This document shows positions 1-64,000 of a stretch of DNA of 64,000 bases, piece by piece. The stretch's first letter is position 1. Every line of letters begins with the position of its first letter. Both the position numbers and the translations under genes were made by a program. The notes below the pieces were generated by a model. It saw only the letters and a list, made by a program, of their open reading frames with translations, was not told where the DNA came from and did not search any database. The DNA is from Amycolatopsis sp. NBC_01480 (GTDB lineage Bacteria; Actinomycetota; Actinomycetes; Mycobacteriales; Pseudonocardiaceae): the NCBI RefSeq assembly GCF_036227205.1, contig NZ_CP109442.1, forward strand, positions 8,432,001 to 8,496,000, given 5' to 3'.

Positions 1-797
1 TGCGGGCGGTCTTCGGCGCGTTCGCCGACGGGCACGCGAAAAGCTCGGTGCTGCGGGCCTGGTCGACGTGGAACCAGTTCCTCACCTTCTGCGTGTCGGA
101 CGGGCTGCTGGCCGGCAATCCGATGGGCGCGGTGGCCCGGCCCAAGACTCCCCCGCTGACGCCGAAGCCGTTGCGGGGCGAGGAAACCCCGGAGCGTCTG
201 CTCGCCGCTGCGGCCGATGGCGCGCGGCGGGCGCGGGATCCGTGGCCGGAGCGGGACGTGCTGGTGCTGGCCCTCGGGCTGGTCGCCGGTCTCCGGGCGG
301 CGGAGATGCGGGCGCTGGCTCCGCGGTCGGTCGTGGGACGCGCGGGTGAGCTGCGGCTGCACGTCCACGGGAAGGGCAGCCGGGACCGGTCGATCCCGGT
401 GCAGCCGGTGCTGGCGAAACTGATCGAGGCGTACGTCGAGTCGTGCCGGCGGCGGTTCCCCCAGCGGCGGTTCTCATCCTCGGAGCCGTTGCTGCGGGAT
501 CGCGCGGGCGAGCCGATCGGGCGCGGGGCGTTGGAGTACCTGGTGAAGTCGTGTTACCGCTGGGCCGGCCTGCACGACCGGGTGCCGACGGGGGCGAATC
601 TGCACGCCCTGAGGCACACCTTCGCGACGCGGCTGGCGGAGGACGGCGCGACGGCGTCGGAGATCATGAACCTGCTGGGCCACGCGAGCCTGGCCACGAG
701 CCAGAACTACATCGAGGCGACCGGGCGCGAGCAGCGGGCGGCTGCGGCGAGCAACCGGACCTACCGGGCACTGGACGGGCTGGGCGCGCCGGAGTGA
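1..797 (+). CDS. Tyrosine recombinase/integrase (5' end outside window)
   Basis: Site-specific recombinase of the phage-integrase/XerC-XerD family, which cuts and rejoins DNA through a tyrosine. The frame is open from the first bases, so the true start lies upstream. The visible part holds the end of the SAM-like core-binding domain (WSTWNQFLTFCVSDGLL) and the whole catalytic domain. Catalytic positions visible are Arg in GLRAAEMRAL, Lys in HGKGSRDRSIP, the HxxR box in LHALRHTFATRL, the second His in LLGHASLATSQ, and the nucleophile Tyr in QNYIEA. All active-site residues are present, so the enzyme is probably functional. No att-like repeat or tRNA is visible here, so whether it belongs to a mobile element or is a chromosomal Xer-type protein cannot be decided. 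Confidence 0.9.
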   Translation, partial: RAVFGAFADGHAKSSVLRAWSTWNQFLTFCVSDGLLAGNPMGAVARPKTPPLTPKPLRGEETPERLLAAAADGARRARDPWPERDVLVLALGLVAGLRAAEMRALAPRSVVGRAGELRLHVHGKGSRDRSIPVQPVLAKLIEAYVESCRRRFPQRRFSSSEPLLRDRAGEPIGRGALEYLVKSCYRWAGLHDRVPTGANLHALRHTFATRLAEDGATASEIMNLLGHASLATSQNYIEATGREQRAAAASNRTYRALDGLGAPE

Positions 798-812
798 GCG
801 GGCCTGCTTTCC

Positions 813-843
813 CGGAATCGCTGTGGAAGCAGAGCGATTTCCG
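813..843. terminator. Imperfect hairpin between convergent genes
   Basis: A stem of about ten base pairs (cggaatcgct pairing with agcgatttccg, one bulged base, ten-base loop) follows the recombinase stop and precedes the end of the minus-strand zinc-ribbon gene. Its position between two convergent genes fits a shared terminator. There is no strong U-tract. Confidence 0.4.
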
Positions 844-878
844 CGCGGGCTCGGCTGTTCCGGAATCGGCAGCGCGGG

Positions 879-1295
879 TCAGCGGAGTTGTTCGAGGTCC
901 TTGGCCGCGTGCACGATCTCTTCGGCGAGTTTGCGCAGCTCCCCCGCGGCGGCGCCGTCCTCGGCGGCCGTGACGATGTCTTCGGCGGCGCAGCGGAGCT
1001 GGAAGAGACGGTCCTGCAGTGCGGCGATCTCGGTGTCGGACAGCACGACGGCGTCTTCGGGCAGGCCGCTGCGCTGGAGGGCGGTGCGACGTTCGTACGC
1101 GCGCTGGCGGCAGGACTGCCCGCAGTAGCGGCGGCGCCGGCCGACGTTGCCGCCTTCGGGGAGGCGGCGGCCGCACCAGCCGCAGTGCTTGGGCGCGCTC
1201 GGGCGTCGCGGGACGACCAGCTCGTCTCCGGTCAGCGGGGCGTGTTCGGCCAGATCCCTCACCCGGCAGACCATAGCTGGCCATGGCTCGCTCAT
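879..1295 (-). CDS. Small zinc-ribbon/coiled-coil protein, function unknown
   Basis: A 138-residue protein of unknown function. An N-terminal segment (about residues 30-55) has two Cys pairs, CGWC and CGQSC, separated by an Arg-rich stretch (GRRRRY), the layout of a zinc ribbon. The second half is a long, acidic, heptad-rich helix (from about residue 75), likely a coiled coil. The chosen ATG (MSEPWPAM) is divergent from the glycerophosphodiesterase gene with about 33 bases between starts; frames further upstream would run into that gene. Zinc-ribbon plus helix suggests a nucleic-acid-binding or scaffold role, but this is inference. Similar small Cys-rich proteins are common in actinomycetes. 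Confidence 0.65.
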   Translation of the reverse strand: MSEPWPAMVCRVRDLAEHAPLTGDELVVPRRPSAPKHCGWCGRRLPEGGNVGRRRRYCGQSCRQRAYERRTALQRSGLPEDAVVLSDTEIAALQDRLFQLRCAAEDIVTAAEDGAAAGELRKLAEEIVHAAKDLEQLR

Positions 1296-1328
1296 GCCGG
1301 GGCCATGCCGGAAGCGCACACTGGTTCC

Positions 1329-2114
1329 ATGCGCCCACCGTTTCCGTACCTGGCCGGCTCGCTCCCCCGTGCGTTCGCCCACCGCGGCTGGCATCTCGGT
1401 GACCTGGCCGGGATGGAGAACTCGCTGCCGGCGTTCCGGCAGGCGGTGGCCGAGGGCTACCGGTACGTGGAGACGGATGTGCACGCGACGTCGGACGGGG
1501 TGGTCGTGGTGCACCACGACGGCACGCTCGACCGGACCACCGACGGCGGCGGGGAGATCGCGGCGCAGACGTGGGCGCAGCTGAAAAACGTGAAGGTCGG
1601 CGGGCGGGAGCCCTTGTCGCGTCTGGAGGACGTGCTCGAGGAGCTGCCCGAGGCGTGCTTCAACATCGACGTGAAGTCGAACGGCGCGGTGGAGCCGTTC
1701 GTACGGGTGCTGAAGCGGACCGGGGCGCATGGCCGGGTCGCGGCGGCCTCGTTCTCGGACGCCCGCCTGGCGCGGCTGCGGCGGCTGGCGGGGCCGGAGC
1801 TGCTGACGGCGATGGGTCCGCGGTCGGTGCTGGCGCTGTGGGCTCAGGGCTGGATGCCGCTCCTGCCGGTCGGACGGCTGGCGAGTGGCTGGCTGGCGCA
1901 GGTCCCGGTGCGGCAGGGGCCGCTGACGGTGGTGGACCGGTCGTTCGTGAAGGCGGCGGAGCGGGCCGGGGCCGAGGTGCACACCTGGACCATCGACGAT
2001 CCGGCGCAGATGCGGGAGTTGCTGGACCTCGGCGTACACGGGATCGTGACGGACCGGCCGGACCTGCTGCGTGAGGTGCTGGTCGAGCGGGGTGCGTGGC
2101 AGCCGGCCGAGTGA
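1329..2114 (+). CDS. Glycerophosphodiester phosphodiesterase
   Basis: Hydrolyses glycerophosphodiesters from phospholipid turnover to glycerol-3-phosphate and an alcohol. The 261-residue protein is a single GDPD TIM barrel with no signal peptide, so cytoplasmic. The family signature is complete: the HRG motif near residue 17 (AHRGW) followed by MENSLPAF (usually PENT), the metal-binding ETDVHATSDG with VVHHD, and NIDVKS in the middle. The barrel end shows HTWTIDDP and GVHGIVTDRPDL, typical of the family. The ATG at 1329 places the HRG motif at the usual distance from the N terminus. It ends just before a large inverted repeat shared with the convergent rpf-type gene. Confidence 0.92.
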   Translation: MRPPFPYLAGSLPRAFAHRGWHLGDLAGMENSLPAFRQAVAEGYRYVETDVHATSDGVVVVHHDGTLDRTTDGGGEIAAQTWAQLKNVKVGGREPLSRLEDVLEELPEACFNIDVKSNGAVEPFVRVLKRTGAHGRVAAASFSDARLARLRRLAGPELLTAMGPRSVLALWAQGWMPLLPVGRLASGWLAQVPVRQGPLTVVDRSFVKAAERAGAEVHTWTIDDPAQMRELLDLGVHGIVTDRPDLLREVLVERGAWQPAE

Positions 2115-2144
2115 CCGCCGCTCGCGCCGGCATCTGACGCGCAC

Positions 2145-2197
2145 GCCGTCAAGGACTCCTTACCGGCGCCCCACGCGGGCAAGGAGTCCTTGACGGC
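2145..2197. terminator. Perfect 17-bp inverted repeat, bidirectional terminator
   Basis: gccgtcaaggactcctt at 2145-2161 is exactly complementary to 2181-2197, with a 19-base spacer. It lies between the stops of the convergent GDPD and Rpf genes, so it can end transcription from both sides. The arm is less GC-rich than its surroundings, unusual for a random stem here, and may be a dispersed repeat. Confidence 0.7.
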
Positions 2198-2211
2198 AGG
2201 TGTCGGCCGGA

Positions 2212-2913
2212 TCAGCGGGGCGGTTTGCCTTCCCAGGCGGCTTTCCAGGTCTTCGGGCCGAGGCGGCCGGAGTCGTTGATGCCGTTGGCGCGCTGGAGGG
2301 CGAGGACGGCGTCGCGGGTTTTGTCGTAGTAGCAGCCGGTGCCGGTGAAGCCGTAGCCGAAGGCGTTCATCCGGAGCTGGAAGGTCTTGAGGGCGGGGGC
2401 GCAGTCGCCGTACGCGTAGACGAGGCCGGGCCAGGCGGGCATCGCGCCGGACGGCGGTGCCGGGGTGGGCTTGGGCGCGGGGGCCGGCGGGGCGGGCTGG
2501 CCACCGCCGCCCATGTAGGCGGAATCGTCGTAGGAGGGGACGCGCTTGCTGCGGGCGTCGTTGTCGGCGGCGAGGCTGAGCATGCCGGCGCACTCCCAGG
2601 GCTGCCAGCCGCGCATGCGGTACAGGTAGAGCGCGCGGTAGTCCTGTTCGCGGGGGCTGGCCTGGTCGGGGCGGCCCTGCCCGCCGACGCTGCGCCAGGT
2701 GTCGAGGTTGAACTGGTAAGCGCCGTAGTAGCCGTTTCCGGTGTTGGTGTTGTAGCGGCCGCTGGCCTCGCACATGCGGAGTTTGGCCCAGGAGTTGGAA
2801 CTGGGGTCCGCGGACGCGGCGCCGGTGACGGCGAGCTGCAAGCCGAGCACGGCCAGGGCGAGGATCAGGCATCTCGCCGCGGCCCGGTGAGCAGTGCGAA
2901 CGCGGTTGGTCAT
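2212..2913 (-). CDS. Secreted resuscitation-promoting-factor-like muralytic enzyme
   Basis: A 233-residue exported cell-wall enzyme. Residues 1-35 form a signal peptide (Arg-rich start, hydrophobic LILALAVLGLQLAVTG, AASA cleavage). Next is the compact Rpf transglycosylase fold (NSWAKLRMCEASGRYNT; the Glu in CEASG is the expected catalytic acid; GYYGAYQFNLDTW; GWQPWECAG). A Pro/Ala-rich linker leads to a C-terminal peptidoglycan-binding module (LKTFQLRMNAFGYGFTGTG, RDAVLALQRANGI). Family members cleave peptidoglycan glycan strands during outgrowth from dormancy. Start chosen at the ATG before the signal peptide; an in-frame start 93 bases further upstream would bury the signal. I looked for a ydaO-type riboswitch upstream, common before rpf genes, and saw none. 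Confidence 0.9.
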   Translation of the reverse strand: MTNRVRTAHRAAARCLILALAVLGLQLAVTGAASADPSSNSWAKLRMCEASGRYNTNTGNGYYGAYQFNLDTWRSVGGQGRPDQASPREQDYRALYLYRMRGWQPWECAGMLSLAADNDARSKRVPSYDDSAYMGGGGQPAPPAPAPKPTPAPPSGAMPAWPGLVYAYGDCAPALKTFQLRMNAFGYGFTGTGCYYDKTRDAVLALQRANGINDSGRLGPKTWKAAWEGKPPR

Positions 2914-3159
2914 GGGTGCACAGTAAGCAGGAGCCCCACTGTCCACAAGAGTCACACGACGAACACCAGTCTCACATGAACCATCGAAAAACCCCGTCAA
3001 CGACACGCGGGAATCGTGTTCACGGCGGCCGTTCGGAGTAGTTCTTGATGATCTTCGGCGACGAACCGGACACGGTTTCGCTCATTCGGCGGTGTGCCCG
3101 GTCGCCGTCGCAGTAGTGTGCCGCCTGACCTGGAGGTTCGTGACCGACGAGGAGCCCCG

Positions 3160-4560
3160 ATGACGCTGGCCGACACCCGTGACAGGAAGCGGGAACGGTG
3201 GGGCTGGTACTTCTACGACTGGGCGAATTCCCCGTTCTATTCGTCGGTCACGACGGTGTTCGGCGCGCTCTACATGAGCACGATCGCGGCCTCGGACGCG
3301 AAACAGAACATCACCCTTAACGGGGACAGGCCTTGTGTCGGCGTCACGGGCGCGGACGACAAGCTGCGGAACTGCGACGTCTCGTTGTTCGGCCTTCATT
3401 TCCCGGCCGGTTCGACGTGGGGCTACCTGCTTTCGGCGGCGACGGTGGTGCAGGTGCTGGTGCTGCCGATCGCGGGCGCGGTGGCGGACCGGAGCCGGAA
3501 CAAGCGGCGGATCCTGGGCGGGTTCGCGCTGCTGGGCGCGGTGGCGTCGGCGCTGATGTTCTTCATGGCCGGCTCGGACTGGCAGCTGGGCGCGGCGCTG
3601 TTCATCGTGGCGAACATCGGCTACGGCGGTTCGCTGGTCGTCTACTACTCGTTCCTGGTGGACATCGCCGAGCCGGACGAGCGGGACGACGTTTCGGCCA
3701 AGGGCTGGGCGTTCGGGTACCTGGGCGGCGGGGTGGCACTGGCGTTGCAGCTGGCGTTCTACCTGAGCCGGGATTCGCTGGGGGTCAGCACGGAGACGGC
3801 AGTGCGGATCTGCTTCCTCACCTCGGGTCTGTGGTGGGCGGTGTTCACGGTGCCGACGTTGCGCGCGCTCCCCCGCGTCCACGTGCCGGCGGCCGTCGAG
3901 TGCGGGGTGTCGGTGCTGCGGGCGGGGTTCCGGGAGCTGCGCCAGACGCTGCGCGAGGCCCGGCAGTTCCCGCTGACGCTGGCGTTCCTGGGCAGTTACC
4001 TGCTGTTCGCGGACGGGATCAACACGGTGGTCAGCGTGTCGGCGCAGTACGGGAAGGACGAGCTGCGGTTCTCCGACGAGGTGCTGATCGTGACGGTGCT
4101 GGTGATCCAGTTCGTCGCGTACGCGGGCGGGGCGCTGCACGGGCTGGTGGCGCGGCGGCTCGGCGCGAAGCGGACGATCCTGGGCAGCCTGGTGCTGTGG
4201 GTCGTGGTGCTGGGGTGCGCGTATTTCGTGCAGCCCGGCAAGTCGTTGCAGTTCTACGCGCTGGCGGTGGGGATCGGGCTGGTGCTGGGCGGGACGAACG
4301 CGTTGTCGCGGTCGCTGTTCAGCCAGATGATCCCGGCCGGGAAGGACGCGCAGTACTACTCGCTGTACGTCGTGGGCGAGAAGGGCACGTCGTGGCTGGG
4401 CCCGCTGGTGTTCGCGGGCGTGGGCCAGGCGACGGGGTCGTTCCGGCTGGCGATCGTGGCGCTGGTGGTGTTCTTCGTGCTCGGGCTGGTGTTCGTGGCG
4501 CTGGTGCCGGTGCGGCGCGCGATCGTGGCCGCGGGGAACCGTCCGCCGGAGGTGCTGTGA
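3160..4560 (+). CDS. MFS transporter, UMF1 type
   Basis: A 466-residue polytopic membrane protein of the UMF1 (Atg22-like) branch of the major facilitator superfamily. The N terminus carries the family hallmark WGWYFYDWANSPFYSSVTTVFGALY. About twelve hydrophobic segments follow, with an MFS loop between helices 2 and 3 (GAVADRSRNKRRI) and a long central cytoplasmic loop (RAGFRELRQTLREARQFP). Substrate unknown; fungal relatives export amino acids from vacuoles, but bacterial members are uncharacterised. The ATG at 3160 is preceded by GAGGAG at good spacing, so I prefer it to a start 66 bases upstream. The thymidine kinase gene begins 21 bases after the stop, suggesting cotranscription. Confidence 0.88.
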   Translation: MTLADTRDRKRERWGWYFYDWANSPFYSSVTTVFGALYMSTIAASDAKQNITLNGDRPCVGVTGADDKLRNCDVSLFGLHFPAGSTWGYLLSAATVVQVLVLPIAGAVADRSRNKRRILGGFALLGAVASALMFFMAGSDWQLGAALFIVANIGYGGSLVVYYSFLVDIAEPDERDDVSAKGWAFGYLGGGVALALQLAFYLSRDSLGVSTETAVRICFLTSGLWWAVFTVPTLRALPRVHVPAAVECGVSVLRAGFRELRQTLREARQFPLTLAFLGSYLLFADGINTVVSVSAQYGKDELRFSDEVLIVTVLVIQFVAYAGGALHGLVARRLGAKRTILGSLVLWVVVLGCAYFVQPGKSLQFYALAVGIGLVLGGTNALSRSLFSQMIPAGKDAQYYSLYVVGEKGTSWLGPLVFAGVGQATGSFRLAIVALVVFFVLGLVFVALVPVRRAIVAAGNRPPEVL

Positions 4561-4581
4561 GCCCCGATAGGGTCGAACGTC

Positions 4582-5361
4582 GTGACTGCGCTCAACGACA
4601 GCGGGCTCGATGCTCCGCCGCCCGCGGAAGACCCCACCGACGCCCTGTCCCCGGTTCCCCCGGCGGGCGCGCGGCTCAGCGCGGTCCCCGGCGGGCGGCT
4701 GAAGTTCTGTTACGGCCCGATGGACTGCGGGAAGTCGACGCTCGCGCTGCAGATCGACCACAACCACGCGCGGCAGGGCCGTCGCGGGCTGGTGCTGGTG
4801 CGCCACGACCGCTCCGGCGAGCCGCAGATCACCAGCCGGATCGGGATCACACGGCGGGCGACTGAGGTCGGCACGGGCACCGACGTGCGGGAGCTGGTGC
4901 GCGCGCAGTGGGCGCGGGGGCAGCACGTGGACTACATCATCGTGGACGAGGCGCAGTTCCTCTCCCCCGCGCAGGTGGACCAGCTGGCGGAGCTGGCCGA
5001 CGAGGCGGCCGTCGACGTGTACTGCTTCGGCATCGCGACGGACTTCCGGAGCCGGCTGTTCCCGGGGGCCGCGCGGCTGTTCGAAGTGGCCGATGACCTG
5101 CAGCCCGTCCAGGTGGAGGTGCTGTGCTGGTGCGGGCTGCCGGGCCGGTTCAACGCGCGGGTCAGGGATGACAAAATACTTCGCGAGGGTGACACTGTTG
5201 TAGTAGCTGACACGGAGCAGGTCATAGTTGAAACTTCAGCTTCGGCACGATCTGATGCCGAAATGGCTACGGTCCGTTATCAGGTACTGTGCCGCCGACA
5301 CTTCCGTTCGGGCGACCTGGGTCCCGCGACCGAGCACCACGGTCAGTTACGGTTGTCATGA
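4582..5361 (+). CDS. tdk: Thymidine kinase
   Basis: Type II thymidine kinase: phosphorylates thymidine with ATP in nucleotide salvage. The P-loop GPMDCGKST sits at residues 44-52, Walker B at YIIVDEAQFL, and a lasso/zinc region with Cys residues near CWCGLPGRFN and a later CRRH. An N-terminal extension of about 40 residues, rich in Pro and Ala, precedes the P-loop. The GTG start is the first in frame after the transporter stop. Codon use changes near the 3' end: about 5165-5290 contains AT-ending codons (aaa, ata, gtt, gta, tta) rare in neighbouring genes, although the protein remains readable as the TK zinc-domain end. Confidence 0.9.
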   Translation: MTALNDSGLDAPPPAEDPTDALSPVPPAGARLSAVPGGRLKFCYGPMDCGKSTLALQIDHNHARQGRRGLVLVRHDRSGEPQITSRIGITRRATEVGTGTDVRELVRAQWARGQHVDYIIVDEAQFLSPAQVDQLAELADEAAVDVYCFGIATDFRSRLFPGAARLFEVADDLQPVQVEVLCWCGLPGRFNARVRDDKILREGDTVVVADTEQVIVETSASARSDAEMATVRYQVLCRRHFRSGDLGPATEHHGQLRLS

Positions 5362-5504
5362 ACACAGGGTCAGTAGCCCAACTGGGGGATATCCGCACTA
5401 AGAAGGCGGTGACCGCGTCATGCCAGAGCGCGAAACGTCTCCTAGTAGTGGAAGCTGACGCCGAGGGGTGACACAGCTCATCGTGAGCAACGACATGATG
5501 TCCC

Positions 5505-5531
5505 GGGAATCCCTCGGACGCCGCGATCGTT
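5505..5531 (+). promoter_or_regulatory. SigR-type promoter of rbpA
   Basis: GGGAAT at 5505-5510, exactly 18 bases, then GTT at 5529-5531. This matches the SigR/SigH oxidative-stress promoter consensus GGGAAT-N18-GTT. It lies about 55 bases upstream of the rbpA start on the same strand. Control of rbpA by SigR is established in Streptomyces, so the match is biologically expected. Confidence 0.85.
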
Positions 5532-5586
5532 GCATAGGGTGAGCACCACCCTGGCTCCACCCGGAGCTGACTGAAAGGACTCCATC

Positions 5587-5934
5587 ATGGCCGACCGTGT
5601 TCTCCGTGGAAGCCGGCTGGGAGCGGTCAGCTACGAGACCGACCGCAACCACGATCTCGCCCCGCGTCGCACCGTGCGCTACGCCTGCCCCAAGAACCAC
5701 GAGTTCGAGGTGCCGTTCTCCGACGACGCCGAGATCCCGACGGTGTGGGAGTGCAGGCTGCACGGCAGCGAGTCCGAGATCGTCGATGGCGGGCAGCCCG
5801 AGCAGAAGAAGACCAAGCCCCCCAGGACCCACTGGGACATGCTGCTGGAGCGCCGCTCCATTCCCGAGCTCGAGGATCTGTTGAACGAACGTCTCGCCGA
5901 GCTCAAGGGACGTCGGACCAGCCGGTCCGCGTGA
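5587..5934 (+). CDS. rbpA: RNA polymerase-binding protein RbpA
   Basis: Actinobacteria-specific RNA polymerase partner that binds the polymerase and group I/II sigma factors, stabilises the open promoter complex and affects rifampicin tolerance. The 115-residue protein shows the N-terminal tail (MADRVLRGSRLGAVSYETD), the zinc-like core with Cys in YACPKNHEFEVPF and WECRLHG, a basic linker (EQKKTKPPRTHWDMLLERRS) and the sigma-interaction helix (IPELEDLLNERLAELKG). Length and order match the family. Transcription very likely begins from the SigR-type promoter, linking it to thiol-oxidative stress, and ends at a strong hairpin right after the gene, so it is monocistronic. Confidence 0.97.
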   Translation: MADRVLRGSRLGAVSYETDRNHDLAPRRTVRYACPKNHEFEVPFSDDAEIPTVWECRLHGSESEIVDGGQPEQKKTKPPRTHWDMLLERRSIPELEDLLNERLAELKGRRTSRSA

Positions 5935-5963
5935 GTCTCGGCCAGTAGCTGGCTCCCACCACA

Positions 5964-6000
5964 GGAAAGCCCCCGTGACCTCCCCCCACGGGGGCTTTTC
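5964..6000 (+). terminator. Rho-independent terminator of rbpA
   Basis: A 12-bp perfect stem (aaagcccccgtg at 5966-5977 with cacgggggcttt at 5987-5998), nine-base loop and a short T-run. It sits 30 bases after the rbpA stop: a classical intrinsic terminator. Confidence 0.9.
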
Positions 6001-6039
6001 GCTGTCCTGGGCCGGTCTCCGGGGTGGAAAACTGGGGTG

Positions 6040-8022
6040 ATGATCTCCCTGCCCGAACAGCTGGCCCGTACGCGGCGATTCACTCTGGGCGCGCCGGATC
6101 GGTTCCGTCTGACTCAGGGCGGGGTGGTGCTGTTCCTGCGGAGCCGGGGCGGCGAGGACCCGGTGGACTGCCTGTGGGCGCTGGACCTCTCGGGGACCGA
6201 GCGGCTGCTGGCGGATCCCGCGCGGCTGTCCGGGGACACAATCGGTGCCTACGAGACGGGCGGCGCGCTGGCGGCGTTCGTCCACGGCGGGGGCTTGTGG
6301 ACGGTGGACGTCGGCGGTGGTTCCCCGGGGCGGCTGCCGGTCGAAGGCCCGGTCAGCGATCCCCGGCCGGACCCGAGTGGAATGCGCATCGCTTACGTCC
6401 GTGACGGAGCCTTGCGAGTGGCCGAGGCCGACGGGACCGGCGACCGGGCGCTCCTGGTGCCTGACTCCCCCGGTGTTTCGTACGGCGTCGGCGAGCACAC
6501 CGACGACGGCCATTGGTGGTCGCCGGACGGGTCGCGGCTGCTGGTCGCCCGCGTGGACTCCGCCGCGGTGGCGCTTTGGCACACCACCGACCCGGCTCGG
6601 CCGGACCGCCCCGCGCGGGCGTACCGCTACGCCGCGGTTGGCCAGGCGAACGCCGACGTCGCGTTGTGGATCACGGGGCTGGACGGCGAGCGCACGGAGG
6701 TGAAGTGGGACCGGGATGCGTTCGAGTACCTGGTCGATGCCTCCTGGACTGCTCTCGGGCCGACCGCTCTGGTGCAGTCACGCGATCAGCAGACCGTCCG
6801 GTTCCTCGGCATCGACCCCGTCAGCGGAGCGACAACCGTCCTGCACGAGCAACGGGACGCGGCGTGGGTGCAGGTCGTACCCGGCCTGCCCGCGCGGACG
6901 GACGCCGGTGCCGTCGTGGCGCACGTCGACGAGCCCGAGACGCGGCGGCTCACGGTGGACGGTGCGGCCGTCACTCCGCCGGGCCTCCAGCTTCGGGCCG
7001 TGCTGGACGTCGATGGTGACGACGTGCTGTTCACCGCGTCCGAAGAACCCACCGAAACGCACCTCTGGCGCTGGCGGGCGGACGGTCTCCGACAACTGAG
7101 CGCCGTGCCAGGCGTCCACTCCGGTGTACGGCGCGGCGGCACGTTGGTCCAGGTCGCCCTCGGCCCGGACTCCCCCGGCGGCCGGGTGACGGTCGTGCGC
7201 GAGGGGCAGCCGACGGTGCCGGTCACGTCGCTGGTGGCGCGGCCGGTGCTGGATGTCGACGCGACGCGGCTGGTCCTCGGGCCGCGAGAGCTGCGGGCGG
7301 CGCTGTACCTGCCGTCGTGGCACCGGCCGGGCGACCGTCTGCCCGTGCTGCTCGACCCGTACGGCGGCGCGGCGCGCCAGCAGGTCACGGCCGGGCTGGA
7401 CTGGCGGATGCTGACCGCGCAGTGGTTCGCGGAGCAGGGTTTCGCCGTCCTGGCCGCCGACGGCGCCGGCACCCCGGGCCGCGGCCCGGCCTGGGAACGC
7501 GAGTCGTACGGCGACCTGCTCAGCCCGGTTCTGGACGACCAGGTCACCGCACTGCACGAGGCCGCGCGCCGGTTTCCCGACCTCGACCTGGCCCGCGTCG
7601 GCATCCGCGGCTGGTCCTTCGGCGGTTGCCTCGCGACGTTCGCCGTCCTGCGCCGGCCGGACGTCTTCCACGCCGCCGTCGCCGGCGCGGGCGTCACCGA
7701 TCAGCTGCTGTACAACGCCCATTGGCGCGAACGCTTCCTCGGCCACCCCGCCGACTTCCCCTCGCGGTACGAAGCGCTGTCGCTGGTGCGCGCCGCACCG
7801 TCGCTGACCCGGCCGTTGCTCCTGATCCACGGCCTCGCGGACGACAACGTCCACCCGGCGAACACGGTCCGCCTGTCCGCCGCGCTCCTGGCCGCCGGAC
7901 GGCCGCACGAGGTGCTGCTCCTGCCGGGTGCCGGGCATCAGGTGATGGGGTCGCCGTTCACCGTGGGCGTGCTGCAGCGTCAGGCCGGGTTTTTGCAGCG
8001 TCATCTGGGCGAGCCAGGATAG
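6040..8022 (+). CDS. S9 family peptidase (prolyl oligopeptidase/DPP-IV-like)
   Basis: A 660-residue serine peptidase. The first ~400 residues form a beta-propeller-like gate (repeats such as DPRPDPSGMRIAYVRDG and DDGHWWSPDGSRLLVARVD, the latter resembling the DPP-IV N-terminal region). The last 250 form an alpha/beta-hydrolase domain. The catalytic triad is complete: Ser in GWSFGG (~525), Asp in LADDNV (~600) and His in GAGHQ (~631). No signal peptide is visible, so it is probably a cytoplasmic oligopeptidase or dipeptidyl peptidase acting on short peptides. GTG at 6037 directly precedes the ATG chosen here; both give the same protein bar one residue. It lies alone between the rbpA terminator and a small gene. 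Confidence 0.92.
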   Translation: MISLPEQLARTRRFTLGAPDRFRLTQGGVVLFLRSRGGEDPVDCLWALDLSGTERLLADPARLSGDTIGAYETGGALAAFVHGGGLWTVDVGGGSPGRLPVEGPVSDPRPDPSGMRIAYVRDGALRVAEADGTGDRALLVPDSPGVSYGVGEHTDDGHWWSPDGSRLLVARVDSAAVALWHTTDPARPDRPARAYRYAAVGQANADVALWITGLDGERTEVKWDRDAFEYLVDASWTALGPTALVQSRDQQTVRFLGIDPVSGATTVLHEQRDAAWVQVVPGLPARTDAGAVVAHVDEPETRRLTVDGAAVTPPGLQLRAVLDVDGDDVLFTASEEPTETHLWRWRADGLRQLSAVPGVHSGVRRGGTLVQVALGPDSPGGRVTVVREGQPTVPVTSLVARPVLDVDATRLVLGPRELRAALYLPSWHRPGDRLPVLLDPYGGAARQQVTAGLDWRMLTAQWFAEQGFAVLAADGAGTPGRGPAWERESYGDLLSPVLDDQVTALHEAARRFPDLDLARVGIRGWSFGGCLATFAVLRRPDVFHAAVAGAGVTDQLLYNAHWRERFLGHPADFPSRYEALSLVRAAPSLTRPLLLIHGLADDNVHPANTVRLSAALLAAGRPHEVLLLPGAGHQVMGSPFTVGVLQRQAGFLQRHLGEPG

Positions 8023-8119
8023 GCGGGAACCGGCGCCCGGGAGGCTCGCCGGGTGCTGACCACCACGGAGGTTTCGGCGATATCGACCGCTTCGCGGCGA
8101 ATCCGCATATTGTGTGGCC

Positions 8120-8395
8120 ATGACTGAGCCCAGACGTGGCGCCGCCGGGACCTCCGACAAGACTCCGGAGGAGCTGGCCCGCCTGCTGAAGGCCAAGGCC
8201 AGGAGCGCCGCGATCGCCGCGTTGCGCGAGGGGCTCGAGGAAATCGAGGGCGAGCACGGTCAGCACCTCGCCGATGAGGTGGCCGGGCTGGTCGACGTGG
8301 CCGCGGTGTTCGCCGGGCTCGACGACGAAGCCGAGGCCCGCCCGGACGAAACAGACGACGGGCCCTGGGAACTCAAGTCGCTCTCCGCGCGGTGA
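8120..8395 (+). CDS. Small helical protein, function unknown
   Basis: A 91-residue, acidic, Ala/Glu-rich protein predicted to be almost all helix (TPEELARLLKAKARSAAIAALREGLEEIE; DEVAGLVDVAAVFAGLDDEAE). No Cys, membrane segment or known motif is visible. ATG at 8120 is used; a GTG two codons upstream is in frame. Codon use and reading quality match real genes here. It stands alone after the S9 peptidase and converges on the T7SS effector gene (12 bases between stops). No function can be assigned. Confidence 0.55.
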   Translation: MTEPRRGAAGTSDKTPEELARLLKAKARSAAIAALREGLEEIEGEHGQHLADEVAGLVDVAAVFAGLDDEAEARPDETDDGPWELKSLSAR

Positions 8396-8407
8396 CCGGG
8401 GAGCGCG

Positions 8408-9721
8408 TCACTCCTGCCAGTCGTAGCTGAGCGTGGGCGGGTGGTCGGAGCCCTTCGTCACCTTGAGGTTCGCCTCGGGGTGCGCGGTGGCGTAACGGGT
8501 CATCTCGTCGTACATCCGGTCACGCATCTCCGAGTCCCGCACCTCGATCGTCGCGCGCTGGCCCAGGTCCGCGGGATGCACTCCGGGCTCGGTGCGGATC
8601 CCGAGGTTCCAGAAGTGCCGCTTGTCGGTGCCGTCGGCGCCCTGGCCGTCGTTGGTGAAGTAGACCTTGCCGCTTTTCTTGTCGTAGATCTGCTGGGTCA
8701 CCTTGATCTGGTCGTCGCCCTGGGCCGCGTTGAAGTACCCGGAATTGTTCTTGGCGTCGCTGGTGTAGAAACCGACTTCGCCGCCGAACGCGCCGCCGAA
8801 TCCGTAACTGCCCTTCCACAGTTCCAGCCGGTACTTCTTCCCGGTTTTCGGGTCGGTGAACTCCATGTTGTCGCCGTTGTCGCTGGTGCGGTGCAGGTCC
8901 GCGCCGATGACCTTCTCCAGCTTGTCGTAGATGTCGTGCCAGCCCAGGTAACGCTGTACGGAATGCTCGCCGGTGGTGTAGAAATCGCCGTCCTTGACGT
9001 ATTTGAAGCCGAAATAGTCGTAGATCTTCTGCGCGACCTCGGGGTCCTGCATGATCTTGTCCCAGTCGCCCGTGACCAGGGCGAGCCGGAGCTTGGGGTT
9101 TTTCGCGACCAGCGCGGCGATACCGGGGATCTCACGGAGGATGAGCGCGCCGATCTCGGCGATATTGCGCTTTTCCGAGCCCGCCAGCTCCCACACCTGG
9201 CCCGGTTTGTTGCGGATCTTCAAGCCCTCGGCGAGCAGCACCGCGTCGTAGGTCTTGACCACCAGCTCCAGATCGGCCAGCAGGGCCAGCGCCTCGGCCT
9301 TGGCGATCTTGTCCTTCGCCCAGGCGAGCACGATGTTGCCCTTGCCGTGCGCATGGTCCTTCCACATGCCGTCGAGCTTGTCCTGCAACGCCTGAGCGTC
9401 CGCGCGCTTGCTGCCGGCCTCCTGCTGGGCCTTCGCCAGCGCGTCGCGGACCACCTCGAACGACCGGGCCGAGTCCTCCAGGTCCTCGGCCTGCGCGTCG
9501 CGGTTCTTCTTGAAGTCGTCCAGCGAGGACAGCGCCGCCTCGCCGGCCCCACCGTGCCAGCCCTCGGCCAGCTCGGTCCGGACGCTCTCCACCAAGGACT
9601 TGGCGTCGTTGACCGCTTCCTTGGCGGCCCGGCAGGTCCGCGCCCGATCGTCCAGGTCGGCCGGGCTGCCCTTCTGGACCTGGTCGGCGAGCTGGTGGAT
9701 CTTGTCGAACACCGCGCTCAT
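8408..9721 (-). CDS. T7SS/WXG100-like polymorphic effector with DUF4474-like C-terminal domain
   Basis: A 437-residue protein with two parts. Residues 1-110 look like a WXG100/LXG-type helical hairpin, with a WHG turn in ELAEGWHGGAGEAAL and long helices either side. Residues ~270-437 resemble DUF4474: KYRLELWKGSYGFGGAFGGEVGFY, then HFWNLGIRTEPGVHPADLGQ and a closing DSEMRDRMYDEM helix. The middle (AKAEALALLADLELVVKTYDAVLL and after) is also helical. No signal peptide is present, consistent with ESX export. It overlaps the preceding small gene by four bases, so the two are translationally coupled. Inference: a secreted effector or toxin-like protein; no separate immunity gene is evident downstream on the same strand. 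Confidence 0.7.
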   Translation of the reverse strand: MSAVFDKIHQLADQVQKGSPADLDDRARTCRAAKEAVNDAKSLVESVRTELAEGWHGGAGEAALSSLDDFKKNRDAQAEDLEDSARSFEVVRDALAKAQQEAGSKRADAQALQDKLDGMWKDHAHGKGNIVLAWAKDKIAKAEALALLADLELVVKTYDAVLLAEGLKIRNKPGQVWELAGSEKRNIAEIGALILREIPGIAALVAKNPKLRLALVTGDWDKIMQDPEVAQKIYDYFGFKYVKDGDFYTTGEHSVQRYLGWHDIYDKLEKVIGADLHRTSDNGDNMEFTDPKTGKKYRLELWKGSYGFGGAFGGEVGFYTSDAKNNSGYFNAAQGDDQIKVTQQIYDKKSGKVYFTNDGQGADGTDKRHFWNLGIRTEPGVHPADLGQRATIEVRDSEMRDRMYDEMTRYATAHPEANLKVTKGSDHPPTLSYDWQE

Positions 9722-10026
9722 CGGTCGATCCCCTCGAAGTCGCCGTCCAGCGCCTTCAGGAAGACATCGCGCGCGTTGGCATCGGAGCGGTCGTAGCTCT
9801 TGGCGGCGTTCCGGATGCCCTCCACCAAGCTCTCGACCTGCTCCTGCGCGGCCTGCAGGTCCTCCTGCCGGGTCAGGAGCCAGACGTCGTAGTCACCGGC
9901 GTAACCGTCGGCCCGGCCGGTGCTCCCGACGTTCGGCGCCCCGCCCGCGGACAGCACCGGCGGCTTGCCTGCGGCCAGCTTGGCCGCCGCCTTCCCGATG
10001 TTCGCGACATTGACCTCGAAGCCCAC
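9718..10026 (-). CDS. ESX-type secretion partner protein
   Basis: A 102-residue protein starting at a GTG with a strong upstream GGGGGAGGAAG. The C-terminal half is a long helix ending in AAKSYDRSDANARD, which contains a YxxxD motif (YDRSD) as in ESX secretion signals. N-terminally it has GFEVNVANIGKAAAKLAAGK, like actinobacterial ESX-1-associated proteins. Its stop overlaps the ATG of the effector gene (ATGA), implying a chaperone or co-secreted partner role. No T7SS core gene (EccC, EccD, MycP) lies in the window, so export would rely on a system elsewhere. Assignment is by pattern; sequence conservation in this family is low. Confidence 0.6.
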   Translation of the reverse strand: MGFEVNVANIGKAAAKLAAGKPPVLSAGGAPNVGSTGRADGYAGDYDVWLLTRQEDLQAAQEQVESLVEGIRNAAKSYDRSDANARDVFLKALDGDFEGIDR

Positions 10027-10146
10027 AGAACTTCCTCCCCCAGCAGTCCCGAGTGACACTCCTCACCAGGAATGTAACACTCATGCCGCTTTGGGACGGA
10101 GAAGTTCCGCTTCTGGTTCCCTGTCCGTTTTGCCGGGCGAGCCCGC

Positions 10147-10914
10147 TCAGCCGCGCCCGAACAGCCGCTTCACCTGGGTGACCCGGCGCTGCACACCCCA
10201 GGCCGCCACCCGGAAGAACGCCTCGCGCATGATGTCGCCGCTCATCTTCGACACGCCGATCTCGCGGTCGGTGAAGGTGATCGGGACCTCGACGATCTCG
10301 AAGCCCGCGTCAGCGGTCCGGCGGGTCAGGTCGATCTGGAAGCAGTAGCCGTGCGAGGCGATCTCGTCCAGCTCCAGCTTCTCCAGCACCGGGCGCCGGT
10401 ACGCGCGGAATCCCGCCGTCATGTCCGACACCTTCAGGCCCATCGCGATCCGCGAGTACACGTTCGCGCCGCGGGAGAGCACCTTGCGGCTCATCGGCCA
10501 GTTCACCGTGCTGCCGCCGGGCACGTACCGCGAGCCGATGGACAGGTCGGCGTCGCCGACGGCGTCCAGCAGGCGCGGCAGGTCCTCCGGGGCGTGCGAG
10601 CCGTCCGCGTCCATCTCCACGAACGTCGCGTAGCCCTTGGCCAGGCCCCAGCGGAACCCGGCGATGTACGCCTTGCCCAGGCCGGCCTTCTCGGTGCGGT
10701 GCAGCACGTGGACGCGGTCGTCGCCGTCCGCGCGCTCGTCGGCCAGCTCACCGGTGCCGTCCGGGCTGCCGTCGTCGACGACCAGCACGTGGACGTCCGG
10801 GAGTACCTTGTGCAGGCGGTCCAGAACCGGGCCGAGGTTCTCCCGCTCGTTGTACGTCGGGATCACCACCAGCACCGGCTCGATTCCTTCGGCCCCCCGC
10901 GGCGCCTGCGCCAT
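10147..10914 (-). CDS. ppm1: Polyprenol monophosphomannose synthase
   Basis: Family GT2 enzyme moving mannose from GDP-mannose to polyprenyl phosphate, giving the donor for protein mannosylation and outer lipoglycan mannosyltransferases. The 255-residue protein has [12 protein letters not shown] at the start, the nucleotide site [14 protein letters not shown], the DXD-like [12 protein letters not shown], and the DPM-type region [28 protein letters not shown]. It lacks membrane spans, matching the catalytic (D2) half of mycobacterial Ppm1. It lies just downstream of lnt on the same strand, the same pairing that is fused into one protein in M. tuberculosis. Confidence 0.93.
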
Positions 10915-10974
10915 CCGTTCTCCTCCGAATCCCGCGGGATCGCACCCGCCGCTTCCCCTGCTGTCGTGCCGGCG

Positions 10975-12585
10975 CTAGCTCGCGCGGCGGGTGCGAAAAC
11001 GGAGTACGAACCCGCCGGCGACACCGGCGATCGCCAGTGCCAGCAGTCCGTACTCCGTCCACGCACCGAGTCGATCCGACAGCGTAGTCTGCGTCCGCAG
11101 CGGCACGCGGCCGACCAGGGCATCTGCCGTGAAAAGGCCGGTTGAGCTGGTGATCGTCCCGTCCGGCGCGACAATCGCGCTCACCCCGGAGGTGGCGGTG
11201 ACCACCACGGCGCGGCCGTGCTCCACCGCCCGCAGCCGCGACATCGCCAGCTGCTGGTAGCTCATCTCACTGCGCCCGTACCACGCGTTGTTGGTCGGCA
11301 CCACGAGCAGCTCGCCGCCAGCGGCGGTGGCCTCGCGGGCCGGGTAGTCGAACGCCGTCTCGTAACAGATGAAGACGCCGACCTTGGTGCCCGCGACCGA
11401 CAGCGCTGCGTTGCTGCCGTCGCCGGTGGTCATGTCGCGGGTGTCGTCGACGAACGGGGTGACCAGCCGGGCGATGGCGCGGGCCGGCACGTACTCCCCG
11501 AACGGGACGAGCTGCTGCTTGGCGTAACGCTGGCCGGGGCCGGTGCGCGGGTCCCAGACGACCGCGGAGTTCTGCGCGCTGCCGTCGGGCAGGCGCACCA
11601 GCGCGCCGATGATCGCGGGGATGCCGTACGCGGACACCATCTGGTCGATGCCGGGGTCGTCGCCGTCGTAGGAGGTCGCGGTCTCGGGCCACAGCAGCAG
11701 GTCCGGCTTGGGGACCTGGCCGGACTGGATCTGCCCGAGCAGTTTGGCGCTCTCGGCGAGGTGGCTGTCGCGCAGCACGTTCCGCTGGCCCTCGAGCTCG
11801 ATGCCGATGTCGGGGGCGTTGCCCTGCACGGCCGCGACGGTCAGGGAGCCGTCCTGCGCGGCGGTGCCGATCGTCGGCCACAGCGCCAGGCCGGCGACGA
11901 CGGGCAGCACGGTGAACACGGCGGGCCAGACGAGCCGGCGGTCCCGCGCCTTCCGCTCGGTCCACAGCCGGGCGACGAGCGCAGCGAGCCCGAAGCCGGT
12001 CAGCACCACGGCCAGCCCGACCAGCGGCGCGCCGCCGACCGAGGCGAGCGGCAGGAACGCGCCCTCGGGCTGGCTGAACGCCACCCGGCCCCACGGGAAG
12101 CCGCCGAGCGGGAACCACGCCCGCGGCGTCTCCAGCCCGACGAACACCAGCGCGCCCCAGAGCGGCGCCAGCGGCAGCCGGGAGACGACCGTGATCAACC
12201 AGCCCGCGAGTCCGAAGTAGAGCGCCAGCACGACCGACAGGCCCAGCCACGGCCACGGCCCGAAGTCGCGGCCGAGGAAGTCCTGCAGCCACAGCAGCTG
12301 GGTCAGGAAGAAAACGACCCCGAACACGAACCCGTAGCCGAATCCGCCGCGGAACGTCCGTCCACGCAGGACCAGAGCGAAGACGGCGAACGCGATCGGC
12401 GCCAGCCACCACAGCGGGCGCGGCGCGAAACTCAGCTCGTAGACGCCGCCGGCCACCGCCGCGACGACGAGCCGCAGCAGCCAGGCCCGCGTGAATCGCC
12501 GTTTTCCGGCCGGTTTCGGAGTGTTCTGCCCGGAGTTCGCTTCGTGCGGGACGCCCGGTCCGGGATCCGCGACTTTCACTGGCAC
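10975..12585 (-). CDS. lnt: Apolipoprotein N-acyltransferase
   Basis: Adds the third acyl chain to the N-terminal Cys of lipoproteins at the membrane. The 536-residue protein has a ~35-residue soluble N-terminal stretch, about seven hydrophobic segments to residue ~230, then a carbon-nitrogen-hydrolase domain. The catalytic triad is visible: Glu in LLWPETATSYD, Lys in YAKQQLVPFGEYVP, and Cys in GVFICYETAFDYP. A last hydrophobic helix near the C terminus anchors it, followed by RFRTRRAS. The GTG start gives a leader longer than average; a later start is possible. It lies upstream of ppm1, 60 bases apart, probably in one operon. Confidence 0.93.
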   Translation of the reverse strand: MPVKVADPGPGVPHEANSGQNTPKPAGKRRFTRAWLLRLVVAAVAGGVYELSFAPRPLWWLAPIAFAVFALVLRGRTFRGGFGYGFVFGVVFFLTQLLWLQDFLGRDFGPWPWLGLSVVLALYFGLAGWLITVVSRLPLAPLWGALVFVGLETPRAWFPLGGFPWGRVAFSQPEGAFLPLASVGGAPLVGLAVVLTGFGLAALVARLWTERKARDRRLVWPAVFTVLPVVAGLALWPTIGTAAQDGSLTVAAVQGNAPDIGIELEGQRNVLRDSHLAESAKLLGQIQSGQVPKPDLLLWPETATSYDGDDPGIDQMVSAYGIPAIIGALVRLPDGSAQNSAVVWDPRTGPGQRYAKQQLVPFGEYVPARAIARLVTPFVDDTRDMTTGDGSNAALSVAGTKVGVFICYETAFDYPAREATAAGGELLVVPTNNAWYGRSEMSYQQLAMSRLRAVEHGRAVVVTATSGVSAIVAPDGTITSSTGLFTADALVGRVPLRTQTTLSDRLGAWTEYGLLALAIAGVAGGFVLRFRTRRAS

Positions 12586-12595
12586 ACCGGGAACT

Positions 12596-14212
12596 CTAGG
12601 CGGCGGAGGTGAAGCCCTCGTGGATGACCGCCCCGTCGCGGACCGTGCGCAGGCAGCGCGGCAGCGGCGTTTCCCCGTCCAGGCGCGGCAGCGGCGGCAC
12701 GCCGGAGCGCGGGTCGGTGGACCAGCGCTGCACGCGGGCGTCGGCGGTGGCGACGACCAGCTCGGTCGCGTCCCAGATCGCGTAGTGCGCGGGGGCGCCG
12801 GGGACGAGGCTGCCGGTGACGCCGTCGTTCACCCCGGCGGCGCGGTGCCCGGCGCGGGTGTGCGCGGTGAACGCCGCCCGCGCGGACAGCCGGGCGCCCT
12901 GGGTGTGGTGGTGCACCGCGGCGCGCACGGCGGCCCAGGGGTCAAGCGCGGTCACCGGTGAGTCGGAGCCGAACGCGAGCACCACCCCTTCCGCGGCGAG
13001 GGTGGCGAACGGGTTGAGGCCCGCGGCGCGGGCCGCACCGAGGCGGTCGGCGTACATCCCGGCGTCCCCGCCCCAGGCCGCGTCGAACAACGGCTGCGCG
13101 GACGCGACGACACCCCAGCCGGCCAGCGCACGGGCCTGGTCGGCGGTGACCATCTCCAGGTGCTCGAGCCGGTGGTGGCGCGCGGCGAGCGCGCGCTGCC
13201 CGACCTCCTTCTCGGCCAGCCGGAAGCCCTCCACGACCTCGGCCGTCGCCGCGTCGCCGATCACGTGGAAACCGGCCTGCAGCCCGGCTTCGGTGCAGGC
13301 GGCGAGGTGGTCGGCGATGGCGGCGGCGTCGAGGTAGAGCGAGCCGGACGTGCCGGGCTCGTCCGCGTACGGCGTGGTGAGCGCGGCGGTGCGGGAGCCG
13401 AGGGCGCCGTCGACGAACAGGTCGCCGCCCATGCCGTGCGCGCCGAGTGCGCGGGCGGTTTCGAGGCCGGCCTGGCCGGGTTCGCCCCAGTAGCCGACGA
13501 CCTCCGGGGACCCGGGCTCGGCGGCGAGTGCGAGGAGGCCGGCGAAGTCGTCGCGGCCGGCGATGTCCGGGCCGCCGCACTCGTGCACGGAGACGATCCC
13601 GCGGGCGGCCGCCGTGCTGAGGAAGGCGCGTTGCGCGGCCGTTCGCTGCTCCGGCGTGATCGCCGCGCGGGCAGCGGCGCGGACCGCGTGGTGGGCGTCG
13701 CGCGTGAGCGGGCCGTCGGCGGACCAGCCGGCGGCTTCGCGCGCTGCGGGCGCCAGCTCGACCAGCGCGCTCGACACGAGCGCGGAGTGGACGTCGACCC
13801 GGCTCAAGTACACCGGCGTCGCACCGGCGGCCTCGTCGAGTTCCACGCGGCTGGGCAGGCGGGGCTCGGCCCAGCCCGACTCGTCCCACCCGTGCGCGAG
13901 CAGCACACGGCCGGGGACGGCGGCTTCGTGCACCGCGGCGAGCAGGGCGGCGGCGCTGCGGACGCCGGCGAGGTCGAGCCCGGTCAGGTGCAGGCCCGTC
14001 GCGGTCGCGTGGACGTGCGCGTCGACGAAGGCGGGGGCGACGAACGCGCCGGCGAGGTCGACCTTCCGGGCGCCGGGGTGCAGCGCGCGGGCGGGGGCGT
14101 CCTGGCCGACCCAGACGACCGTGCCGCCGGACACCGCCATCGCGGTCGCGTCCGGCGAGGAGGGGGTGTAGATCCGGCCGCCGAGCAGGAGCGTGGTGCT
14201 GTCGTTCGTCAC
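12596..14212 (-). CDS. YtcJ-type amidohydrolase
   Basis: A 538-residue metal-dependent hydrolase of amidohydrolase family 3 (YtcJ-like), probably acting on an N-acyl, amide or cyclic amide compound; substrate unknown. Metal-binding motifs are present: VDAHVHATATGLHL early, LSRVDVHSALVSS in the middle, GFHVIGDAAT, HHRLEHLEM, and the late Asp region AFGSDSPVTALDPW. The N- and C-terminal strands (LLLGGRIYTPS; GAPAHYAIWDATELVVATADARV) form the usual composite beta-sandwich. GTG start. The gene abuts lnt (10 bases between) and may belong to that transcription unit, though no functional link is evident. Confidence 0.85.
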   Translation of the reverse strand: MTNDSTTLLLGGRIYTPSSPDATAMAVSGGTVVWVGQDAPARALHPGARKVDLAGAFVAPAFVDAHVHATATGLHLTGLDLAGVRSAAALLAAVHEAAVPGRVLLAHGWDESGWAEPRLPSRVELDEAAGATPVYLSRVDVHSALVSSALVELAPAAREAAGWSADGPLTRDAHHAVRAAARAAITPEQRTAAQRAFLSTAAARGIVSVHECGGPDIAGRDDFAGLLALAAEPGSPEVVGYWGEPGQAGLETARALGAHGMGGDLFVDGALGSRTAALTTPYADEPGTSGSLYLDAAAIADHLAACTEAGLQAGFHVIGDAATAEVVEGFRLAEKEVGQRALAARHHRLEHLEMVTADQARALAGWGVVASAQPLFDAAWGGDAGMYADRLGAARAAGLNPFATLAAEGVVLAFGSDSPVTALDPWAAVRAAVHHHTQGARLSARAAFTAHTRAGHRAAGVNDGVTGSLVPGAPAHYAIWDATELVVATADARVQRWSTDPRSGVPPLPRLDGETPLPRCLRTVRDGAVIHEGFTSAA

Positions 14213-14356
14213 GGTGTACGAGTCTCCCCCGGCCTCGAGGGTCCGCTTTGCCGGGGTGCGACCAGCCGACTCCCCCTGTCACTGTGCAGGAAGATTTACG
14301 CCGTGAGAATGTTATGACAGGATATTTTAACGCGATACCGACGACTAGGAGTACAA

Positions 14357-15748
14357 GTGACTGCGATCCAGGAACCTGTGACGCCTGCCGCCGCCCAGGA
14401 CCAGCCCTATGAGTACGCCCGCGCCGAGCTGGTCGAACCCGACTGGCGCAGGTTCCCCGGCTGGCAGGCCGTCACCGATGCCGAATGGCGTGACGCGCAG
14501 TGGCAGCGGGTGCACTGCATCCGCAACGTCAAGCAGCTGCGCGCCCTGATGGGCGACCTGCTGGAAGATCGCTTCTACGAAGACCTGCTCGCCGACCAGC
14601 GCGAGATGGCCACGATGTCGATGCTGCTGCCCCCGCAGATGCTCAACACCATGGCGCCGACGGCCGGCACCGACCCGGCGAAGGTCACCGAGGCGTTTTA
14701 CGCCGACCCGATCCGGCGTTACATGATGCCGGTGCGCAGCGACCGCGACCCGGTCTGGCCGAATCACCCGCACTCCGAGCGCGACTCGCTGCACGAGGCC
14801 GAGATGTGGGTCGTCGAGGGCCTCACCCACCGGTACCCGACGAAGGTGCTGGCCGAGATGATCTCGACCTGCCCCCAGTACTGCGGGCACTGCACCCGGA
14901 TGGACCTGGTCGGGAACTCGACCGAGCAGGTGGAGAAGCACAAGCTCAGCCTCAAGCCGGTCGACCGCCAGGACGCGATGATCGACTACCTCAAGCGCAC
15001 CCCGGGCGTCCGCGACGTCGTGGTCTCCGGCGGCGACGTGGCCAACGTGCCGTGGCCGCAGCTGGAGTCGTTCCTGATGCGGCTGATGGACATCGAGACC
15101 GTGCGCGACGTCCGGCTGGCCACCAAGGCACTCGCCGCGCTGCCGCAGCACTGGCTCCAGCCGAAGGTCGTCGAGGGCCTCGAGCGCGTCGCCGTCACCG
15201 CGCAGCGCCGCGGGGTGAACCTGGCCATCCACACGCACGTCAACCACGCCCAGTCGGTGACCCCGCTGGTCGCGGAGGCCGCGCGGACCGCGCTGGAGGT
15301 CGGCGTCCGCGACGTGCGCAACCAGGGCGTCCTGATGCGCGGGGTGAACGCCACCTCCGCCGCGCTGCTGGACCTCTGCTTCGCCCTCCAGGGCGAGGCG
15401 AACATCCTGCCGTACTACTTCTACATGTGCGACATGATCCCCAACGCAGAACACTGGCGCGTCGCCGTCTGGGAAGCCCAAGAACTCCAGCATTCGATCA
15501 TGGGCTACCTGCCGGGCTACGCGACGCCGCGGATCGTGTGCGACGTGCCCTACGTCGGGAAGCGCTGGGTGCACCAGCTGGCCGAATATGACCGTGAGCT
15601 GGGGATTTCCTACTGGACCAAGAACTACCGCACCGGGATCGAGCACTCCGACCCCGAAGCCTTGCAGCGGCGCTACCCGTACTACGACCCGATCCAGACC
15701 CTGCCCGAAGCCGGCCAAACCTGGTGGAACACCCAACCCCGCTCTTGA
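14357..15748 (+). CDS. kamA: KamA-family radical SAM aminomutase (lysine 2,3-aminomutase-like)
   Basis: A 463-residue radical SAM, PLP-dependent enzyme. The iron-sulfur motif CPQYCGHC (CxxxCxxC) is near residues 171-178, followed by VVVSGGDVANVPW, which in this family contacts SAM. The late segment CDVPYVGKRWVHQ carries the probable PLP Lys, though the usual glycine-rich GGGGK of clostridial lysine 2,3-aminomutase is replaced by YVGK, so the substrate may differ (beta-lysine formation is the family standard). GTG start with AGGAG eight bases upstream. The upstream region is AT-rich (ttatgacaggatatttta) and likely the promoter. The gene ends at a clear hairpin and is monocistronic. Confidence 0.85.
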   Translation: MTAIQEPVTPAAAQDQPYEYARAELVEPDWRRFPGWQAVTDAEWRDAQWQRVHCIRNVKQLRALMGDLLEDRFYEDLLADQREMATMSMLLPPQMLNTMAPTAGTDPAKVTEAFYADPIRRYMMPVRSDRDPVWPNHPHSERDSLHEAEMWVVEGLTHRYPTKVLAEMISTCPQYCGHCTRMDLVGNSTEQVEKHKLSLKPVDRQDAMIDYLKRTPGVRDVVVSGGDVANVPWPQLESFLMRLMDIETVRDVRLATKALAALPQHWLQPKVVEGLERVAVTAQRRGVNLAIHTHVNHAQSVTPLVAEAARTALEVGVRDVRNQGVLMRGVNATSAALLDLCFALQGEANILPYYFYMCDMIPNAEHWRVAVWEAQELQHSIMGYLPGYATPRIVCDVPYVGKRWVHQLAEYDRELGISYWTKNYRTGIEHSDPEALQRRYPYYDPIQTLPEAGQTWWNTQPRS

Positions 15749-15786
15749 CCACGTAGCCACATGATCCCCACTGCTTGTCCGTAGCC

Positions 15787-15832
15787 GGGGAGGAACCTCT
15801 GAGTCGTACCAACCGACCAAAGGTTCCTCCCC
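15787..15832 (+). terminator. Terminator after kamA
   Basis: ggggaggaacct at 15787-15798 pairs perfectly with aggttcctcccc at 15821-15832, with a 22-base spacer, 38 bases after the kamA stop. A T-tract is missing, as is usual in actinomycetes. Confidence 0.65.
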
Positions 15833-16497
15833 CGTTACCTGCTCGACAGGAGCACGAAAACGCCTTGACCAGCGTAGATGCAGACGCAACCACGACCGTG
15901 ACACTGTCATGGCGTTGGCGCTGACACAGCGAAACGGGCCCACCGACTCGGCACCGCGGGCCCTGGCCCGGGCATCCGGATCCATGAGCCCGATCGGCGA
16001 ACGACCCAGAAACGTCCCAGTGATTCCACAGTGGACACTCCCGGCACACTTCGCCAGCCGGTCCACCAGCGGACCTGCGACTACCAGAACCGCACCCGTC
16101 GGGCGAATTCGCTCATTGCGAAGATAACGGCACCTAAAAGAACAAGCGCCTGAGCGCGAAGTGAATCCGCCGGGCTGATTCGACCACTGCGCACACCGTG
16201 CCGAGAGCCCTGCAGCAAGCTGTCGCCGGGCGTACCCACTTGCTAATCCGCGTAGATTCGTCACGCTGTGAGAACCACTATGGCTCTCTACCGGGGACTC
16301 CGACCCTCGCGGGTGGTGATCGTCTTCGACGACGGCGACGCCTGGACCTACTGGGCACGCCGGCCACCGGAACTCGTCCACAAGGGACATCACGCTCCTC
16401 GGCTCGACCACGCGCGGCGCAGTAGGTCCCGGCGAGGCCTTCGGCCACTACCGGTTCCTCGGTCATCGTGACTCGCAACGCAGAGGAACGGCTGCCG
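15833..16497. other. 665-base region with no convincing gene
   Basis: Mixed composition with lower third-position GC bias than neighbours. Short frames exist (for example one starting 16268 that reads MRTTMALYRGLRPSRVVIVFDDGD) but they are broken and share no complete domain. The region lies between the kamA terminator and an acyl-CoA dehydrogenase remnant, and most resembles decayed coding DNA at the edge of an accessory island. Confidence 0.5.
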
Positions 16498-16731
16498 TCA
16501 GGAACGGGTTTTGCTCACCTGTTCGGTGTCTCGGGGCAGCCCGGGACCTCGTTCGGCGATCTGAGTCCGGAGGACCTCGTCCGCTCCCCCGGCGATCGTG
16601 TGGGCCCGCGAGTACAACTGCGCGTCCTGCCACCAGCCGTCGGCGACCACGTCAGGGTCGCCCTCGACGAGCAGCCCTCGAGTGCCCTGGATATCGCGGC
16701 GCTTGCCGGTTTCAAGCACGACCGCAACCAC
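16498..16731 (-). pseudogene. C-terminal remnant of an acyl-CoA dehydrogenase
   Basis: About 75 codons on the minus strand read like the final helix bundle of an acyl-CoA dehydrogenase: RRDIQGTRGLL, then WQDAQLYSRAHTIAGGADEV and LRTQIAERGPGLPRD. TIAGG..EV.R..IAER..GLPR is the family's C-terminal signature. Upstream in the same frame there is a stop within about 20 codons and no flavin-binding core, so only about a fifth of a ~380-residue gene survives. It ends about 92 bases before the ferredoxin start and marks the island's left edge. Confidence 0.75.
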
Positions 16732-16772
16732 CTCGCACCTGGAGCCGGACTGCTTGCAGGACTAAGAAGACA

Positions 16773-16786
16773 GTCGTAAGGTTACG
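16773..16786. promoter_or_regulatory. Palindrome before ferredoxin-P450 operon
   Basis: tcgtaaggttacga: perfect six-base arms around a two-base centre, 38 bases upstream of the ferredoxin ATG. Position and symmetry fit an operator for a dimeric repressor, for example the TetR protein encoded in the same operon. Confidence 0.45.
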
Positions 16787-16823
16787 AGTGTCTGGTAAAA
16801 CTTTTATCGAGGGAGCCGAGTCC

Positions 16824-17021
16824 ATGAAGATCGTTGTCGACGAGGAGAAGTGCTGTGCCGGAGGTCAATGTGTGCTGGCCGCGCCGGAGGTGTTCGACCA
16901 GCGTGACGAGGACGGAGTCGTCGTGCTGCTGAACGCGAACCCGGTGACTGAGCTGCACGAGGGTGTGCGCGAAGCCGCGCAGATCTGTCCTGCCGCCGCT
17001 ATCGCCGTTCACGAGGACTGA
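16824..17021 (+). CDS. [3Fe-4S] ferredoxin for P450
   Basis: A 65-residue electron carrier. It has the cluster ligands CCAGGQC (first and last Cys, spacing CX5C) and ICPAAAI near the C terminus, the pattern of P450-associated single-cluster 3Fe-4S ferredoxins. The position between the middle residues that is often His in this group is Gly here (CxxGGxC), which may tune the partner or potential. ATG at 16824 chosen: it follows a GGGAG, and it begins the conserved MKIVVDEEKC; an in-frame ATG 36 bases upstream would add an unconserved leader. Five bases separate it from the reductase gene. Confidence 0.9.
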   Translation: MKIVVDEEKCCAGGQCVLAAPEVFDQRDEDGVVVLLNANPVTELHEGVREAAQICPAAAIAVHED

Positions 17022-17026
17022 CCCCG

Positions 17027-18229
17027 ATGAAGCCCACGCGGATCGTGATCGTGGGAGCCGCGGCCGCCGGGCTGGCGGTCGCCGAAGGTACTCGATCGGC
17101 CGGATACGGTGGGCAGCTGGTCATGGTGGGCGACGAGGCGCACGCGCCTTACGACCGGCCGCCGCTGTCAAAGCAGGTTCTCCTCGGGGAGTGGTCTGCG
17201 GAGCGGATCGCGCTCCGCAGTGACGCGGATCTCGGCAAGCTGGGTCTCGACCTGCGGCTGGGCATTCCCGCCTCGGGTCTGGACGCCGACGCCCGCGAGC
17301 TGGTGCTCGCCGACGGCGCCCGGATCGCCTTCGATGCGCTGGTCGTCGCGACCGGGGTGCGGGCGCGGAAGCTGCCCGGCGCCCCCGAAGCGCGGAACGT
17401 CCACGTGCTGCGTGACCTCGGTGACGCGCTCGCCCTGCGGCAGCAGCTGACACCCGGCGCCCGTCTGGTGGTGATCGGCGCGGGAGTCCTCGGTGCCGAG
17501 GTCGCCGCCGTCGCCACCACGCGGCGGGCCACGGTCACCTTGGTGGATCCCGTGCCCTTGCCGATGACGCGGGTCGTGGGCGACGACGTCGGCGAGTTCA
17601 TCGCCGGTCTGCACCGTGAGCACGGGGTCGACGTGCGCTGCGGCGTGGGCGTGCGCCGGTTGCGCGAGGCCGGCGGGCAGGTGAGCACGGTCGAGCTCGA
17701 GGACGGCACGCAGGTTCGGGCCGATGTCGTCCTGGTCGCGATCGGTGCTGTTCCGGCGGTGGACTGGCTGCGCGATTCCGCGGTGCCGCTGGGCGGCGCC
17801 AAGGCCGCCGAGGGCGCGGGCGGTGTCCTGTGCGCGGCCGGCGGCAGGGCGATCGATGGCGTTTACGCGGCCGGCGACGTCGCAGCGTGGCGCACGCCGG
17901 ACGGTGACGGCTATCTGAGAGTGGAGCACCGTCTCAACGCGACAGAACAGGGCCGCGCGGTAGCGAAGTCCATTGTGGATCCCGCTTTCCGGCACGCTCC
18001 TGTCGTTCCCTACTTCTGGTCCGATCAGTACGGCCTCAAGATCCAGTCTTTCGGGCTGCCCGGCCCGGACGACGAGTTCGTCGTCGTCGAAGGCTCGCCG
18101 GCGGAGCGCCGTTTCGTCGGCGCGTACCTGCGGGCCGGAGTGGTGACCGCGGCATTGGGCGTCGGCATGCCACGCCAGTTGCGAGCGTGGCGAGCCCGGG
18201 CCGGCCACCCCGTACCGCGTGACCTCTAG
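17027..18229 (+). CDS. FAD-dependent ferredoxin reductase
   Basis: Passes electrons from NAD(P)H to the ferredoxin just upstream. The 400-residue protein has the FAD-binding Rossmann motif (VIVGAAAAGLAVAEG, a slightly altered GxGxxG), PYDRPPLSKQVLLG typical of rubredoxin/putidaredoxin reductases, the ATG motif VVATGVRARKLPGAP, an NADH-binding GAGVLGAEVAAVA, and YAAGDVAAW binding flavin near the end. A C-terminal reductase domain (YFWSDQYGLKIQSFGLPG) closes it. Its stop is followed after 31 bases by the P450, forming a complete class I electron-transfer chain. Confidence 0.93.
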   Translation: MKPTRIVIVGAAAAGLAVAEGTRSAGYGGQLVMVGDEAHAPYDRPPLSKQVLLGEWSAERIALRSDADLGKLGLDLRLGIPASGLDADARELVLADGARIAFDALVVATGVRARKLPGAPEARNVHVLRDLGDALALRQQLTPGARLVVIGAGVLGAEVAAVATTRRATVTLVDPVPLPMTRVVGDDVGEFIAGLHREHGVDVRCGVGVRRLREAGGQVSTVELEDGTQVRADVVLVAIGAVPAVDWLRDSAVPLGGAKAAEGAGGVLCAAGGRAIDGVYAAGDVAAWRTPDGDGYLRVEHRLNATEQGRAVAKSIVDPAFRHAPVVPYFWSDQYGLKIQSFGLPGPDDEFVVVEGSPAERRFVGAYLRAGVVTAALGVGMPRQLRAWRARAGHPVPRDL

Positions 18230-18260
18230 ACAGCACTTTCCCGAACTGTAGGAGACTTCC

Positions 18261-19475
18261 ATGACCGAAACCCTTGCCGACAAGCCCGGTGACCCGCTGT
18301 TCTTCCCCGCCGCGCGGAGCTGTCCCATCAGCGCGCCCCCGGCGTACACGGAGTTCCGTGAGGCCGGAGGCCTGCACAAGGTCAAGATCTGGGACGGCTC
18401 ACAGCACTGGCTCGCCACCCGGCACGAGGACATCCGCGCGGTGCTGGGCAACCCGGCCTTCAGCGCGGACGTGCGCTCAGAGGGCTTCCCGCTGGTGCAC
18501 GCCGGCCAGGACGAACAACAGGGCGGGCTGTTCCTCCGGCTCGACGATCCCGAGCACGCCCGGATGCGGCGCCTGCTCACCCGAGAGTTCAGCGTGAAAG
18601 CCACCCAGGCCCTGCGCGACGAGCTGCTGGCCATCACCGACGAGCTGATCGACGCGATGCTGGCCGACGGCGGCCCCGTCGAGTTCATCAAGCAGTTCGC
18701 CCTCCCGCTGCCCTCGCGGGCGATCTGCCTCATCCTCGGCGTCCCCTACGAGGACCGGGAGATCTTCCAACGCCACGCCGACGTCGGTACGGACCTGTCG
18801 ATCTCGCACGAAGACCGGATCACCGCACACCGGGAAACCGGCGCGTACTACGGCGAGCTGATCGAGCGCAAGCGCCGCGAACCCGGCGACGACATGATCA
18901 GCAGGCTGCTTGCCGAAGACGGATTCACCCCCGAGGACCTGCCCCGGCTCGTGGGGATCCTGGTGGGTGCCGGCCACGAGACCACCGCCAACATGCTGGG
19001 GCTCGGCACGCTGGCGTTGCTGGTCAACGACGCCGAGCGCGAGCGGCTGCGGGCGCACCCGGAGCTGGCCCCGAGCACGGCGGAGGAGATGCTGCGGTAC
19101 TGGAGCATCGTGTCGACCGACCCGCGCCGAGTCGCGCTGGAGGACGTCGAGATCGGTGGACAGCTCGTCCGCCGCGGCGAAGGGGTGATCGTCTCCCTGG
19201 TCGCGGGCAACCGTGACCAACGCCGTTTCGGCGACACCGCGGACCAGGTCGACATCGGCCGCAACGCGCGGCAGCACGTCGCCTTCGGGTTCGGCACCCA
19301 CCAGTGCCTCGGCCAGAACCTCGCTCGCGTGGAGATGCAGGTGGCGTGGCCGCGGTTGTTCGAGCGGATCCCGGACCTGCGGCTCGCGACCGGCGAGGAC
19401 GAGGTTCCGTTCAAGCTGAACTCGATCGTCTACGGCGTCAAGGAGTTGCCGGTCACGTGGGGACCGGAGCAGTGA
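18261..19475 (+). CDS. Cytochrome P450, CYP105-like
   Basis: A 404-residue haem monooxygenase. Signature elements in order: the helix C region DDPEHARMRRLLTREFS, the I-helix GAGHETTANM with oxygen-activating Thr, the K-helix ExxR in EEMLRYW, the haem loop FGFGTHQCLGQNLAR with ligand Cys (~348), and the tail YGVKELPVTW. The overall pattern, especially the C-terminal ELPVTW, resembles CYP105, a family of broad-range oxidations of natural products and xenobiotics. Electron partners are encoded immediately upstream. The substrate is unknown; neighbours (SDR, CMD) suggest hydroxylation followed by oxidation. The stop overlaps the SDR start. Confidence 0.9.
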   Translation: MTETLADKPGDPLFFPAARSCPISAPPAYTEFREAGGLHKVKIWDGSQHWLATRHEDIRAVLGNPAFSADVRSEGFPLVHAGQDEQQGGLFLRLDDPEHARMRRLLTREFSVKATQALRDELLAITDELIDAMLADGGPVEFIKQFALPLPSRAICLILGVPYEDREIFQRHADVGTDLSISHEDRITAHRETGAYYGELIERKRREPGDDMISRLLAEDGFTPEDLPRLVGILVGAGHETTANMLGLGTLALLVNDAERERLRAHPELAPSTAEEMLRYWSIVSTDPRRVALEDVEIGGQLVRRGEGVIVSLVAGNRDQRRFGDTADQVDIGRNARQHVAFGFGTHQCLGQNLARVEMQVAWPRLFERIPDLRLATGEDEVPFKLNSIVYGVKELPVTWGPEQ

Positions 19476-20368
19476 CCTCGACGGAACCGGGCGGCTACCT
19501 GGACGGTCGCGGAAACCGGCTCGCCGGGCTCGGCGCGCTCGTCTCCGGCGCCGGAAGCTCCGGTGACTTCCTCGGCACCCGCGCCGCCACGGCAGCGCTG
19601 TTCGCGGTGCAGGGGGCCCTCACCGGAGTGCTGGACGTGTCGCCCGAGCGTGCGGCGGCCACCTGCGAGCTGATCAAGCGCCACGGTGGCACCGCGATCG
19701 CGCTGACCGCGGACATCACCGACGCCGACGCGGTACGGGCCGCGGTGGAGGCGTTCACCGCGGCAGCGGGCCGACTCGACGTGGTCGTGAACAACACCGG
19801 GATCAGCGCCGGCGAATGGGACCAGGTGTTCGCCGTCGACGCGAAGGGCACCATGCTCGTCAGCGAGGCCGCACACCCGCACCTCGTCCGCAGCCCCGCC
19901 GCCTCGGTGATCAACGTGTCCACCGTCGCGGCGCTGCGAGGCTTCGGCGGCGGCGCCTACGCGGCCAGCAAGGGCGCGGTCCTCTCGATGACCACCGATT
20001 ACGCCTACCGATGGGGACCGGATGGAATCCGGGTCAACTGCCTGGTGCCCGGCCACCTGAACACACCCATCGGGAACCAGGGCGGCGCCGGGGCGAGAGA
20101 GGCCCGCCGCAAGGCCAACTTGCTCGGCACAGAAGGAGACGCCTGGGACCTCGCCTGGGCCGCGCTGTTCCTCGCCGGCCCGGAATCCCGGTTCATCACC
20201 GGCGTGACGCTGCCCGTCGACGCCGGCACGACCATGGCCACCGGACTCGCCATGCTGGGCCGGCGGACGTCATGCTCCCCGCGCGCGACACGCGAACCCA
20301 CGCTGCGGCCCGTACACACGATCCCGGTGACCGATCATGATGCCCATGGAAACAAGCCGGACCGGTGA
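19472..20368 (+). CDS. Short-chain dehydrogenase/reductase
   Basis: A ~298-residue NAD(P)-dependent oxidoreductase. The nucleotide loop is ALVSGAGSSGDFLGTRAA, an expanded variant of TGxxxGxG; NNTGISA, the catalytic Ser in VINVSTVAA, and YAASK follow. GTG start overlaps the P450 stop by four bases, showing translational coupling. It likely oxidises the hydroxyl introduced by the P450. The C terminus runs ~35 residues past the usual end (Arg/Thr-rich, no secondary-structure signature) and overlaps the start of the TetR gene by 32 bases, so this tail may be an unselected extension after loss of an earlier stop. Confidence 0.85.
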   Translation: MTSTEPGGYLDGRGNRLAGLGALVSGAGSSGDFLGTRAATAALFAVQGALTGVLDVSPERAAATCELIKRHGGTAIALTADITDADAVRAAVEAFTAAAGRLDVVVNNTGISAGEWDQVFAVDAKGTMLVSEAAHPHLVRSPAASVINVSTVAALRGFGGGAYAASKGAVLSMTTDYAYRWGPDGIRVNCLVPGHLNTPIGNQGGAGAREARRKANLLGTEGDAWDLAWAALFLAGPESRFITGVTLPVDAGTTMATGLAMLGRRTSCSPRATREPTLRPVHTIPVTDHDAHGNKPDR

Positions 20369-21017
20369 CAAAAACTCCTCGCCCGAGCCGCGCAGACCGC
20401 GAAGTCCCCGGGGTCAGGGCGAGCGGTTGCGCGCGGAAATCCTGGCCGCGGTGGCGCACCTGCTCGACGAACAGGTTCGCCGTCCCGACCTCAACCTGTC
20501 GCTGCGGGAGGTAGCGAGGGAAACCGGAATCGCCACCCAGAGCGTCTACCTCCATTTCGCGAGCAAGGAATCCCTAGCCTGGGCGACCGCGGCCGACGGG
20601 TACGGCCGGCTCGTCGAAGCGATGCGCGAGGCCGAGCGGACCACGCCTGGGAGCGCAGCCGACCGGCTCCGCGCCCAGGCGCACGTGTTCTGGCGATTCG
20701 CCGAAGACAACCGAGGCGTGTTCCGGCTGATGTTCGGGCACGACGTGACCCGCCTCGACCCCGACGAGGCGCAACAGCACCCAGGCGGCCGGCTCTGGCG
20801 CCAGTGGATCGACGCGGTGCGCGCATGCGGGGCCGAAGGACACATCCGGCCGGCGGATACCGAACAGATCGCCCTGCACCTCTGGTCAGGGCTGCTGGGC
20901 CGGTTCGCGCTGTGGTCGACGACCTTCGGCCGCCACGACACCGCCGACCCGGCCGAGTTCACCGACTACCTCATCGACCGTCTCCTCGACGGGAGCACGA
21001 CGAAAGGACCACGATGA
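20337..21017 (+). CDS. TetR family transcriptional regulator
   Basis: A ~226-residue repressor. A basic tail precedes the DNA-binding domain: RAEILAAVAHLLDEQ, LSLREVARETGIATQSVYLHFASKESL, the standard TetR helix-turn-helix. The ligand domain follows (FRLMFGHDV, GLLGRFALWSTTFG). Starts at 20337, 20340 or 20346 are all plausible. Embedded in the operon between SDR and CMD genes with overlaps on both sides, it probably regulates this operon; the palindrome before the ferredoxin is a candidate site. Gene order within the operon argues for autoregulation. Confidence 0.88.
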   Translation: MMPMETSRTGDKNSSPEPRRPRSPRGQGERLRAEILAAVAHLLDEQVRRPDLNLSLREVARETGIATQSVYLHFASKESLAWATAADGYGRLVEAMREAERTTPGSAADRLRAQAHVFWRFAEDNRGVFRLMFGHDVTRLDPDEAQQHPGGRLWRQWIDAVRACGAEGHIRPADTEQIALHLWSGLLGRFALWSTTFGRHDTADPAEFTDYLIDRLLDGSTTKGPR

Positions 21018-21427
21018 CGGACAATGATCCCAGCCGCACGGACGCGGCGCGGCGAGCGGACGGCGAGGAGGTCGTCCGCCGCATGTTCGGCCAGGATTTC
21101 CTGGACCGCACCATGGGCGGAATCTCGCAGGGCGACGACGCGCTCGCCGCGATGGTCGGTTTCGCGCTCGAACAATGTTACGGCGACATCTGGACCCGAC
21201 CGGGGCTGAGCCCGCGCGAGCGCAGCCTGATCACGCTGGGCATCCTCATCGCCGCCGGGCACCCCGACGAACTGGCCAACCACGTGCGGGGCGCCCGCGG
21301 CAACGGCCTCACGCGCGAGGAGCTGGCCGAACTGGCGCTGCATTCGGTGCCCTACGTCGGCTTCCCCGCGGCGGGACAGGCGATGAGCGCGATCCTCGAT
21401 GCGTGGGCCGAAACCGGCGAGGCGTAG
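21014..21427 (+). CDS. Carboxymuconolactone decarboxylase/AhpD-like protein
   Basis: A 137-residue all-helical protein of the CMD family. Visible: VRRMFGQDFLDRTM, then FGDIWTRPGLSPRERSLITL-type sequence (here YGDIWTRPGLSPRERSLITL), GHPDELANHVRGARGNGLT, and SVPYVGFPAAGQAM. No CxxC is present, so it is the decarboxylase/lactone type rather than an AhpD-like thiol peroxidase partner. Its ATG overlaps the TetR stop (ATGA). In actinomycete operons such proteins accompany aromatic or quinone metabolism. It closes operon A; gene debris begins 22 bases after the stop. Confidence 0.85.
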   Translation: MTDNDPSRTDAARRADGEEVVRRMFGQDFLDRTMGGISQGDDALAAMVGFALEQCYGDIWTRPGLSPRERSLITLGILIAAGHPDELANHVRGARGNGLTREELAELALHSVPYVGFPAAGQAMSAILDAWAETGEA

Positions 21428-21448
21428 CCGGACAGCTCGTCGCCGGTC

Positions 21449-21589
21449 GTCGTCTCGGAAGTCGCGGTCGAAATCGCGGTGCGCCTCCGGCAGCGTCACC
21501 GCTACTCCGGCCCGCCCGAGCAGGCAGGCCAGCACCATGCTGCCCGGCCCGCCGCCGACGATCACGCACCGTGGCTGCGCGCAGTTCAT
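21449..21589 (-). pseudogene. N-terminal remnant of an FAD-dependent monooxygenase
   Basis: 47 codons on the minus strand read CVIVGGGPGSMVLACLLGRA, then PEAHRDFDRDFRDD. This is the start of a PHBH-like flavin hydroxylase: beta-alpha-beta FAD motif (normally GGGPAGM) plus the E..xDF.RDFR segment. Immediately after it the sequence turns into the antisense of the CMD gene, so the remaining ~350 residues are lost. It is a break point of the rearrangement that placed the CMD gene here. Confidence 0.72.
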
Positions 21590-21640
21590 GCCGTCGCCCC
21601 GGATTCGGGGCTCGCACCGACGATCGAGCCGAGCCGAAAC

Positions 21641-21935
21641 TTAGACCGCTTCGAGGTTGTCCGCGGTGACGGCGAATCCGGGGGCGCTGGCTGAAGCCCG
21701 GTCCTGCAGCAGGGTGATCGTGTCGTACTGACTCAGGGCCTCGAAGCGCGTCGGGCTGTGGAGGTGACTTCGATCGTCAGCCAGGTCCTGTCCAGGCCGC
21801 CCGCTCCGGTCAGGCTGACCGGACGTGACTGTTCGAGCCATCGCCGGACCTCCACCAGCTCGCGGCGTCTGCCGACGAACCCCGTGCACGAGCTGGGCAG
21901 ATTCCCGGCCGGGATGTGGTGGACTTCGCTGACCC
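21641..21935 (-). pseudogene. Decayed LuxR/AfsR-type ATPase regulator with internal deletion
   Basis: Two segments of one STAND-type regulator survive on the minus strand. The first (about 21757-21930) reads NLPSSCTGFVGRRREL, then SRPVSLTGAGGLDRTWL: the entry to the NTPase domain, but the Walker A GKT has become DRT. The second (21641-21755), in another frame, reads YDTITLLQDRASASAPGFAV and ends LEAV-stop, matching the segment just before LCRRLDGIPLAIEL in intact relatives. About 100 residues between them (Walker B region) are missing. Frameshift, deletion, motif loss and stop all show decay. Confidence 0.65.
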
Positions 21936-22022
21936 ATCACTCCGGCGTTCCAGGCCTGACCGGGCACCAGGGGTGTCCGACGTGACCGGTCAAGCCGGTG
22001 AGCGATCAAGGACTAGTGAGCA

Positions 22023-22790
22023 ATGATGCGCAGAGGTCGCCCCGCCGGCCCCACCGGCTCCGTCGTCGGCCGGACGTTGCAGATGCTGGACGCGTTCAGC
22101 GCCCAGCGCCGGGCGCTGAGCCTCAGTGAGATCGCTCGCCGGACGGACATGCCCCTGTCCACGGTGCACCGGTTGATGCACGAGCTGTGCGCGTGGGGAG
22201 CCGTCGAACGAGGTGAGGACGGCCTGTTCCGGATCGGGCTGCGCTTGTGGGAGCTGGGCTCGCTCGCGCCGCGGGGCCAAGGAGTACGGGAACACGCCCT
22301 CCCTTTTCTTGAAGATCTTTCACAAATCACCAGGGAAAACGTGCAACTGGCCGTCCGGGAGGGCGGCGAGGTGGTGTTCCTCGAGCGGATCGGCGGCACC
22401 GGCGCGGTTCCCGTCCTGACCCGGGTCGGTGGGCGTTTCGCACTCACCACTACCGGTGTCGGCCTGGTGCTGCTCGCCCACGCCCCGGCCCAGGTTCAGG
22501 AGGACGTCCTCGGCAAGCCCATTGAGCGGTACACGAGCAAGACGGTCACTGATCCCGGCCAGCTCCGCCGCATGCTCGCTGACGTGCGCGCTCAAGGCTT
22601 CGCCACCAGCGACCGGCAGATCTCCATGGACACCTTCTCGGTGGCAGCGCCCGTACAGGACGCCCACGGCCAGGTCATCGCCGCGGTCTCCCTGGTTGTC
22701 CACCACGGAAGTAGCAAGCCGCTCGCCTTGGCGCAGCTGGTGCGCACCAGCGCGCGGGCGATCTCACGGGCACTCGACACACCGATCTGA
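22023..22790 (+). CDS. IclR family transcriptional regulator
   Basis: A 255-residue regulator. Winged helix at residues ~15-75 (SVVGRTLQMLDAFSAQRRALSLSEIARRTDMPLSTVHRLM, abbreviated), then the effector-binding domain (VQLAVREGGEVVFLERIGG, GVGLVLLAHAP, DRQISMDTFSVAAPVQDAHG). IclR proteins commonly regulate aromatic catabolism such as vanillate, protocatechuate and gentisate pathways. It is encoded just upstream of, and in the same direction as, the Rieske oxygenase operon, with a ~250-base gap containing inverted repeats. It most likely controls operon B. Two adjacent ATG codons open the gene; either may be used. Confidence 0.9.
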   Translation: MMRRGRPAGPTGSVVGRTLQMLDAFSAQRRALSLSEIARRTDMPLSTVHRLMHELCAWGAVERGEDGLFRIGLRLWELGSLAPRGQGVREHALPFLEDLSQITRENVQLAVREGGEVVFLERIGGTGAVPVLTRVGGRFALTTTGVGLVLLAHAPAQVQEDVLGKPIERYTSKTVTDPGQLRRMLADVRAQGFATSDRQISMDTFSVAAPVQDAHGQVIAAVSLVVHHGSSKPLALAQLVRTSARAISRALDTPI

Positions 22791-22798
22791 TCTGGGAA

Positions 22799-22848
22799 CC
22801 CCGAACTGCCAGCGAAAGTCTTCCATTTTCCGGGAAGGCTGTTCGGGG
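22799..22848. promoter_or_regulatory. Nested inverted repeats before the Rieske operon
   Basis: Outer arms ccccgaac (22799-22806) and gttcgggg (22841-22848); inner arms cttcc (22820-22824) and ggaag (22833-22837). They lie directly after the IclR stop and ~190 bases before the oxygenase start. They could form the IclR terminator or an IclR operator; the inner symmetry resembles IclR-type TTCC...GGAA sites. No coding potential in 22850-23038. Confidence 0.4.
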
Positions 22849-23038
22849 CGAGGGGCCTGCCCGTCACGCTGTCACTCACCCGGCCGTCACCTCGCAGCCG
22901 ACAACGGAGTTCGCATGCGCAGCCCTGATCCGCGTTCCCTTCGTTGCCCGCTCGCGCGCCACCGAAGACCGGCACCGGCTTGCTTCCGGCCCGCCGGCCA
23001 TCGGCACGAACCGACCTCCATCCGAGGGGACAACGCTC

Positions 23039-24094
23039 ATGACGACCATCCCGCGCGACCAGTGGTACGTCGCCGCCTACAGCACCGAGATCACGCACGA
23101 TCTGTTCTCCCGCACCATCTGCGGTGAGCCGATCCTGTTCTGGCGCACGCGCCGCGGGGAGGTCACCGCCGTGCCCGACCGCTGCGTGCACCGGCGGTTC
23201 CCGCTCTCGCAGGCGCCGTCGCGACTCGTGGACGACCAGGTGGTCTGCGGATACCACGGGTTCACCTACGGCACGGACGGCAAGTGCGTGTCCGTGCCGG
23301 GTCAGAGCCGCATTCCGCGCACTGCCCGGCTGCTGCCGTACCCGTTGGCCGAGCAGGACTCCTTCGTGTGGGTCTTCATCGGCGACCCGGCCAAGGCGGA
23401 CACCTCGAGGATCCCGCGGGCCCCCTACCTCGACTCACCGGACTACACCGCCGTGCGGGGGATGGAACCGTTGAAAGCACGGTACTCGCTGCTGGTCGAC
23501 AACCTGCTCGACCTGTCGCACGAAACGTACCTGCACGGTGGCTACATCGGCACTCCGGAGGTGGCGGCGACCCCGACCACGACTGAAGTCGACGAGGATG
23601 CCGGCATCGTCTACGTCTCTCGTCACATGGACGACGCCGAATGCCCCCCGTTCTACGCCAAATCGACCGGCCTGGAGGGCAGGATCGCGCGATGGCAGGA
23701 CATCGAATACACGCCGCCGTGTCTGTACAAACTGCACAGTCGCATCGCGACCGTGGGCTCCGTCCCCAATCCTGACGGCAGCGACCCGGACGCTTTCCAC
23801 GTCGAGGTCGTCTACGCGATCACCCCGGAGACCGAACACTCCACCCACGACTTCTGGTCCGTGGCGCGCGACTTCGCGCTCGGCGACGGCGCGGTTTCGA
23901 AGTTCCTCGCCGAGAACAACTGCACCGTCGTCCTCCAGGACGTCGAGGCGCTTGATGTACTCGAGCAGGTCATCTTGCACGAGCCTGAGGGCTACCAGGA
24001 GCTGTCGGTCAACATCGACACCGGTGGCCTCGCAGCACGGCGGATGCTCCAGCGTATGGCGGCCCCACAACAGACCCGGACGGCCCGGGCATGA
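23039..24094 (+). CDS. VanA-like Rieske oxygenase (aromatic O-demethylase type)
   Basis: A 351-residue terminal oxygenase subunit. The Rieske [2Fe-2S] ligands are CVHRRFPLSQ (Cys, His, ~48-50) and CGYHGF (~68-71). The mononuclear iron ligands are in NLLDLSHETYLH (Asp and two His, ~158-166). Length, N terminus (IPRDQWYVAAYS...RTICGEPILFW) and lack of a beta subunit match vanillate O-demethylase and related single-component-type oxygenases, which remove a methyl group from methoxyaromatics as formaldehyde. The partner reductase is two genes downstream. Its stop overlaps the next small gene (ATGA). Substrate by inference; related enzymes also act on other aromatic acids. Confidence 0.88.
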   Translation: MTTIPRDQWYVAAYSTEITHDLFSRTICGEPILFWRTRRGEVTAVPDRCVHRRFPLSQAPSRLVDDQVVCGYHGFTYGTDGKCVSVPGQSRIPRTARLLPYPLAEQDSFVWVFIGDPAKADTSRIPRAPYLDSPDYTAVRGMEPLKARYSLLVDNLLDLSHETYLHGGYIGTPEVAATPTTTEVDEDAGIVYVSRHMDDAECPPFYAKSTGLEGRIARWQDIEYTPPCLYKLHSRIATVGSVPNPDGSDPDAFHVEVVYAITPETEHSTHDFWSVARDFALGDGAVSKFLAENNCTVVLQDVEALDVLEQVILHEPEGYQELSVNIDTGGLAARRMLQRMAAPQQTRTARA

Positions 24095-24312
24095 ACGACG
24101 TACCGGCCAACCAGCCCATGTTGTCCGGCGAGCGCGTGTACCGCATCCACTGGGTACTGGGTACGGACCGGTTGCGGGCGGTCTGCCACTGTTCCGCCGA
24201 ACGTGAGTTCGACGACCCCGTGGACCTGTGGGAATGGCTGCTCTCGCATCCCGCGGGTCACGACACGATCCGCTCCGGACCGGACCCGGCACCGGTCCTG
24301 GCTTCGCGCTGA
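24091..24312 (+). CDS. 73-aa protein embedded in Rieske operon, function unknown
   Basis: A compact protein with aromatic and charged residues: RVYRIHWVLGTDRLRAVCHC, then VDLWEWLLSHPAGH. It has a CHC pair and several His, so metal or cluster contact is possible, but no known domain is recognised. It is translationally coupled to the Rieske oxygenase (four-base overlap) and is followed after 21 bases by the reductase, so it is under strong positional selection to be made with the oxygenase. Inference: an accessory or assembly factor for the oxygenase, or a small regulatory subunit. Confidence 0.65.
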   Translation: MNDVPANQPMLSGERVYRIHWVLGTDRLRAVCHCSAEREFDDPVDLWEWLLSHPAGHDTIRSGPDPAPVLASR

Positions 24313-24333
24313 GACCAGGAGGGGAACACTCCG

Positions 24334-25308
24334 ATGAAGACCGAACCCCACGTCGAGCACGAGCTCGACCTCGTGCTCGAACGCAAGGAAACCGTTGCCG
24401 AAGGCGTCGTCCGGCTGACGCTGCGGCACCCGGAGGGCCAGTCGCTGCCGGACTGGGAGCCGGGCGCGCACCTCGACCTCGTGCTGGCCCCAGAGCTGAC
24501 CCGCCAGTACTCGCTGTGTGGCGACCCGCGCGACCGGTCGGTCCTGCAGGTGGCTGTGCTCCGTGAGGAAGCCGGGCGCGGTGGGTCCCGGCACGTGCAC
24601 GACACGCTCGCCGAGGGTCAGCGGGTGCACGTGCGCGGCCCGCGCAACCACTTCCCCCTGGTGGAGGCCAAGCGCTACCTGTTCATCGCGGGCGGCATCG
24701 GCATCACCCCGATCCTGCCGATGATCGACAAGGTGGCCGGCTTGAGCAGCGACTGGAAGCTCGTCTACGGCGGCCGGAGCCGCTCGACGATGGCATTCCG
24801 CGACGAACTCGAAACCCGCTATCCCGGTCACGTCGAGATCCACCCCCAGGACGAGCGAGGCCTGCTCGACCTGCCCGCCCTGCTCACCGAGCCCGGCGGC
24901 GACGCCGCCGAGACCGCGCTCTACTGCTGCGGGCCGGAGGCACTGCTCGGTGCCGTGGAGCAGCACTGCGTCACCCGGCCGGCTGGTGCCCTGCACGTGG
25001 AACGATTCGCGCCCAAGTCCGGCGTGAACGACGGTCCCCGCGAAGCCTTCGAGGTCGAACTGGCGCAAACCGGCACCGTCGTCCAAGTTCCCGCTGGCCG
25101 CTCCATCCTCGATGTCGTCGAGGCGTCCGGCGTGCCCGTCCTCTCTTCCTGTCAGGAGGGCACCTGCGGCACCTGCGAGACCGCAGTCCTCTCCGGGAAG
25201 CCGGATCACCGTGACTCGGTCCTCACCGACGACGAGCGGGAGGCCGGCGACGCGATGATGATCTGCGTGTCCCGCTCGTGCTCGCCCCGTCTGGTCCTCG
25301 ATCTCTGA
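24334..25308 (+). CDS. VanB-like ferredoxin-NAD(P)H oxidoreductase
   Basis: A 324-residue class IA reductase of phthalate-dioxygenase-reductase type: flavin domain first (RQYSLCGDP, the FMN-binding RxYS motif), then NAD domain (FIAGGIGITPILPM; YCCGPEALL), and a C-terminal plant-type [2Fe-2S] domain with ligands CQEGTCGTC (~272-280) and a later Cys. It feeds electrons from NAD(P)H to the Rieske oxygenase encoded upstream. A strong AGGAGGGG ribosome site precedes the ATG. Because the CYP199-like P450 directly downstream has no own redox partners here, this reductase may also serve it. Confidence 0.92.
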   Translation: MKTEPHVEHELDLVLERKETVAEGVVRLTLRHPEGQSLPDWEPGAHLDLVLAPELTRQYSLCGDPRDRSVLQVAVLREEAGRGGSRHVHDTLAEGQRVHVRGPRNHFPLVEAKRYLFIAGGIGITPILPMIDKVAGLSSDWKLVYGGRSRSTMAFRDELETRYPGHVEIHPQDERGLLDLPALLTEPGGDAAETALYCCGPEALLGAVEQHCVTRPAGALHVERFAPKSGVNDGPREAFEVELAQTGTVVQVPAGRSILDVVEASGVPVLSSCQEGTCGTCETAVLSGKPDHRDSVLTDDEREAGDAMMICVSRSCSPRLVLDL

Positions 25309-25326
25309 CTCACGCAGGAGACACCG

Positions 25327-26529
25327 ATGCCCGCCACCGCAGGAAACAGCACGGCCCCCGTGCTCGGCGTCGACCCGTTCGCCGAGACGAACCTCGCCGA
25401 TCCGTATCCCATGCACGAGGACCTACGCGAGTCCGGCGCCGTGGTTTACCTCGAGCGCTACCGGGTTTGGGCCATGGCCCGGCACGCGCAGGTGTATGCC
25501 GCGCTGACCGACCACGAGACATTCTGCTCCAGCCGCGGCGCAGGACTGTCCGACTTCCACAAGGAAAAGCCCTGGCGGCCGCCGAGTCTGCTGCTCGAAG
25601 CCGACCCGCCGGACCACGCCGTGACCAGGGGCGCGATGGGGAAGGTGATTTCGGCGAGCACCGTCCGCGGATTCCGGGAGACATTCCGGGCCGAGGCCGA
25701 AACGCTCGCCGACGAACTCGTCGCCCGAGGACGATTCGACGCCGTGACCGATCTCGCCGAACGTTATCCGCTGAAGGTGTTTCCCGACGCAGTCGGCCTG
25801 CCGGTCGAAGGGCGGGAGAATCTGCTGCCTTACGGCGCTCTGGCATTCAACGCCTTCGGCCCGCACAACCACCTCCTCGAACGTGCCCTGGCCGGCGCGG
25901 CGCCCGTCCAGCAGTGGATCTGGGACAGCTGTCAACGAGACGCGCTCGCCCCTGGCAGGCTGGGGGCGCAGGTGTGGGAGTCCGCCGACCGCGGCGAGAT
26001 CACCCACGAGCAAGCCCCCATGCTGGTCCGGTCGCTGCTGTCCGCCGGCGTCGACACAACCGTCTACGGCATCGGCAACACCATCCAGGCGCTGAGCGCC
26101 AACCCCCAGCAATGGGCGCGCCTGCGCGAAAAACCCTCACTGGCACGCTTCGCCTTCGACGAGGCCTTGCGCTACGAATCGCCCGTGCAGACCTTCTTCC
26201 GGACCACCACCCGCGAGATCGAGGTAGCCGGGGTCCGGATCCCCGAGGGAGAGAAAGTACTGCTCTTCCTCGGCGCCGCCAACCGGGACCCACGGAAGTG
26301 GGGACCGGACGCCGACCGGCTGGACATCACCCGCAAGGCCGCCGGGCACGTGGCCTTCGGCATGGGCATCCACCAATGCGTCGGACAACCCATCGCCCGC
26401 CTTGAAGTCGAACTCGTGCTCACCGCACTCGCCAAGCGGGTCGACCGGCTCGAATCCGCCGGCGAGCCGGTTCCAAAGTTGAACAACACCCTCAAGGGCT
26501 GGAGCAGCGCTCCCGTCCAGGCAATGTGA
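25327..26529 (+). CDS. Cytochrome P450, CYP199-like (para-substituted benzoate type)
   Basis: A 400-residue P450. It contains segments characteristic of CYP199A enzymes: GLSDFHKEKPWRPPSLLLEA, GRENLLPYGALAFNAFGP, VRSLLSAGVDTTVYGIG (I-helix Thr), YESPVQTFFRTTTREIEVAG, FGMGIHQCVGQPIARLE (Cys ligand ~350), and LNNTLKGW. Known CYP199A enzymes O-demethylate or hydroxylate para-substituted benzoates such as 4-methoxybenzoate. In proteobacteria they use a [2Fe-2S] ferredoxin; no such gene is adjacent here. Located 18 bases after the VanB-like reductase in the same operon. The family assignment is by memory of motif strings, so subfamily remains open. Confidence 0.85.
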   Translation: MPATAGNSTAPVLGVDPFAETNLADPYPMHEDLRESGAVVYLERYRVWAMARHAQVYAALTDHETFCSSRGAGLSDFHKEKPWRPPSLLLEADPPDHAVTRGAMGKVISASTVRGFRETFRAEAETLADELVARGRFDAVTDLAERYPLKVFPDAVGLPVEGRENLLPYGALAFNAFGPHNHLLERALAGAAPVQQWIWDSCQRDALAPGRLGAQVWESADRGEITHEQAPMLVRSLLSAGVDTTVYGIGNTIQALSANPQQWARLREKPSLARFAFDEALRYESPVQTFFRTTTREIEVAGVRIPEGEKVLLFLGAANRDPRKWGPDADRLDITRKAAGHVAFGMGIHQCVGQPIARLEVELVLTALAKRVDRLESAGEPVPKLNNTLKGWSSAPVQAM

Positions 26530-26555
26530 CGCCACCTGATAGCGAAAGAAGATTG

Positions 26556-26707
26556 ATGTCACAGAAAGTTCGCGCGGTCGTGGCCCACGCCCAGGGCAAG
26601 CCGGTCTGCGTGGAGGTGATGTGGTCCCCGGGCCTGGCGAGGCGGTGGTCCAGGTCCGGGCGTGCGGCCTGTGCCACACCCAGCCCCGTGAAGCCTGCGA
26701 AACAGAC
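26556..26707 (+). pseudogene. Broken N terminus of mycothiol-dependent formaldehyde dehydrogenase
   Basis: ATG at 26556 opens MSQKVRAVVAHAQGKPVCVE, the start of S-(hydroxymethyl)mycothiol dehydrogenase (zinc alcohol dehydrogenase family). The frame then shifts; the true continuation in another frame reads VVPGPGEAVVQVRACGLCHT, including the first zinc Cys. After ~50 codons similarity ends and about 310 residues are missing. The first frame happens to stay open into the VOC gene. The enzyme would detoxify formaldehyde made by O-demethylation, so this is a loss of the pathway's expected last step at this locus. Confidence 0.75.
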
Positions 26708-26741
26708 AGGAGCTTCTGACATGAAAAGAAGGAGCGTCACC

Positions 26742-27110
26742 ATGCCAGCCACCGGCCCCGACTTCATCTCCCTGCAAGCTCGCGACCTCGACGCTTCGCA
26801 GGCGTTCTACGAGCAGTACCTCGGCCTCGTGCGCTCCCCGGTGGGCCCTCCGCACGCCGTCGTCTTCGAGACGAAGCCGATCGCGTTCGCTCTCCGCAAC
26901 GTTGTTCCTGGCGCCGACCTCGCGTCCGTCACCCAGCCCGGCATCGGTGCCGCGAGCTGGCTCCACGCCACCGACGTCCAGGACATTCACGATGCCCTCG
27001 TCGCCGACGGCCACACGATTGTCTCCGCGCCGATCGACGGGCCCTTCGGCCGGACGTTCACCTTCGCCGACCCCGACGGATACCAGGTCACTCTCCACGA
27101 CCGCTCCTGA
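26742..27110 (+). CDS. VOC-family (glyoxalase/bleomycin-resistance-like) protein
   Basis: A 122-residue single-domain protein with the beta-alpha-beta-beta-beta repeats of the vicinal oxygen chelate fold: FISLQARDLDASQAFYEQYL, then ADGHTIVSAPIDGPFGRTF and FADPDGYQVTLHDRS with the usual C-terminal motif. Start chosen at the ATG preceded by GAAGGAG at eight bases; an ATG 21 bases upstream is in frame. Such proteins bind metal and may be dioxygenases, isomerases or binding proteins. It follows the broken dehydrogenase and is the last gene of operon B. No specific reaction can be assigned. Confidence 0.82.
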   Translation: MPATGPDFISLQARDLDASQAFYEQYLGLVRSPVGPPHAVVFETKPIAFALRNVVPGADLASVTQPGIGAASWLHATDVQDIHDALVADGHTIVSAPIDGPFGRTFTFADPDGYQVTLHDRS

Positions 27111-27131
27111 TCACGAAGTACTGCCGGAGTA

Positions 27132-28166
27132 TCAGTCCTTGAGCAGTCGCTCGCTCAGCTCCCAGAGTCGTTGCGCCGACTCGGGATCGACGGCGTGCGG
27201 CACGACGGTGGCCGGGGGATTCTGCTCGGTGCTGAAGTCGATGGGCTGCGGGTCTTCGTCCAGCGGCGAGATGTCGTTGTCCTTGAGGTAGACACCGCCG
27301 ATCTCGGTGAGCAGTGAACTCGTCGACGCGAACACGCTGGTGCTTGCCCCCTGCCGCAGGGACTTCCGGTCACGGTCGGGGTCGATGATCGGCCGGCCCG
27401 ACTCGTCGATCAGCCCCATGGCCCGCTGTGCGTCGTCGCCCATCACGGATTTCCGCGCTTCGCCCTCAGCCCGCCAGGGCCCCAGGCTCGTGCCGACGAC
27501 GATGCCTGGGTGCACGGCGTAGCCGCGGATTCCCTCGTCGGCCCATCGGCGATCCAATTCGACGGCGAACAGCACGTTGGCAGTCTTGGACTGGCCGTAT
27601 CCGAACATGCCCAGGTCGTCGTAGCCGGTGGTGAAATGCGGGTCGTCCCAACGAATGCCGGACAGGCGGTGTCCACCGGAGGTCAGGTTGACGACACGAG
27701 CACCGTGAGCGGCGCGCAGCGCGGGCCGCAGGCCCAGGGTCAGCTGGAAGTGGCCCAGATGATTGGTGGCGAACTGCGATTCGTAACCACGGGCATCCCG
27801 GACCAGGGGGCCGCCCATCAGGCCGGCGTTGTTGAGCAGGAGGTGGAGCGGGCGGCCGGAGCCGAGGTACCGGGTGACGAAGGCGTCGATCGACTCCGGG
27901 TCGAGAAGGTCCAGCCGACTGATCTCCACGCGCTCGATCCCGGCCAGCTTCGCCGCGGCGCGGTCAGGGTTGCGCGAGGCGACGGTAATGGACGCACCGG
28001 CCTTGCTGAGCGCGCGAGTGGTCTCCGGGCCGAGGCCATTGTGGCCGCCTGTGATGACCACGCTCGTGCCTGCAAGGTCGATGCCCGCCAGCACGTCGTC
28101 GGTCGTCGAGGCGGCGGTGAAGCCGGATCCGAGGGGGTGCTGCTTCGGTGTCGTGTTCTGCGTCAT
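27132..28166 (-). CDS. SDR oxidoreductase, retinol-dehydrogenase-like
   Basis: A 344-residue extended-loop SDR. The cofactor motif is SVVITGGHNGLGPETTRAL, with NNAGLMGGP, Ser in VNLTSGGHRLSG, and YGQSK (Tyr/Lys catalytic pair). The C-terminal half is longer than in classical SDRs, as in retinol dehydrogenase-like/WW-domain-oxidoreductase relatives. It converges on the VOC gene (21 bases between) and is divergent from the AraC regulator, which likely controls it; the space between the two starts is ~75 bases. Substrate unknown. An in-frame GTG two codons upstream is an alternative start. Confidence 0.88.
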   Translation of the reverse strand: MTQNTTPKQHPLGSGFTAASTTDDVLAGIDLAGTSVVITGGHNGLGPETTRALSKAGASITVASRNPDRAAAKLAGIERVEISRLDLLDPESIDAFVTRYLGSGRPLHLLLNNAGLMGGPLVRDARGYESQFATNHLGHFQLTLGLRPALRAAHGARVVNLTSGGHRLSGIRWDDPHFTTGYDDLGMFGYGQSKTANVLFAVELDRRWADEGIRGYAVHPGIVVGTSLGPWRAEGEARKSVMGDDAQRAMGLIDESGRPIIDPDRDRKSLRQGASTSVFASTSSLLTEIGGVYLKDNDISPLDEDPQPIDFSTEQNPPATVVPHAVDPESAQRLWELSERLLKD

Positions 28167-28240
28167 GCCCACAACCCTGCACCCGCGCCAGCGGACTCTG
28201 AATCCTTGTGAGTCCGGATCTTTTACGCAAGAGTACAGAG

Positions 28241-29185
28241 ATGGCCAGTGATCACCTTTCCGAGGTTTTCGACCTCATCGAGGTCCGTGGTGTGGTGTCG
28301 GGAGGGTTCGCGGTGCGGGGGCCGTGGGTGTCGCGCGCGGCGATCGAGGGGCTGAAGTTCTCCGCGATGGTGGGTGGCCGGGCCCGGCTGACCGCCGAGG
28401 GCGTCGATGGCTCGATCGAACTCGAGCCTGGCGACGTCGCCATCCTGAACAACCGGTCGTGGCTGGAGATCGAGGGCGGCGACGGCGACGGCCCGCGCCG
28501 CGAGGTCATGCCGGAGGCGGACTTCAGGTCCGCTCGCCAGATCGGCCACGACCGCGGCACCGACGTCGTCGTCGGCGGTCATATCGACCTCAACGCGGCC
28601 GGCCAGGCGTTGCTGCTGCAGGCGCTCCCGCCGCTGGCACACGCCCGCGGGTCGGCCGCCGCCGCGGGAAACCTGCGCGGCAGTCTCCACCGGCTGTTCG
28701 ACGAGGTGACCGAAAATCGGATCGGTTCCGCGTTCGCGATCCGGCAGCACGGCCAACTCCTGCTGCTCGAGGTACTGCGCACCTACGTCGACCAGGCCGA
28801 GTTGCCCCCGGGGTGGCTACGGCTGGTGACCGACGAACGGCTGCGACCGGCGCTCAGCCTCATGCATGCCGATCCCGGAACGCCCTGGAGCTTGCGGGAA
28901 CTGGCGCGTGCCGCGGCGATGTCGCGGACGTCCTTCGCCGGACGCTTCCGGACCGTGGCGGGCGTACCGCCGCTCGCCTATCTCAACCGCTGGCGGATGT
29001 TGCTGGCACAGCGGGCTCTTCGCGACGGTGATGTGCGCGTCGGATCGCTGGCGGCCGAGCTGGGATACGCGTCGGAGAGCTCGTTCAGCACCGCGTTCAA
29101 ACAGGAGGTAGGTGAATCACCGCTGCGCTACCGATACCGGGTCCGCGATGAACTGCCTGCCCCCGCGAACACCTTGACGACTTAG
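28241..29185 (+). CDS. AraC family regulator with N-terminal cupin
   Basis: A ~314-residue activator or repressor. The N-terminal half is a cupin-like sensor (AIEGLKFSAMVGGRARLTAEG, IELEPGDVAILNNRSWLEI). The C-terminal ~100 residues hold the double helix-turn-helix (WSLRELARAAAMSRTSFAGRF, GSLAAELGYASESSFSTAFK, ending ESPLRYRYR). This arrangement (AraC with cupin_6) commonly controls a divergently transcribed SDR, as here. ATG at 28241 chosen; an upstream in-frame GTG at 28208 is possible but would sit within the presumed promoter. A hairpin follows the stop. Confidence 0.9.
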   Translation: MASDHLSEVFDLIEVRGVVSGGFAVRGPWVSRAAIEGLKFSAMVGGRARLTAEGVDGSIELEPGDVAILNNRSWLEIEGGDGDGPRREVMPEADFRSARQIGHDRGTDVVVGGHIDLNAAGQALLLQALPPLAHARGSAAAAGNLRGSLHRLFDEVTENRIGSAFAIRQHGQLLLLEVLRTYVDQAELPPGWLRLVTDERLRPALSLMHADPGTPWSLRELARAAAMSRTSFAGRFRTVAGVPPLAYLNRWRMLLAQRALRDGDVRVGSLAAELGYASESSFSTAFKQEVGESPLRYRYRVRDELPAPANTLTT

Positions 29186-29214
29186 TTTCACCCATCCAGA
29201 CCCGAGGGCCGGAG

Positions 29215-29240
29215 GCGGTGCCGCAACCGCGCGGCACCGC
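29215..29240 (+). terminator. Hairpin after AraC gene
   Basis: gcggtgccgc (29215-29224) pairs exactly with gcggcaccgc (29231-29240) around a six-base loop, 30 bases after the AraC stop. GC-rich stem without T-tract; likely terminator. Confidence 0.65.
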
Positions 29241-29700
29241 ACCTCCCAGTGCGACAATGACAGTATCCGACGAGATACCAGTACTATCCACAGTGGACGC
29301 CAGCTCAATCGTACAAGTCCCTGCGCGGAAACGGTGAGGGCGGCCGGTGCAGTCGCGCCGTCCGCCCGTACGGGACTCATCGCGGAGAACTGCTTGCGCG
29401 CCGGCAGCGGTGACGGTGACCATCGGCAGCGGCCCGAGGTCGTGGTTGGCGATTTTCCTCTTGCGTCCCTTGGTTTCCTTGCCCGTCTGTACCGGCGCCG
29501 ACTGCGGCCACGGTAGCCGGCCACCCGGCGCCAATTCCACCTAAAGCAACAAATAGTGTTTATGACCTATTCAGTACAAAACCGGCTGTGGTCTGGTCTG
29601 GATTCCGCATCTCCCGTCAAAGCTGTCCTGTTTAGAGGTGGCGTACCGGCTGGCGGGCTCCTAATATGCAGGGACTTCACTCCGGCGATTGGGAGTCGGC
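29241..29700. other. 460-base gap before acs
   Basis: No full gene. It holds a transposase scrap (next entry) and, from about 29540 to 29660, an AT-richer stretch (caaatagtgtttatgacc) that probably contains the acs promoter. The remaining short frames have no domain similarity and poor codon bias. Confidence 0.5.
29394..29486 (-). pseudogene. Fragment of an IS5-type transposase
   Basis: About 30 codons read TGKETKGRKRKIANHDLGPL, followed by PMVTVTAAGAQ. IS5-family DDE transposases carry K.GRKRHI.VDTLGLLL.V.VTAA..QD at this place, with the second catalytic Asp in VDTLG. Here the D is retained (HDLG). No inverted repeats or other catalytic motifs remain. Short, so moderate confidence. Confidence 0.5.
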
Positions 29701-31677
<1,977 letters not shown>

Positions 31678-31727
31678 GTCAGGTCCAGCGCCCCACCATC
31701 TTCTCGTGCAAAAAGGAGTGAGGACGA

Positions 31728-32336
31728 ATGACGAGCGCAGAGTCGCAAACCGCATCGGGAACGACGGCAGCCGCTTCGATCGCCGACCCAGGCCCGTTGG
31801 GCCTGGCCGGGTTCGCGGCGACGACCTTCGTACTGAGCATGGTCAACGCGGGCTTGGTTCCCAAGACGATCGAACCGGTAGTACTCCCCCTCGCACTATT
31901 TTACGGCGGAATCGCGCAGCTGCTGGCGGGTATGTGGGAATTCCGGAAGAACAACACGTTCGGGGCTACCGCCTTCGGCACATATGGCGCTTTCTGGCTT
32001 GCGTTCGCCTTCTACGTATGGCAGTTCGCGGGGAAGATCCCAGCCGCTGACGCCGGCACCGCCACCGGGATGTTCCTGTTGGTATTCACCATCTTCACCG
32101 CGTACATGGCTGTCGCTTCTTTACGCACCAACGCTGTGCTCGTCGCTGTTTTCGTCCTGCTTTTTCTCACCTTCCTGTTCCTCACGATCGGCGAGCTGGC
32201 CGGCGCGGAGGGGATGGGCAAGGTCGGTGGCTGGCTGGGGCTGCTCACCGCGGTGGCTGCCTGGTACGGATCGTTCGCGGTAGTCGTGAACTCCACCTTC
32301 AAGCGGACAGTCATGCCGGTGAAGCCGCTGGCCTGA
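31728..32336 (+). CDS. Acetate uptake transporter, SatP/YaaH (GPR1/FUN34) family
   Basis: A 202-residue inner-membrane protein with six hydrophobic helices. The family motif N-P-[AG]-P-L-G-L-x-G-F appears as DPGPLGLAGFAATTF at the start of helix 1 (first Asn replaced by Asp). FYGGIAQLLAGMWEFRKNNTFGATAFGTYGAFWLAFAF is the conserved helix 2-3 region (shown in part). Known members move acetate or succinate with protons. The position right after acs strongly supports acetate. Preceded by AGGAG; transcription probably begins before acs. Confidence 0.92.
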   Translation: MTSAESQTASGTTAAASIADPGPLGLAGFAATTFVLSMVNAGLVPKTIEPVVLPLALFYGGIAQLLAGMWEFRKNNTFGATAFGTYGAFWLAFAFYVWQFAGKIPAADAGTATGMFLLVFTIFTAYMAVASLRTNAVLVAVFVLLFLTFLFLTIGELAGAEGMGKVGGWLGLLTAVAAWYGSFAVVVNSTFKRTVMPVKPLA

Positions 32337-32394
32337 CATCAGCGTCCGGCTGGCCCGAACCGGAGGTGCCGGCGCTGACAGGCCGGGCGCTGGA

Positions 32395-32937
32395 TCAGTG
32401 CCCGGCCTGCGGCCGCGTCGTGGCACAGGTCGTGCAGGCGGGAGTTCGGCGGCGTCGTCGAGGGCGATGACGCCGCCGGAGGCTTCGCTCCCGGGTTCGC
32501 CGAACTACGATATCGCGCAGGCCGTTGACGACCTCGCGAGCCAGCCAGGTGCTGAGAAGCCCTTGCTGGTCGCCGGCGTGCAGCGCGTCGTAGATGTCCC
32601 GCGGCAGCGCGTTGCCGTTCTCGTCGAGCCGGCTGTCCAGGCCCATGATGAGGATGTTGGTGTCCCCGTTGGCCGATTTCGTGTCGCCGCCGAGCGCGTC
32701 CGAGGTGTGCAGTCCGGCGACCAGGTTGTTGTACTGCGTCCAGCCGTAACCGGTCAGGCACAGCACCAGCAGCGACAGCACCCCGGCCACCACAGCGCCG
32801 CGCTCGCCGCCGACGCGGGGAACCAGCCCGGACGCGCGGCCGGTCCACCGATCGTCGATCCACCATGGCCGCCGGCCTGTCGCCGGGACCAGCTCTCCCC
32901 GGAGAGGGGAAAACCGGTCCCTATCGCGGCCCTCCAC
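32395..32937 (-). pseudogene. Truncated LytR-CpsA-Psr (LCP) family gene
   Basis: The first ~125 codons read as the start of an LCP cell-wall glycopolymer ligase: a cytoplasmic Arg-rich tail, one membrane helix (AGVLSLLVLCLTGYGW), then NILIMGLDSRLDENGNALPR, the conserved strand and loop of the LCP pyrophosphate-binding domain. After about residue 125 similarity ends abruptly and the frame becomes Arg/Thr-rich noise to its stop. Intact LCP proteins are 330 residues or more, so the catalytic Arg residues are lost. It lies between the acetate module and the GbsR-like gene. Confidence 0.7.
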
Positions 32938-33130
32938 AGCAGACCTCTCTCACCTTCGGAACACACCACGCGCCCAGGATCGGACGTGCCGGCGGGGACT
33001 CGGTTGCCCCACAGTGACGAACCACGCACCACCTCAGCGCCACCACCACAACCACGAACGCGGAATGCCTCACCGCAATTCGAGCCGCGACTCGTCGTCG
33101 ATCGGCACCCGCCAGGCGACCTGGTCGAGG

Positions 33131-33622
33131 TCAGCTCTCGGACTTGGCCCGGCTGGTGTACTCGGCCAGGAGCGCTTCGAGCTGCCCGGTCATGAAAACG
33201 TAGTAGTCGCGCATCTGCCTCAATCGCCCGCGCTGTTCGGCCGGCAGGTGCGCCCCGTACTCCTCCGCGTTCCCGGCCAGCTCCAGCAGTTCGCGAGTCA
33301 TGGTCACCTGGTGCCGCAGGCAGCCGATCCAGGCGTCGTCACGCCAGCGGTAGACGAACTGGCGGCTGCCGGGTTGCTTGGCACGCTCGACGACGCCGTT
33401 GACCATGAGCAGCCGGGTCGTCTCCGACACCGAGCCCTTGCTCGCGTCCAAGGCCTCCTGGAGCTGGCCCAGGGTCAGGGGCTTCTCACTGAGTATCAGC
33501 ACGCCGCTTGTGCGCCCAGCCATCGGCGGCCACCCCATGGCACGGCCGATGCGCAGGCCGAAGTCCTCGATGAGCGCGTTCTCGCCGGGCCGGCTGTCAC
33601 TCGCGGGCAAGGTCATCGACAC
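33131..33622 (-). CDS. GbsR/MarR-like transcriptional regulator
   Basis: A 163-residue winged-helix protein. The central HTH is LTLGQLQEALDASKGSVSET (~50-70), with a wing KQPGSRQFVYRWRDDAW and a C-terminal dimer helix. This matches GbsR-type MarR relatives, which regulate choline/betaine, osmoprotectant or transport genes. It is divergent from the GMC-aldehyde dehydrogenase operon, sharing a 100-base region with repeated TGAACGT elements. GTG start at 33622 (a methionine two codons later is possible). It probably represses that operon and itself; the effector may be the alcohol substrate. Confidence 0.85.
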   Translation of the reverse strand: MSMTLPASDSRPGENALIEDFGLRIGRAMGWPPMAGRTSGVLILSEKPLTLGQLQEALDASKGSVSETTRLLMVNGVVERAKQPGSRQFVYRWRDDAWIGCLRHQVTMTRELLELAGNAEEYGAHLPAEQRGRLRQMRDYYVFMTGQLEALLAEYTSRAKSES

Positions 33623-33644
33623 CCCACTCTAGCTCAGAAGAAAC

Positions 33645-33669
33645 TGAACGTTCACTCTTGACTGAACGT
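33645..33669. promoter_or_regulatory. TGAACGT repeats, candidate GbsR-like operator
   Basis: A perfect 10-bp palindrome TGAACGTTCA at 33645-33654, then a repeated half site TGAACGT at 33663-33669, within the divergent promoter region between the GbsR-like gene (start 33622) and GMC gene (start 33722). Placement suits autoregulation and operon control. Confidence 0.55.
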
Positions 33670-33721
33670 ACGGCTTCGGCACATTCTAACCGCGACGACG
33701 ACCCGGCGAAGGAGCAGGCAC

Positions 33722-35275
33722 ATGGCGAACAGCGGCTGGGACCTCATCGTGGTCGGTGCCGGATCCTCGGGCGCGGCGCTCGCGGTGCGGTCGGCGGAGC
33801 GGGGTAAGCGGGTCCTGCTGCTCGAGGCCGGCCGCGACTACCGCTCGGCCGAGATGCACGAAGCGTGGCGCTCGCCCAATCCGATCGTCGCCCTGCTGCA
33901 CCCGACGGCGGCCGAGGGCATGGTGTGGCCGGGCCTGGACTCCACCCGGACGGAAAAGCAGCCGCCGGCACCGTACTGGCGCGGCCGCGGCGTCGGCGGC
34001 AGCTCGTCGATCAACGGGCAGATCGCGATCCGCCCGCCGATGGCGGACTTCGTGGACTGGGCGGTGCCCGGCTGGGCACCCGACGACGTCCTGCCGTACT
34101 TCGCCAAGCTGGAGGACGACGAAGCCTTCGGCGACGAGCCTTACCACGGCCGTGGCGGCCCGACGCCGATTTTCCGGACGCCGCAAGAGAAGTGGGGAGC
34201 CGTCGACGCCGCACTCCACCGCGCCGCGACCGCGGCGGGGCACAGCTGGGCGCCCGACGCGAACGCCCCGGGCGCCACTGGCGTGTCGCCTTACCCGATC
34301 AACTCCCGCGACGGACGGCGGGTCTCGGTCAACGACGCCTACCTGGAACCCGGCCGGACGCTGCCGAACCTGACGATCCGCGGGGACGCGCTGGTGGACC
34401 GGGTGCTCTTCGAGGGCAGCCGAGCGGCCGGTGTCCGAGTCATCCGCGGCGGGACGGCCACGACGGAGCTCGCCGACACGGTCGTGCTCAGCGCGGGCAC
34501 GATCCACTCGCCGGCGATCCTGCTGCGCTCCGGAGTAGGCCCGGCGGGGCACCTGCGTTCGCTCGGCCTCGACGTGCGCGCGGACCTGCCGGTCGGCCGC
34601 GGCATGCAGGACCACCCGATCGCGATGGTCCAGCTGCCGCTGACCGAAGCGGCGGCGATCAAGACGCCGGACGACCGGCACACCAACGTCTGCGTCCGCC
34701 TCACCAGCGGTCCCGGCGCGCCCGACGGTGACTTGATGTTCGTCTCGATGAACCAGAGCGTGCTGGCCATGGCCTTCGCGAACACCGGGGCCGGGGCCGG
34801 CTCCTACGGGGTGTGGCTCAACCAGAGCCACTCGCGCGGCGAGGTCGGCCTGACGTCGGCCGACCCGGGCGTCCAGCCGCAGGTGCACCAGCGGATGCTC
34901 GCCGACGAGCGCGACCTCCCGCGGCTGCGCGCCGGCGTGCGGGCGCTGGTCGAGCTGGCCCGCGGCGAAGAAACCGCCCGGATCCTCGGCGGCTCGCTCG
35001 AGCGCGCGAACGAGCCGCTGTTCGCCGCCCTCGACCACGACAGCGAGCTCGACGACCACCTCCTGGCCACGGTCGGCGACTCGCAGCACGGCACCAGCAC
35101 GTGCCGGATGGGTGACCCCGCGCACGCCGGCACGGTGGTCGACCCCGCGTGCCGCGTGCTCGGCGTCGACGGTCTCCGGGTGGTCGACGCGTCGATCTTC
35201 CCCGCCGTCCCCCGCGCCAACACCAACCTCGCCGCGATCATGGCCGGCGAGCTCATGGCCGACCGGCTCGGCTGA
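33722..35275 (+). CDS. GMC family FAD alcohol oxidoreductase (choline-dehydrogenase-like)
   Basis: A 517-residue flavoprotein that oxidises an alcohol to an aldehyde. The N-terminal FAD motif is LIVVGAGSSGAALAVRSAER, the GMC signature 1 GRGVGGSSSINGQI follows near residue 95, and signature 2 is in VVLSAGTIHSPAILLRSGVG. The C-terminal active-site region is SQHGTSTCRMG and the flavin-contact ANTNLAAIMAGE. Preceded by AAGGAG at good spacing. The aldehyde dehydrogenase gene follows after 27 bases, so the pair converts an alcohol to an acid. Substrate unknown; choline is possible but not shown. Confidence 0.9.
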   Translation: MANSGWDLIVVGAGSSGAALAVRSAERGKRVLLLEAGRDYRSAEMHEAWRSPNPIVALLHPTAAEGMVWPGLDSTRTEKQPPAPYWRGRGVGGSSSINGQIAIRPPMADFVDWAVPGWAPDDVLPYFAKLEDDEAFGDEPYHGRGGPTPIFRTPQEKWGAVDAALHRAATAAGHSWAPDANAPGATGVSPYPINSRDGRRVSVNDAYLEPGRTLPNLTIRGDALVDRVLFEGSRAAGVRVIRGGTATTELADTVVLSAGTIHSPAILLRSGVGPAGHLRSLGLDVRADLPVGRGMQDHPIAMVQLPLTEAAAIKTPDDRHTNVCVRLTSGPGAPDGDLMFVSMNQSVLAMAFANTGAGAGSYGVWLNQSHSRGEVGLTSADPGVQPQVHQRMLADERDLPRLRAGVRALVELARGEETARILGGSLERANEPLFAALDHDSELDDHLLATVGDSQHGTSTCRMGDPAHAGTVVDPACRVLGVDGLRVVDASIFPAVPRANTNLAAIMAGELMADRLG

Positions 35276-35302
35276 CCCGGCACCGACCTCGGAGGAATCC
35301 TC

Positions 35303-36724
35303 ATGAAGACCTTGCAGAACCTGATCGACGGCCAGTGGGCGGACTCGCGCGGCGAGATCTTCCTGGACCTGGTGAACCCGGCGACCGAAGAGGTCATCGC
35401 CCGGCATCCCGCGGGCTCGCCTGAAGACGTCGAAACCGCGGTGGCCGCGGCGATCGCGGCGCAGCCCGCCTGGGCGGCGACGCCGGTGGCCGAACGGGCC
35501 CAGCGGATCACCGCCTGGGCCGACGCCGTCGCCGCGCACGCCGACGAGCTGGTGGAGCTCGAATGCCGCGAGATGGGCAAACCACTGGGCATCGGGCGGA
35601 CCTTCCTCGACGGCGCGGTCGCCGGCCTGCGCGCAGCCGCCGAGGAAGCGCTTTCCTACGACTTCGAGCGGACCGTCGTCCGGCCCGACGGCGCCCGGAC
35701 GCGGATCCTGCGTCACCCGCTGGGCGCCACCGCGGTCATCACGCCGTGGAACTTCCCCGTGACGGCCGTCCTCGCGGCCATAGGGCCGCTGCTGGCCTCT
35801 GGGAACACGGTGGTCGTCAAGCCGTCCGAGCGCGGGCCGTTGTCGGTCGTGCGCCTGCTCGAGCTGGCCGACATGGCGCCGGGCGTGGTGAACCTGGTGC
35901 TCGGCGACGCCCGGGCCGGGACCCCGCTGGCCGAGCACGAGCAGATCCGGCTGGTGCACTTCACCGGCTCGGTCGCCACCGGCAAGCGCGTGGGCGCGGC
36001 GGCAGGACTGCGGCTGCACCGCGCGGTCCTCGAGCTGGGCGGCAAGGACCCGGTCGTGGTCGACGCCGGCGTCGACCCGGTCGCCACGGCCCGCGCCGTC
36101 GCCTTCGGCGCGTTCATCAACACCGGGCAGATCTGCACCTCCATGGAACGCGTCTACGTGCACTGCGACGTCGCCGAACCGTTCGTCGAGGCGCTCGTCG
36201 CCGCGGCCGAAGGCTTCACGGTCGGCAACGGCCTGGACGACGGCGTCATGCTCGGCCCACTGGTCGACCGCCGGCAGCGGGACCTCGTCGCCCGCCACGT
36301 CGAGGACGCTGTGCATAAGGGCGCGAAGGTCCGCACCGGCGGCGGCGTCCCCGAGGGGAAGGGCTTCTTCTACCCGCCCACCGTGCTCACCGACGTGGAC
36401 GACTCGATGCTGGTCATGACCGAGGAGACATTCGGGCCGATCGCCCCGGTCGTCGTCGTGGACTCTTTCGAGGAAGGACTCGAGCGAGCCGCCCGGTCGA
36501 AGTACGGGCTCGCGGCCACGGTCTACACCGCGGATCCGGACCACATCGACGCCTCCGCCCGCATCCCGGCCGGCGTCACGTGGATCAACCAGTGGCAAGG
36601 CGGCGGCCCCGAGCGGCTGTACGAGCCCGCCGGCGACAGCGGCATGGGCGCCACCGGGGCGCGCGCCGCCTTCGACGCTGCCACCCGGCCGGCGTCGATG
36701 CACATCCCGGCGGCGACAGCGTGA
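35303..36724 (+). CDS. NAD(P)-dependent aldehyde dehydrogenase
   Basis: A 473-residue ALDH superfamily enzyme. Key motifs: TPWNFPVTAV (cofactor site), FTGSVATGKRV, LELGGKDPVVV with the general-base Glu, NTGQICTSMERV with the nucleophile Cys, and ETFGPIAPVV. Acts on the aldehyde formed by the GMC enzyme upstream. A strong GGAGGA precedes the ATG. It ends in an overlap with a possible 28-codon frame, then converges on the minus-strand aldehyde dehydrogenase with a separation of about 70 bases. Class not certain (betaine-aldehyde or succinate-semialdehyde type both possible). Confidence 0.92.
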   Translation: MKTLQNLIDGQWADSRGEIFLDLVNPATEEVIARHPAGSPEDVETAVAAAIAAQPAWAATPVAERAQRITAWADAVAAHADELVELECREMGKPLGIGRTFLDGAVAGLRAAAEEALSYDFERTVVRPDGARTRILRHPLGATAVITPWNFPVTAVLAAIGPLLASGNTVVVKPSERGPLSVVRLLELADMAPGVVNLVLGDARAGTPLAEHEQIRLVHFTGSVATGKRVGAAAGLRLHRAVLELGGKDPVVVDAGVDPVATARAVAFGAFINTGQICTSMERVYVHCDVAEPFVEALVAAAEGFTVGNGLDDGVMLGPLVDRRQRDLVARHVEDAVHKGAKVRTGGGVPEGKGFFYPPTVLTDVDDSMLVMTEETFGPIAPVVVVDSFEEGLERAARSKYGLAATVYTADPDHIDASARIPAGVTWINQWQGGGPERLYEPAGDSGMGATGARAAFDAATRPASMHIPAATA

Positions 36725-36792
36725 CCGCGAAGACCGCGATCGAGCAGCGGATCCGGACGGCGGGTGCCGGCCTGATGATCCTGATGCGTCGG

Positions 36793-38367
36793 CTACCGGA
36801 TGCGTAACCGGCGCATCATCTTCAGGGCCGAGAGCATGCCTTCGACGTACTTCTCGTAAGCCTGCCCGGGACGGGGGCTCATCACCTGCTTCTTGAGCAC
36901 CGCCATGTTTTTCACGTCGGTGTACTTGAGCAGGCCCTGATCGCCGTGGCGGGCGCCGACGCCGGAGTTCTTCACGCCGCCGGACGGGGTTCCCTTCGCG
37001 GCGTACGCGGTGGCGAGGATGTCGTTGATGTTCACGTTGCCGGACTCGATGCGGGCGGCCACGGCGCGCGCGGCGGCGACATCCCCGCCCCAGACCGAGG
37101 CGTTGAGGCCGTAGTCGGTGTCGTTGGCCAGTGCGACGGCCTCGTCGACCGTGCCGTACTTGTACAGCGCCACCACCGGGCCGAAGGTTTCGGTGACGCC
37201 GCAGAGCATGTCCTTCGTGACGCCCTCGAGGATCGTCGGCTCGAAGAACGCCGGGCCCAGGTCCGGCCGCGGCTTTCCGCCGCACAGTACGGTGGCGCCC
37301 TTGGCCACCGCATCGTCCACATGCGACTGGACGCGGCGCAGATGGTCAGGCGAGACCAGCGAGCCCATCTCCGGGCCGAAATCGTACGCGGCCCGGACGT
37401 CGAGCGCGCGGGCCTTGGCCACGTACGCGTCCTTGAACTCGTCGTAACGGGACTCCGGCAGGTAGATCCGCTCCACGTGCATGCAGATCTGCCCGGTGTT
37501 GCCGAACGCCCCGAAGACGGCGCCGGACACGGCCTCGGCCAGGTTCGCGTCCTCCAGCACGATCATCGGGTTCTTGCCGCCGAGCTCCAGGCAGCAGCCG
37601 ATCAGGTTCCGCCCGGCCTGCTCGCCGATCACCTTCCCGGTGGCCGTGGAGCCGGTGAACATCACGTAGTCGGCGTGGTCGATCAGTGTCGGCCCGACGT
37701 CCGGGCCCTCGCCGCAGACCACCTGGAACAGGCCTTCGGGCAGGCCGGCCTCCTCCAGCATCCGGATGCCGTACAACGGCGAGAGCGCGGTCTTGTTGTC
37801 CGGCTTCAGCACCACCGCGTTGCCCGCCATCAGTGCCGGCACGGCGTCGGAAATGCCGGTGGCGAACGGGAAGTTCCACGGCGCGATGATGCCGACGACC
37901 CCCTTGGGCTGCCGGATCTCGGTCGAGGTCGTCAGCAGCGGCACCGGCCCGCCGCGCTTCACCGGCGCCAGCAGTTTGGCGGCGCGGCGCAGGTAGTGGC
38001 TCATCACCATCGGCGGATCGCAGCTCTCCTCGATCGCCATCCGCCGGTTCTTGCCGCTCTCGACCTGGATGAGATCGGCGACGGTCCGCGCGTTGTCCAC
38101 GAACAGCGCGTGCGCCCGCTTGAACACGGCCAGCCGCTCCTTGACCGGGGTGGCGGCCCACTTCCGTTGCGCCTCCCGCGCGACGGTGAACGCCTGCTTG
38201 ATGTCGTCCGGGGTCGACTGCGGCAGCTCGACCAGCACGTCGCCGGTGTAGACCTCGGTGAGCGGCCAGGTCGCGCCGGACGAGCCGGGCACCCGGGTGA
38301 CGAGCTGCCGCAGGAACGCGTCGGTGGCCGAGGCCGGGCGGGTCAGCCCTAGCGGGGTCACGGTCAT
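36793..38367 (-). CDS. Succinate-semialdehyde dehydrogenase-like aldehyde dehydrogenase (GabD2 type)
   Basis: A 524-residue ALDH. Motifs: PWNFPFATGISDAVPAL, FTGSTATGKVIGEQAG, LELGGKNPMIVL (Glu), NTGQICMHVERIYLP (Cys), and ETFGPVVALYKYG. The N-terminal RLAVFKRAHALFVDN and the C-terminal tail SALKMMRRLRIR resemble the actinobacterial GabD2 group, which oxidises succinic semialdehyde with NADP. It is 7 bases after a GMC oxidoreductase gene on the same strand, so as with the opposing pair the likely role is alcohol to acid conversion. Function at the substrate level is inferred. Confidence 0.88.
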   Translation of the reverse strand: MTVTPLGLTRPASATDAFLRQLVTRVPGSSGATWPLTEVYTGDVLVELPQSTPDDIKQAFTVAREAQRKWAATPVKERLAVFKRAHALFVDNARTVADLIQVESGKNRRMAIEESCDPPMVMSHYLRRAAKLLAPVKRGGPVPLLTTSTEIRQPKGVVGIIAPWNFPFATGISDAVPALMAGNAVVLKPDNKTALSPLYGIRMLEEAGLPEGLFQVVCGEGPDVGPTLIDHADYVMFTGSTATGKVIGEQAGRNLIGCCLELGGKNPMIVLEDANLAEAVSGAVFGAFGNTGQICMHVERIYLPESRYDEFKDAYVAKARALDVRAAYDFGPEMGSLVSPDHLRRVQSHVDDAVAKGATVLCGGKPRPDLGPAFFEPTILEGVTKDMLCGVTETFGPVVALYKYGTVDEAVALANDTDYGLNASVWGGDVAAARAVAARIESGNVNINDILATAYAAKGTPSGGVKNSGVGARHGDQGLLKYTDVKNMAVLKKQVMSPRPGQAYEKYVEGMLSALKMMRRLRIR

Positions 38368-38374
38368 GGCCGGC

Positions 38375-40003
38375 TCACTTCCCCGCGAGGACGAGCTGCG
38401 CGCCCGCCTCGCCGATCATGATGGCGGGGGCGTTGGTGTTGCCACCGGTGATCGACGGCATGATCGAGGCGTCGCAGACCCGCAGGCCCTCGACCCCGCG
38501 GACCTTGAGCGCGGGATCGACCACCGCCAGCTCGTCCACGCCCATCCGGCAGGTGCCGACGCCGTGGTATACCGACGTCGCCCGGTTCAGGATCGCGTCG
38601 CGCAGCTCCTGGCCCCGCAGCCCGGTGCCCGGGTGGATCTCCTCCTTGACCGCGCCCTTGAACGCCTTCGACGCGAAGATTTCGCGCACCATTTCCGAAC
38701 CCTCGCCGAGCACCTCGAGGTCGGCCGGGTCGGACAGGTACTGGAAGTCGATCAGCGGCGCCGCCGTCGGGTCGGCCGAGGCGAGCCGCACCGTGCCGCG
38801 GCTCTTCGGATAGATCAGCGTCGCCATCACCGTCAGCGCCGGGCGCTTGTCGACGGCGTGGCGGATCGGCGCGTCCTGGTTGGGCGAGACGTACGCCCAC
38901 GGCAGGACGTGCAGCTGGAGGTCCGGAACCGCGTTCGCCTGGGAGGTCCGCAGGAACGCGACGGCTTCGAAGACCGAATTCGCCATGAACGTGCTGCCGG
39001 GCCGGATCAGCTCCTTCGCCAGGCCGCGCGCGAAGTACGGGGCGGTGCCCTTGTTCCGGCTGGACGAGACGTGGAACGTCAGCGCGTGGAACATGTGGTC
39101 GTGCAGGTTGTCGCCGACCGGCAGGTCCGCGACCACGTCGATGCCGTGTTCCTTGAGGTGCTCGGCGCGGCCGATGCCCGACAGCATCAGCAGCTGCGGG
39201 GACCCGACGAATCCGGCGGAGACGATGACTTCCTTGGCGGCGCGGACGATTCGCGTGCCACCACTCGCGTCGACGACCTCGACGCCGGTCGCGCGGCCGT
39301 TCTCGATGACCACTTTTTTGGCCAGCACGCGGGTTTGCAGTTCGAGCGTCCGCGGTGCGAGGTGGTGCACGTAGCCGCGCGAGGCGCTGTACCGCAGGCC
39401 GTCGGCGGCGTTCTGCTGCATCCGGCTAACGCCCTCTTGGGACTCGGCGTTGTAGTCGTCGAGGATCTTGCAGCCGATCGTGTCGGCGGTGGCTTCGAGG
39501 AACTGCAGGGAGCCTTCCTGCGGGGTCTTCGCGCGGGTGATCCGGATCGGCCCGCCCTTGCCGCGGAAGGCGTTTTCGCCGTCTTCGAAGTCCTCCATGC
39601 GCTTGTACGCGGCGTTGACGCTGTCGGCGTCCCAACCCGAGTTGCCCTCGGCCGCCCACGAGTCGTAGTTCGCGCGGTTCCCGCGGACATAGACCATCCC
39701 GTTCACCGAACTGGACCCGCCGACAACCTTGCCCCGCGGCACCGGCAACCGCCGATCGAGAACGTGTTTCTGTGGCACCGAGTAGTAGCCCCAGTCGACC
39801 GTCCGCTTGAGCTGGGGCACCGCGTGCATCGGGGCCGACATGCCCGGCTTCCGGACCAGCAGCTGCTCATCGCTCTTCCCGGCTTCGAGCACGATTACGC
39901 TGGCCCCGGCCTCAGCCAGACGTCCCGCGATCGCCGCGCCCGAGCTGCCCGACCCGACGACCACATAGTCCGCCTGGTCGCCGCGCACCGGCCTCTTCGC
40001 CAT
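38375..40003 (-). CDS. GMC family FAD alcohol oxidoreductase
   Basis: A 542-residue GMC enzyme. FAD motif VVVGSGSSGAAIAGRLAEAG, signature 1 GKVVGGSSSVNGMVYVRGN, signature 2 VIVSAGFVGSPQLLMLSGIG, C-terminal VYHGVGTCRMG and NTNAPAIMIGE, all in place. It resembles bacterial choline-dehydrogenase-like alcohol dehydrogenases. ATG at 40003 follows GAGGAG; a longer frame upstream lacks a ribosome site. A perfect KstR-type box lies 31 bases before the ATG. Likely acts with the adjacent aldehyde dehydrogenase. It is only distantly like the other GMC gene in this window, so the two pairs are not a recent duplication. Confidence 0.9.
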   Translation of the reverse strand: MAKRPVRGDQADYVVVGSGSSGAAIAGRLAEAGASVIVLEAGKSDEQLLVRKPGMSAPMHAVPQLKRTVDWGYYSVPQKHVLDRRLPVPRGKVVGGSSSVNGMVYVRGNRANYDSWAAEGNSGWDADSVNAAYKRMEDFEDGENAFRGKGGPIRITRAKTPQEGSLQFLEATADTIGCKILDDYNAESQEGVSRMQQNAADGLRYSASRGYVHHLAPRTLELQTRVLAKKVVIENGRATGVEVVDASGGTRIVRAAKEVIVSAGFVGSPQLLMLSGIGRAEHLKEHGIDVVADLPVGDNLHDHMFHALTFHVSSSRNKGTAPYFARGLAKELIRPGSTFMANSVFEAVAFLRTSQANAVPDLQLHVLPWAYVSPNQDAPIRHAVDKRPALTVMATLIYPKSRGTVRLASADPTAAPLIDFQYLSDPADLEVLGEGSEMVREIFASKAFKGAVKEEIHPGTGLRGQELRDAILNRATSVYHGVGTCRMGVDELAVVDPALKVRGVEGLRVCDASIMPSITGGNTNAPAIMIGEAGAQLVLAGK

Positions 40004-40033
40004 GTTCGCTCCTCGGTCCACCGCCGCCGATAC

Positions 40034-40047
40034 TGTAACCTGTTCTA
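40034..40047. promoter_or_regulatory. KstR-type operator
   Basis: tgtaacctgttcta fits TNNAACNNGTTNNA, the palindromic box bound by KstR, the TetR-family repressor of cholesterol and lipid catabolism in mycobacteria and relatives. It sits 31 bases before the GMC start, where a repressor would block transcription. Confidence 0.6.
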
Positions 40048-40174
40048 GTTCTGTTCGACGGTATAGCGGACGGGCCCGGTTCCGCAACGCCCAGCGCCCG
40101 GCCGGACGGCGAAACCCATCGCGCCTCCCCCGGTGGGAGCAGGCGCGATGGGTTCAGCTTGGCTCGGAAAACGC

Positions 40175-40744
40175 TCAGGCGCGCCGGAGGCTGTCCATCA
40201 GGAGGTTCAGCAGGCGGCCGGCTTTGGCTTCATGTCCGGGCCGGGGGGCCACAGTGAAGATGCCGATGAGGGCGGAGGCGATGTCGTCGGCGGGGACGTC
40301 GGAGCGGAGGTCGCCCGCCGCGTCGCCGGCGTCGAGGATCGTGGTGATGGCGGCCAGCAGCTCGGTCCGGGTCTCGGCATGGGCGATCTCGCCCGACTCG
40401 ATCATCGCGAGCAGCGTGTCGAGCATGCCGTTCTTGGTGGCGATCCAGTCGCCGAACAGGTCCATCCAGCGCCGCATCGCCCCGGCCGGGGGCAGTTCGC
40501 CGAGCAGTTCGCGGGCGCCGGTCGTCAACCGGGCGACCTGATCCCGGTAGACCGCGTCGACCAGCGACTCGCGCGTCGGGAAGTGCCGGTAGAGCGTGGC
40601 GATGCCGACTCCGGCCTCGCGGGCGATCGCGCGCAGCGACGGCTCGGCGTCCGCCGACACGAACATGCGGGTCGCCACCGCGAGCAACTGGTCGCGATTG
40701 CGGGTCGCGTCCGCCCGTGGCGCGCGCTGCTCCGCCTCAGTCAA
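40175..40744 (-). CDS. TetR family transcriptional regulator
   Basis: A 189-residue repressor: RNRDQLLAVATRMFVSADAE, PSLRAIAREAGVGIATLYRHFPTRESLVDAVY, then a helical ligand domain. The initiation codon appears to be TTG at 40744, as no ATG or GTG lies between it and the HTH. It is divergent from the quinone-oxidoreductase-like gene, with an ideal TetR palindrome between them, so it most likely represses that gene and itself. Similar TetR/zinc-less alcohol dehydrogenase pairs are widespread in actinomycetes. Confidence 0.9.
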   Translation of the reverse strand: MTEAEQRAPRADATRNRDQLLAVATRMFVSADAEPSLRAIAREAGVGIATLYRHFPTRESLVDAVYRDQVARLTTGARELLGELPPAGAMRRWMDLFGDWIATKNGMLDTLLAMIESGEIAHAETRTELLAAITTILDAGDAAGDLRSDVPADDIASALIGIFTVAPRPGHEAKAGRLLNLLMDSLRRA

Positions 40745-40784
40745 AACGGATCACGCTCCGGTTGTGTTATCGTCGGCCATGGAG

Positions 40785-40800
40785 ACGGAGCATAGTCCGT
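40785..40800. promoter_or_regulatory. TetR-type palindromic operator
   Basis: acggagcatagtccgt: five-base arms ACGGA/TCCGT around a six-base centre, between the divergent TetR and oxidoreductase genes. ACGGA...TCCGT is a common operator shape for this repressor class. Confidence 0.65.
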
Positions 40801-40834
40801 TTCGTGTTCCCCCAGGTCAAGGAGACAGGCGTCC

Positions 40835-41797
40835 ATGCAGCACCAGAGTCATCCCCCGGCGACGGGCCGGAGCAGGGCGGTCCGGCTGGATTCCTTCGGC
40901 GGCCCCGAAGTCCTGGACGTCCGCGAGGTACCCGCGCCGCAGGCCGGCCCGGGGCAGCTCCGCGTGCGGGTCACCGCCGCCGGGCTGAACCCGATGGACT
41001 GGATCATGACCGCCGACGCGGACACCGCGGCCCGCTTCGGCCTGAGCCTGCCGGCCGGGTTCGGCACCGACTACGCGGGAGTGGTCGACCAGGTCGGCGC
41101 CGGAGTGACTGGGTTCGCCCCCGGCGACCGGGTGTTCGGCGGCGCCCTGTCCCGTGCGGTCGCCGACTTCGTGGTGGTGGACGCCGCCGGGAGCACCGCG
41201 GCGAACGAGGCGCACCGAACTCCCGACGGCGTCGACGACCGCACCGCCGCCACCCTCTCGATCGCGGGCCGCACCGCGGCCGCCGCCCTCGCCGTGATCA
41301 ACCCCGGCCCGGACGACACGGTGCTGCTCGGCGGAGCGGCGGGCGGGGTCGGGGTGTTCGCGGTCCAGCTGGCCCGGCTCGCCGGAGCACGCGTGATCGG
41401 CACGGGATCACCGGCATCGGCCGATTTCCTGCGCGATCTCGGGGCCGAGCCGGTTGCCTACGGCGACGGCCTGGCCGACCGGGTCCGGGCCCTCGGCGGG
41501 GTCACCGCCGCCGCCGACCTGCACGGGACCGAGACAGTGCACGCCGCAAGGGAACTCGGCATTCCGGACGCCCGCATCTGCACTATCGCCACGCAAATAG
41601 ACGGAGTGGCGGCGGCCAACGGCGCGAGCGCCCCGCTCGGCGCCCTGGAGGAGATCGCCGGCTTGGTCGCGTCGGGCCGTCTGCGGGTGCCGATCGCGGC
41701 GAGCTTCCCGATCGAGCAGATCCGCCCTGCGGCCGAGCTTCAGGCCAGCCGACGCGTGCATGGCAAAGTCGTCATCGAAGGGCTCGTGAGTGTTTAG
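40835..41797 (+). CDS. NADP-dependent quinone oxidoreductase-like (zinc-less MDR)
   Basis: A 320-residue medium-chain reductase/dehydrogenase of the quinone reductase/enoyl reductase type. N-terminal GroES-like domain (AVRLDSFGGPEVLDVREVPAP; GLNPMDWIMTA), then a Rossmann domain with GGAAGGVGVFAVQLARLAGA for NADPH. Zinc-binding Cys residues of classical ADHs are absent. It probably reduces small enones or quinones, and is induced when its divergent TetR partner is released. Its stop lies inside the first arm of a nested hairpin shared with the convergent GH31 gene. Confidence 0.9.
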   Translation: MQHQSHPPATGRSRAVRLDSFGGPEVLDVREVPAPQAGPGQLRVRVTAAGLNPMDWIMTADADTAARFGLSLPAGFGTDYAGVVDQVGAGVTGFAPGDRVFGGALSRAVADFVVVDAAGSTAANEAHRTPDGVDDRTAATLSIAGRTAAAALAVINPGPDDTVLLGGAAGGVGVFAVQLARLAGARVIGTGSPASADFLRDLGAEPVAYGDGLADRVRALGGVTAAADLHGTETVHAARELGIPDARICTIATQIDGVAAANGASAPLGALEEIAGLVASGRLRVPIAASFPIEQIRPAAELQASRRVHGKVVIEGLVSV

Positions 41798-41828
41798 GAC
41801 GGTTCTAACCGTCATAGCCACTCACGAG
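41783..41828. terminator. Nested double hairpin, bidirectional terminator with both stop codons
   Basis: Outer arms ctcgtgagtg (41783-41792) and cactcacgag (41819-41828); inner arms gacggtt (41798-41804) and aaccgtc (41807-41813). Both gene stops (TAG at 41795 on plus, TGA at 41822 on minus) fall within it. The structure is symmetric, serving both convergent genes. Confidence 0.8.
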
Positions 41829-44800
41829 TCCTTGCCCAGGTGGAACTGCTGAGCCGCGGTCTGGTTGCAGTCGTGGATCTGCAGCCGGTCGCCCGCGGTA
41901 CCGGCGTTGTTCGGATCGTCGAGGCAGCGGCCGGACTGGGGGTTGAGCAGTGAGCCGTCCGCCTGCGTGACCCAGGTCTGCGCGCCGGAGGTGTTGCAGT
42001 CCCAGAGCTGCACCGGGGTGTTGTCGGCGGTGAGTCCGTTGTTCACGTCCAGGCATTTGCCCAGCGCCCGCAGAGTGCCGTCGCCGGGCGCGGACCAGCG
42101 TTGGGCGTCACTGGTGTTGCACCGGTAGAGCTGCACCGCGGTGGCCGACGCCGGGTCCGCGTCGGCGACATCCGCGCACTGCCCGCCCGGGCCGCTGATC
42201 TGCGCCGGCGGGAACCGCCAGACCTGGGTGGCCGCGGTCGAGCAGTCGGCGAGCTGGGCCGTGCCACCGGCGGGAACGTTCAGGCAGCGGCCGGACTGCG
42301 GGTTCACCAGCGTGCCGTTCGCCCGGAGTTTCCAGGACTGCGAACCGGTGGTGTTGCAGGTGTAGAGCTGGACCGGGGTGCCGGCGGCAGTGCCGCCGTT
42401 GGCCGCGTCCAGGCACTTCCCGAGCATCTTGACCGCACCGGCGGCCGGCGGGGTGACGAGCTGGCCCGCGGAATGGTCACAGGCCTGCAGCTCGATCGGC
42501 TGGTTGTCCGCGGAGGTCCCGCCGCGCACGGCCAAGCATTCGCCGCCCGAGCCCAGGACTTCACCCGACGGCGGGTTGCCCGCCGCGCTGCCCGTCAGGG
42601 TCACGGTGTGCGCGCTGCCGACCGGCAGGCTCGCCGTGTTGACGGTGACCGTGCGGGAGTCGGCGTTGTAGGCCCACGCCGTCTCCGGCAGCTGAGTGCC
42701 GTCCACCGAAACCGCCGTCGGCGCAACGGTATTGCTCAGCCGCAAGGTGTACGCGCGGGCGGTCGCGGCGCCCGGATAGGTGCCGGCCGTGGCCCCGACG
42801 GTGAGTGCCCGGCCGGCGTCGTTCCAAGTGACCGGTGTGGTGGCGGATGGGCCCGTGCCTTCGCCGGAATCCTGGTACAGCGAGAAGTTCCCGTTGGCGC
42901 CCGCCGAGACGGAGAGCGTGAGCTGGGTCAGCGGCTGCTGCTGGTTCTGCGTGTAGTCGGTGCGGGTCGGCAGGATTCCGCCGGACTTCACCAGCACCGG
43001 CATGCTGGTCAACGGCGCCGTGATCGTCGTGGTCGAGGGGCCGGTGTAAGTCGTGCCGGTGAAGTAGTCGGTCCAGGTGCCCGGCGGGATCCAGGCGCTC
43101 ACCGAGCCGCCGGCGGACGTGATCGGCGCGACCAGGACGTTGCCGCCGTACAGGTATTCCTGCGGGTGGGTGTAGGCGTCGTTCTGCGCCGGGTAGTCAA
43201 GGTAGAGCGGCTGGGTGATCGGGACTCCGGTGGCATTCGCCTGCCGGGCCAGCGTGTAGGTGTAGGGCACCAGCGATTCGCGCAGCCGCAGGAATCGCTC
43301 GGCGCTCGCCGCGGCGTCGCCGTTGTAGTTCCACGGCAGCCGGTCGCCGTGGTCGGAGTGCAGGCGGTCGACCGGCTGGAACGTGCCCAGCTGCACCCAG
43401 CGCGCGTACAGGTCGTCGGGCAGGTGGCCGCCGTGGAAGCTGCCGATGTCGTGGCTGACGTTGACCAGCCCGGCCGCACCCTCGTCCGGGGTGAACCGCG
43501 CCTCGAACGCGAGCATGTCCCAGGTGGCCGGCGTGTCCCCGGTGAACTGCACGGTGTTGCGCCGTTCCGACCACGGGCCGCTGGGGTACGAGCTGTGGAT
43601 GCCGCCCTGCTCGGCGCCGCCGGCCCGGGCGAAGGAGAACCCGCGCAGGCCGCGCGCCCTGGCGTCGTCGGCGTACGCCTGGTTGATGAAGTTGTCCGCC
43701 CCGACGTGGGGATCACCGGCCCGCGACGCGCCGCAACCCGTGCAGTAGTCCAGCCACCACTCACGAACCCCTTGCTGCTCAAAGGAATCCTGCACACCGA
43801 GGTACGACTTGAGGTGCGCGGGATTGGTCCAGTCCCAGCTGTAGGTGTTCCCGCCGTTGTCCAGCAGCCCGCCGGCCTGGGCGTTGGCGGCGGCGAACTT
43901 CTGGTCGTCGCCCGCGATGGACGGGTGGATGTTCAAGGACACCGAAAGGCCCTGCAGCTTGGTCCAGTCCAGGAAGGCCTGCGGGTCGGGGAACAGCGCG
44001 GGGTTCCAGTTCCAGCCGTTCCACTGCGACGGCGACTTCCAGTCCGTGTCGACCACGAGCCAGTCGATCGGCGTGAAGGTGGAGCGGAACGCCGGCAGCA
44101 GGGTGTTCTGGTAATCGGCGGTGGTGTAGGCGAAGTACCGGGAGTACCAGACCCCGTACGCGGACTGGGGAAGCAGGTCGGCGCCGCCGCTGAGCGCGTT
44201 GAGGTCGGCGAGGCCCTGCTTGTAGTCCTGGCCGTAGCCGAACAGGTAACCGTCCTGATACGGCTGGGCGCCGTGGGCCGGGCGGTCGGTGATCGACCGG
44301 TCGGCGTTCAGCAGCGCGGTCCGGGTGTCGTCGAGCAGGTACCAGCCGTCGCGGTCCAGGATGCCCGGGTGCTCCGGCGTGGGCACGGCCTCGGGATTGT
44401 CCAGCGATCGGTCCCAGCCGCCCAGCACGTTCTTCGGTCCCGCGCCGTACCCGGTGCTCAGCAGCGTCTCGTCCGCGCCGGGGAAGGCCGCGCCGGTGGA
44501 GGTCACCGCGACGCTGTCGAGGTTGACGTTGCCGGAGGCGCCTTGATCCTGCGCGATCCGCACCGAGTGGGTGCCCGCGCCGAGGCTGATCGCGGCCGAG
44601 ACCGTCGACCAGGTGTCCCAGGAACCGGTGGGCGGCAAGGTGAGCGTGGGTCCGGGCGCCCCGTCCACAGTGGTCGCCAGCGTCCGGGTTGTGGTCTGGC
44701 CGTCACCGCCGGCCGCGTTGGCGTACCGCACCGCCAGCTGGTAGGTGCCCGTTGCCGGGATCGCCGACACCTGCTCGGTCAGGCTCGAGCCGGTGGAGGT

Positions 44801-45316
44801 GAACCCGGCGAGGAAACCCGAGCCGGAATAGCCCTGATGGTCGTACGCGGTGGAGGCCGTGCCGCCGAGCAGGCCGTTCTCCGCCTGGCAGGCGGTGCCG
44901 AAAGCGCAGTACGACGGGAAAGCCGGTGCCCCGGTGACGTTCGTGCCCGCGAGCTGGACCGAGGTGTTGGCCGCGGTGAACGGGCCGCTGCCCTGCCGGT
45001 AGCGCACGGTCACCCCGACGGTGTGGATCTCGCGCACGCCGTTCGCGACGTCCGTGGTGAACGCGGGCACCGGCAGGTTCCGGGTAAGCGCGGTGAAGGT
45101 GGCTCCGTCCTGGAACTGGTCGTCGCCGGCGTACTCCAGCCGGATCAGCGTCGGGGTCAGCACCTCGAACCGGGCGTGCCCGTCGGTGACCACGTTCGAC
45201 GCGGCCTGGGCGGCCGGGGTGGCGACGAACGTCGCGGCCGCCACGACAACGGTGGCCAGGATCCCGTGACCCCACGAGCGGATGAGCGAACCGTGTCGCG
45301 GCACAAGGCACCCCAC
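41822..45316 (-). CDS. Secreted GH31 glycoside hydrolase with CBM and ricin-type lectin domains
   Basis: A 1164-residue exported enzyme. Signal peptide ~1-38 (LATVVVAAATFVATPAAQAA), GH31 N-terminal beta domain to ~105, a CBM35/CBM6-like domain (YDHQGYSGSGFLAGF ... SWDTWSTVSAAISLGAGTHSV) inserted at ~130-270, GH31 barrel ~330-800, DUF5110 domain (NFSLYQDSGEG), then two ricin-B lectin repeats (GKCLDAANGG, GRCLNVPAGG, GKCLDVNNGL, GRCLDDPNNA). The nucleophile Asp lies in REWWLDYC (~522), a variant of the usual WxDMNE, so specificity may differ from plain alpha-glucosidase. GTG start. Acts outside the cell on alpha-linked glycans; the exact linkage is unknown. Confidence 0.9.
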   Translation of the reverse strand: MGCLVPRHGSLIRSWGHGILATVVVAAATFVATPAAQAASNVVTDGHARFEVLTPTLIRLEYAGDDQFQDGATFTALTRNLPVPAFTTDVANGVREIHTVGVTVRYRQGSGPFTAANTSVQLAGTNVTGAPAFPSYCAFGTACQAENGLLGGTASTAYDHQGYSGSGFLAGFTSTGSSLTEQVSAIPATGTYQLAVRYANAAGGDGQTTTRTLATTVDGAPGPTLTLPPTGSWDTWSTVSAAISLGAGTHSVRIAQDQGASGNVNLDSVAVTSTGAAFPGADETLLSTGYGAGPKNVLGGWDRSLDNPEAVPTPEHPGILDRDGWYLLDDTRTALLNADRSITDRPAHGAQPYQDGYLFGYGQDYKQGLADLNALSGGADLLPQSAYGVWYSRYFAYTTADYQNTLLPAFRSTFTPIDWLVVDTDWKSPSQWNGWNWNPALFPDPQAFLDWTKLQGLSVSLNIHPSIAGDDQKFAAANAQAGGLLDNGGNTYSWDWTNPAHLKSYLGVQDSFEQQGVREWWLDYCTGCGASRAGDPHVGADNFINQAYADDARARGLRGFSFARAGGAEQGGIHSSYPSGPWSERRNTVQFTGDTPATWDMLAFEARFTPDEGAAGLVNVSHDIGSFHGGHLPDDLYARWVQLGTFQPVDRLHSDHGDRLPWNYNGDAAASAERFLRLRESLVPYTYTLARQANATGVPITQPLYLDYPAQNDAYTHPQEYLYGGNVLVAPITSAGGSVSAWIPPGTWTDYFTGTTYTGPSTTTITAPLTSMPVLVKSGGILPTRTDYTQNQQQPLTQLTLSVSAGANGNFSLYQDSGEGTGPSATTPVTWNDAGRALTVGATAGTYPGAATARAYTLRLSNTVAPTAVSVDGTQLPETAWAYNADSRTVTVNTASLPVGSAHTVTLTGSAAGNPPSGEVLGSGGECLAVRGGTSADNQPIELQACDHSAGQLVTPPAAGAVKMLGKCLDAANGGTAAGTPVQLYTCNTTGSQSWKLRANGTLVNPQSGRCLNVPAGGTAQLADCSTAATQVWRFPPAQISGPGGQCADVADADPASATAVQLYRCNTSDAQRWSAPGDGTLRALGKCLDVNNGLTADNTPVQLWDCNTSGAQTWVTQADGSLLNPQSGRCLDDPNNAGTAGDRLQIHDCNQTAAQQFHLGKDS

Positions 45317-45416
45317 TGGATTCGGCGAAGTGAATCAACGGTGAGCGATCACTACGAAGATGAACCTTGTCCGGTGGACATCGCATCCGCCGAACGAACC
45401 AACCCGGGACGCGGGA

Positions 45417-46829
45417 TCACCCCTGCTCCGAAGTACGAAGCGGGGTTTCCCGAATCGCCCACGCCGCCGCGAGGGCCAGCAGGCTCAGGACACCGGCGAC
45501 CACGAAGATCCGCGACACCCCGGTGACGACGCCCTGCGCGTCGCCAGTGCCGCCGGCCGTCAGCAGCGCTCCGAACACCGACGTGCCGAGCGCGCCGCCG
45601 ATGGTGCGGAACATGGTGGTGTTCGCCGTCGCCACGCCGATTTCGCCGATGGCCACGGTGTTCTGCGCGATCAGCGTCATCATCTGCGTGCTGAGGCCGA
45701 GCCCGAAGCCGATCAGCACCAGCGCGCCGCTGGTGATCCACACCGAGGTGCCGGCGTGCAGCGTGGCGAGCACACCGCACCCGATGGCCAGGCAGAGCGT
45801 GCCCACGATCGGGAAGACCCGGTACCGGCCGGTCCGGCTGCTCAGGCGGCCGGCCACCTGGGACGCGATCACCACGGCCAGGGTCATGGGCAGCAGCAGG
45901 ATGCCCGAGCCGGACGCCGTCGCGCCCTGCACGTTCTGCTGGAACAGCGGGACGAAGGTGATGGTGCCGAAGCTGACGACGCCGACCACGAAGATGATCG
46001 CCGTCGTCGCCAGGATGTTGCGCCGGGCGAACAGGCTCAGCGGCAGGATCGGCTCGCGAGTGCGGCGCTCCACCAGCACGAACGCGATCAGCGCGACGAC
46101 AGTGACGACGGCCAGCAGGCCCGTGGGCCCGGCCTGGCCGATCGTGGTCGTCAACAGGAGCAGGCTGGTCACCGCGGCCGTGAGCAGGAACGCGCCGCGC
46201 AGGTCGAGGTGGACCTCGCGGTGCGGCACCGGTGGCACCACCAGGACCAGCGCGGTCGCGGCGATCACCACCAGGCCGAGCGGGAGGTTCAGGTAGAAGT
46301 TCCAGCGCCAGCCCAGCAGCGAGGTGACCACGCCGCCGAACAACGGCCCGCCGATCTGCCCGGCGGCCATCACGCTGGCGGTCATGCCCTGGTACCGCCC
46401 GCGTTCACGGGGCGGCACGAGCACCCCGATCAACGACAGCGCGCCGACCGCGAGACCGCCGCCGCCGAGCCCCTGAACCGCCCGGAAAGCGATCAGCTGA
46501 GCCATGTTCTGCGCGAATCCGCAGGCCACGGAGGCGACGGTGAACAGGACCAGCGCGCTGAGGTGGACCCGTTTGCGCCCGTAGAGGTCACCGAGCTTGC
46601 CCCAGATCGGCGTGGAAGCCGCGGTGGTGAGTGTGTAGGCCGTGACGACCCACGCGAGGTGGCTCAGGCCGCCGAGTTCGGCGACGATCGTGGGCATCGC
46701 GGTGCCGACCACGGTGTTGTCGAGCATCGCGAGCAACATCGAGAGCAGCAGGACGCCGAACGCGACCCGGAGCCGCTTCGGGCTCATCGGCGGCGCTGCG
46801 GTTTCCCGCTGGAGCACAGGAACGGACAT
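45417..46829 (-). CDS. DHA2 family drug/metabolite exporter (EmrB/QacA type)
   Basis: A 470-residue, 14-helix MFS proton antiporter. Motif A is GKLGDLYGRKRVHL; helix 1 has LLSMLLAMLDNTVVGTAMPTI with the acidic D1-type residue of the family; motif C-like GPLFGGVV follows (AAGQIGGPLFGG). ATG at 46829 begins MSVPVLQRE; long upstream in-frame sequence is Ser/Arg-rich and overlaps the previous gene, so not used. It lies 10 bases after the cupin-hydrolase fusion gene, so export and hydrolysis are coexpressed. Substrate unknown. Confidence 0.9.
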   Translation of the reverse strand: MSVPVLQRETAAPPMSPKRLRVAFGVLLLSMLLAMLDNTVVGTAMPTIVAELGGLSHLAWVVTAYTLTTAASTPIWGKLGDLYGRKRVHLSALVLFTVASVACGFAQNMAQLIAFRAVQGLGGGGLAVGALSLIGVLVPPRERGRYQGMTASVMAAGQIGGPLFGGVVTSLLGWRWNFYLNLPLGLVVIAATALVLVVPPVPHREVHLDLRGAFLLTAAVTSLLLLTTTIGQAGPTGLLAVVTVVALIAFVLVERRTREPILPLSLFARRNILATTAIIFVVGVVSFGTITFVPLFQQNVQGATASGSGILLLPMTLAVVIASQVAGRLSSRTGRYRVFPIVGTLCLAIGCGVLATLHAGTSVWITSGALVLIGFGLGLSTQMMTLIAQNTVAIGEIGVATANTTMFRTIGGALGTSVFGALLTAGGTGDAQGVVTGVSRIFVVAGVLSLLALAAAWAIRETPLRTSEQG

Positions 46830-46839
46830 GGTCCCCGCC

Positions 46840-48144
46840 TCAGTTCGTGACGTCGAGGCCGAGCACCACGTCCGCGGTGCGGTCCGGCTGCTCGAGCTGC
46901 GGCTGGTGACCGGCCTCCCGGATGACGGTGAACTTCGCGCCCTCGTCGTGCTCCCCCGCGAACGACGCCGCGTACGCCCGGCCGTAGGCGACATCAACGA
47001 TCCCGTCGCTCTCGCCCCAGGCCACCCGCACCGGCAGCCGCACGGATTCGAGCCGCGCCCGCAGCTGCGGGTCGTGCATGTACGGGTTGCCGGCGTAACG
47101 GTCCAGCGCCGCGGCGTTGTCCTTCATCGCGGCGAGCCGCCCGGGCGGCATGGTGGCCGGGTCCATCCGAAAACGGTCGGGGTCGTGGAACACCAGGTCC
47201 GCCAGCCGGCCCGGCGGCTCCGCGGAAATGTCGGTGATCGGGTGCCTGTCGACGGTGATCCCGACCGCGTCCAGCAACACGAGCCCACCGACCCGTCGAA
47301 CGCCTTCGGGCTCGGCGTCACGGGCTTCCTGCTCGTCGACCCCCATCCGCGCCGCGATCCAGCCGCCCACCGAGTTGCCGGCGACGAGCACGTCACGCAG
47401 GTCGAGTGCCTCGATGAGCCGGCGGAACGCGCGGGCGATGTCCGCGACGTCGCGCACCTGCTCGGAACCGGGTGTCCCTTCGAACCCGGGGACGACCGGC
47501 GTGAGCACCCGGACCCCGCGCGCGGCGAGCGCGGCGGCCAGCCCGGCGACCGACGCCGGGCCCGCGCCGCCGTGGACCAGCAGCACCGGCCGTCCACTGC
47601 CGTGGCTCTCGACCCGGACCACCAGATCGTCGTCGAGCCGGTGGTCTTCGATCTCCGGTTCGGAGGGCGTTTCGGGATCGTCTTCGGCGTAGGTGGTCGC
47701 GGCCTCGGTCTGGTAGTTCCCCATGATCTCGGCGAGCTCCTCGCCGTTCGCCGGCCGCCCCGCCTTGGCCGCGAAGTCCCGCAGGTCCCGGAAATACTGG
47801 ACATACAGGTCCGGGGTGAAGGTGTTCAGCATGACCGCCGGCTCGTCACCCGGGTTGGCGAAGGTGTGCGGCGCCCCCGGCGGGACCATGACCAGGCTGC
47901 CGGGCGCGGCGTCGTAGGAGTCCTCCCCCACGGTGAACCGGACCGTGCCGCGCACGACGTAGAAGCCTTCGTCGTGCGCGGCGTGCCGGTGCTGCGGCGG
48001 ACCGGTCACGTGCGGGGCCACGACGATCTCCCCCAGCCCCAGTCGATGGCCGGTGGTGCTGCCGTCCTCGAGGATCCTCAACCGGATCGGCCCGGTCAGG
48101 GTGATCTCGCCGGCTTCCGGCCCGACGATCGCGATACGCGTCAC
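46840..48144 (-). CDS. Cupin-alpha/beta hydrolase fusion protein
   Basis: A 434-residue two-domain protein. Residues ~30-115 form a cupin (PPQHRHAAHDEGFYVVRGTV; PGSLVMVPPGAPHTFANPGD). After a linker, residues ~165-430 form an alpha/beta hydrolase: VLLVHGGAGPASV oxyanion loop, nucleophile Ser in VAGNSVGGW, Asp in WGESDG, His in EAGHQPQLEQP. Start is the GTG at 48144 with AAGGAG upstream; a longer frame exists through an inverted repeat encoding MQVHSH. Separate cupin and hydrolase proteins are common, but the fusion is unusual and suggests a small metabolite processed by both. Precedes a DHA2 exporter gene in one unit. Confidence 0.85.
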   Translation of the reverse strand: MTRIAIVGPEAGEITLTGPIRLRILEDGSTTGHRLGLGEIVVAPHVTGPPQHRHAAHDEGFYVVRGTVRFTVGEDSYDAAPGSLVMVPPGAPHTFANPGDEPAVMLNTFTPDLYVQYFRDLRDFAAKAGRPANGEELAEIMGNYQTEAATTYAEDDPETPSEPEIEDHRLDDDLVVRVESHGSGRPVLLVHGGAGPASVAGLAAALAARGVRVLTPVVPGFEGTPGSEQVRDVADIARAFRRLIEALDLRDVLVAGNSVGGWIAARMGVDEQEARDAEPEGVRRVGGLVLLDAVGITVDRHPITDISAEPPGRLADLVFHDPDRFRMDPATMPPGRLAAMKDNAAALDRYAGNPYMHDPQLRARLESVRLPVRVAWGESDGIVDVAYGRAYAASFAGEHDEGAKFTVIREAGHQPQLEQPDRTADVVLGLDVTN

Positions 48145-48156
48145 GTCTGCTCCTTC

Positions 48157-48220
48157 ATGAGAGTGAACTTGCATGGAGAGACTACGACCCAACGTCTGAT
48201 GTATGCAAGTCCACTCTCAT
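48157..48220. repeat. 18-bp inverted duplication in divergent promoter
   Basis: atgagagtgaacttgcat (48157-48174) and atgcaagtccactctcat (48203-48220) are reverse complements with a single mismatch, 28 bases apart. Each arm starts an open MQVHSH reading on its own strand, one toward the cupin-hydrolase gene, one toward the broken cupin. Likely a duplicated gene start or an operator pair. Confidence 0.75.
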
Positions 48221-48281
48221 AACAGTGGGGTACTCTCGTCGGGGAGCGCCTCAGGCGACGGGGAACGTGGCGCCGATCCCC

Positions 48282-48673
48282 ATGCCGGTGATCCACTCCG
48301 GCACCGGCTCGTAGCTGGTCCACACCAACGGCGCGTACTCCCTGTTCGAGTACGTGGTGCCGCCGGACCTCGGCGGCCCGCCGACCCACATCCACAGCCG
48401 CGAGGACGAGCTGTTCACCCGCGTCCAGGGCCGGGTCGAGGTCGAACTCGACGGCACCCGGCACGTGCTCGGCCAAAGCGATTCGCTGCTGATGCCTCGC
48501 GGCGTGCCGCACGTGTTCCGCAATCCGTTCGACGAGGAAGCGCGCGTCATCGCCGTGGTTTCGCCGCCGGGCTGGAGAACTGCCACCGAGCGCTGTCCGA
48601 GCTGCCACCCGGGCGCGACATGAAACCGGTGGCGGAAGTAATGGTCCGCTACGGGCTTTCGCTGCAGAAATGA
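48282..48673 (+). pseudogene. Cupin gene inactivated by amber stop and frameshift
   Basis: Frame from ATG 48282 reads MPVIHSGTGS, then TAG at 48312-48314, then resumes LVHTNGAYSLFEYVVPPDL and a full cupin core (PPTHIHSREDELFTRVQG; LMPRGVPHVFRNPFDEEA). Near 48565-48571 the frame must shift (one G missing) to reach the natural end, ENCHRALSELPPGRDMKPVA and MVRYGLSLQK, whose stop overlaps the next gene's ATG. With both lesions repaired it would be a ~130-residue cupin. Could be a true pseudogene or, less likely, sequencing error. Confidence 0.75.
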
Positions 48674-49047
48674 CGGATCACGAAGACATGGTGCGCGCCA
48701 TGTGCGCGGCCGTCGACGCCGGTGACGCCGAAGCGTTCGGCGCCTGGTTTGCCGACGACGCCACGTACACCTTCGGCAATGGCGGGACGCTGGTCGGCCG
48801 CGAAGCGATCGTCGCGGCCACGGCCGGCGCTGCCGGGGCCCTGCCCTGGGTGCGCCACGTCGTCGACCAGGTCGCCGACACCGGCGGCGGTCAGCTGTTC
48901 TGCCGGTTCACCATCAGCACGGCGGCTCCCGACGGCGCCGAGCTGGCCCTGCCGTGTGTCACGGTCATGTGGCTGGACGGGGCGCGGGTGACCGACTACC
49001 GCGTCCACCGGACCTCACGCCCGCTTCGCCTTGGCCCCGGGGACTGA
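48670..49047 (+). CDS. SnoaL/NTF2-like protein
   Basis: A 125-residue protein with the SnoaL-type alpha+beta cone: MCAAVDAGDAEAFGAWFADDATYTFGN, GREAIVAATAGAAGALP, QLFCRFTISTAAPDG, VMWLDGARVTDYRVH. Such proteins are polyketide cyclases, isomerases, dehydratases or ligand binders. ATG overlaps the stop of the broken cupin, so the two were an operon; cupin plus SnoaL pairs are common in small-molecule detoxification. The last 33 bases overlap, in opposite orientation, the end of the sigma-like gene. Function not assignable. Confidence 0.85.
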   Translation: MTDHEDMVRAMCAAVDAGDAEAFGAWFADDATYTFGNGGTLVGREAIVAATAGAAGALPWVRHVVDQVADTGGGQLFCRFTISTAAPDGAELALPCVTVMWLDGARVTDYRVHRTSRPLRLGPGD

Positions 49048-49374
49048 ACGAGGGCCGCGGCGGAGGCGGTCGAGACCGGTCAGGCAGCCGCCGACGGGCT
49101 TGCTCAGCACCCGGACGAACCCCTCCCCGGCAGCGCCCCGCTGCCCCGCGTGCCACACCTGGCAGAACACGGCGATCACCACGTCGTCGGCCAAGGCCCC
49201 GTCGCCGACGCGCGAGCGCACGATCCACAGCACCGCCGCGCTGTAACGGGTGACCAGGACTTCGAACGAGTCCAGGTCACCCGTCGCGGCTCTCGCGAAC
49301 AACGCGTTGTCATCCTGCGCCCGGAGAACAGCGTCCGGCGGGCGGCGCACGACGCTTTTCACCACCAGGTCCAC
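49015..49374 (-). CDS. Sigma-70 region-2-like protein without region 4
   Basis: A 119-residue protein whose middle (NALFARAATGDLDSFEVLVT, then RYSAAVLWIVRSRVGDGALADD, VVIAVFCQVWHAG) reads as ECF sigma region 2: the helices that bind core polymerase and melt the -10. The usual region 4 (-35 recognition) is absent; after ~25 more residues the gene ends. GTG start at 49374, 28 bases downstream of the 40-aa membrane peptide gene. Either a degenerate ECF gene or a single-domain regulator that interferes with polymerase or an anti-sigma factor. Ends by overlapping the SnoaL gene. Confidence 0.6.
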   Translation of the reverse strand: MDLVVKSVVRRPPDAVLRAQDDNALFARAATGDLDSFEVLVTRYSAAVLWIVRSRVGDGALADDVVIAVFCQVWHAGQRGAAGEGFVRVLSKPVGGCLTGLDRLRRGPRSVPGAKAKRA

Positions 49375-49402
49375 CTCGTCATCACCCCTCGGCCGGAATC
49401 GG

Positions 49403-49525
49403 CTAGAACGAGAATGCCGCCCAGAGCATCGCCCACGCGACGACGCAGACGACCACCACCACGGCCACGATGTCGACGGCACCGCGGAGGAACCGCCGAA
49501 ATGCCGGCACACTGCGAACATTCAT
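49403..49525 (-). CDS. 40-aa single-span membrane peptide
   Basis: ATG at 49525 with GGGGAG five bases before it; stop TAG at 49403. The peptide begins MNVRSVPAFRRFLRGAVD (positive, cytoplasmic) and continues as one hydrophobic helix of Val, Ala, Trp ending AMLWAAFSF. Topology: N-in. It precedes the sigma-region-2-like gene by 28 bases, suggesting coexpression, perhaps as its membrane tether or regulator. Short, no known family; supported by start context and clean transmembrane pattern only. Confidence 0.55.
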   Translation of the reverse strand: MNVRSVPAFRRFLRGAVDIVAVVVVVCVVAWAMLWAAFSF

Positions 49526-49789
49526 TTCAACTCCCCTTCCCTGGCCTTACGTGATGATCGAACGTTACCCCGAGCTCGCACAAAGTCATTGCTCATACGG
49601 GGGTCACCCGCGAAGGGGACCCAGGACCGTAATCTCGCGGTGAAACGGTGAAAAACGCACCGGAACCGGTCGGATTGTGACGCGATAGACTCCCCGGAAA
49701 GTGTTTCCCGAACGCCTCAAGTAATAGTAAAAACAGCTTCGGCCACCACAGCGCACCCGAGACCGGAGCCTCGTGGTCTACTGCGCTTC

Positions 49790-50923
49790 GTGTCGCTGAC
49801 TTCGGAACTGGCCGATCCCGCGAGCGCGCTCACCTCCTGGTGCGCGCGCGTCTTCACCGGCACCCCGGCCGTCGCGGCGGAGGTCGCCCGGGCGGTCCGG
49901 GATGTCAAACCGGTCCGCCCCGTCGGACGCGACGTCCCGCGACGGCATTGGGCGGAGATCGGCGGGGCCTTCGGGCAGCGGGTGGCCGACCTGGTGCAGC
50001 CCGCGCCGCCGTATTACGCGCTGCTCGGCCTGGTCGGCGCGCAGTGGGCCACCGGTGACTGGGCGCACCGGCAGGCCGCCGCCTACCCGACCCATCGCGA
50101 TCTGCCCGAGGAATACCGCGCGCGGGCGCTGTTCGTCCGGCCCGCGGCGACCACCTGGCTCGACCTCGGCGACCCGTTCCCGGCCGCCGTCGAGGTGCCC
50201 GACACCGAAGCAGTCTTGGGCGAGCTGCTGGAACGCTCGCGCGGCTACCTCGCCGAGCACGCGCCGTCCGGCACACTCGCCCAGCCGGGCGCCGAAGCCG
50301 GGCTGGCGCGCACGAACTGGGTGCTCTCGGCGTGTGAGGACATCTACCGCTCCGGCGGCATCGACCCCCGCCTCGCCCGCGCGGTCGACGGCGGCGCCCC
50401 GACCGTCGACCTCCTGCGGGGGCTGGCCGGCGAGGACCAGGTGGCCGAGCTGGTGCAGCTCGCCCAGCGGCTGCACGAAAGCGGCGCGCTCTGGGAGCTG
50501 CGCTCGCTCGCCGGGAACCCGCCCGAAGGCCGTCAGCTCGGCATCGCGGGCCCGACCATCGTGCCCGGCTGGGCCGACGGCGACATCCTGCTCGGCGCCA
50601 TCGACCCGGAAACCGGCGTCGACGAGCGGGGCACGACCCTGGTGGACGTCAAAACGGTCGCCACCGTCCGCGATCCCGACCGCGTCGCGTGCTGGCTGTG
50701 GCAGATCCTGCTCTACGCCTGGCTCGACACCAGCGGCCTGTACGACATCCGCCGCGCGGGCCTGCTGCTCGCCCGCCACGGCACCCTGATCACCTGGCCG
50801 CTCGACGAGCTGGCCGGAAAGCTGCTCGGCGGCCCGGAAACCACGGAGTACCGGCGCGACGAGGCCCGCGAGATCGTCGGCCGGATCCTGGCGTCGGTGG
50901 GCCTGGAGCTGCCGCCGGTCTAG
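49790..50923 (+). CDS. Unrecognised protein with PD-(D/E)XK/QxxxY nuclease-like signature
   Basis: A 377-residue cytoplasmic protein with no family I can name. Its C-terminal third shows GWADGDILLGAI (Asp ~264), TLVDVKTV (D-x-K ~284-287) and WQILLYAWL (QxxxY, 304-308): in that order and spacing, the RecB/Cas4-type PD-(D/E)XK nuclease signature. The first two thirds are helical, Ala/Leu/Arg rich, with no visible helicase or zinc motif. GTG start at 49790. Gene stands alone, 47 bases before the MarR gene. Possibly DNA repair or defence, by inference from the motif; not tested. Confidence 0.6.
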   Translation: MSLTSELADPASALTSWCARVFTGTPAVAAEVARAVRDVKPVRPVGRDVPRRHWAEIGGAFGQRVADLVQPAPPYYALLGLVGAQWATGDWAHRQAAAYPTHRDLPEEYRARALFVRPAATTWLDLGDPFPAAVEVPDTEAVLGELLERSRGYLAEHAPSGTLAQPGAEAGLARTNWVLSACEDIYRSGGIDPRLARAVDGGAPTVDLLRGLAGEDQVAELVQLAQRLHESGALWELRSLAGNPPEGRQLGIAGPTIVPGWADGDILLGAIDPETGVDERGTTLVDVKTVATVRDPDRVACWLWQILLYAWLDTSGLYDIRRAGLLLARHGTLITWPLDELAGKLLGGPETTEYRRDEAREIVGRILASVGLELPPV

Positions 50924-50946
50924 CGTTCAAGGCATTGACTGTTAGG

Positions 50947-50956
50947 TCATTAATGA
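50947..50956. promoter_or_regulatory. Palindrome before MarR gene
   Basis: tcattaatga is a perfect 10-bp palindrome ending 14 bases before the MarR ATG at 50971, in an AT-rich 30-base island (ttaggtcattaatgattaa). MarR proteins bind such sites for autoregulation. Confidence 0.5.
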
Positions 50957-50970
50957 TTAAGGTCCTCAGT

Positions 50971-51426
50971 ATGGAGTACGCCGAAGGGCCTCTCGACCGG
51001 CTCAGGATCATCCACTGGGCCCAGGTGCAGGCGGGCCAGGAGTGGATTCGCACCCGCGGGCTCAGCCTGCAGCAGGCGTTCGTGCTGAGTCACCTCGCGG
51101 AGCACCCCGGCGCCATCCAGCGCGACATCGCCGAGGCGACCCGGACGAGCGCGGCCAACGTCTCCGGTGTCCTGCGCGGCCTCCAGGCCCACGACCTCGT
51201 CGAACGCCGTTATGAGGACGGCGACGAACGCAGCAAGCGCGTCTTCGCGACCGACGCAGGGGTCGAGCTCATCGCCGGGCGCGACGAGGCGATGGCCGCG
51301 GTGGACGAATCGATCCTCGCCCCGCTCACCAAGCCCGAGCGGGCTGCTTTCCACCAGCTGCTCGGCAAGATCACCGCCGGCTTGCCGGACCCGGGCAAGC
51401 AGAATCCGCGGAAGGACCCCCCGTGA
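50971..51426 (+). CDS. MarR family transcriptional regulator
   Basis: A 151-residue winged-helix protein. HTH: GAIQRDIAEATRTSAANVSGVLRGLQ, wing DLVERRYEDGDERSKRVF, C-terminal dimer helix LAPLTKPERAAFHQLLGKI. ATG at 50971 is preferred because an in-frame upstream ATG (50953) lies inside the palindrome. Its stop overlaps the methyltransferase start (GTGA), so the two genes are one translationally coupled unit; the regulator probably senses a substrate of that enzyme. Confidence 0.9.
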   Translation: MEYAEGPLDRLRIIHWAQVQAGQEWIRTRGLSLQQAFVLSHLAEHPGAIQRDIAEATRTSAANVSGVLRGLQAHDLVERRYEDGDERSKRVFATDAGVELIAGRDEAMAAVDESILAPLTKPERAAFHQLLGKITAGLPDPGKQNPRKDPP

Positions 51427-52247
51427 CGACAACGGAAAACCCGCTGCTGACGATGATCCGCGAGGTCTGCGCCCTCGGCCGCGTCGAGTTCGAGCGGCCG
51501 CACACCGCCGAGGGCGATCCCGGCGCCGGCCGCGCGCTCGTCCGGGGGCTGCGAGCGGTGGACCCGGGCGGCGAGCCCAGTGACATCTCCCTGTCCCTCG
51601 GCCTGCTGGCGCCCCGCGCGCCGTACTTCGACCGGCTCGTGCTGGCCGCCATCGCGGCGCAGGTCCCGCAGGTGGTCAACCTCGGTGCCGGTTACGACGA
51701 CCGCGCGCTGCGGTTCCGGCGCTCCGGGGTGACGTTCTTCGACCTCGACCGGCCCGGCATCATCGCGGACAAGGTCCGCCGGCTCGCAGCGACGGGCACC
51801 GACACCAGGCACCTCATCCCGGTCGGGCTGGACTTCCGGACCGACGACGTCGCCGAAGCGCTCGCCCGCGCGGGCCACGACGCCACCCGTCCGACCCTCT
51901 TCCTCGCCGAACACCTCGCCCTGTTCCTCGAACCGGACGACGTCCTCGCACTCCTGGCGGGGCTTTCCGCCCGCGCCGCCGAAGGCAGCACGCTGGCCCT
52001 CACCGCCGAGGTGCACCCCGAGGGTCTCGATTCCGATCGGGTTGTCTCCGTTGTGGATCAGGAGATGTTCGGCGGCGGCGGACCGCTGCACACGATCCAG
52101 GCCCGCGACGCCTGGCTGGCGCTGTTCGCCAAGACCGGCTGGACGGTGGAGGACCCCGACGAGGTGACGGCGGTCGGCCACTTCGCACTGCCTGTGGGCG
52201 GGCAGGTGGTCCAGATCCAGACGCAGTTCCTCACGGCGACCTGCTGA
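51423..52247 (+). CDS. SAM-dependent methyltransferase, leucine carboxyl methyltransferase-like family
   Basis: A 274-residue class I methyltransferase resembling the LCMT/PPM actinobacterial group of O-methyltransferases. SAM site QVVNLGAGYDDRALRF with the GAGYD variant, acidic loop TFFDLDRPGIIADK, HLIPVGLDFR, and the FLAEHLALFLEPDDV segment conserved in this group. GTG start, coupled to MarR. Likely modifies a small carboxylate or hydroxyl in natural-product or xenobiotic metabolism. Substrate unknown. Confidence 0.88.
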   Translation: MTTTENPLLTMIREVCALGRVEFERPHTAEGDPGAGRALVRGLRAVDPGGEPSDISLSLGLLAPRAPYFDRLVLAAIAAQVPQVVNLGAGYDDRALRFRRSGVTFFDLDRPGIIADKVRRLAATGTDTRHLIPVGLDFRTDDVAEALARAGHDATRPTLFLAEHLALFLEPDDVLALLAGLSARAAEGSTLALTAEVHPEGLDSDRVVSVVDQEMFGGGGPLHTIQARDAWLALFAKTGWTVEDPDEVTAVGHFALPVGGQVVQIQTQFLTATC

Positions 52248-52258
52248 ACCGGGCTCGG

Positions 52259-53008
52259 TCAGTGGCCGGACCGGCCGAACAACCCGGAGAACTGCCGCTC
52301 GGCCTCGTCGAACTGCTGCTGGGTGAGACGGCCGTCGCGGACCATCGCGCGCAGCTGGTCCAGCGCGGTGTCCAGGCCGTGGGCGCTGGCTTCGTGGATG
52401 TGGGAGGCGAGGTCGCTCGCGACACCGTCGGACCCCGACACCGTCGTCGTGGTGAACACCGACGCACCCTTGGACGAGGTTTTCCCTTGCTGCCGGAACA
52501 TCTCGTCGATCCAGGCCTGCCGCTTGCGGCCCGCGCGCCGGGCCAGGTCGACGGCCAGCGCGGTCAGGTCGTCGGCCACCACTGCCTTCGCCGGGTCGGC
52601 CAGGTCGTACGCGATCGTGGCGGGAGTGCCCGCGGGCAGCGCCGCCGTGGTGCGCTCGACCGCGCGGATCGGCGTGCCGGCCGACCGCGACTCGAAGGTC
52701 AGCTTCCGCACCGCGTGCCCGTTCACCCTGGTCCCGGTGTACGACACGTCGACCAGCAGGGCGGGCACCCGCGAACCGGTGTCCAGCAGCCGCCGGCGAG
52801 TCCGGGCCGCGGCCCGCCAGCGCACGAGCAACGTCGCCGTCGTGCCCACGATCCCCACCGCGACCAAGCCGAAGCCGGCCGTCAACACCAGCAGCACCGG
52901 CTCGGGCGTGATCAGGTACGCGCGGCCGAACACCAGCGACAAGGGCGCAGACCACACCAACTGGACAAGCAGGACCACCACAACGATCCAGCGGGTGCTA
53001 CGCGGCAT
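52259..53008 (-). CDS. Membrane protein with SHOCT-like C terminus
   Basis: A 249-residue protein. Two N-terminal transmembrane helices (WIVVVVLLVQLVWSAPLSLVFG; VLLVLTAGFGLVAVGIVGTT), then a soluble beta-rich domain (ALLVDVSYTGTRVNGHAVRKL, like DUF3592), and a C-terminal LDQLRAMVRDGRLTQQQFDE, which matches the SHOCT oligomerisation helix pair. Function unknown; SHOCT proteins help assemble membrane complexes. Convergent with the methyltransferase gene (11 bases between). Confidence 0.75.
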   Translation of the reverse strand: MPRSTRWIVVVVLLVQLVWSAPLSLVFGRAYLITPEPVLLVLTAGFGLVAVGIVGTTATLLVRWRAAARTRRRLLDTGSRVPALLVDVSYTGTRVNGHAVRKLTFESRSAGTPIRAVERTTAALPAGTPATIAYDLADPAKAVVADDLTALAVDLARRAGRKRQAWIDEMFRQQGKTSSKGASVFTTTTVSGSDGVASDLASHIHEASAHGLDTALDQLRAMVRDGRLTQQQFDEAERQFSGLFGRSGH

Positions 53009-53062
53009 GAAGTGAATTTAGCCAGCCCAGCGCCCGAGTCAATCGGCCGGTCGGACGTCTCC

Positions 53063-53920
53063 TCAGGCCGCGGCCGCGGACGGGCCCGCGGCCAGCGCCT
53101 CGACCCGGCCCATCGGCCCGTTGTAGTAGTTCTGGTCGCCGGGCAGGCTGCCCGAGCGCGAGAACTGCCAGATGCTCTGCTTGTCCCAGCCGGCCGGCAG
53201 CTCCCCCACCTGCGGCGCGTAGCGGGCGAGCCACAACGGGTCGGTGTTGCCGAAGCGGCTCGTGTTGCCGGTGCAGAGCTTCCACCACGCGGTGCTGGTG
53301 TAGATCAGCGCGCTGCGTTTCTCCTTGGCGAGGTAGGTGCTGGTGAAGTCGGCGATCCAGTTCGTCATGTCGGCCGGGTTCTTGCCGTAACAGGAGTCGC
53401 CGTACGGGTTGTACTCGAGGTCGACCGCGCCCGGCAGCGTCTTGCCGTCGCCGTTCCACCCGCCGCCGTTCGCGATGAAGTACTCGGCCTGCTGCGCGCC
53501 GGTGGAGACGTCCGGGCGGGCGAAGTGGTAGGCGCCGCGGATGATCCCAGCAGCGTGCGCGCCGTTGTACTGCCCGCCGAACTGCGGGTTGACGAACCCG
53601 GTGCCCTCGGTGGCCTTGACGTAGGTGAACCGCGCGCCCGAGCCGCTGGCCGCCGCCCAGTCGACCGGGCCCGTGTGCCCGCTGACGTCGTGGCCCAGGG
53701 TCTGGTCGCCGGTCACGTCCGCGCGCGCGGTGTCCGGTCCGCCGTGCACGCCCTCGTGCGCCTCGATCTGTGAGCCCGCGTAGTTCCCGGCGGCCTGCGA
53801 GTAGTCGGCGGCGGCCGCCGTCCCCGCGGTGATCAGCCCCCACGGCAGCGCGGCGACGGCCGCGAGCAGCAGCCCGGTCCGCCACCGTCGGCTCCGCTCG
53901 TTTCCCGGCAGTTCAGGCAT
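53063..53920 (-). CDS. Secreted GH25 lysozyme (muramidase)
   Basis: Cleaves the beta-1,4 bond after N-acetylmuramic acid. The 285-residue protein has a signal peptide (WRTGLLLAAVAALPWGLITAGTAAAA), then the GH25 barrel: LGHDVSGHTGPVDW with the first catalytic Asp, TYVKATEGTGFVNPQF, RGAYHFARPD, and the DxE motif in AVDLEYNP (~163). Closing YAPQVGELPAGWDKQSIWQFSRSG is typical. The ATG at 53920 with GGAG before it is used; an in-frame ATG 39 bases upstream is possible. It is in the same orientation as the S53 peptidase but separated by a strong terminator. Confidence 0.92.
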   Translation of the reverse strand: MPELPGNERSRRWRTGLLLAAVAALPWGLITAGTAAAADYSQAAGNYAGSQIEAHEGVHGGPDTARADVTGDQTLGHDVSGHTGPVDWAAASGSGARFTYVKATEGTGFVNPQFGGQYNGAHAAGIIRGAYHFARPDVSTGAQQAEYFIANGGGWNGDGKTLPGAVDLEYNPYGDSCYGKNPADMTNWIADFTSTYLAKEKRSALIYTSTAWWKLCTGNTSRFGNTDPLWLARYAPQVGELPAGWDKQSIWQFSRSGSLPGDQNYYNGPMGRVEALAAGPSAAAA

Positions 53921-54024
53921 TCCGGCTCCGATCTCGGCACTGGCAGGTCCGGTGATCATGGTGCCTGCGCTGTACCGCCCCCGCTCGTCCGCCGTCACCC
54001 GTTCGTGGTCAGCCGGACGAGAAC

Positions 54025-54063
54025 GGGGCCGCCGGACCAGGTCGTGCCCAGTCCGGCGGCCCC
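54025..54063 (-). terminator. Terminator after S53 peptidase
   Basis: ggggccgccggac (54025-54037) pairs perfectly with gtccggcggcccc (54051-54063) across a 13-base loop, directly downstream of the minus-strand peptidase stop at 54082. Confidence 0.8.
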
Positions 54064-54081
54064 GCGGAAAACCCCGGTGGC

Positions 54082-55353
54082 TCAGCCGATCTGCTGCACC
54101 AGCGCCGGGACGAACTTGGCCGCGTCGAGGGTGCCCCAGCCCGACACGATGTCGAAGCCCTTGCCCGCCGTGTAGCCGTCCACGCCGTCCGTGGCATTGC
54201 TGCCCGAGGTCACGTCGACGATGCCGTTCGCTGTCGCGCCGGCGCCGATCTTGTACAGCGCCGGGTTGATGAAGCCCAGTCCCTTGCCCGCCTTCTGTGA
54301 GGCGAGCGCGACCACCGCGGCGAACAGCGGCGAGGACTGCGAGGTGCCCGACGTGCCGAGCAGCGAGATGTCCGGCAGCGATCGCCCGGTGGCCTTGATG
54401 GTCTGGTCCACGTCGGCCTGCCAGTCCGGCGCGGGGTACTCGTGCGACACGCCGCCGCCCGAGAGCGGCCACACAGTGTCAGGCGAGGTACGGGCGCCGG
54501 TGGAATCGGTGTGCAGCACCGTGCCGCCGACGGCCGTGACGTAGGAGTTCGCGGCCGGGAAGCTCACGACCTTCTTGCCCCACGGCGAGTTGTCCTTCTT
54601 GGTGCCGGTCGAGCCGTCGTCGCCGGTGGACGCGGTGACCGTGATGCCGGCGTCGGTCGCCTTCTTGAAGTGCGCGTCGAGGCCGTGCAGCTGCGCGGAG
54701 CTGTCGAAGTCGTCCTCCGGCGTGCCGAGGCTCATCGAGATGACGTTCGCGGAGTGGTGGTCGGCCAGGTAGTCGATGGCCGTCATCATGTCCGGGAACC
54801 CGTCGATGCCCTGGGTCTCCGAGGTCGGCGTGGCGACGACCAGGATCTTCGCCTTCGGCGCCAGTGTGTGGAACATGGCCACGTCGAGGTCGGTCTCGCC
54901 GCCCCAGCTCGAGCAGTCGGCGGGCGTGCCGGGGTCGCCGCACGCCGGGACCTTGCCCGCGGGCTCGAGGATCTGCACGTCCGCGGCGGGCAGGTTGTGC
55001 GACTTCGAGTAACTGTCTATGTAGGACTTGATGTCCTTGTCCCCGTACGAGACGACCGTCGCCAGCGTGGTGCCGGTGCCGTCGATTCCCTGGTCGTACA
55101 ACGGTTTCGTGTCGTACGAGGTCTGCAGGCTGTTGCCCGCCGCGGCGAGCGCGCGATCGGTCAGCGCCGCCCGCTCCTGCGGCGACCTCGCCCCGCTCAG
55201 CAGCGACGCCGCCGCGCTGAACTGGTGGTGCTTGGCCACCGGCGCCGCGGTCGCCGGCGCCCCGGCAGCGCACAGCGACAGGGCGGCAGCGGCCCCCACG
55301 GTCAGCGCGAGTGTCCGGCGCGCACGAGAGTTCTTGCCGAGCTGAGCAGCCAT
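54082..55353 (-). CDS. Secreted S53 sedolisin-type serine-carboxyl peptidase
   Basis: A 423-residue exported endopeptidase active at acid pH in known members. Signal peptide at 1-37 (RRTLALTVGAAAALSLCAAGAPATAA). Catalytic residues: Glu and Asp in GGETDLDVAMFHTLAP (~152-156), oxyanion Asp in TASTGDDGST, and Ser in GTSGTSQSSPLFAA (~338). The large N-terminal propeptide of many sedolisins is almost absent (about 80 residues before the catalytic core), so it is a short-pro form. Calcium-site region near the end (GWGTLDAAKFV). Likely degrades extracellular protein. Confidence 0.9.
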   Translation of the reverse strand: MAAQLGKNSRARRTLALTVGAAAALSLCAAGAPATAAPVAKHHQFSAAASLLSGARSPQERAALTDRALAAAGNSLQTSYDTKPLYDQGIDGTGTTLATVVSYGDKDIKSYIDSYSKSHNLPAADVQILEPAGKVPACGDPGTPADCSSWGGETDLDVAMFHTLAPKAKILVVATPTSETQGIDGFPDMMTAIDYLADHHSANVISMSLGTPEDDFDSSAQLHGLDAHFKKATDAGITVTASTGDDGSTGTKKDNSPWGKKVVSFPAANSYVTAVGGTVLHTDSTGARTSPDTVWPLSGGGVSHEYPAPDWQADVDQTIKATGRSLPDISLLGTSGTSQSSPLFAAVVALASQKAGKGLGFINPALYKIGAGATANGIVDVTSGSNATDGVDGYTAGKGFDIVSGWGTLDAAKFVPALVQQIG

Positions 55354-55512
55354 TCTGTTCCTTCCGGCGGCTCCCGCGGGTGCGGGATTTTCGGGGTGTA
55401 CCACCGGATTAAAACTCTCCCACCCCGCGGCTGCCACGGCCATTGGTCGCGGATGCCCCCAAGCGGTCAGCAAGGGGACGAAGTGGACAGCCCGGCCGGA
55501 CGGCGCCGGTGC

Positions 55513-58500
55513 TCAGGCCCCGCTGAACGCCGTCGCGAACACGTGCAGCTGCTTGGCCACCGGCAAGGTCACGAAGGCGACCGGCTTGCCCGCCGTCAGC
55601 GGCACCGATGCCGCGTACAGGCTCACCTTCTGATCGTGCGGGTACGTACTCCCCGCCGGCCGGTTCCAGTACGGCGTGGTGGCCACCAGCACGCAGCCGT
55701 CGACGGCCTGGTTGGCGTACCAGTCCGCGACGGTCAGCGTCGAGGTGGACGTGGTGCCATCGGTGTACGTCACGGTGACCGGGCCGCTCTGGGTGCCGTT
55801 GGTGCCGGCGGCGAGGAAGGACAGCGCCGAGCCCGAGCCGGGTTGGGCGATGCTCTGGCCGGCGGCCGTGACGGTGTCCGGCTGGCCCGCCGCAACGTCC
55901 GGCCAGGTGAACGTCGCGGGGCCGGACCGCACCTGACCGCCCGGGGTCACGCCGACGGATGCGAGTGCCTGCGCGGAAAAGCTGAAGCCGGCGCCGTCGA
56001 GGTTGCCCGAGGCCGGGTCCGCGTCGTCGGTCACACCGACGTCGGTGTACGCGGCGGCCAGGCTCGGGTACGACACCTGCACGGTCGCCGGCCCGGGGCC
56101 GGTCGAACCGCCCGCGTACCGCGTGGTCGCCGTGAAGTTCGCCGGGCCGGGAGCGGCGTCGGACGCGGCGGTCACGGACCACGTCGTCGACACCGTCTGT
56201 CCTGATCGCACGGTTGGGAAGTGCGCCGTGGTGCGCGGCGTCGCGGTCCAGCCCTTCGGCGGCGCAAGGCTCGTCACGGCGTCGCGCACCGGCTCGGTCG
56301 CGCCGTTGGTGAAGGCGGTGGTCACCGCGAACGTCTTGCCGCCGGTCGCGATCGCCGGCGCGGCCACCTTGGTGAACCGCGGCCCGGACGTCCGGTCGAC
56401 GCGGAAGCCTCCGGAGAGCGGCAGGTTCCGCGAGGAATCGCCGACGCGGACGGTGTACTGGCCGGCGCCGAGTTCCCACGCGTGCGCGTCGCTGCTCCAG
56501 TACGACGCGTCCTGCGCGGTGAGGTCGAACTGCACCCGCTTCGTCTGGCCCGGCTGGAGATCGACCTTCTGGAAGCCCTTGAGCTGGCTGCCCGGCTCGC
56601 CGGTGGCCGCGGGGTCGCCCAGGTACAGCTGCGCCACCTCCGAGCCCGCCCGCGCGCCGGTGTTGGTGACGTCGGCGCCGACCTTCAGGTGCCCGTTCTC
56701 GCCCATCGTGGTGCCGTCCACCTTCAGGTTCGAGAACCGGAAACTGGTGTAGGACAAGCCATAACCGAACGGGTAGAGCGGGGCGAGCTGCTTCTGGTCG
56801 TACCAGCGGTAGCCGACGTCGAGCCCCTCCGAGTACTGGACCTTGCCGTCGACGCCGGGCCACTGCTGCGGCGTCGAGGCGGGCACCTGGTCCAGCGACG
56901 CCGGGAACGTGACCGGCAGTTTGCCCGACGGCGTGGTGTCGCCGAAGAGCAGCGAAGCGATGGCGTTACCCGATTCCTGTCCCGGGTACCACGCCTCGAA
57001 CACGCCCTTGACCTTCGACAGCCACGGCATCGTCACCGCGGAGCCGGTGTTGAGCACGACGACGGTGTTCGGGTTGGCCGCCGAGACGGCGTCGATCAGC
57101 TGGTTCTGGTCGGCCGGCAGGCTGATGTCGGCCAGATCGCTGCCCTCGGACTCGAAGTCGTTGGCGTAGACGACCGCGACGTCCGACTTCGCGGCCAGCG
57201 CGGCCGCCTGCCCGGGCAGGTCCTGGCCCGGCGGAAGCCAGCCGAGCGTGACGGTCGAGTCGCCGCCGCCCTGGTAGTAGTCGACCTCGACCTGCACCGG
57301 CCGGCCCGCGGTCAGCGGGACCTGCGCGGTTTTCGTGGCCGCCGCGTGGTCGCCCCAGTTGTCGATCACCTGCTGCCCGTTGACCAGCAGCCTGCTGCCG
57401 TCGTCACTGGTCAGCCCGAGGGTGTACGTGCCGGTCGCGGGCGGGGTGAGCGTGCCGGTCCACTTGGTGGAGAAGTTCGTCGCGGGCAGGCCGGGCGCGG
57501 GCGTCGTGCCGGTCCAGGTGAAGTCGACCTGCGGGTCGGTCCGCGTGACAGCGGGGGCACCGGACGAGTCCGTGTTCGGGTAGTAGTCGCCCTGCAGGCC
57601 GTGGCCGGTGCCGGACGGCGGCGTCAGGTAGTTGCTTTCGATCGCCGGGAGCGCGCTGCCCTGGCCGAGGTTGCCCTGCGCGTAGTCCACGGTGACGCCG
57701 GATCCGGCGCGCGCCTTGATCCCGTCGAACGGCGTGACGGTGCCGGTGCCCGCGATGTGCGCGCTGCCGCCGCCGGAGCTGAGCGTGTTCTTGCCCGCGC
57801 CGTCGCCGATCACCGCGATGGAGTGCACCTTCGCCGGGTCCAGTGGCAGCACGCCGCCGTCGTTCTTCAGCAGCACCGTGCCGTCCTCGGCGGCCTTCTT
57901 CGCCACGTCGAGGTGGGCCGGGGTCGACGCGGGCGCGCCCGGGGTGTCGGGCGACGGGTGCTCGAACAGCCCGAAGCGGAACTCCTCGCGCAGGATCCGG
58001 CCGACCATGTCGTCCAGCCGGGACTGCGGCACCTGTCCATTTTGGACGGCGGTCTTCAGCGCGGTGCCGAAGAAGTCCTGGCCGGGCATCTCCATGTCCA
58101 TCCCGGCGTTGGCCGAGCCGGCCGCGCTGTGCGTGCCGCCCCAGTCCGAGGTGACGAAGCCGTCGAAGCCGAAGTCCTGCTTGAGGATGGCGTCGAGGTA
58201 GGAGTTCTCGCACGCGTACGTGCCGTTGATCGAGGAGTAGGAGCACATCGCCGAGGACGGCTTCGCCTGGTCGACCACCGTGCCGAACGCGCTCGCGTAG
58301 ATCTCGTGCACGGTGCGGTCGTCGATCACGGCATTGTCGGCGGTGGTGTTGCGGCTGGTCTCCTGGTTGTAGACGGCCCAGTGCTTCACCTGCGCCATCA
58401 CGCCCTGGGACTGCACGCCCTCGATGTCGGCGGCGCCCATCTGCCCAGCCAGGTACGGGTCCTCGCTGTAGGACTCGAACGCCCGGCCCCAGCGCGGGTC

Positions 58501-58941
58501 CCGGACGATGTTGATGGTCGGGCCGAGGTCGACGTCGACCCCCTTGGCCTTGTCCTCGGCGCCGATCACCGACCCGTAGGTCTTGGCCAGCGAGGAGTCG
58601 AACGACGCGGCGACCGCGGACGCGGCGGGCAGCTGCGTGGTGCCGCCGAGGTTCACCCCGAGCGGGCCGTCCTCCATCTTCAGCGACGGCACGCACAGCC
58701 GGTCGTTGCCCGCGACGCGGCCGGTGTAGCCGGCGGCCGCGGTCCCGTGCACCATGGTGATCTTCTCGTCGAGCGTCATCTGCCCGAGCACCTGCGCGAT
58801 CCGGGTGCCGATCGGCGCGGTCGAGCCCACCCAGGGGCAGCCGGCGGAGCCCGGTGCCGGGGGGGCGGCCTCGGCGGTGGCGGGGACGACGGTGCCGGCA
58901 ATGAGCACGGCCGCAATCAGGGCTGTTGCACGCCGCGTCAC
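55513..58941 (-). CDS. Secreted GH3 beta-glycosidase with PA14 domain
   Basis: A 1142-residue exported enzyme. Signal peptide ~1-25, GH3 N-terminal barrel to ~330 with the nucleophile Asp in VTSDWGGTHS (~265) and KHWAVYNQE, GH3 C-terminal domain split by a PA14 carbohydrate-binding insertion (LQGDYYPNTDSS to TLGWLPPG, ~447-560), then an Fn3-like domain (VTNTGARAGSEVAQLYLGDP), and two further beta domains of NEW3-type ending KQLHVFATAFSGA. GTG start overlaps the GH78 stop by four bases, so both enzymes are made together. Probably removes beta-glucose or xylose after rhamnose is released. Confidence 0.9.
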   Translation of the reverse strand: MTRRATALIAAVLIAGTVVPATAEAAPPAPGSAGCPWVGSTAPIGTRIAQVLGQMTLDEKITMVHGTAAAGYTGRVAGNDRLCVPSLKMEDGPLGVNLGGTTQLPAASAVAASFDSSLAKTYGSVIGAEDKAKGVDVDLGPTINIVRDPRWGRAFESYSEDPYLAGQMGAADIEGVQSQGVMAQVKHWAVYNQETSRNTTADNAVIDDRTVHEIYASAFGTVVDQAKPSSAMCSYSSINGTYACENSYLDAILKQDFGFDGFVTSDWGGTHSAAGSANAGMDMEMPGQDFFGTALKTAVQNGQVPQSRLDDMVGRILREEFRFGLFEHPSPDTPGAPASTPAHLDVAKKAAEDGTVLLKNDGGVLPLDPAKVHSIAVIGDGAGKNTLSSGGGSAHIAGTGTVTPFDGIKARAGSGVTVDYAQGNLGQGSALPAIESNYLTPPSGTGHGLQGDYYPNTDSSGAPAVTRTDPQVDFTWTGTTPAPGLPATNFSTKWTGTLTPPATGTYTLGLTSDDGSRLLVNGQQVIDNWGDHAAATKTAQVPLTAGRPVQVEVDYYQGGGDSTVTLGWLPPGQDLPGQAAALAAKSDVAVVYANDFESEGSDLADISLPADQNQLIDAVSAANPNTVVVLNTGSAVTMPWLSKVKGVFEAWYPGQESGNAIASLLFGDTTPSGKLPVTFPASLDQVPASTPQQWPGVDGKVQYSEGLDVGYRWYDQKQLAPLYPFGYGLSYTSFRFSNLKVDGTTMGENGHLKVGADVTNTGARAGSEVAQLYLGDPAATGEPGSQLKGFQKVDLQPGQTKRVQFDLTAQDASYWSSDAHAWELGAGQYTVRVGDSSRNLPLSGGFRVDRTSGPRFTKVAAPAIATGGKTFAVTTAFTNGATEPVRDAVTSLAPPKGWTATPRTTAHFPTVRSGQTVSTTWSVTAASDAAPGPANFTATTRYAGGSTGPGPATVQVSYPSLAAAYTDVGVTDDADPASGNLDGAGFSFSAQALASVGVTPGGQVRSGPATFTWPDVAAGQPDTVTAAGQSIAQPGSGSALSFLAAGTNGTQSGPVTVTYTDGTTSTSTLTVADWYANQAVDGCVLVATTPYWNRPAGSTYPHDQKVSLYAASVPLTAGKPVAFVTLPVAKQLHVFATAFSGA

Positions 58942-61900
58942 GGCGTCACCTCCGCGATCCTCGTATAACTGTTCTGTGCGGCCGAAACGACGATCCGCAC
59001 CTGGTTCGTGGTCACCGGCGCGCCGAACGGCACCCGCCGGTACACCGACGCATTGCCGGTCACGTGCGCCTGTTCGGCCCACTGCGTGCCGTCCCAGGTC
59101 TGCACGGTGAAGTCGGTCGGCACGCCATCGGGGTGGGACGCGAAACCGATGCCGGTCAACGCGGTCGCGGCGGGAGCCGTGACGGTGAGCGTGTCCGGGT
59201 AGGCGTTGTCGGTGTCGTCGTTCCAGAAGGTCGCCAGGTCATGGTCGATTGCGTTGGCCGCGACGTACGTCCGCGTCGCGCCGTCGACGGTGTTGGGAGG
59301 GTGCTCACTCGACGCGGCTGCCGTGGTGCCGCTCGCCCAGCTGCCGAACACCGGGACGGTCACCGTGACCTTCCCGGTCGCGCCACCCGGTGCCTTCGCC
59401 GTGACCGTCACCGGGTACAAACCGCTCTTCGTGCCGGCGGGCACGGTGATCCGGACCGTGGCCGAGGCCGGGGAAGTGGCCGGGGTCAACGGGATCCGGT
59501 CCGGCGTCGCCGTCACGGTCCAGCCGGCCGGTACCTGGGCACCGAGCGTCGCCTGACCGGCCGCGGTGGAGCGGCCCTCCAGGACCACGGAGACGTCGCC
59601 GCTGCTGCCCGAGGTGATTGCGGCGGGGGTGCCCGCGGTCAGCGCGAGCTGGGTGAACGTCGGCTGTGGCGGGGTGACGGTGAAGGCGTAGTCGCCCGAG
59701 CCCACGGTGAGGGTCAGGGTCTGGTCGTCGGCCGGGCCCACGGTGAGCCCGGGGTCGGGCCGGGCGGGGTGGCCGTAGATCGTGCGGCCACCCTCTCGTA
59801 CCGAGGACTGCTTGCCGCCCAGCAGCGGCAGCTTGATGGTCGCCGTCGCCCCGACGGGGATCGTCGCGCGGTAGGTCAGCGTGCTGCCGTACCGCTGCCA
59901 CGAGCTTACGATCGTGCCCCGCACCGTCTCCTGCTTCGCCGACGCGTGGGTCAGGTCGCCGGCCACGGCGGGCGCGAGGGTGAACTCACGGTAGCCGGGC
60001 GAGCCCGGCTGGATTCCGCCCAGCTGCTGGTAGAACCACTGCCCGATCGCGCCGCCGAGTCCGATGTGGTCTTTCGACGAGGTCCCGTCCGGCGCCGAGG
60101 AGTTGTCCCATTTCTCCCAGATCGTGCCCGGGCCCTGGTTTACCATGTAGCCGAAGCTCGGGTAGTCGGTGCGCTGAGCGACTGCGAGCGCGACATCGTC
60201 GCGCTGGTAGCGGCCCAAGGCTTGGAACACCAGCGTGGTGCCGACGAACCCGGTGGTGACGTGGTTCTGATGCGCGGCGAGGTCGGCGACGAGCCGGTCC
60301 GCGGTGGCCTGGTCCCGGCCGGCCGGGACCAGCCCGAACACCAACGGCAGCGCGTACGAAAGCTGCGTGCCGGTGCCGAAGACTCCGGTGTCCGGGGCGA
60401 AGTAGCGCTTGAGGAAGCCTGCCGCGATCTGCCCGGCGAGCGCGGTGTAGTGCGCGGCGTCGGCGGTTTTCCCCAGCGCCGTGGCCATCTTCGCGAGCAG
60501 GGTGGTGTCGAGGTAGGAGAAGCCGGTCTGGAAGTAGCTGTGCGGGGTGCTGACCGTGGACAGCCAGTCGTCGCCCCATGAGGTGGGCGCGTTGACCACG
60601 ATGTGGTCGGCGTCGCTGATCGTGGCGAGGTAGTCGACCCAGGACTTCACCTGCGGATAGTGGGCGGCGAGCAGCCGGGTGGTGCCGTACTGGGTGTAGG
60701 AGTCCCAGACGATCTGCGGGTACGCGGTGCCCCACGCCGGGTCGGTGAGCCAGTCCGTGCGGCCGCCGGTGGGCGCGACCGAGGGCAGGCTGCCATCGGC
60801 GTTACGGCTCGTGACGATGTCGCCGAGCCATTTGCCGTACAGCGACTGGAGGTCGAAGTTGGCCGTCGCCTCCTGGTCCGAGTCCCCCGCGTCGCCGAGC
60901 CAGCCGTGTTTCTCCCGGGTCGGGCAGTCCATCGGCATGGTCTCGAGGTTGTTCAGCTGGGTCTGCGCGACGGCGGCCTGGATCTTGTCGAGCCCCGGGT
61001 CGGAGGTGCTGAACGCACCGGTCGACGGCACATCGGTGTGGATCTCCTGCGCGGTCACGGTGAGCACCGCGTCGTCCGGGATGCCGGTCAGCTCGAGGTA
61101 GCGGAACCCGGCGTAGTTGAAGTGCGGCCGGTACGTCTCGGCGCCGGCGCCGCGGAAAGTGTAGCGGTCGGTCTGGCGCTGCGTGTCGGTGGCGTTGAAG
61201 CTGATGTTCGCGGTGGACACCCGCCCGGTCGGGTCGAGGATCTCGCCCTTCCTCAGCACTGCTGTCGCGCCCGCGGGCTGGGTGGCCTTCAGCGTCGCCT
61301 GGCCCGTGCGGTTCTGACCGAAGTCGTAGACGCGCACGCCTGGGGCCGGCCGGGTTTCCTTGACCGGGGCGAAGTCCGCGACCACGCGGGTGGGCGGGGA
61401 CGGGTCCGCTTCCAGTCGCGTGAGGCCGCTGTCGGTCACCGCCGGGTGCGGCGCGTAGACGCCGATCTCCGCCAGCCGGAAGGTGCAGCTGGTGCCGGCA
61501 CAGGGCAGCTTCGTCGCGGTGATCCGCACGTACCGGCCCGTGACGTCGGCGGGCAGGGTGACCGGCGCGGTGCCCGGGTTGGCCTGGTCCGCGCCGGTCC
61601 GGTCGGCGACCGTCGTCGCGGTGGCGAAGGCCGGGTCGTCGCTGACCTGGACCCGGTAGCGCACCGGGAATCCCGCGCCGACGAGGTCGCCCGCCGGGTC
61701 GTTCGCCGGGCGCGCGGGGAACAGCGACACCGAACCCAGCCGCTGCGAGGAGCCGAGGTCGACCTGCACCCACTTGGTGGCGTCCGCGACCGGTCCGATG
61801 GCCGAGTGGAAGCCCTCCGACGCGTCGGACGAACCGTCGATGCCGTCCGTGGCTGCCGACGGCGACCAGCCGCAGCACGTGGTCGTGTCCGAGGCCGTGA

Positions 61901-62867
61901 CCGGCCTGCCGGCCGCGAGACTCTGCCGGTGCGAAGCCGGGGCCACGGCATGGGCCGCGGGCCAGGTGCCGGCGTCGAAGCCGGCCGAATCCCAGCCCGG
62001 GATTTCCTGACGGGCGTCGTAGGCCTCGCCGTTGTAGAAGTCGTCGGCGGTGACGGGGCCCGCGTGAGTCTTCCAGTCCGGGCCGGTGCCGAACCGCGCG
62101 GACGAACCGTCGGTGTAGGTGACGTCGACCTGGGCCACGAGCGTCGGACGGCCGGGGAACTGGCCCTTCCCGGCCATGAACGCGAGCGCGTTGGGTCCGG
62201 GCTTGAGCAGGCTCGTGACGTCGAAGCCGCGGTAGAGCACGCGAACGGCGTAGTCCGTAACCGAAGAGTCGAGGACGCGGTCCGGCGCCACCAGCGCGCC
62301 GTCGAGGTGCGGCTCGGCGATCCCCTGCGCCCCGAAGTACAGCCGAGCGCGGGCGACCGGCTTGGTGACGTCGAAGCTGCCGCGGACGAGCGCGCCGTAG
62401 TCGGCCTGCAGCCACCAGGCGGACCAGTCGGCCGGGTTCAGCAGGCCGGTGTCGAACCGGGAGGGCGCCGACCACGGGGACTCCGCGCCCTCCCGGTTCC
62501 ACGTCCGCACGGACCACTCGTAGGTCTGGTCGCTCGTCAGCGCCGGGCCGGTGACGTCGATCGAATCGGCCGAAGCGACCCGGCCGGAGTCCCAGTGGCT
62601 GCGCGCACCGTCGACGCGGATCTGGTACGCCGTCTGGGCTTCCGCTCGCCCGGTGTCGTTCACGGTCCACGTGAACGTCGGGTGCGGGCTGGCGACGAGC
62701 ACGTCGGAGGCCTGTCCGTCAGCACGCAGGGCGGTCGGTGCCAGCGGCCGCCCGTGGGCCGTGTCCGGCTCCGCGGACGCGAGTGCGGGCACCGTCGCGG
62801 CAACGAGCGCCACGGCCAGCGCGCCGAACCAGACCTGGGCCGTACCCGCGAATCCCGACCGGCGCAT
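58938..62867 (-). CDS. Secreted GH78 alpha-L-rhamnosidase
   Basis: A 1309-residue exported enzyme removing terminal rhamnose from plant glycosides or polysaccharides. Signal peptide ~1-32; N-terminal rhamnosidase beta domains (ALVRGSFDVTKPVARARLYF); an inserted F5/8-type C discoidin domain (~310-460, QSLAAGRPVTASDTTTCCGW); the (alpha/alpha)6 barrel with CPTREKHGWLGDAGDSDQ (general acid Asp, ~646-660) and TIWEKWD (~916, catalytic Glu); C-terminal beta domain, NEW3 domain (VPAGWTVTATPDRIPLTPA) and a second F5/8 domain to the end. ATG at 62867 with GGGAG upstream. A LacI-like site precedes it. GH3 follows by overlap. Confidence 0.93.
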   Translation of the reverse strand: MRRSGFAGTAQVWFGALAVALVAATVPALASAEPDTAHGRPLAPTALRADGQASDVLVASPHPTFTWTVNDTGRAEAQTAYQIRVDGARSHWDSGRVASADSIDVTGPALTSDQTYEWSVRTWNREGAESPWSAPSRFDTGLLNPADWSAWWLQADYGALVRGSFDVTKPVARARLYFGAQGIAEPHLDGALVAPDRVLDSSVTDYAVRVLYRGFDVTSLLKPGPNALAFMAGKGQFPGRPTLVAQVDVTYTDGSSARFGTGPDWKTHAGPVTADDFYNGEAYDARQEIPGWDSAGFDAGTWPAAHAVAPASHRQSLAAGRPVTASDTTTCCGWSPSAATDGIDGSSDASEGFHSAIGPVADATKWVQVDLGSSQRLGSVSLFPARPANDPAGDLVGAGFPVRYRVQVSDDPAFATATTVADRTGADQANPGTAPVTLPADVTGRYVRITATKLPCAGTSCTFRLAEIGVYAPHPAVTDSGLTRLEADPSPPTRVVADFAPVKETRPAPGVRVYDFGQNRTGQATLKATQPAGATAVLRKGEILDPTGRVSTANISFNATDTQRQTDRYTFRGAGAETYRPHFNYAGFRYLELTGIPDDAVLTVTAQEIHTDVPSTGAFSTSDPGLDKIQAAVAQTQLNNLETMPMDCPTREKHGWLGDAGDSDQEATANFDLQSLYGKWLGDIVTSRNADGSLPSVAPTGGRTDWLTDPAWGTAYPQIVWDSYTQYGTTRLLAAHYPQVKSWVDYLATISDADHIVVNAPTSWGDDWLSTVSTPHSYFQTGFSYLDTTLLAKMATALGKTADAAHYTALAGQIAAGFLKRYFAPDTGVFGTGTQLSYALPLVFGLVPAGRDQATADRLVADLAAHQNHVTTGFVGTTLVFQALGRYQRDDVALAVAQRTDYPSFGYMVNQGPGTIWEKWDNSSAPDGTSSKDHIGLGGAIGQWFYQQLGGIQPGSPGYREFTLAPAVAGDLTHASAKQETVRGTIVSSWQRYGSTLTYRATIPVGATATIKLPLLGGKQSSVREGGRTIYGHPARPDPGLTVGPADDQTLTLTVGSGDYAFTVTPPQPTFTQLALTAGTPAAITSGSSGDVSVVLEGRSTAAGQATLGAQVPAGWTVTATPDRIPLTPATSPASATVRITVPAGTKSGLYPVTVTAKAPGGATGKVTVTVPVFGSWASGTTAAASSEHPPNTVDGATRTYVAANAIDHDLATFWNDDTDNAYPDTLTVTAPAATALTGIGFASHPDGVPTDFTVQTWDGTQWAEQAHVTGNASVYRRVPFGAPVTTNQVRIVVSAAQNSYTRIAEVTP

Positions 62868-62884
62868 GAACGTCTCCCGCCGTT

Positions 62885-62899
62885 GTCAAAACGTTTCAC
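62885..62899. promoter_or_regulatory. LacI-type operator candidate before GH78-GH3
   Basis: Reading the minus strand, gtgaaacgttttgac carries the GAAACGTTT core of LacI-family operators, 18 bases before the GH78 ATG. The left half deviates by one base from perfect symmetry. No LacI gene is in the window. Confidence 0.45.
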
Positions 62900-63000
62900 C
62901 CAGCCGGGATCTGTCTACCGCCACCGCGGGGCGGAAAACAACGAACGGGGCCGAACCTGTCCGGATACGGTCAGCGGAACCACCGCATCCGCCGCTTGAC

Positions 63001-63040
63001 AGGGTCCGGCGCTGCGCCGTTCGGCGCAACGCCGGACCCT
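63001..63040 (-). terminator. Long hairpin after alpha-lytic-type protease
   Basis: agggtccggcg (63001-63011) with cgccggaccct (63030-63040), plus inner arms tgcgccg and cggcgca; a nearly continuous 19-bp stem, 28 bases downstream of the protease stop. Confidence 0.8.
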
Positions 63041-63068
63041 GGGTCCACTATGGACGATCTCGGGGAGG

Positions 63069-64000
63069 TCAGCCCGTGACGAGGGACCGGCCGTAGGTCT
63101 GCAGGATCTCGTTCACCGGCTGGAACCAGGTGTTGCCGCCGGCGGTGCAGTCGCCGTAGCCGCCCGAGGTGACGCCCTGGGCCTGGTCGCCGGTGATGAA
63201 GGAGCCGCCGGAGTCACCGGGCTCGGCGCACACGCTCGTGCGGGTGACCTGGTAGACCGCGCCCTGCGAGTAGTTCACGGTGTCGTTGATGGTCAGCACG
63301 GTGCCGCAGTGCCAGTGCGAGGTCGAGCCGGACCGGCAGATCGAGGACCCGACCGGGGCGACCGAGGAGCCGCGGACGATCACGTCGCTGACCGTCCCCC
63401 AGCCGAGCACGACCGGGGCGGTCCACCAGCCGTTGCCGATGTTGATGATCGAGTAGTCGTTGCCGGGGAACGAGGAGCCGCCGAAGGTGCCCATCGCCGA
63501 GCCGTCCCAGCCGACCACCGAGCTGCCCGCGCTGCCGCAGTGCCCGGCGCTGACGAACCCGCCGTTCACCGAGAACCCGATGGAGCAGCGCGTGTTCCCG
63601 TTGATGTAGTAGGGATCGCCGCCGACGGTGCCGGCCGAGAAGGTCTGCGGCCGGGGCTGGGTCGCGACGGTCACCGGCCCGGCCGCGCGGGCGCGGGCGA
63701 GGAAGGCGTCGACGTCCGCGCCGTGCGCGCCCGGCTGGAGGCTGACGACCACGCTGCCGGTGCGCGGGTCCGCGCTCCAGCCGCTGACCTGGGCCGGGGC
63801 GGGCTTGGTCTTCGTCGAGGCGTCGATGGCCGCCTTCGCCGAGTCCAGCGCCGCCGCGCTGATCCGCGCCGGGGCGGTCTCGGCGCCCGCGCGGTGGACC
63901 GCGTCGGCCGCGGCCGGGTTCGTCACCCCGACGACCAGCTTGCCCAGCGCCGGGTCGAACCAGGCGCCGCCGTACGCCGCACCGGCCGCCTGCTGCGCGG
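63069..64000 (-). CDS. Secreted S1 serine protease, alpha-lytic/streptogrisin type (5' end outside window)
   Basis: An extracellular chymotrypsin-fold protease. The visible C-terminal part starts in the alpha-lytic pro-domain (AAYGGAWFDPALGKLVVGV), a folding chaperone cleaved later. The mature enzyme begins near TVGGDPYYINGNTRCSIGFS. Triad: His in GFVSAGHCG, Asp in PGNDYSIINI, Ser in CAEPGDSGGSF. Cys pairs fit two or three disulfides. The gene runs past the window edge, so signal peptide and start are not seen. It is the first gene upstream of the rhamnosidase and ends at a strong hairpin, so it is a separate unit. Confidence 0.93.
   Translation of the reverse strand, partial: AQQAAGAAYGGAWFDPALGKLVVGVTNPAAADAVHRAGAETAPARISAAALDSAKAAIDASTKTKPAPAQVSGWSADPRTGSVVVSLQPGAHGADVDAFLARARAAGPVTVATQPRPQTFSAGTVGGDPYYINGNTRCSIGFSVNGGFVSAGHCGSAGSSVVGWDGSAMGTFGGSSFPGNDYSIINIGNGWWTAPVVLGWGTVSDVIVRGSSVAPVGSSICRSGSTSHWHCGTVLTINDTVNYSQGAVYQVTRTSVCAEPGDSGGSFITGDQAQGVTSGGYGDCTAGGNTWFQPVNEILQTYGRSLVTG

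What the first reader, a model, noticed from the sequence alone, without database searches (positions are those of the whole stretch)
23039..27110. Operon joining a Rieske O-demethylase, a CYP199-like P450, one shared reductase and a novel 73-aa protein
Seen: VanA-like oxygenase, 73-aa gene (4-base overlap), VanB-like reductase, CYP199-like P450, in tight order without any P450-specific ferredoxin. Known: VanA/VanB and CYP199A both act on methoxy- or para-substituted benzoates but normally need separate redox chains. Inference: one reductase with its own plant-type [2Fe-2S] domain may feed both a Rieske enzyme and a P450, with the small protein as assembly or coupling factor. I know of no described system with this composition.
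Basis: partly seen in the sequence, partly recalled or inferred. Interest (0 to 1): 0.75.

Follow-up and report, generated by a model that had tools for sequence, protein, structure and literature searches.

The report
Vanillate demethylase operon with added P450
A soil actinomycete operon appears to power two unrelated methyl-removing enzymes for lignin-type compounds from one shared electron-supplying protein, and its small extra protein looks like an overlooked companion of many actinobacterial vanillate demethylases.

Summary
The four genes are real and where stated. The core (Rieske oxygenase VanA, 73-aa protein, VanB-type reductase, IclR regulator) is a common actinobacterial vanillate-demethylase module. 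The 73-aa protein is not peculiar to this strain: of 150 genomes, 53 have VanA and 52 the small gene; the exception keeps a remnant. It goes with VanA, not with the P450, though some VanA-VanB pairs lack it. CYP199A P450s driven by a flavin/iron-sulfur reductase are known (PbdA/PbdB), so "separate redox chains" was only partly right. Unusual is one reductase placed between VanA and the P450. This order was found in 8 genomes of four genera, one copy on a plasmid. Reductases of the window's P450 clade fall on the VanB side of a VanB/PbdB split, 17 of 17 with a complete one. One genome has VanB-type reductase plus P450 without VanA; two have VanA plus small gene without an adjacent reductase, their VanB-type reductase sitting with the P450 elsewhere. 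Best reading: VanB feeds both, so veratrate is para-demethylated by the P450, then meta-demethylated by VanA. Sharing is inferred, not shown. New variant of a known kind.

The parts
22023..22790 (+). IclR-family regulator (PcaR/PcaU/PobR-like)
   Evidence: Pfam IclR_C 5.8e-32; NCBIfam best TIGR02431, below cut-off; IclR homologue in 105 of 112 related stretches
23039..24094 (+). VanA-type Rieske O-demethylase, oxygenase component
   Evidence: Rieske plus VanA_C; Rieske and mononuclear-iron motifs; 68-89% identical VanAs in 52 of 149 other genomes searched
24091..24312 (+). 73-aa VanA-associated small protein; invariant Cys32 and Cys34, His53 in 81 of 82, mostly a further His at 56 or 57
   Evidence: ATGA/GTGA overlap with vanA; beta-beta-beta-alpha AlphaFold model
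24334..25308 (+). VanB-type NAD(P)H reductase (flavin FNR domain plus C-terminal [2Fe-2S] ferredoxin domain), proposed shared electron donor
   Evidence: on the VanB side of the VanB/PbdB split, 100/97 support
25327..26529 (+). CYP199A-family P450, VanB-linked clade
   Evidence: 510 bits to 2fr7; R84, S87, S236 and FNAF 174-177 correspond to the carboxylate and aromatic pocket residues given for PbdA; P450 tree
26556..26683 (+). decayed 5' fragment of a mycothiol-dependent formaldehyde dehydrogenase gene
   Evidence: 72% and 79% identity in two frames to the intact gene near the P450 operon of G783, which is TIGR03451, 666 bits; described only

Best explanation
This is an actinobacterial vanillate O-demethylase operon (VanA oxygenase, a small accessory protein, VanB reductase, IclR control) to which a CYP199A P450 has been added downstream. 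VanB takes electrons from NAD(P)H through its flavin and passes them through its own C-terminal [2Fe-2S] domain to two acceptors: the Rieske cluster of VanA and the heme of the P450. The P450 removes para methyl groups (p-methoxybenzoate, veratrate, isovanillate) and VanA removes the meta one (vanillate), so one operon could take veratrate to protocatechuate with one reductase. The small protein is a companion of VanA, made with it by translational coupling; it probably binds a metal through Cys32, Cys34, His53 and a His at 56 or 57, and stabilises or matures VanA. Shown here: gene content, conservation, gene order, clades. Inferred: electron sharing, substrates, metal binding.
For: The order recurs in 8 genomes: window, G004, G069 (same genus), G083 = Pseudonocardia oroxyli, G995 = plasmid pBCI1-2 of Pseudonocardia sp. 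EC080619-01, G471 = Saccharopolyspora shandongensis, G469 and G470 = Streptomyces ochraceiscleroticus and S. violens. PbdB-group and VanB-group reductases separate with 100/97 support, and all 11 reductases of the window's kind are on the VanB side; with more rows, 17 of 17 (quick method, split 99). Their P450s form one clade (20 rows, 94/99), while their reductases do not (AU test p 2.8e-7 for 11 rows; p 2.8e-11 for 5 window-type rows; groups set by gene order, a quick tree had been seen). So one P450 lineage sits beside several different VanBs. G783 has VanB-side reductase plus P450 and no VanA at E 1e-40. In G970 and G1026, VanA plus the small gene have no reductase within their 18-kb stretches, and a VanB-side reductase sits with the P450 elsewhere. 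G379's P450 has no adjacent reductase, and the only reductase of this type in that genome (E 1e-55) follows VanA and the small gene. The window's genome has one CYP199 at E 1e-100 (23 of 66 candidates scored), and its two next-best reductases, 50% and 47% identical, lie outside the PbdB group (long branches, place unsure). Closest solved relatives of the reductase are the reductase halves of P450 fusions (6kbh 278 bits, 6laa 251), ahead of phthalate dioxygenase reductase (211). PbdB is a precedent that drives a CYP199A (PMC11530827).
Against: No biochemistry; adjacency does not prove electron transfer. A class I donor pair (4Fe-4S-type ferredoxin 16788-17021, ferredoxin reductase 17027-18229) lies 7 kb upstream beside another P450, and the sister group of this P450 clade is linked to such ferredoxin reductases. 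Two P450s of the clade have no reductase beside them (G379, G976), one has only a fragment (G970 C49), and G976 has no VanA either. Three of the 17 reductases (L204, L360, L361) form a long-branched group whose place was unresolved in one tree. Two of the 8 genomes (G469, G471) also hold a PbdB-group reductase-P450 pair, and G069 a second CYP199 linked to a ferredoxin reductase. Four-gene operons are a minority: 7 of 96 distinct reductases that follow VanA and the small gene, plus G995 found later. Whether G970 and G1026 hold further reductases was not searched.
Confidence: 0.62

Rival explanations
1. The P450 is only co-regulated with VanA/VanB; its electrons come from the class I ferredoxin and ferredoxin reductase 7 kb upstream or from other cellular ferredoxins.
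For: A ferredoxin, ferredoxin reductase and P450 set lies at 16788-19475. CYP199s of the sister group are linked to ferredoxin reductases. Two P450s of the window's clade lack an adjacent reductase.
Against: That upstream set has its own P450. In the window's P450 clade, 17 of the 20 P450s have a complete reductase beside them and all 17 of these are on the VanB side. G783 keeps the VanB-type reductase with the P450 although VanA is not found.
Confidence: 0.2
2. The reductase serves mainly the P450, or mainly VanA, and the other enzyme is a passenger or uses another PFOR-type reductase of the genome.
For: The genome has two other related reductases, 50% and 47% identical. In G783 the VanB-side reductase goes with a P450 without VanA.
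Against: Those two reductases have no CYP199 or VanA in their 14-kb stretches, although one has a different P450 about 2.4 kb away. VanA and P450 active-site motifs are intact.
Confidence: 0.1
3. The 73-aa protein is the coupling factor that lets VanB talk to the P450.
For: It lies between VanA and VanB. In one strain it is fused to the N-terminus of VanB.
Against: 89 distinct modules have it with no P450 directly downstream (86 of these stretches hold at least 800 nt downstream). Two VanA-VanB-P450 operons lack it. It stays with VanA where no reductase is adjacent.
Confidence: 0.05

Closest known systems
PbdA/PbdB of Rhodococcus jostii RHA1 (CYP199A P450 plus cognate reductase; PMC11530827, abstract and passages read)
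   Same: CYP199A P450 with the same carboxylate-binding residues; flavin and iron-sulfur reductase; para-methoxybenzoates as substrates there
   Different: There the reductase is the P450's own; here it is VanB-group and lies inside a VanA operon. RHA1's PbdB sequence was not placed in the trees: the name PbdB group is given here to reductases beside stand-alone CYP199s.
Two-component vanillate O-demethylase VanA/VanB, actinobacterial type II (PMC9867520, passages and section 14 read)
   Same: VanA-type Rieske oxygenase and VanB-type reductase
   Different: Adds a conserved small gene and, in a minority, a P450. The passages read name only two components. Type II membership of this VanA was not tested in a tree.
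CYP199A2/A4 of Rhodopseudomonas (class I)
   Same: Closest solved P450 structures
   Different: They use a separate ferredoxin and ferredoxin reductase (recalled); none in this operon
CYP116B self-sufficient P450s (PMC11889516, passages read)
   Same: P450 driven by a phthalate-family reductase; closest solved relatives of this reductase are P450 fusions (that they are CYP116B is recalled)
   Different: Fused single chain; no Rieske partner
GcoA/GcoB guaiacol demethylase (recalled; PMC6021390 seen as search listing and start of abstract only)
   Same: Two-component P450 demethylase whose reductase holds its own [2Fe-2S] domain (recalled)
   Different: Different P450 family and domain order (recalled); not known to be shared with a Rieske enzyme

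Membership tests
CYP199A P450 | Closest to CYP199A members; heme-Cys and I-helix motifs | tested here: met
   510 bits to 2fr7 over residues 8-398; motifs located
CYP199A P450 | Arg-Ser-Ser carboxylate clamp and Phe pocket for para-substituted benzoates | tested here: met
   R84, S87, S236, FNAF 174-177 against PbdA residues named in PMC11530827
PbdAB-type two-component system | P450 plus dedicated PbdB-group reductase | tested here: not met
   Reductase lies on the VanB side, 100/97 support. RHA1 PbdB itself was not placed.
Vanillate O-demethylase VanA/VanB | Rieske plus VanA_C oxygenase next to FNR-Fer2 reductase | tested here: met
Vanillate O-demethylase VanA/VanB | Demethylates vanillate | not testable with these tools
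   No assay
Class I bacterial P450 system | Own ferredoxin and ferredoxin reductase in the operon | tested here: not met
   None seen in 22023-27110; one set lies 7 kb upstream
Known small-protein families (Pfam) | 73-aa protein matches a curated model | tested here: not met
   No family at E 0.001; 33 members scanned, only weak hits (best E 0.024); no solved-sequence or fold match of note
Shared-reductase system | One reductase turns over both oxygenases | not testable with these tools
   Only indirect comparative evidence

The most novel reading that the evidence does not exclude
A single natural NAD(P)H reductase serves both a heme P450 and a Rieske non-heme iron oxygenase acting in sequence on one lignin-derived substrate, reached when one CYP199A lineage came to use resident VanBs. 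In addition, many actinobacterial vanillate O-demethylases are three-part systems with an overlooked small metal-binding VanA companion.
Probability: 0.45. Interest if true: 0.7.

Novelty: new variant of a known kind. Interest (0 to 1): 0.5.

Why it matters
O-demethylation limits bacterial use of lignin aromatics. A reductase that drives both para (P450) and meta (Rieske) demethylation would simplify engineered pathways, and this P450 lineage offers natural pairs for studying how redox partners are switched. If the small protein is needed for full activity of those VanAs that have it, two-gene constructs of such enzymes have been incomplete.

Tried and rejected
Considered and rejected: a strain-specific 73-aa orphan; the 73-aa protein as a P450 coupling factor; the small protein as a fixed part of every such VanA-VanB pair (lacking in G469 C20, G470 C3, G591, G682, and lost in G048); the glyoxalase-like ORF as part of the unit; a PbdB-group origin of the reductase. 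Fold search of the small protein gave nothing significant (0 of 660 matches at E 0.001); the profile search of solved sequences gave one match at E 0.58. Searching the protein database for fusions of the small domain found one only. My first Pfam, NCBIfam and tblastn runs of the glyoxalase-like ORF used a start one base off; Pfam and tblastn were redone. The second structure-prediction job was not used. Literature: library searches listed no paper whose title or abstract start describes a Rieske oxygenase and a P450 sharing one reductase, or the small gene; most hits were seen as listings only. The 2014 Streptomyces VanAB paper (reference seen) was not looked for by id, and the 2024 Amycolatopsis magusensis paper (title seen in a reference list) is not held.
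Full report
What is there. The window lies at C1:8432001-8496000 of a 10.1 Mb genome. Cofactor and active-site motifs were located in all three enzymes.

The small protein. It has 110 homologues in the protein database. In 150 genomes (own genome included) the VanA query at E 1e-100 hits 53 and the small-protein query at E 0.001 hits 52; the 52 are a subset of the 53. In the exception, G048, only the out-of-frame end of the small gene is seen between open vanA and vanB frames (read by eye). Among 112 loci held (60 named, 52 from genome handles, some of them the same genome; all fetched with the small protein as bait), the oxygenase is directly upstream in 112 and the reductase directly downstream in 111 (the exception is L080, Streptomyces mexicanus). 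Of 96 distinct junctions all 96 have the same relative frame; the script put the small gene's start at -4 in 90 and chose another start in 6, but the printed junction reads ATGA or GTGA in all 96. In an ungapped core from 82 of the 96 modules (gapped or short ones dropped), Trp21, Gly24, Asp26, Leu28, Cys32, Cys34, Pro43, Trp47 and Trp49 are invariant; position 53 is His in 81 and Cys in 1. The pattern Cys-x-Cys ... His with a nearby second His in most, and the His-to-Cys swap, suggest a metal site; this is inference. AlphaFold gives a beta-beta-beta-alpha core (block pLDDT 86-94, overall 70, pTM 0.50) with no significant fold match.

Against a fixed third subunit. Four VanA-VanB pairs of 69-72% VanA identity lack the small gene: G469 C20, G470 C3, and the VanA-VanB-P450 operons of G591 and G682. 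For it: in G970 and G1026 VanA and the small gene stand together with no reductase in the 18-kb stretches. So the small protein is tied to VanA more than to VanB or the P450, and is not strictly required by all.

The reductase and the P450. Stand-alone CYP199 genes in these actinobacteria mostly have a reductase directly upstream; this is the PbdA/PbdB type of arrangement (PMC11530827). In a careful tree of 79 reductases (thinned at 80% from the 143 rows; the two distant reductases of the window's genome left out), 27 of the 28 rows put in the PbdB group form a clade (100/97). The 28th, L204, falls on the other side, and the group named with it is one side of a branch at 96/87. All 11 reductases of the window's kind are on the VanB side. 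In a quick tree with seven more rows the split holds (99), with L351, L352 and L354 on the VanB side and L204, L360 and L361 as a long-branched group there too. In the first quick tree L204 was unresolved. In the careful P450 tree (40 rows; rows outside the named set thinned at 75%), 15 P450s with PbdB-type neighbours split from the rest at 100/99. The rest are a group linked to ferredoxin reductases (seen in 4 of 5) and a 20-row group that holds the window, support 94/99. In that 20-row group 17 P450s have a complete reductase beside them, 8 of these in full four-gene order and 2 as VanA-VanB-P450; 2 have none (L201, L355) and 1 a fragment (L353). The AU test rejects a single clade for the reductases beside this P450 group. 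The P450 lineage has therefore been beside several different VanBs; gain, loss and transfer cannot be told apart. One four-gene operon is on a mobilizable plasmid, which fits transfer.

Split genomes. G783 has the VanB-side reductase and P450 but no VanA at E 1e-40. G340, G919 and G920, of the long-branched group, have none either. G338 keeps a separate VanA-small-VanB module. G379's P450 stands alone and its only reductase at E 1e-55 follows VanA and the small gene on another contig; a weaker VanA relative (44%) lies on the P450's contig. Against: G976 has a P450 of this clade with neither adjacent reductase nor VanA.

Own genome. One CYP199 at E 1e-100 (23 of 66 first-look candidates scored), one strong VanA (three other hits are weak), and 13 reductase hits, of which two besides the operon's own exceed 200 bits. 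Neither has a CYP199 or VanA in its 14-kb stretch. The rival donor, a ferredoxin and ferredoxin reductase with its own P450, is at 16788-19475.

Function. P450 residues that hold the substrate carboxylate in PbdA are conserved. PbdA demethylates p-methoxybenzoate, veratrate and isovanillate (PMC11530827). VanA enzymes demethylate the meta position (PMC9867520, passages). Hence the proposed route veratrate to vanillate to protocatechuate. O-demethylation releases formaldehyde; an intact S-(hydroxymethyl)mycothiol dehydrogenase gene lies near the P450 operon of G783, and a 79% identical gene near that of G070. A decayed piece of the same gene follows the P450 here. G070 is probably A. magusensis (contig length 9443615), for which a two-component 4-methoxybenzoate system has been published (title only seen); its P450 operon is PbdB-type and separate from its VanA-small-VanB module.

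Verdict. The composition is a real, recurrent, minority arrangement. The parts are known; sharing of one reductase is the new element and remains inferred. The small protein as an overlooked VanA companion is the second point of interest.

Noticed in passing
window 16788-19475 +: Class I P450 operon: 4Fe-4S-type ferredoxin (Fer4_13), ferredoxin reductase and P450, followed by an SDR and a TetR regulator.
   Followed up: partly
window 26556-26683 +: Decayed 5' piece of a mycothiol-dependent formaldehyde dehydrogenase gene right after the P450; an intact relative lies near P450 operons in G783 and G070.
   Followed up: partly
L378:9601-10885 and L379:8118-9511: VanA plus small gene without any adjacent reductase in two Pseudonocardia-group genomes (G970, G1026), whose VanB-side reductase sits with the P450 elsewhere.
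   Followed up: partly
L375 and L376: VanA-VanB pairs without the small gene in two Streptomyces that also carry modules with it.
   Followed up: partly
L113:6966-8048: Natural fusion of the small protein to VanB in Amycolatopsis sp. 195334CR; the only such fusion found.
   Followed up: yes
L307 (G048): Small gene lost between vanA and vanB, with only its 3' end left out of frame.
   Followed up: partly
L377 (NZ_CP012185.1 505851-516840): Four-gene operon on an 850 kb mobilizable plasmid of a Pseudonocardia from an Apterostigma ant, with an MFS transporter gene overlapping the start of vanA.
   Followed up: partly
L182-L185, L239: CYP199 group linked to an IclR gene and a downstream ferredoxin reductase: a third redox wiring of CYP199, sister to the VanB-linked clade.
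   Followed up: partly
L204, L360, L361: P450-reductase pairs of a long-branched reductase group (about 50% identity to this VanB) in genomes where no VanA was found.
   Followed up: no
L248 (S. ochraceiscleroticus), L247 and L086 (S. violens): Two VanA-small modules side by side in opposite orientation, only one of them with the P450.
   Followed up: no
NZ_CP108001.1 51081-51212: Small gene of a Streptomyces plasmid VanA module appears unannotated: the match lies under the VanB and oxygenase features.
   Followed up: no
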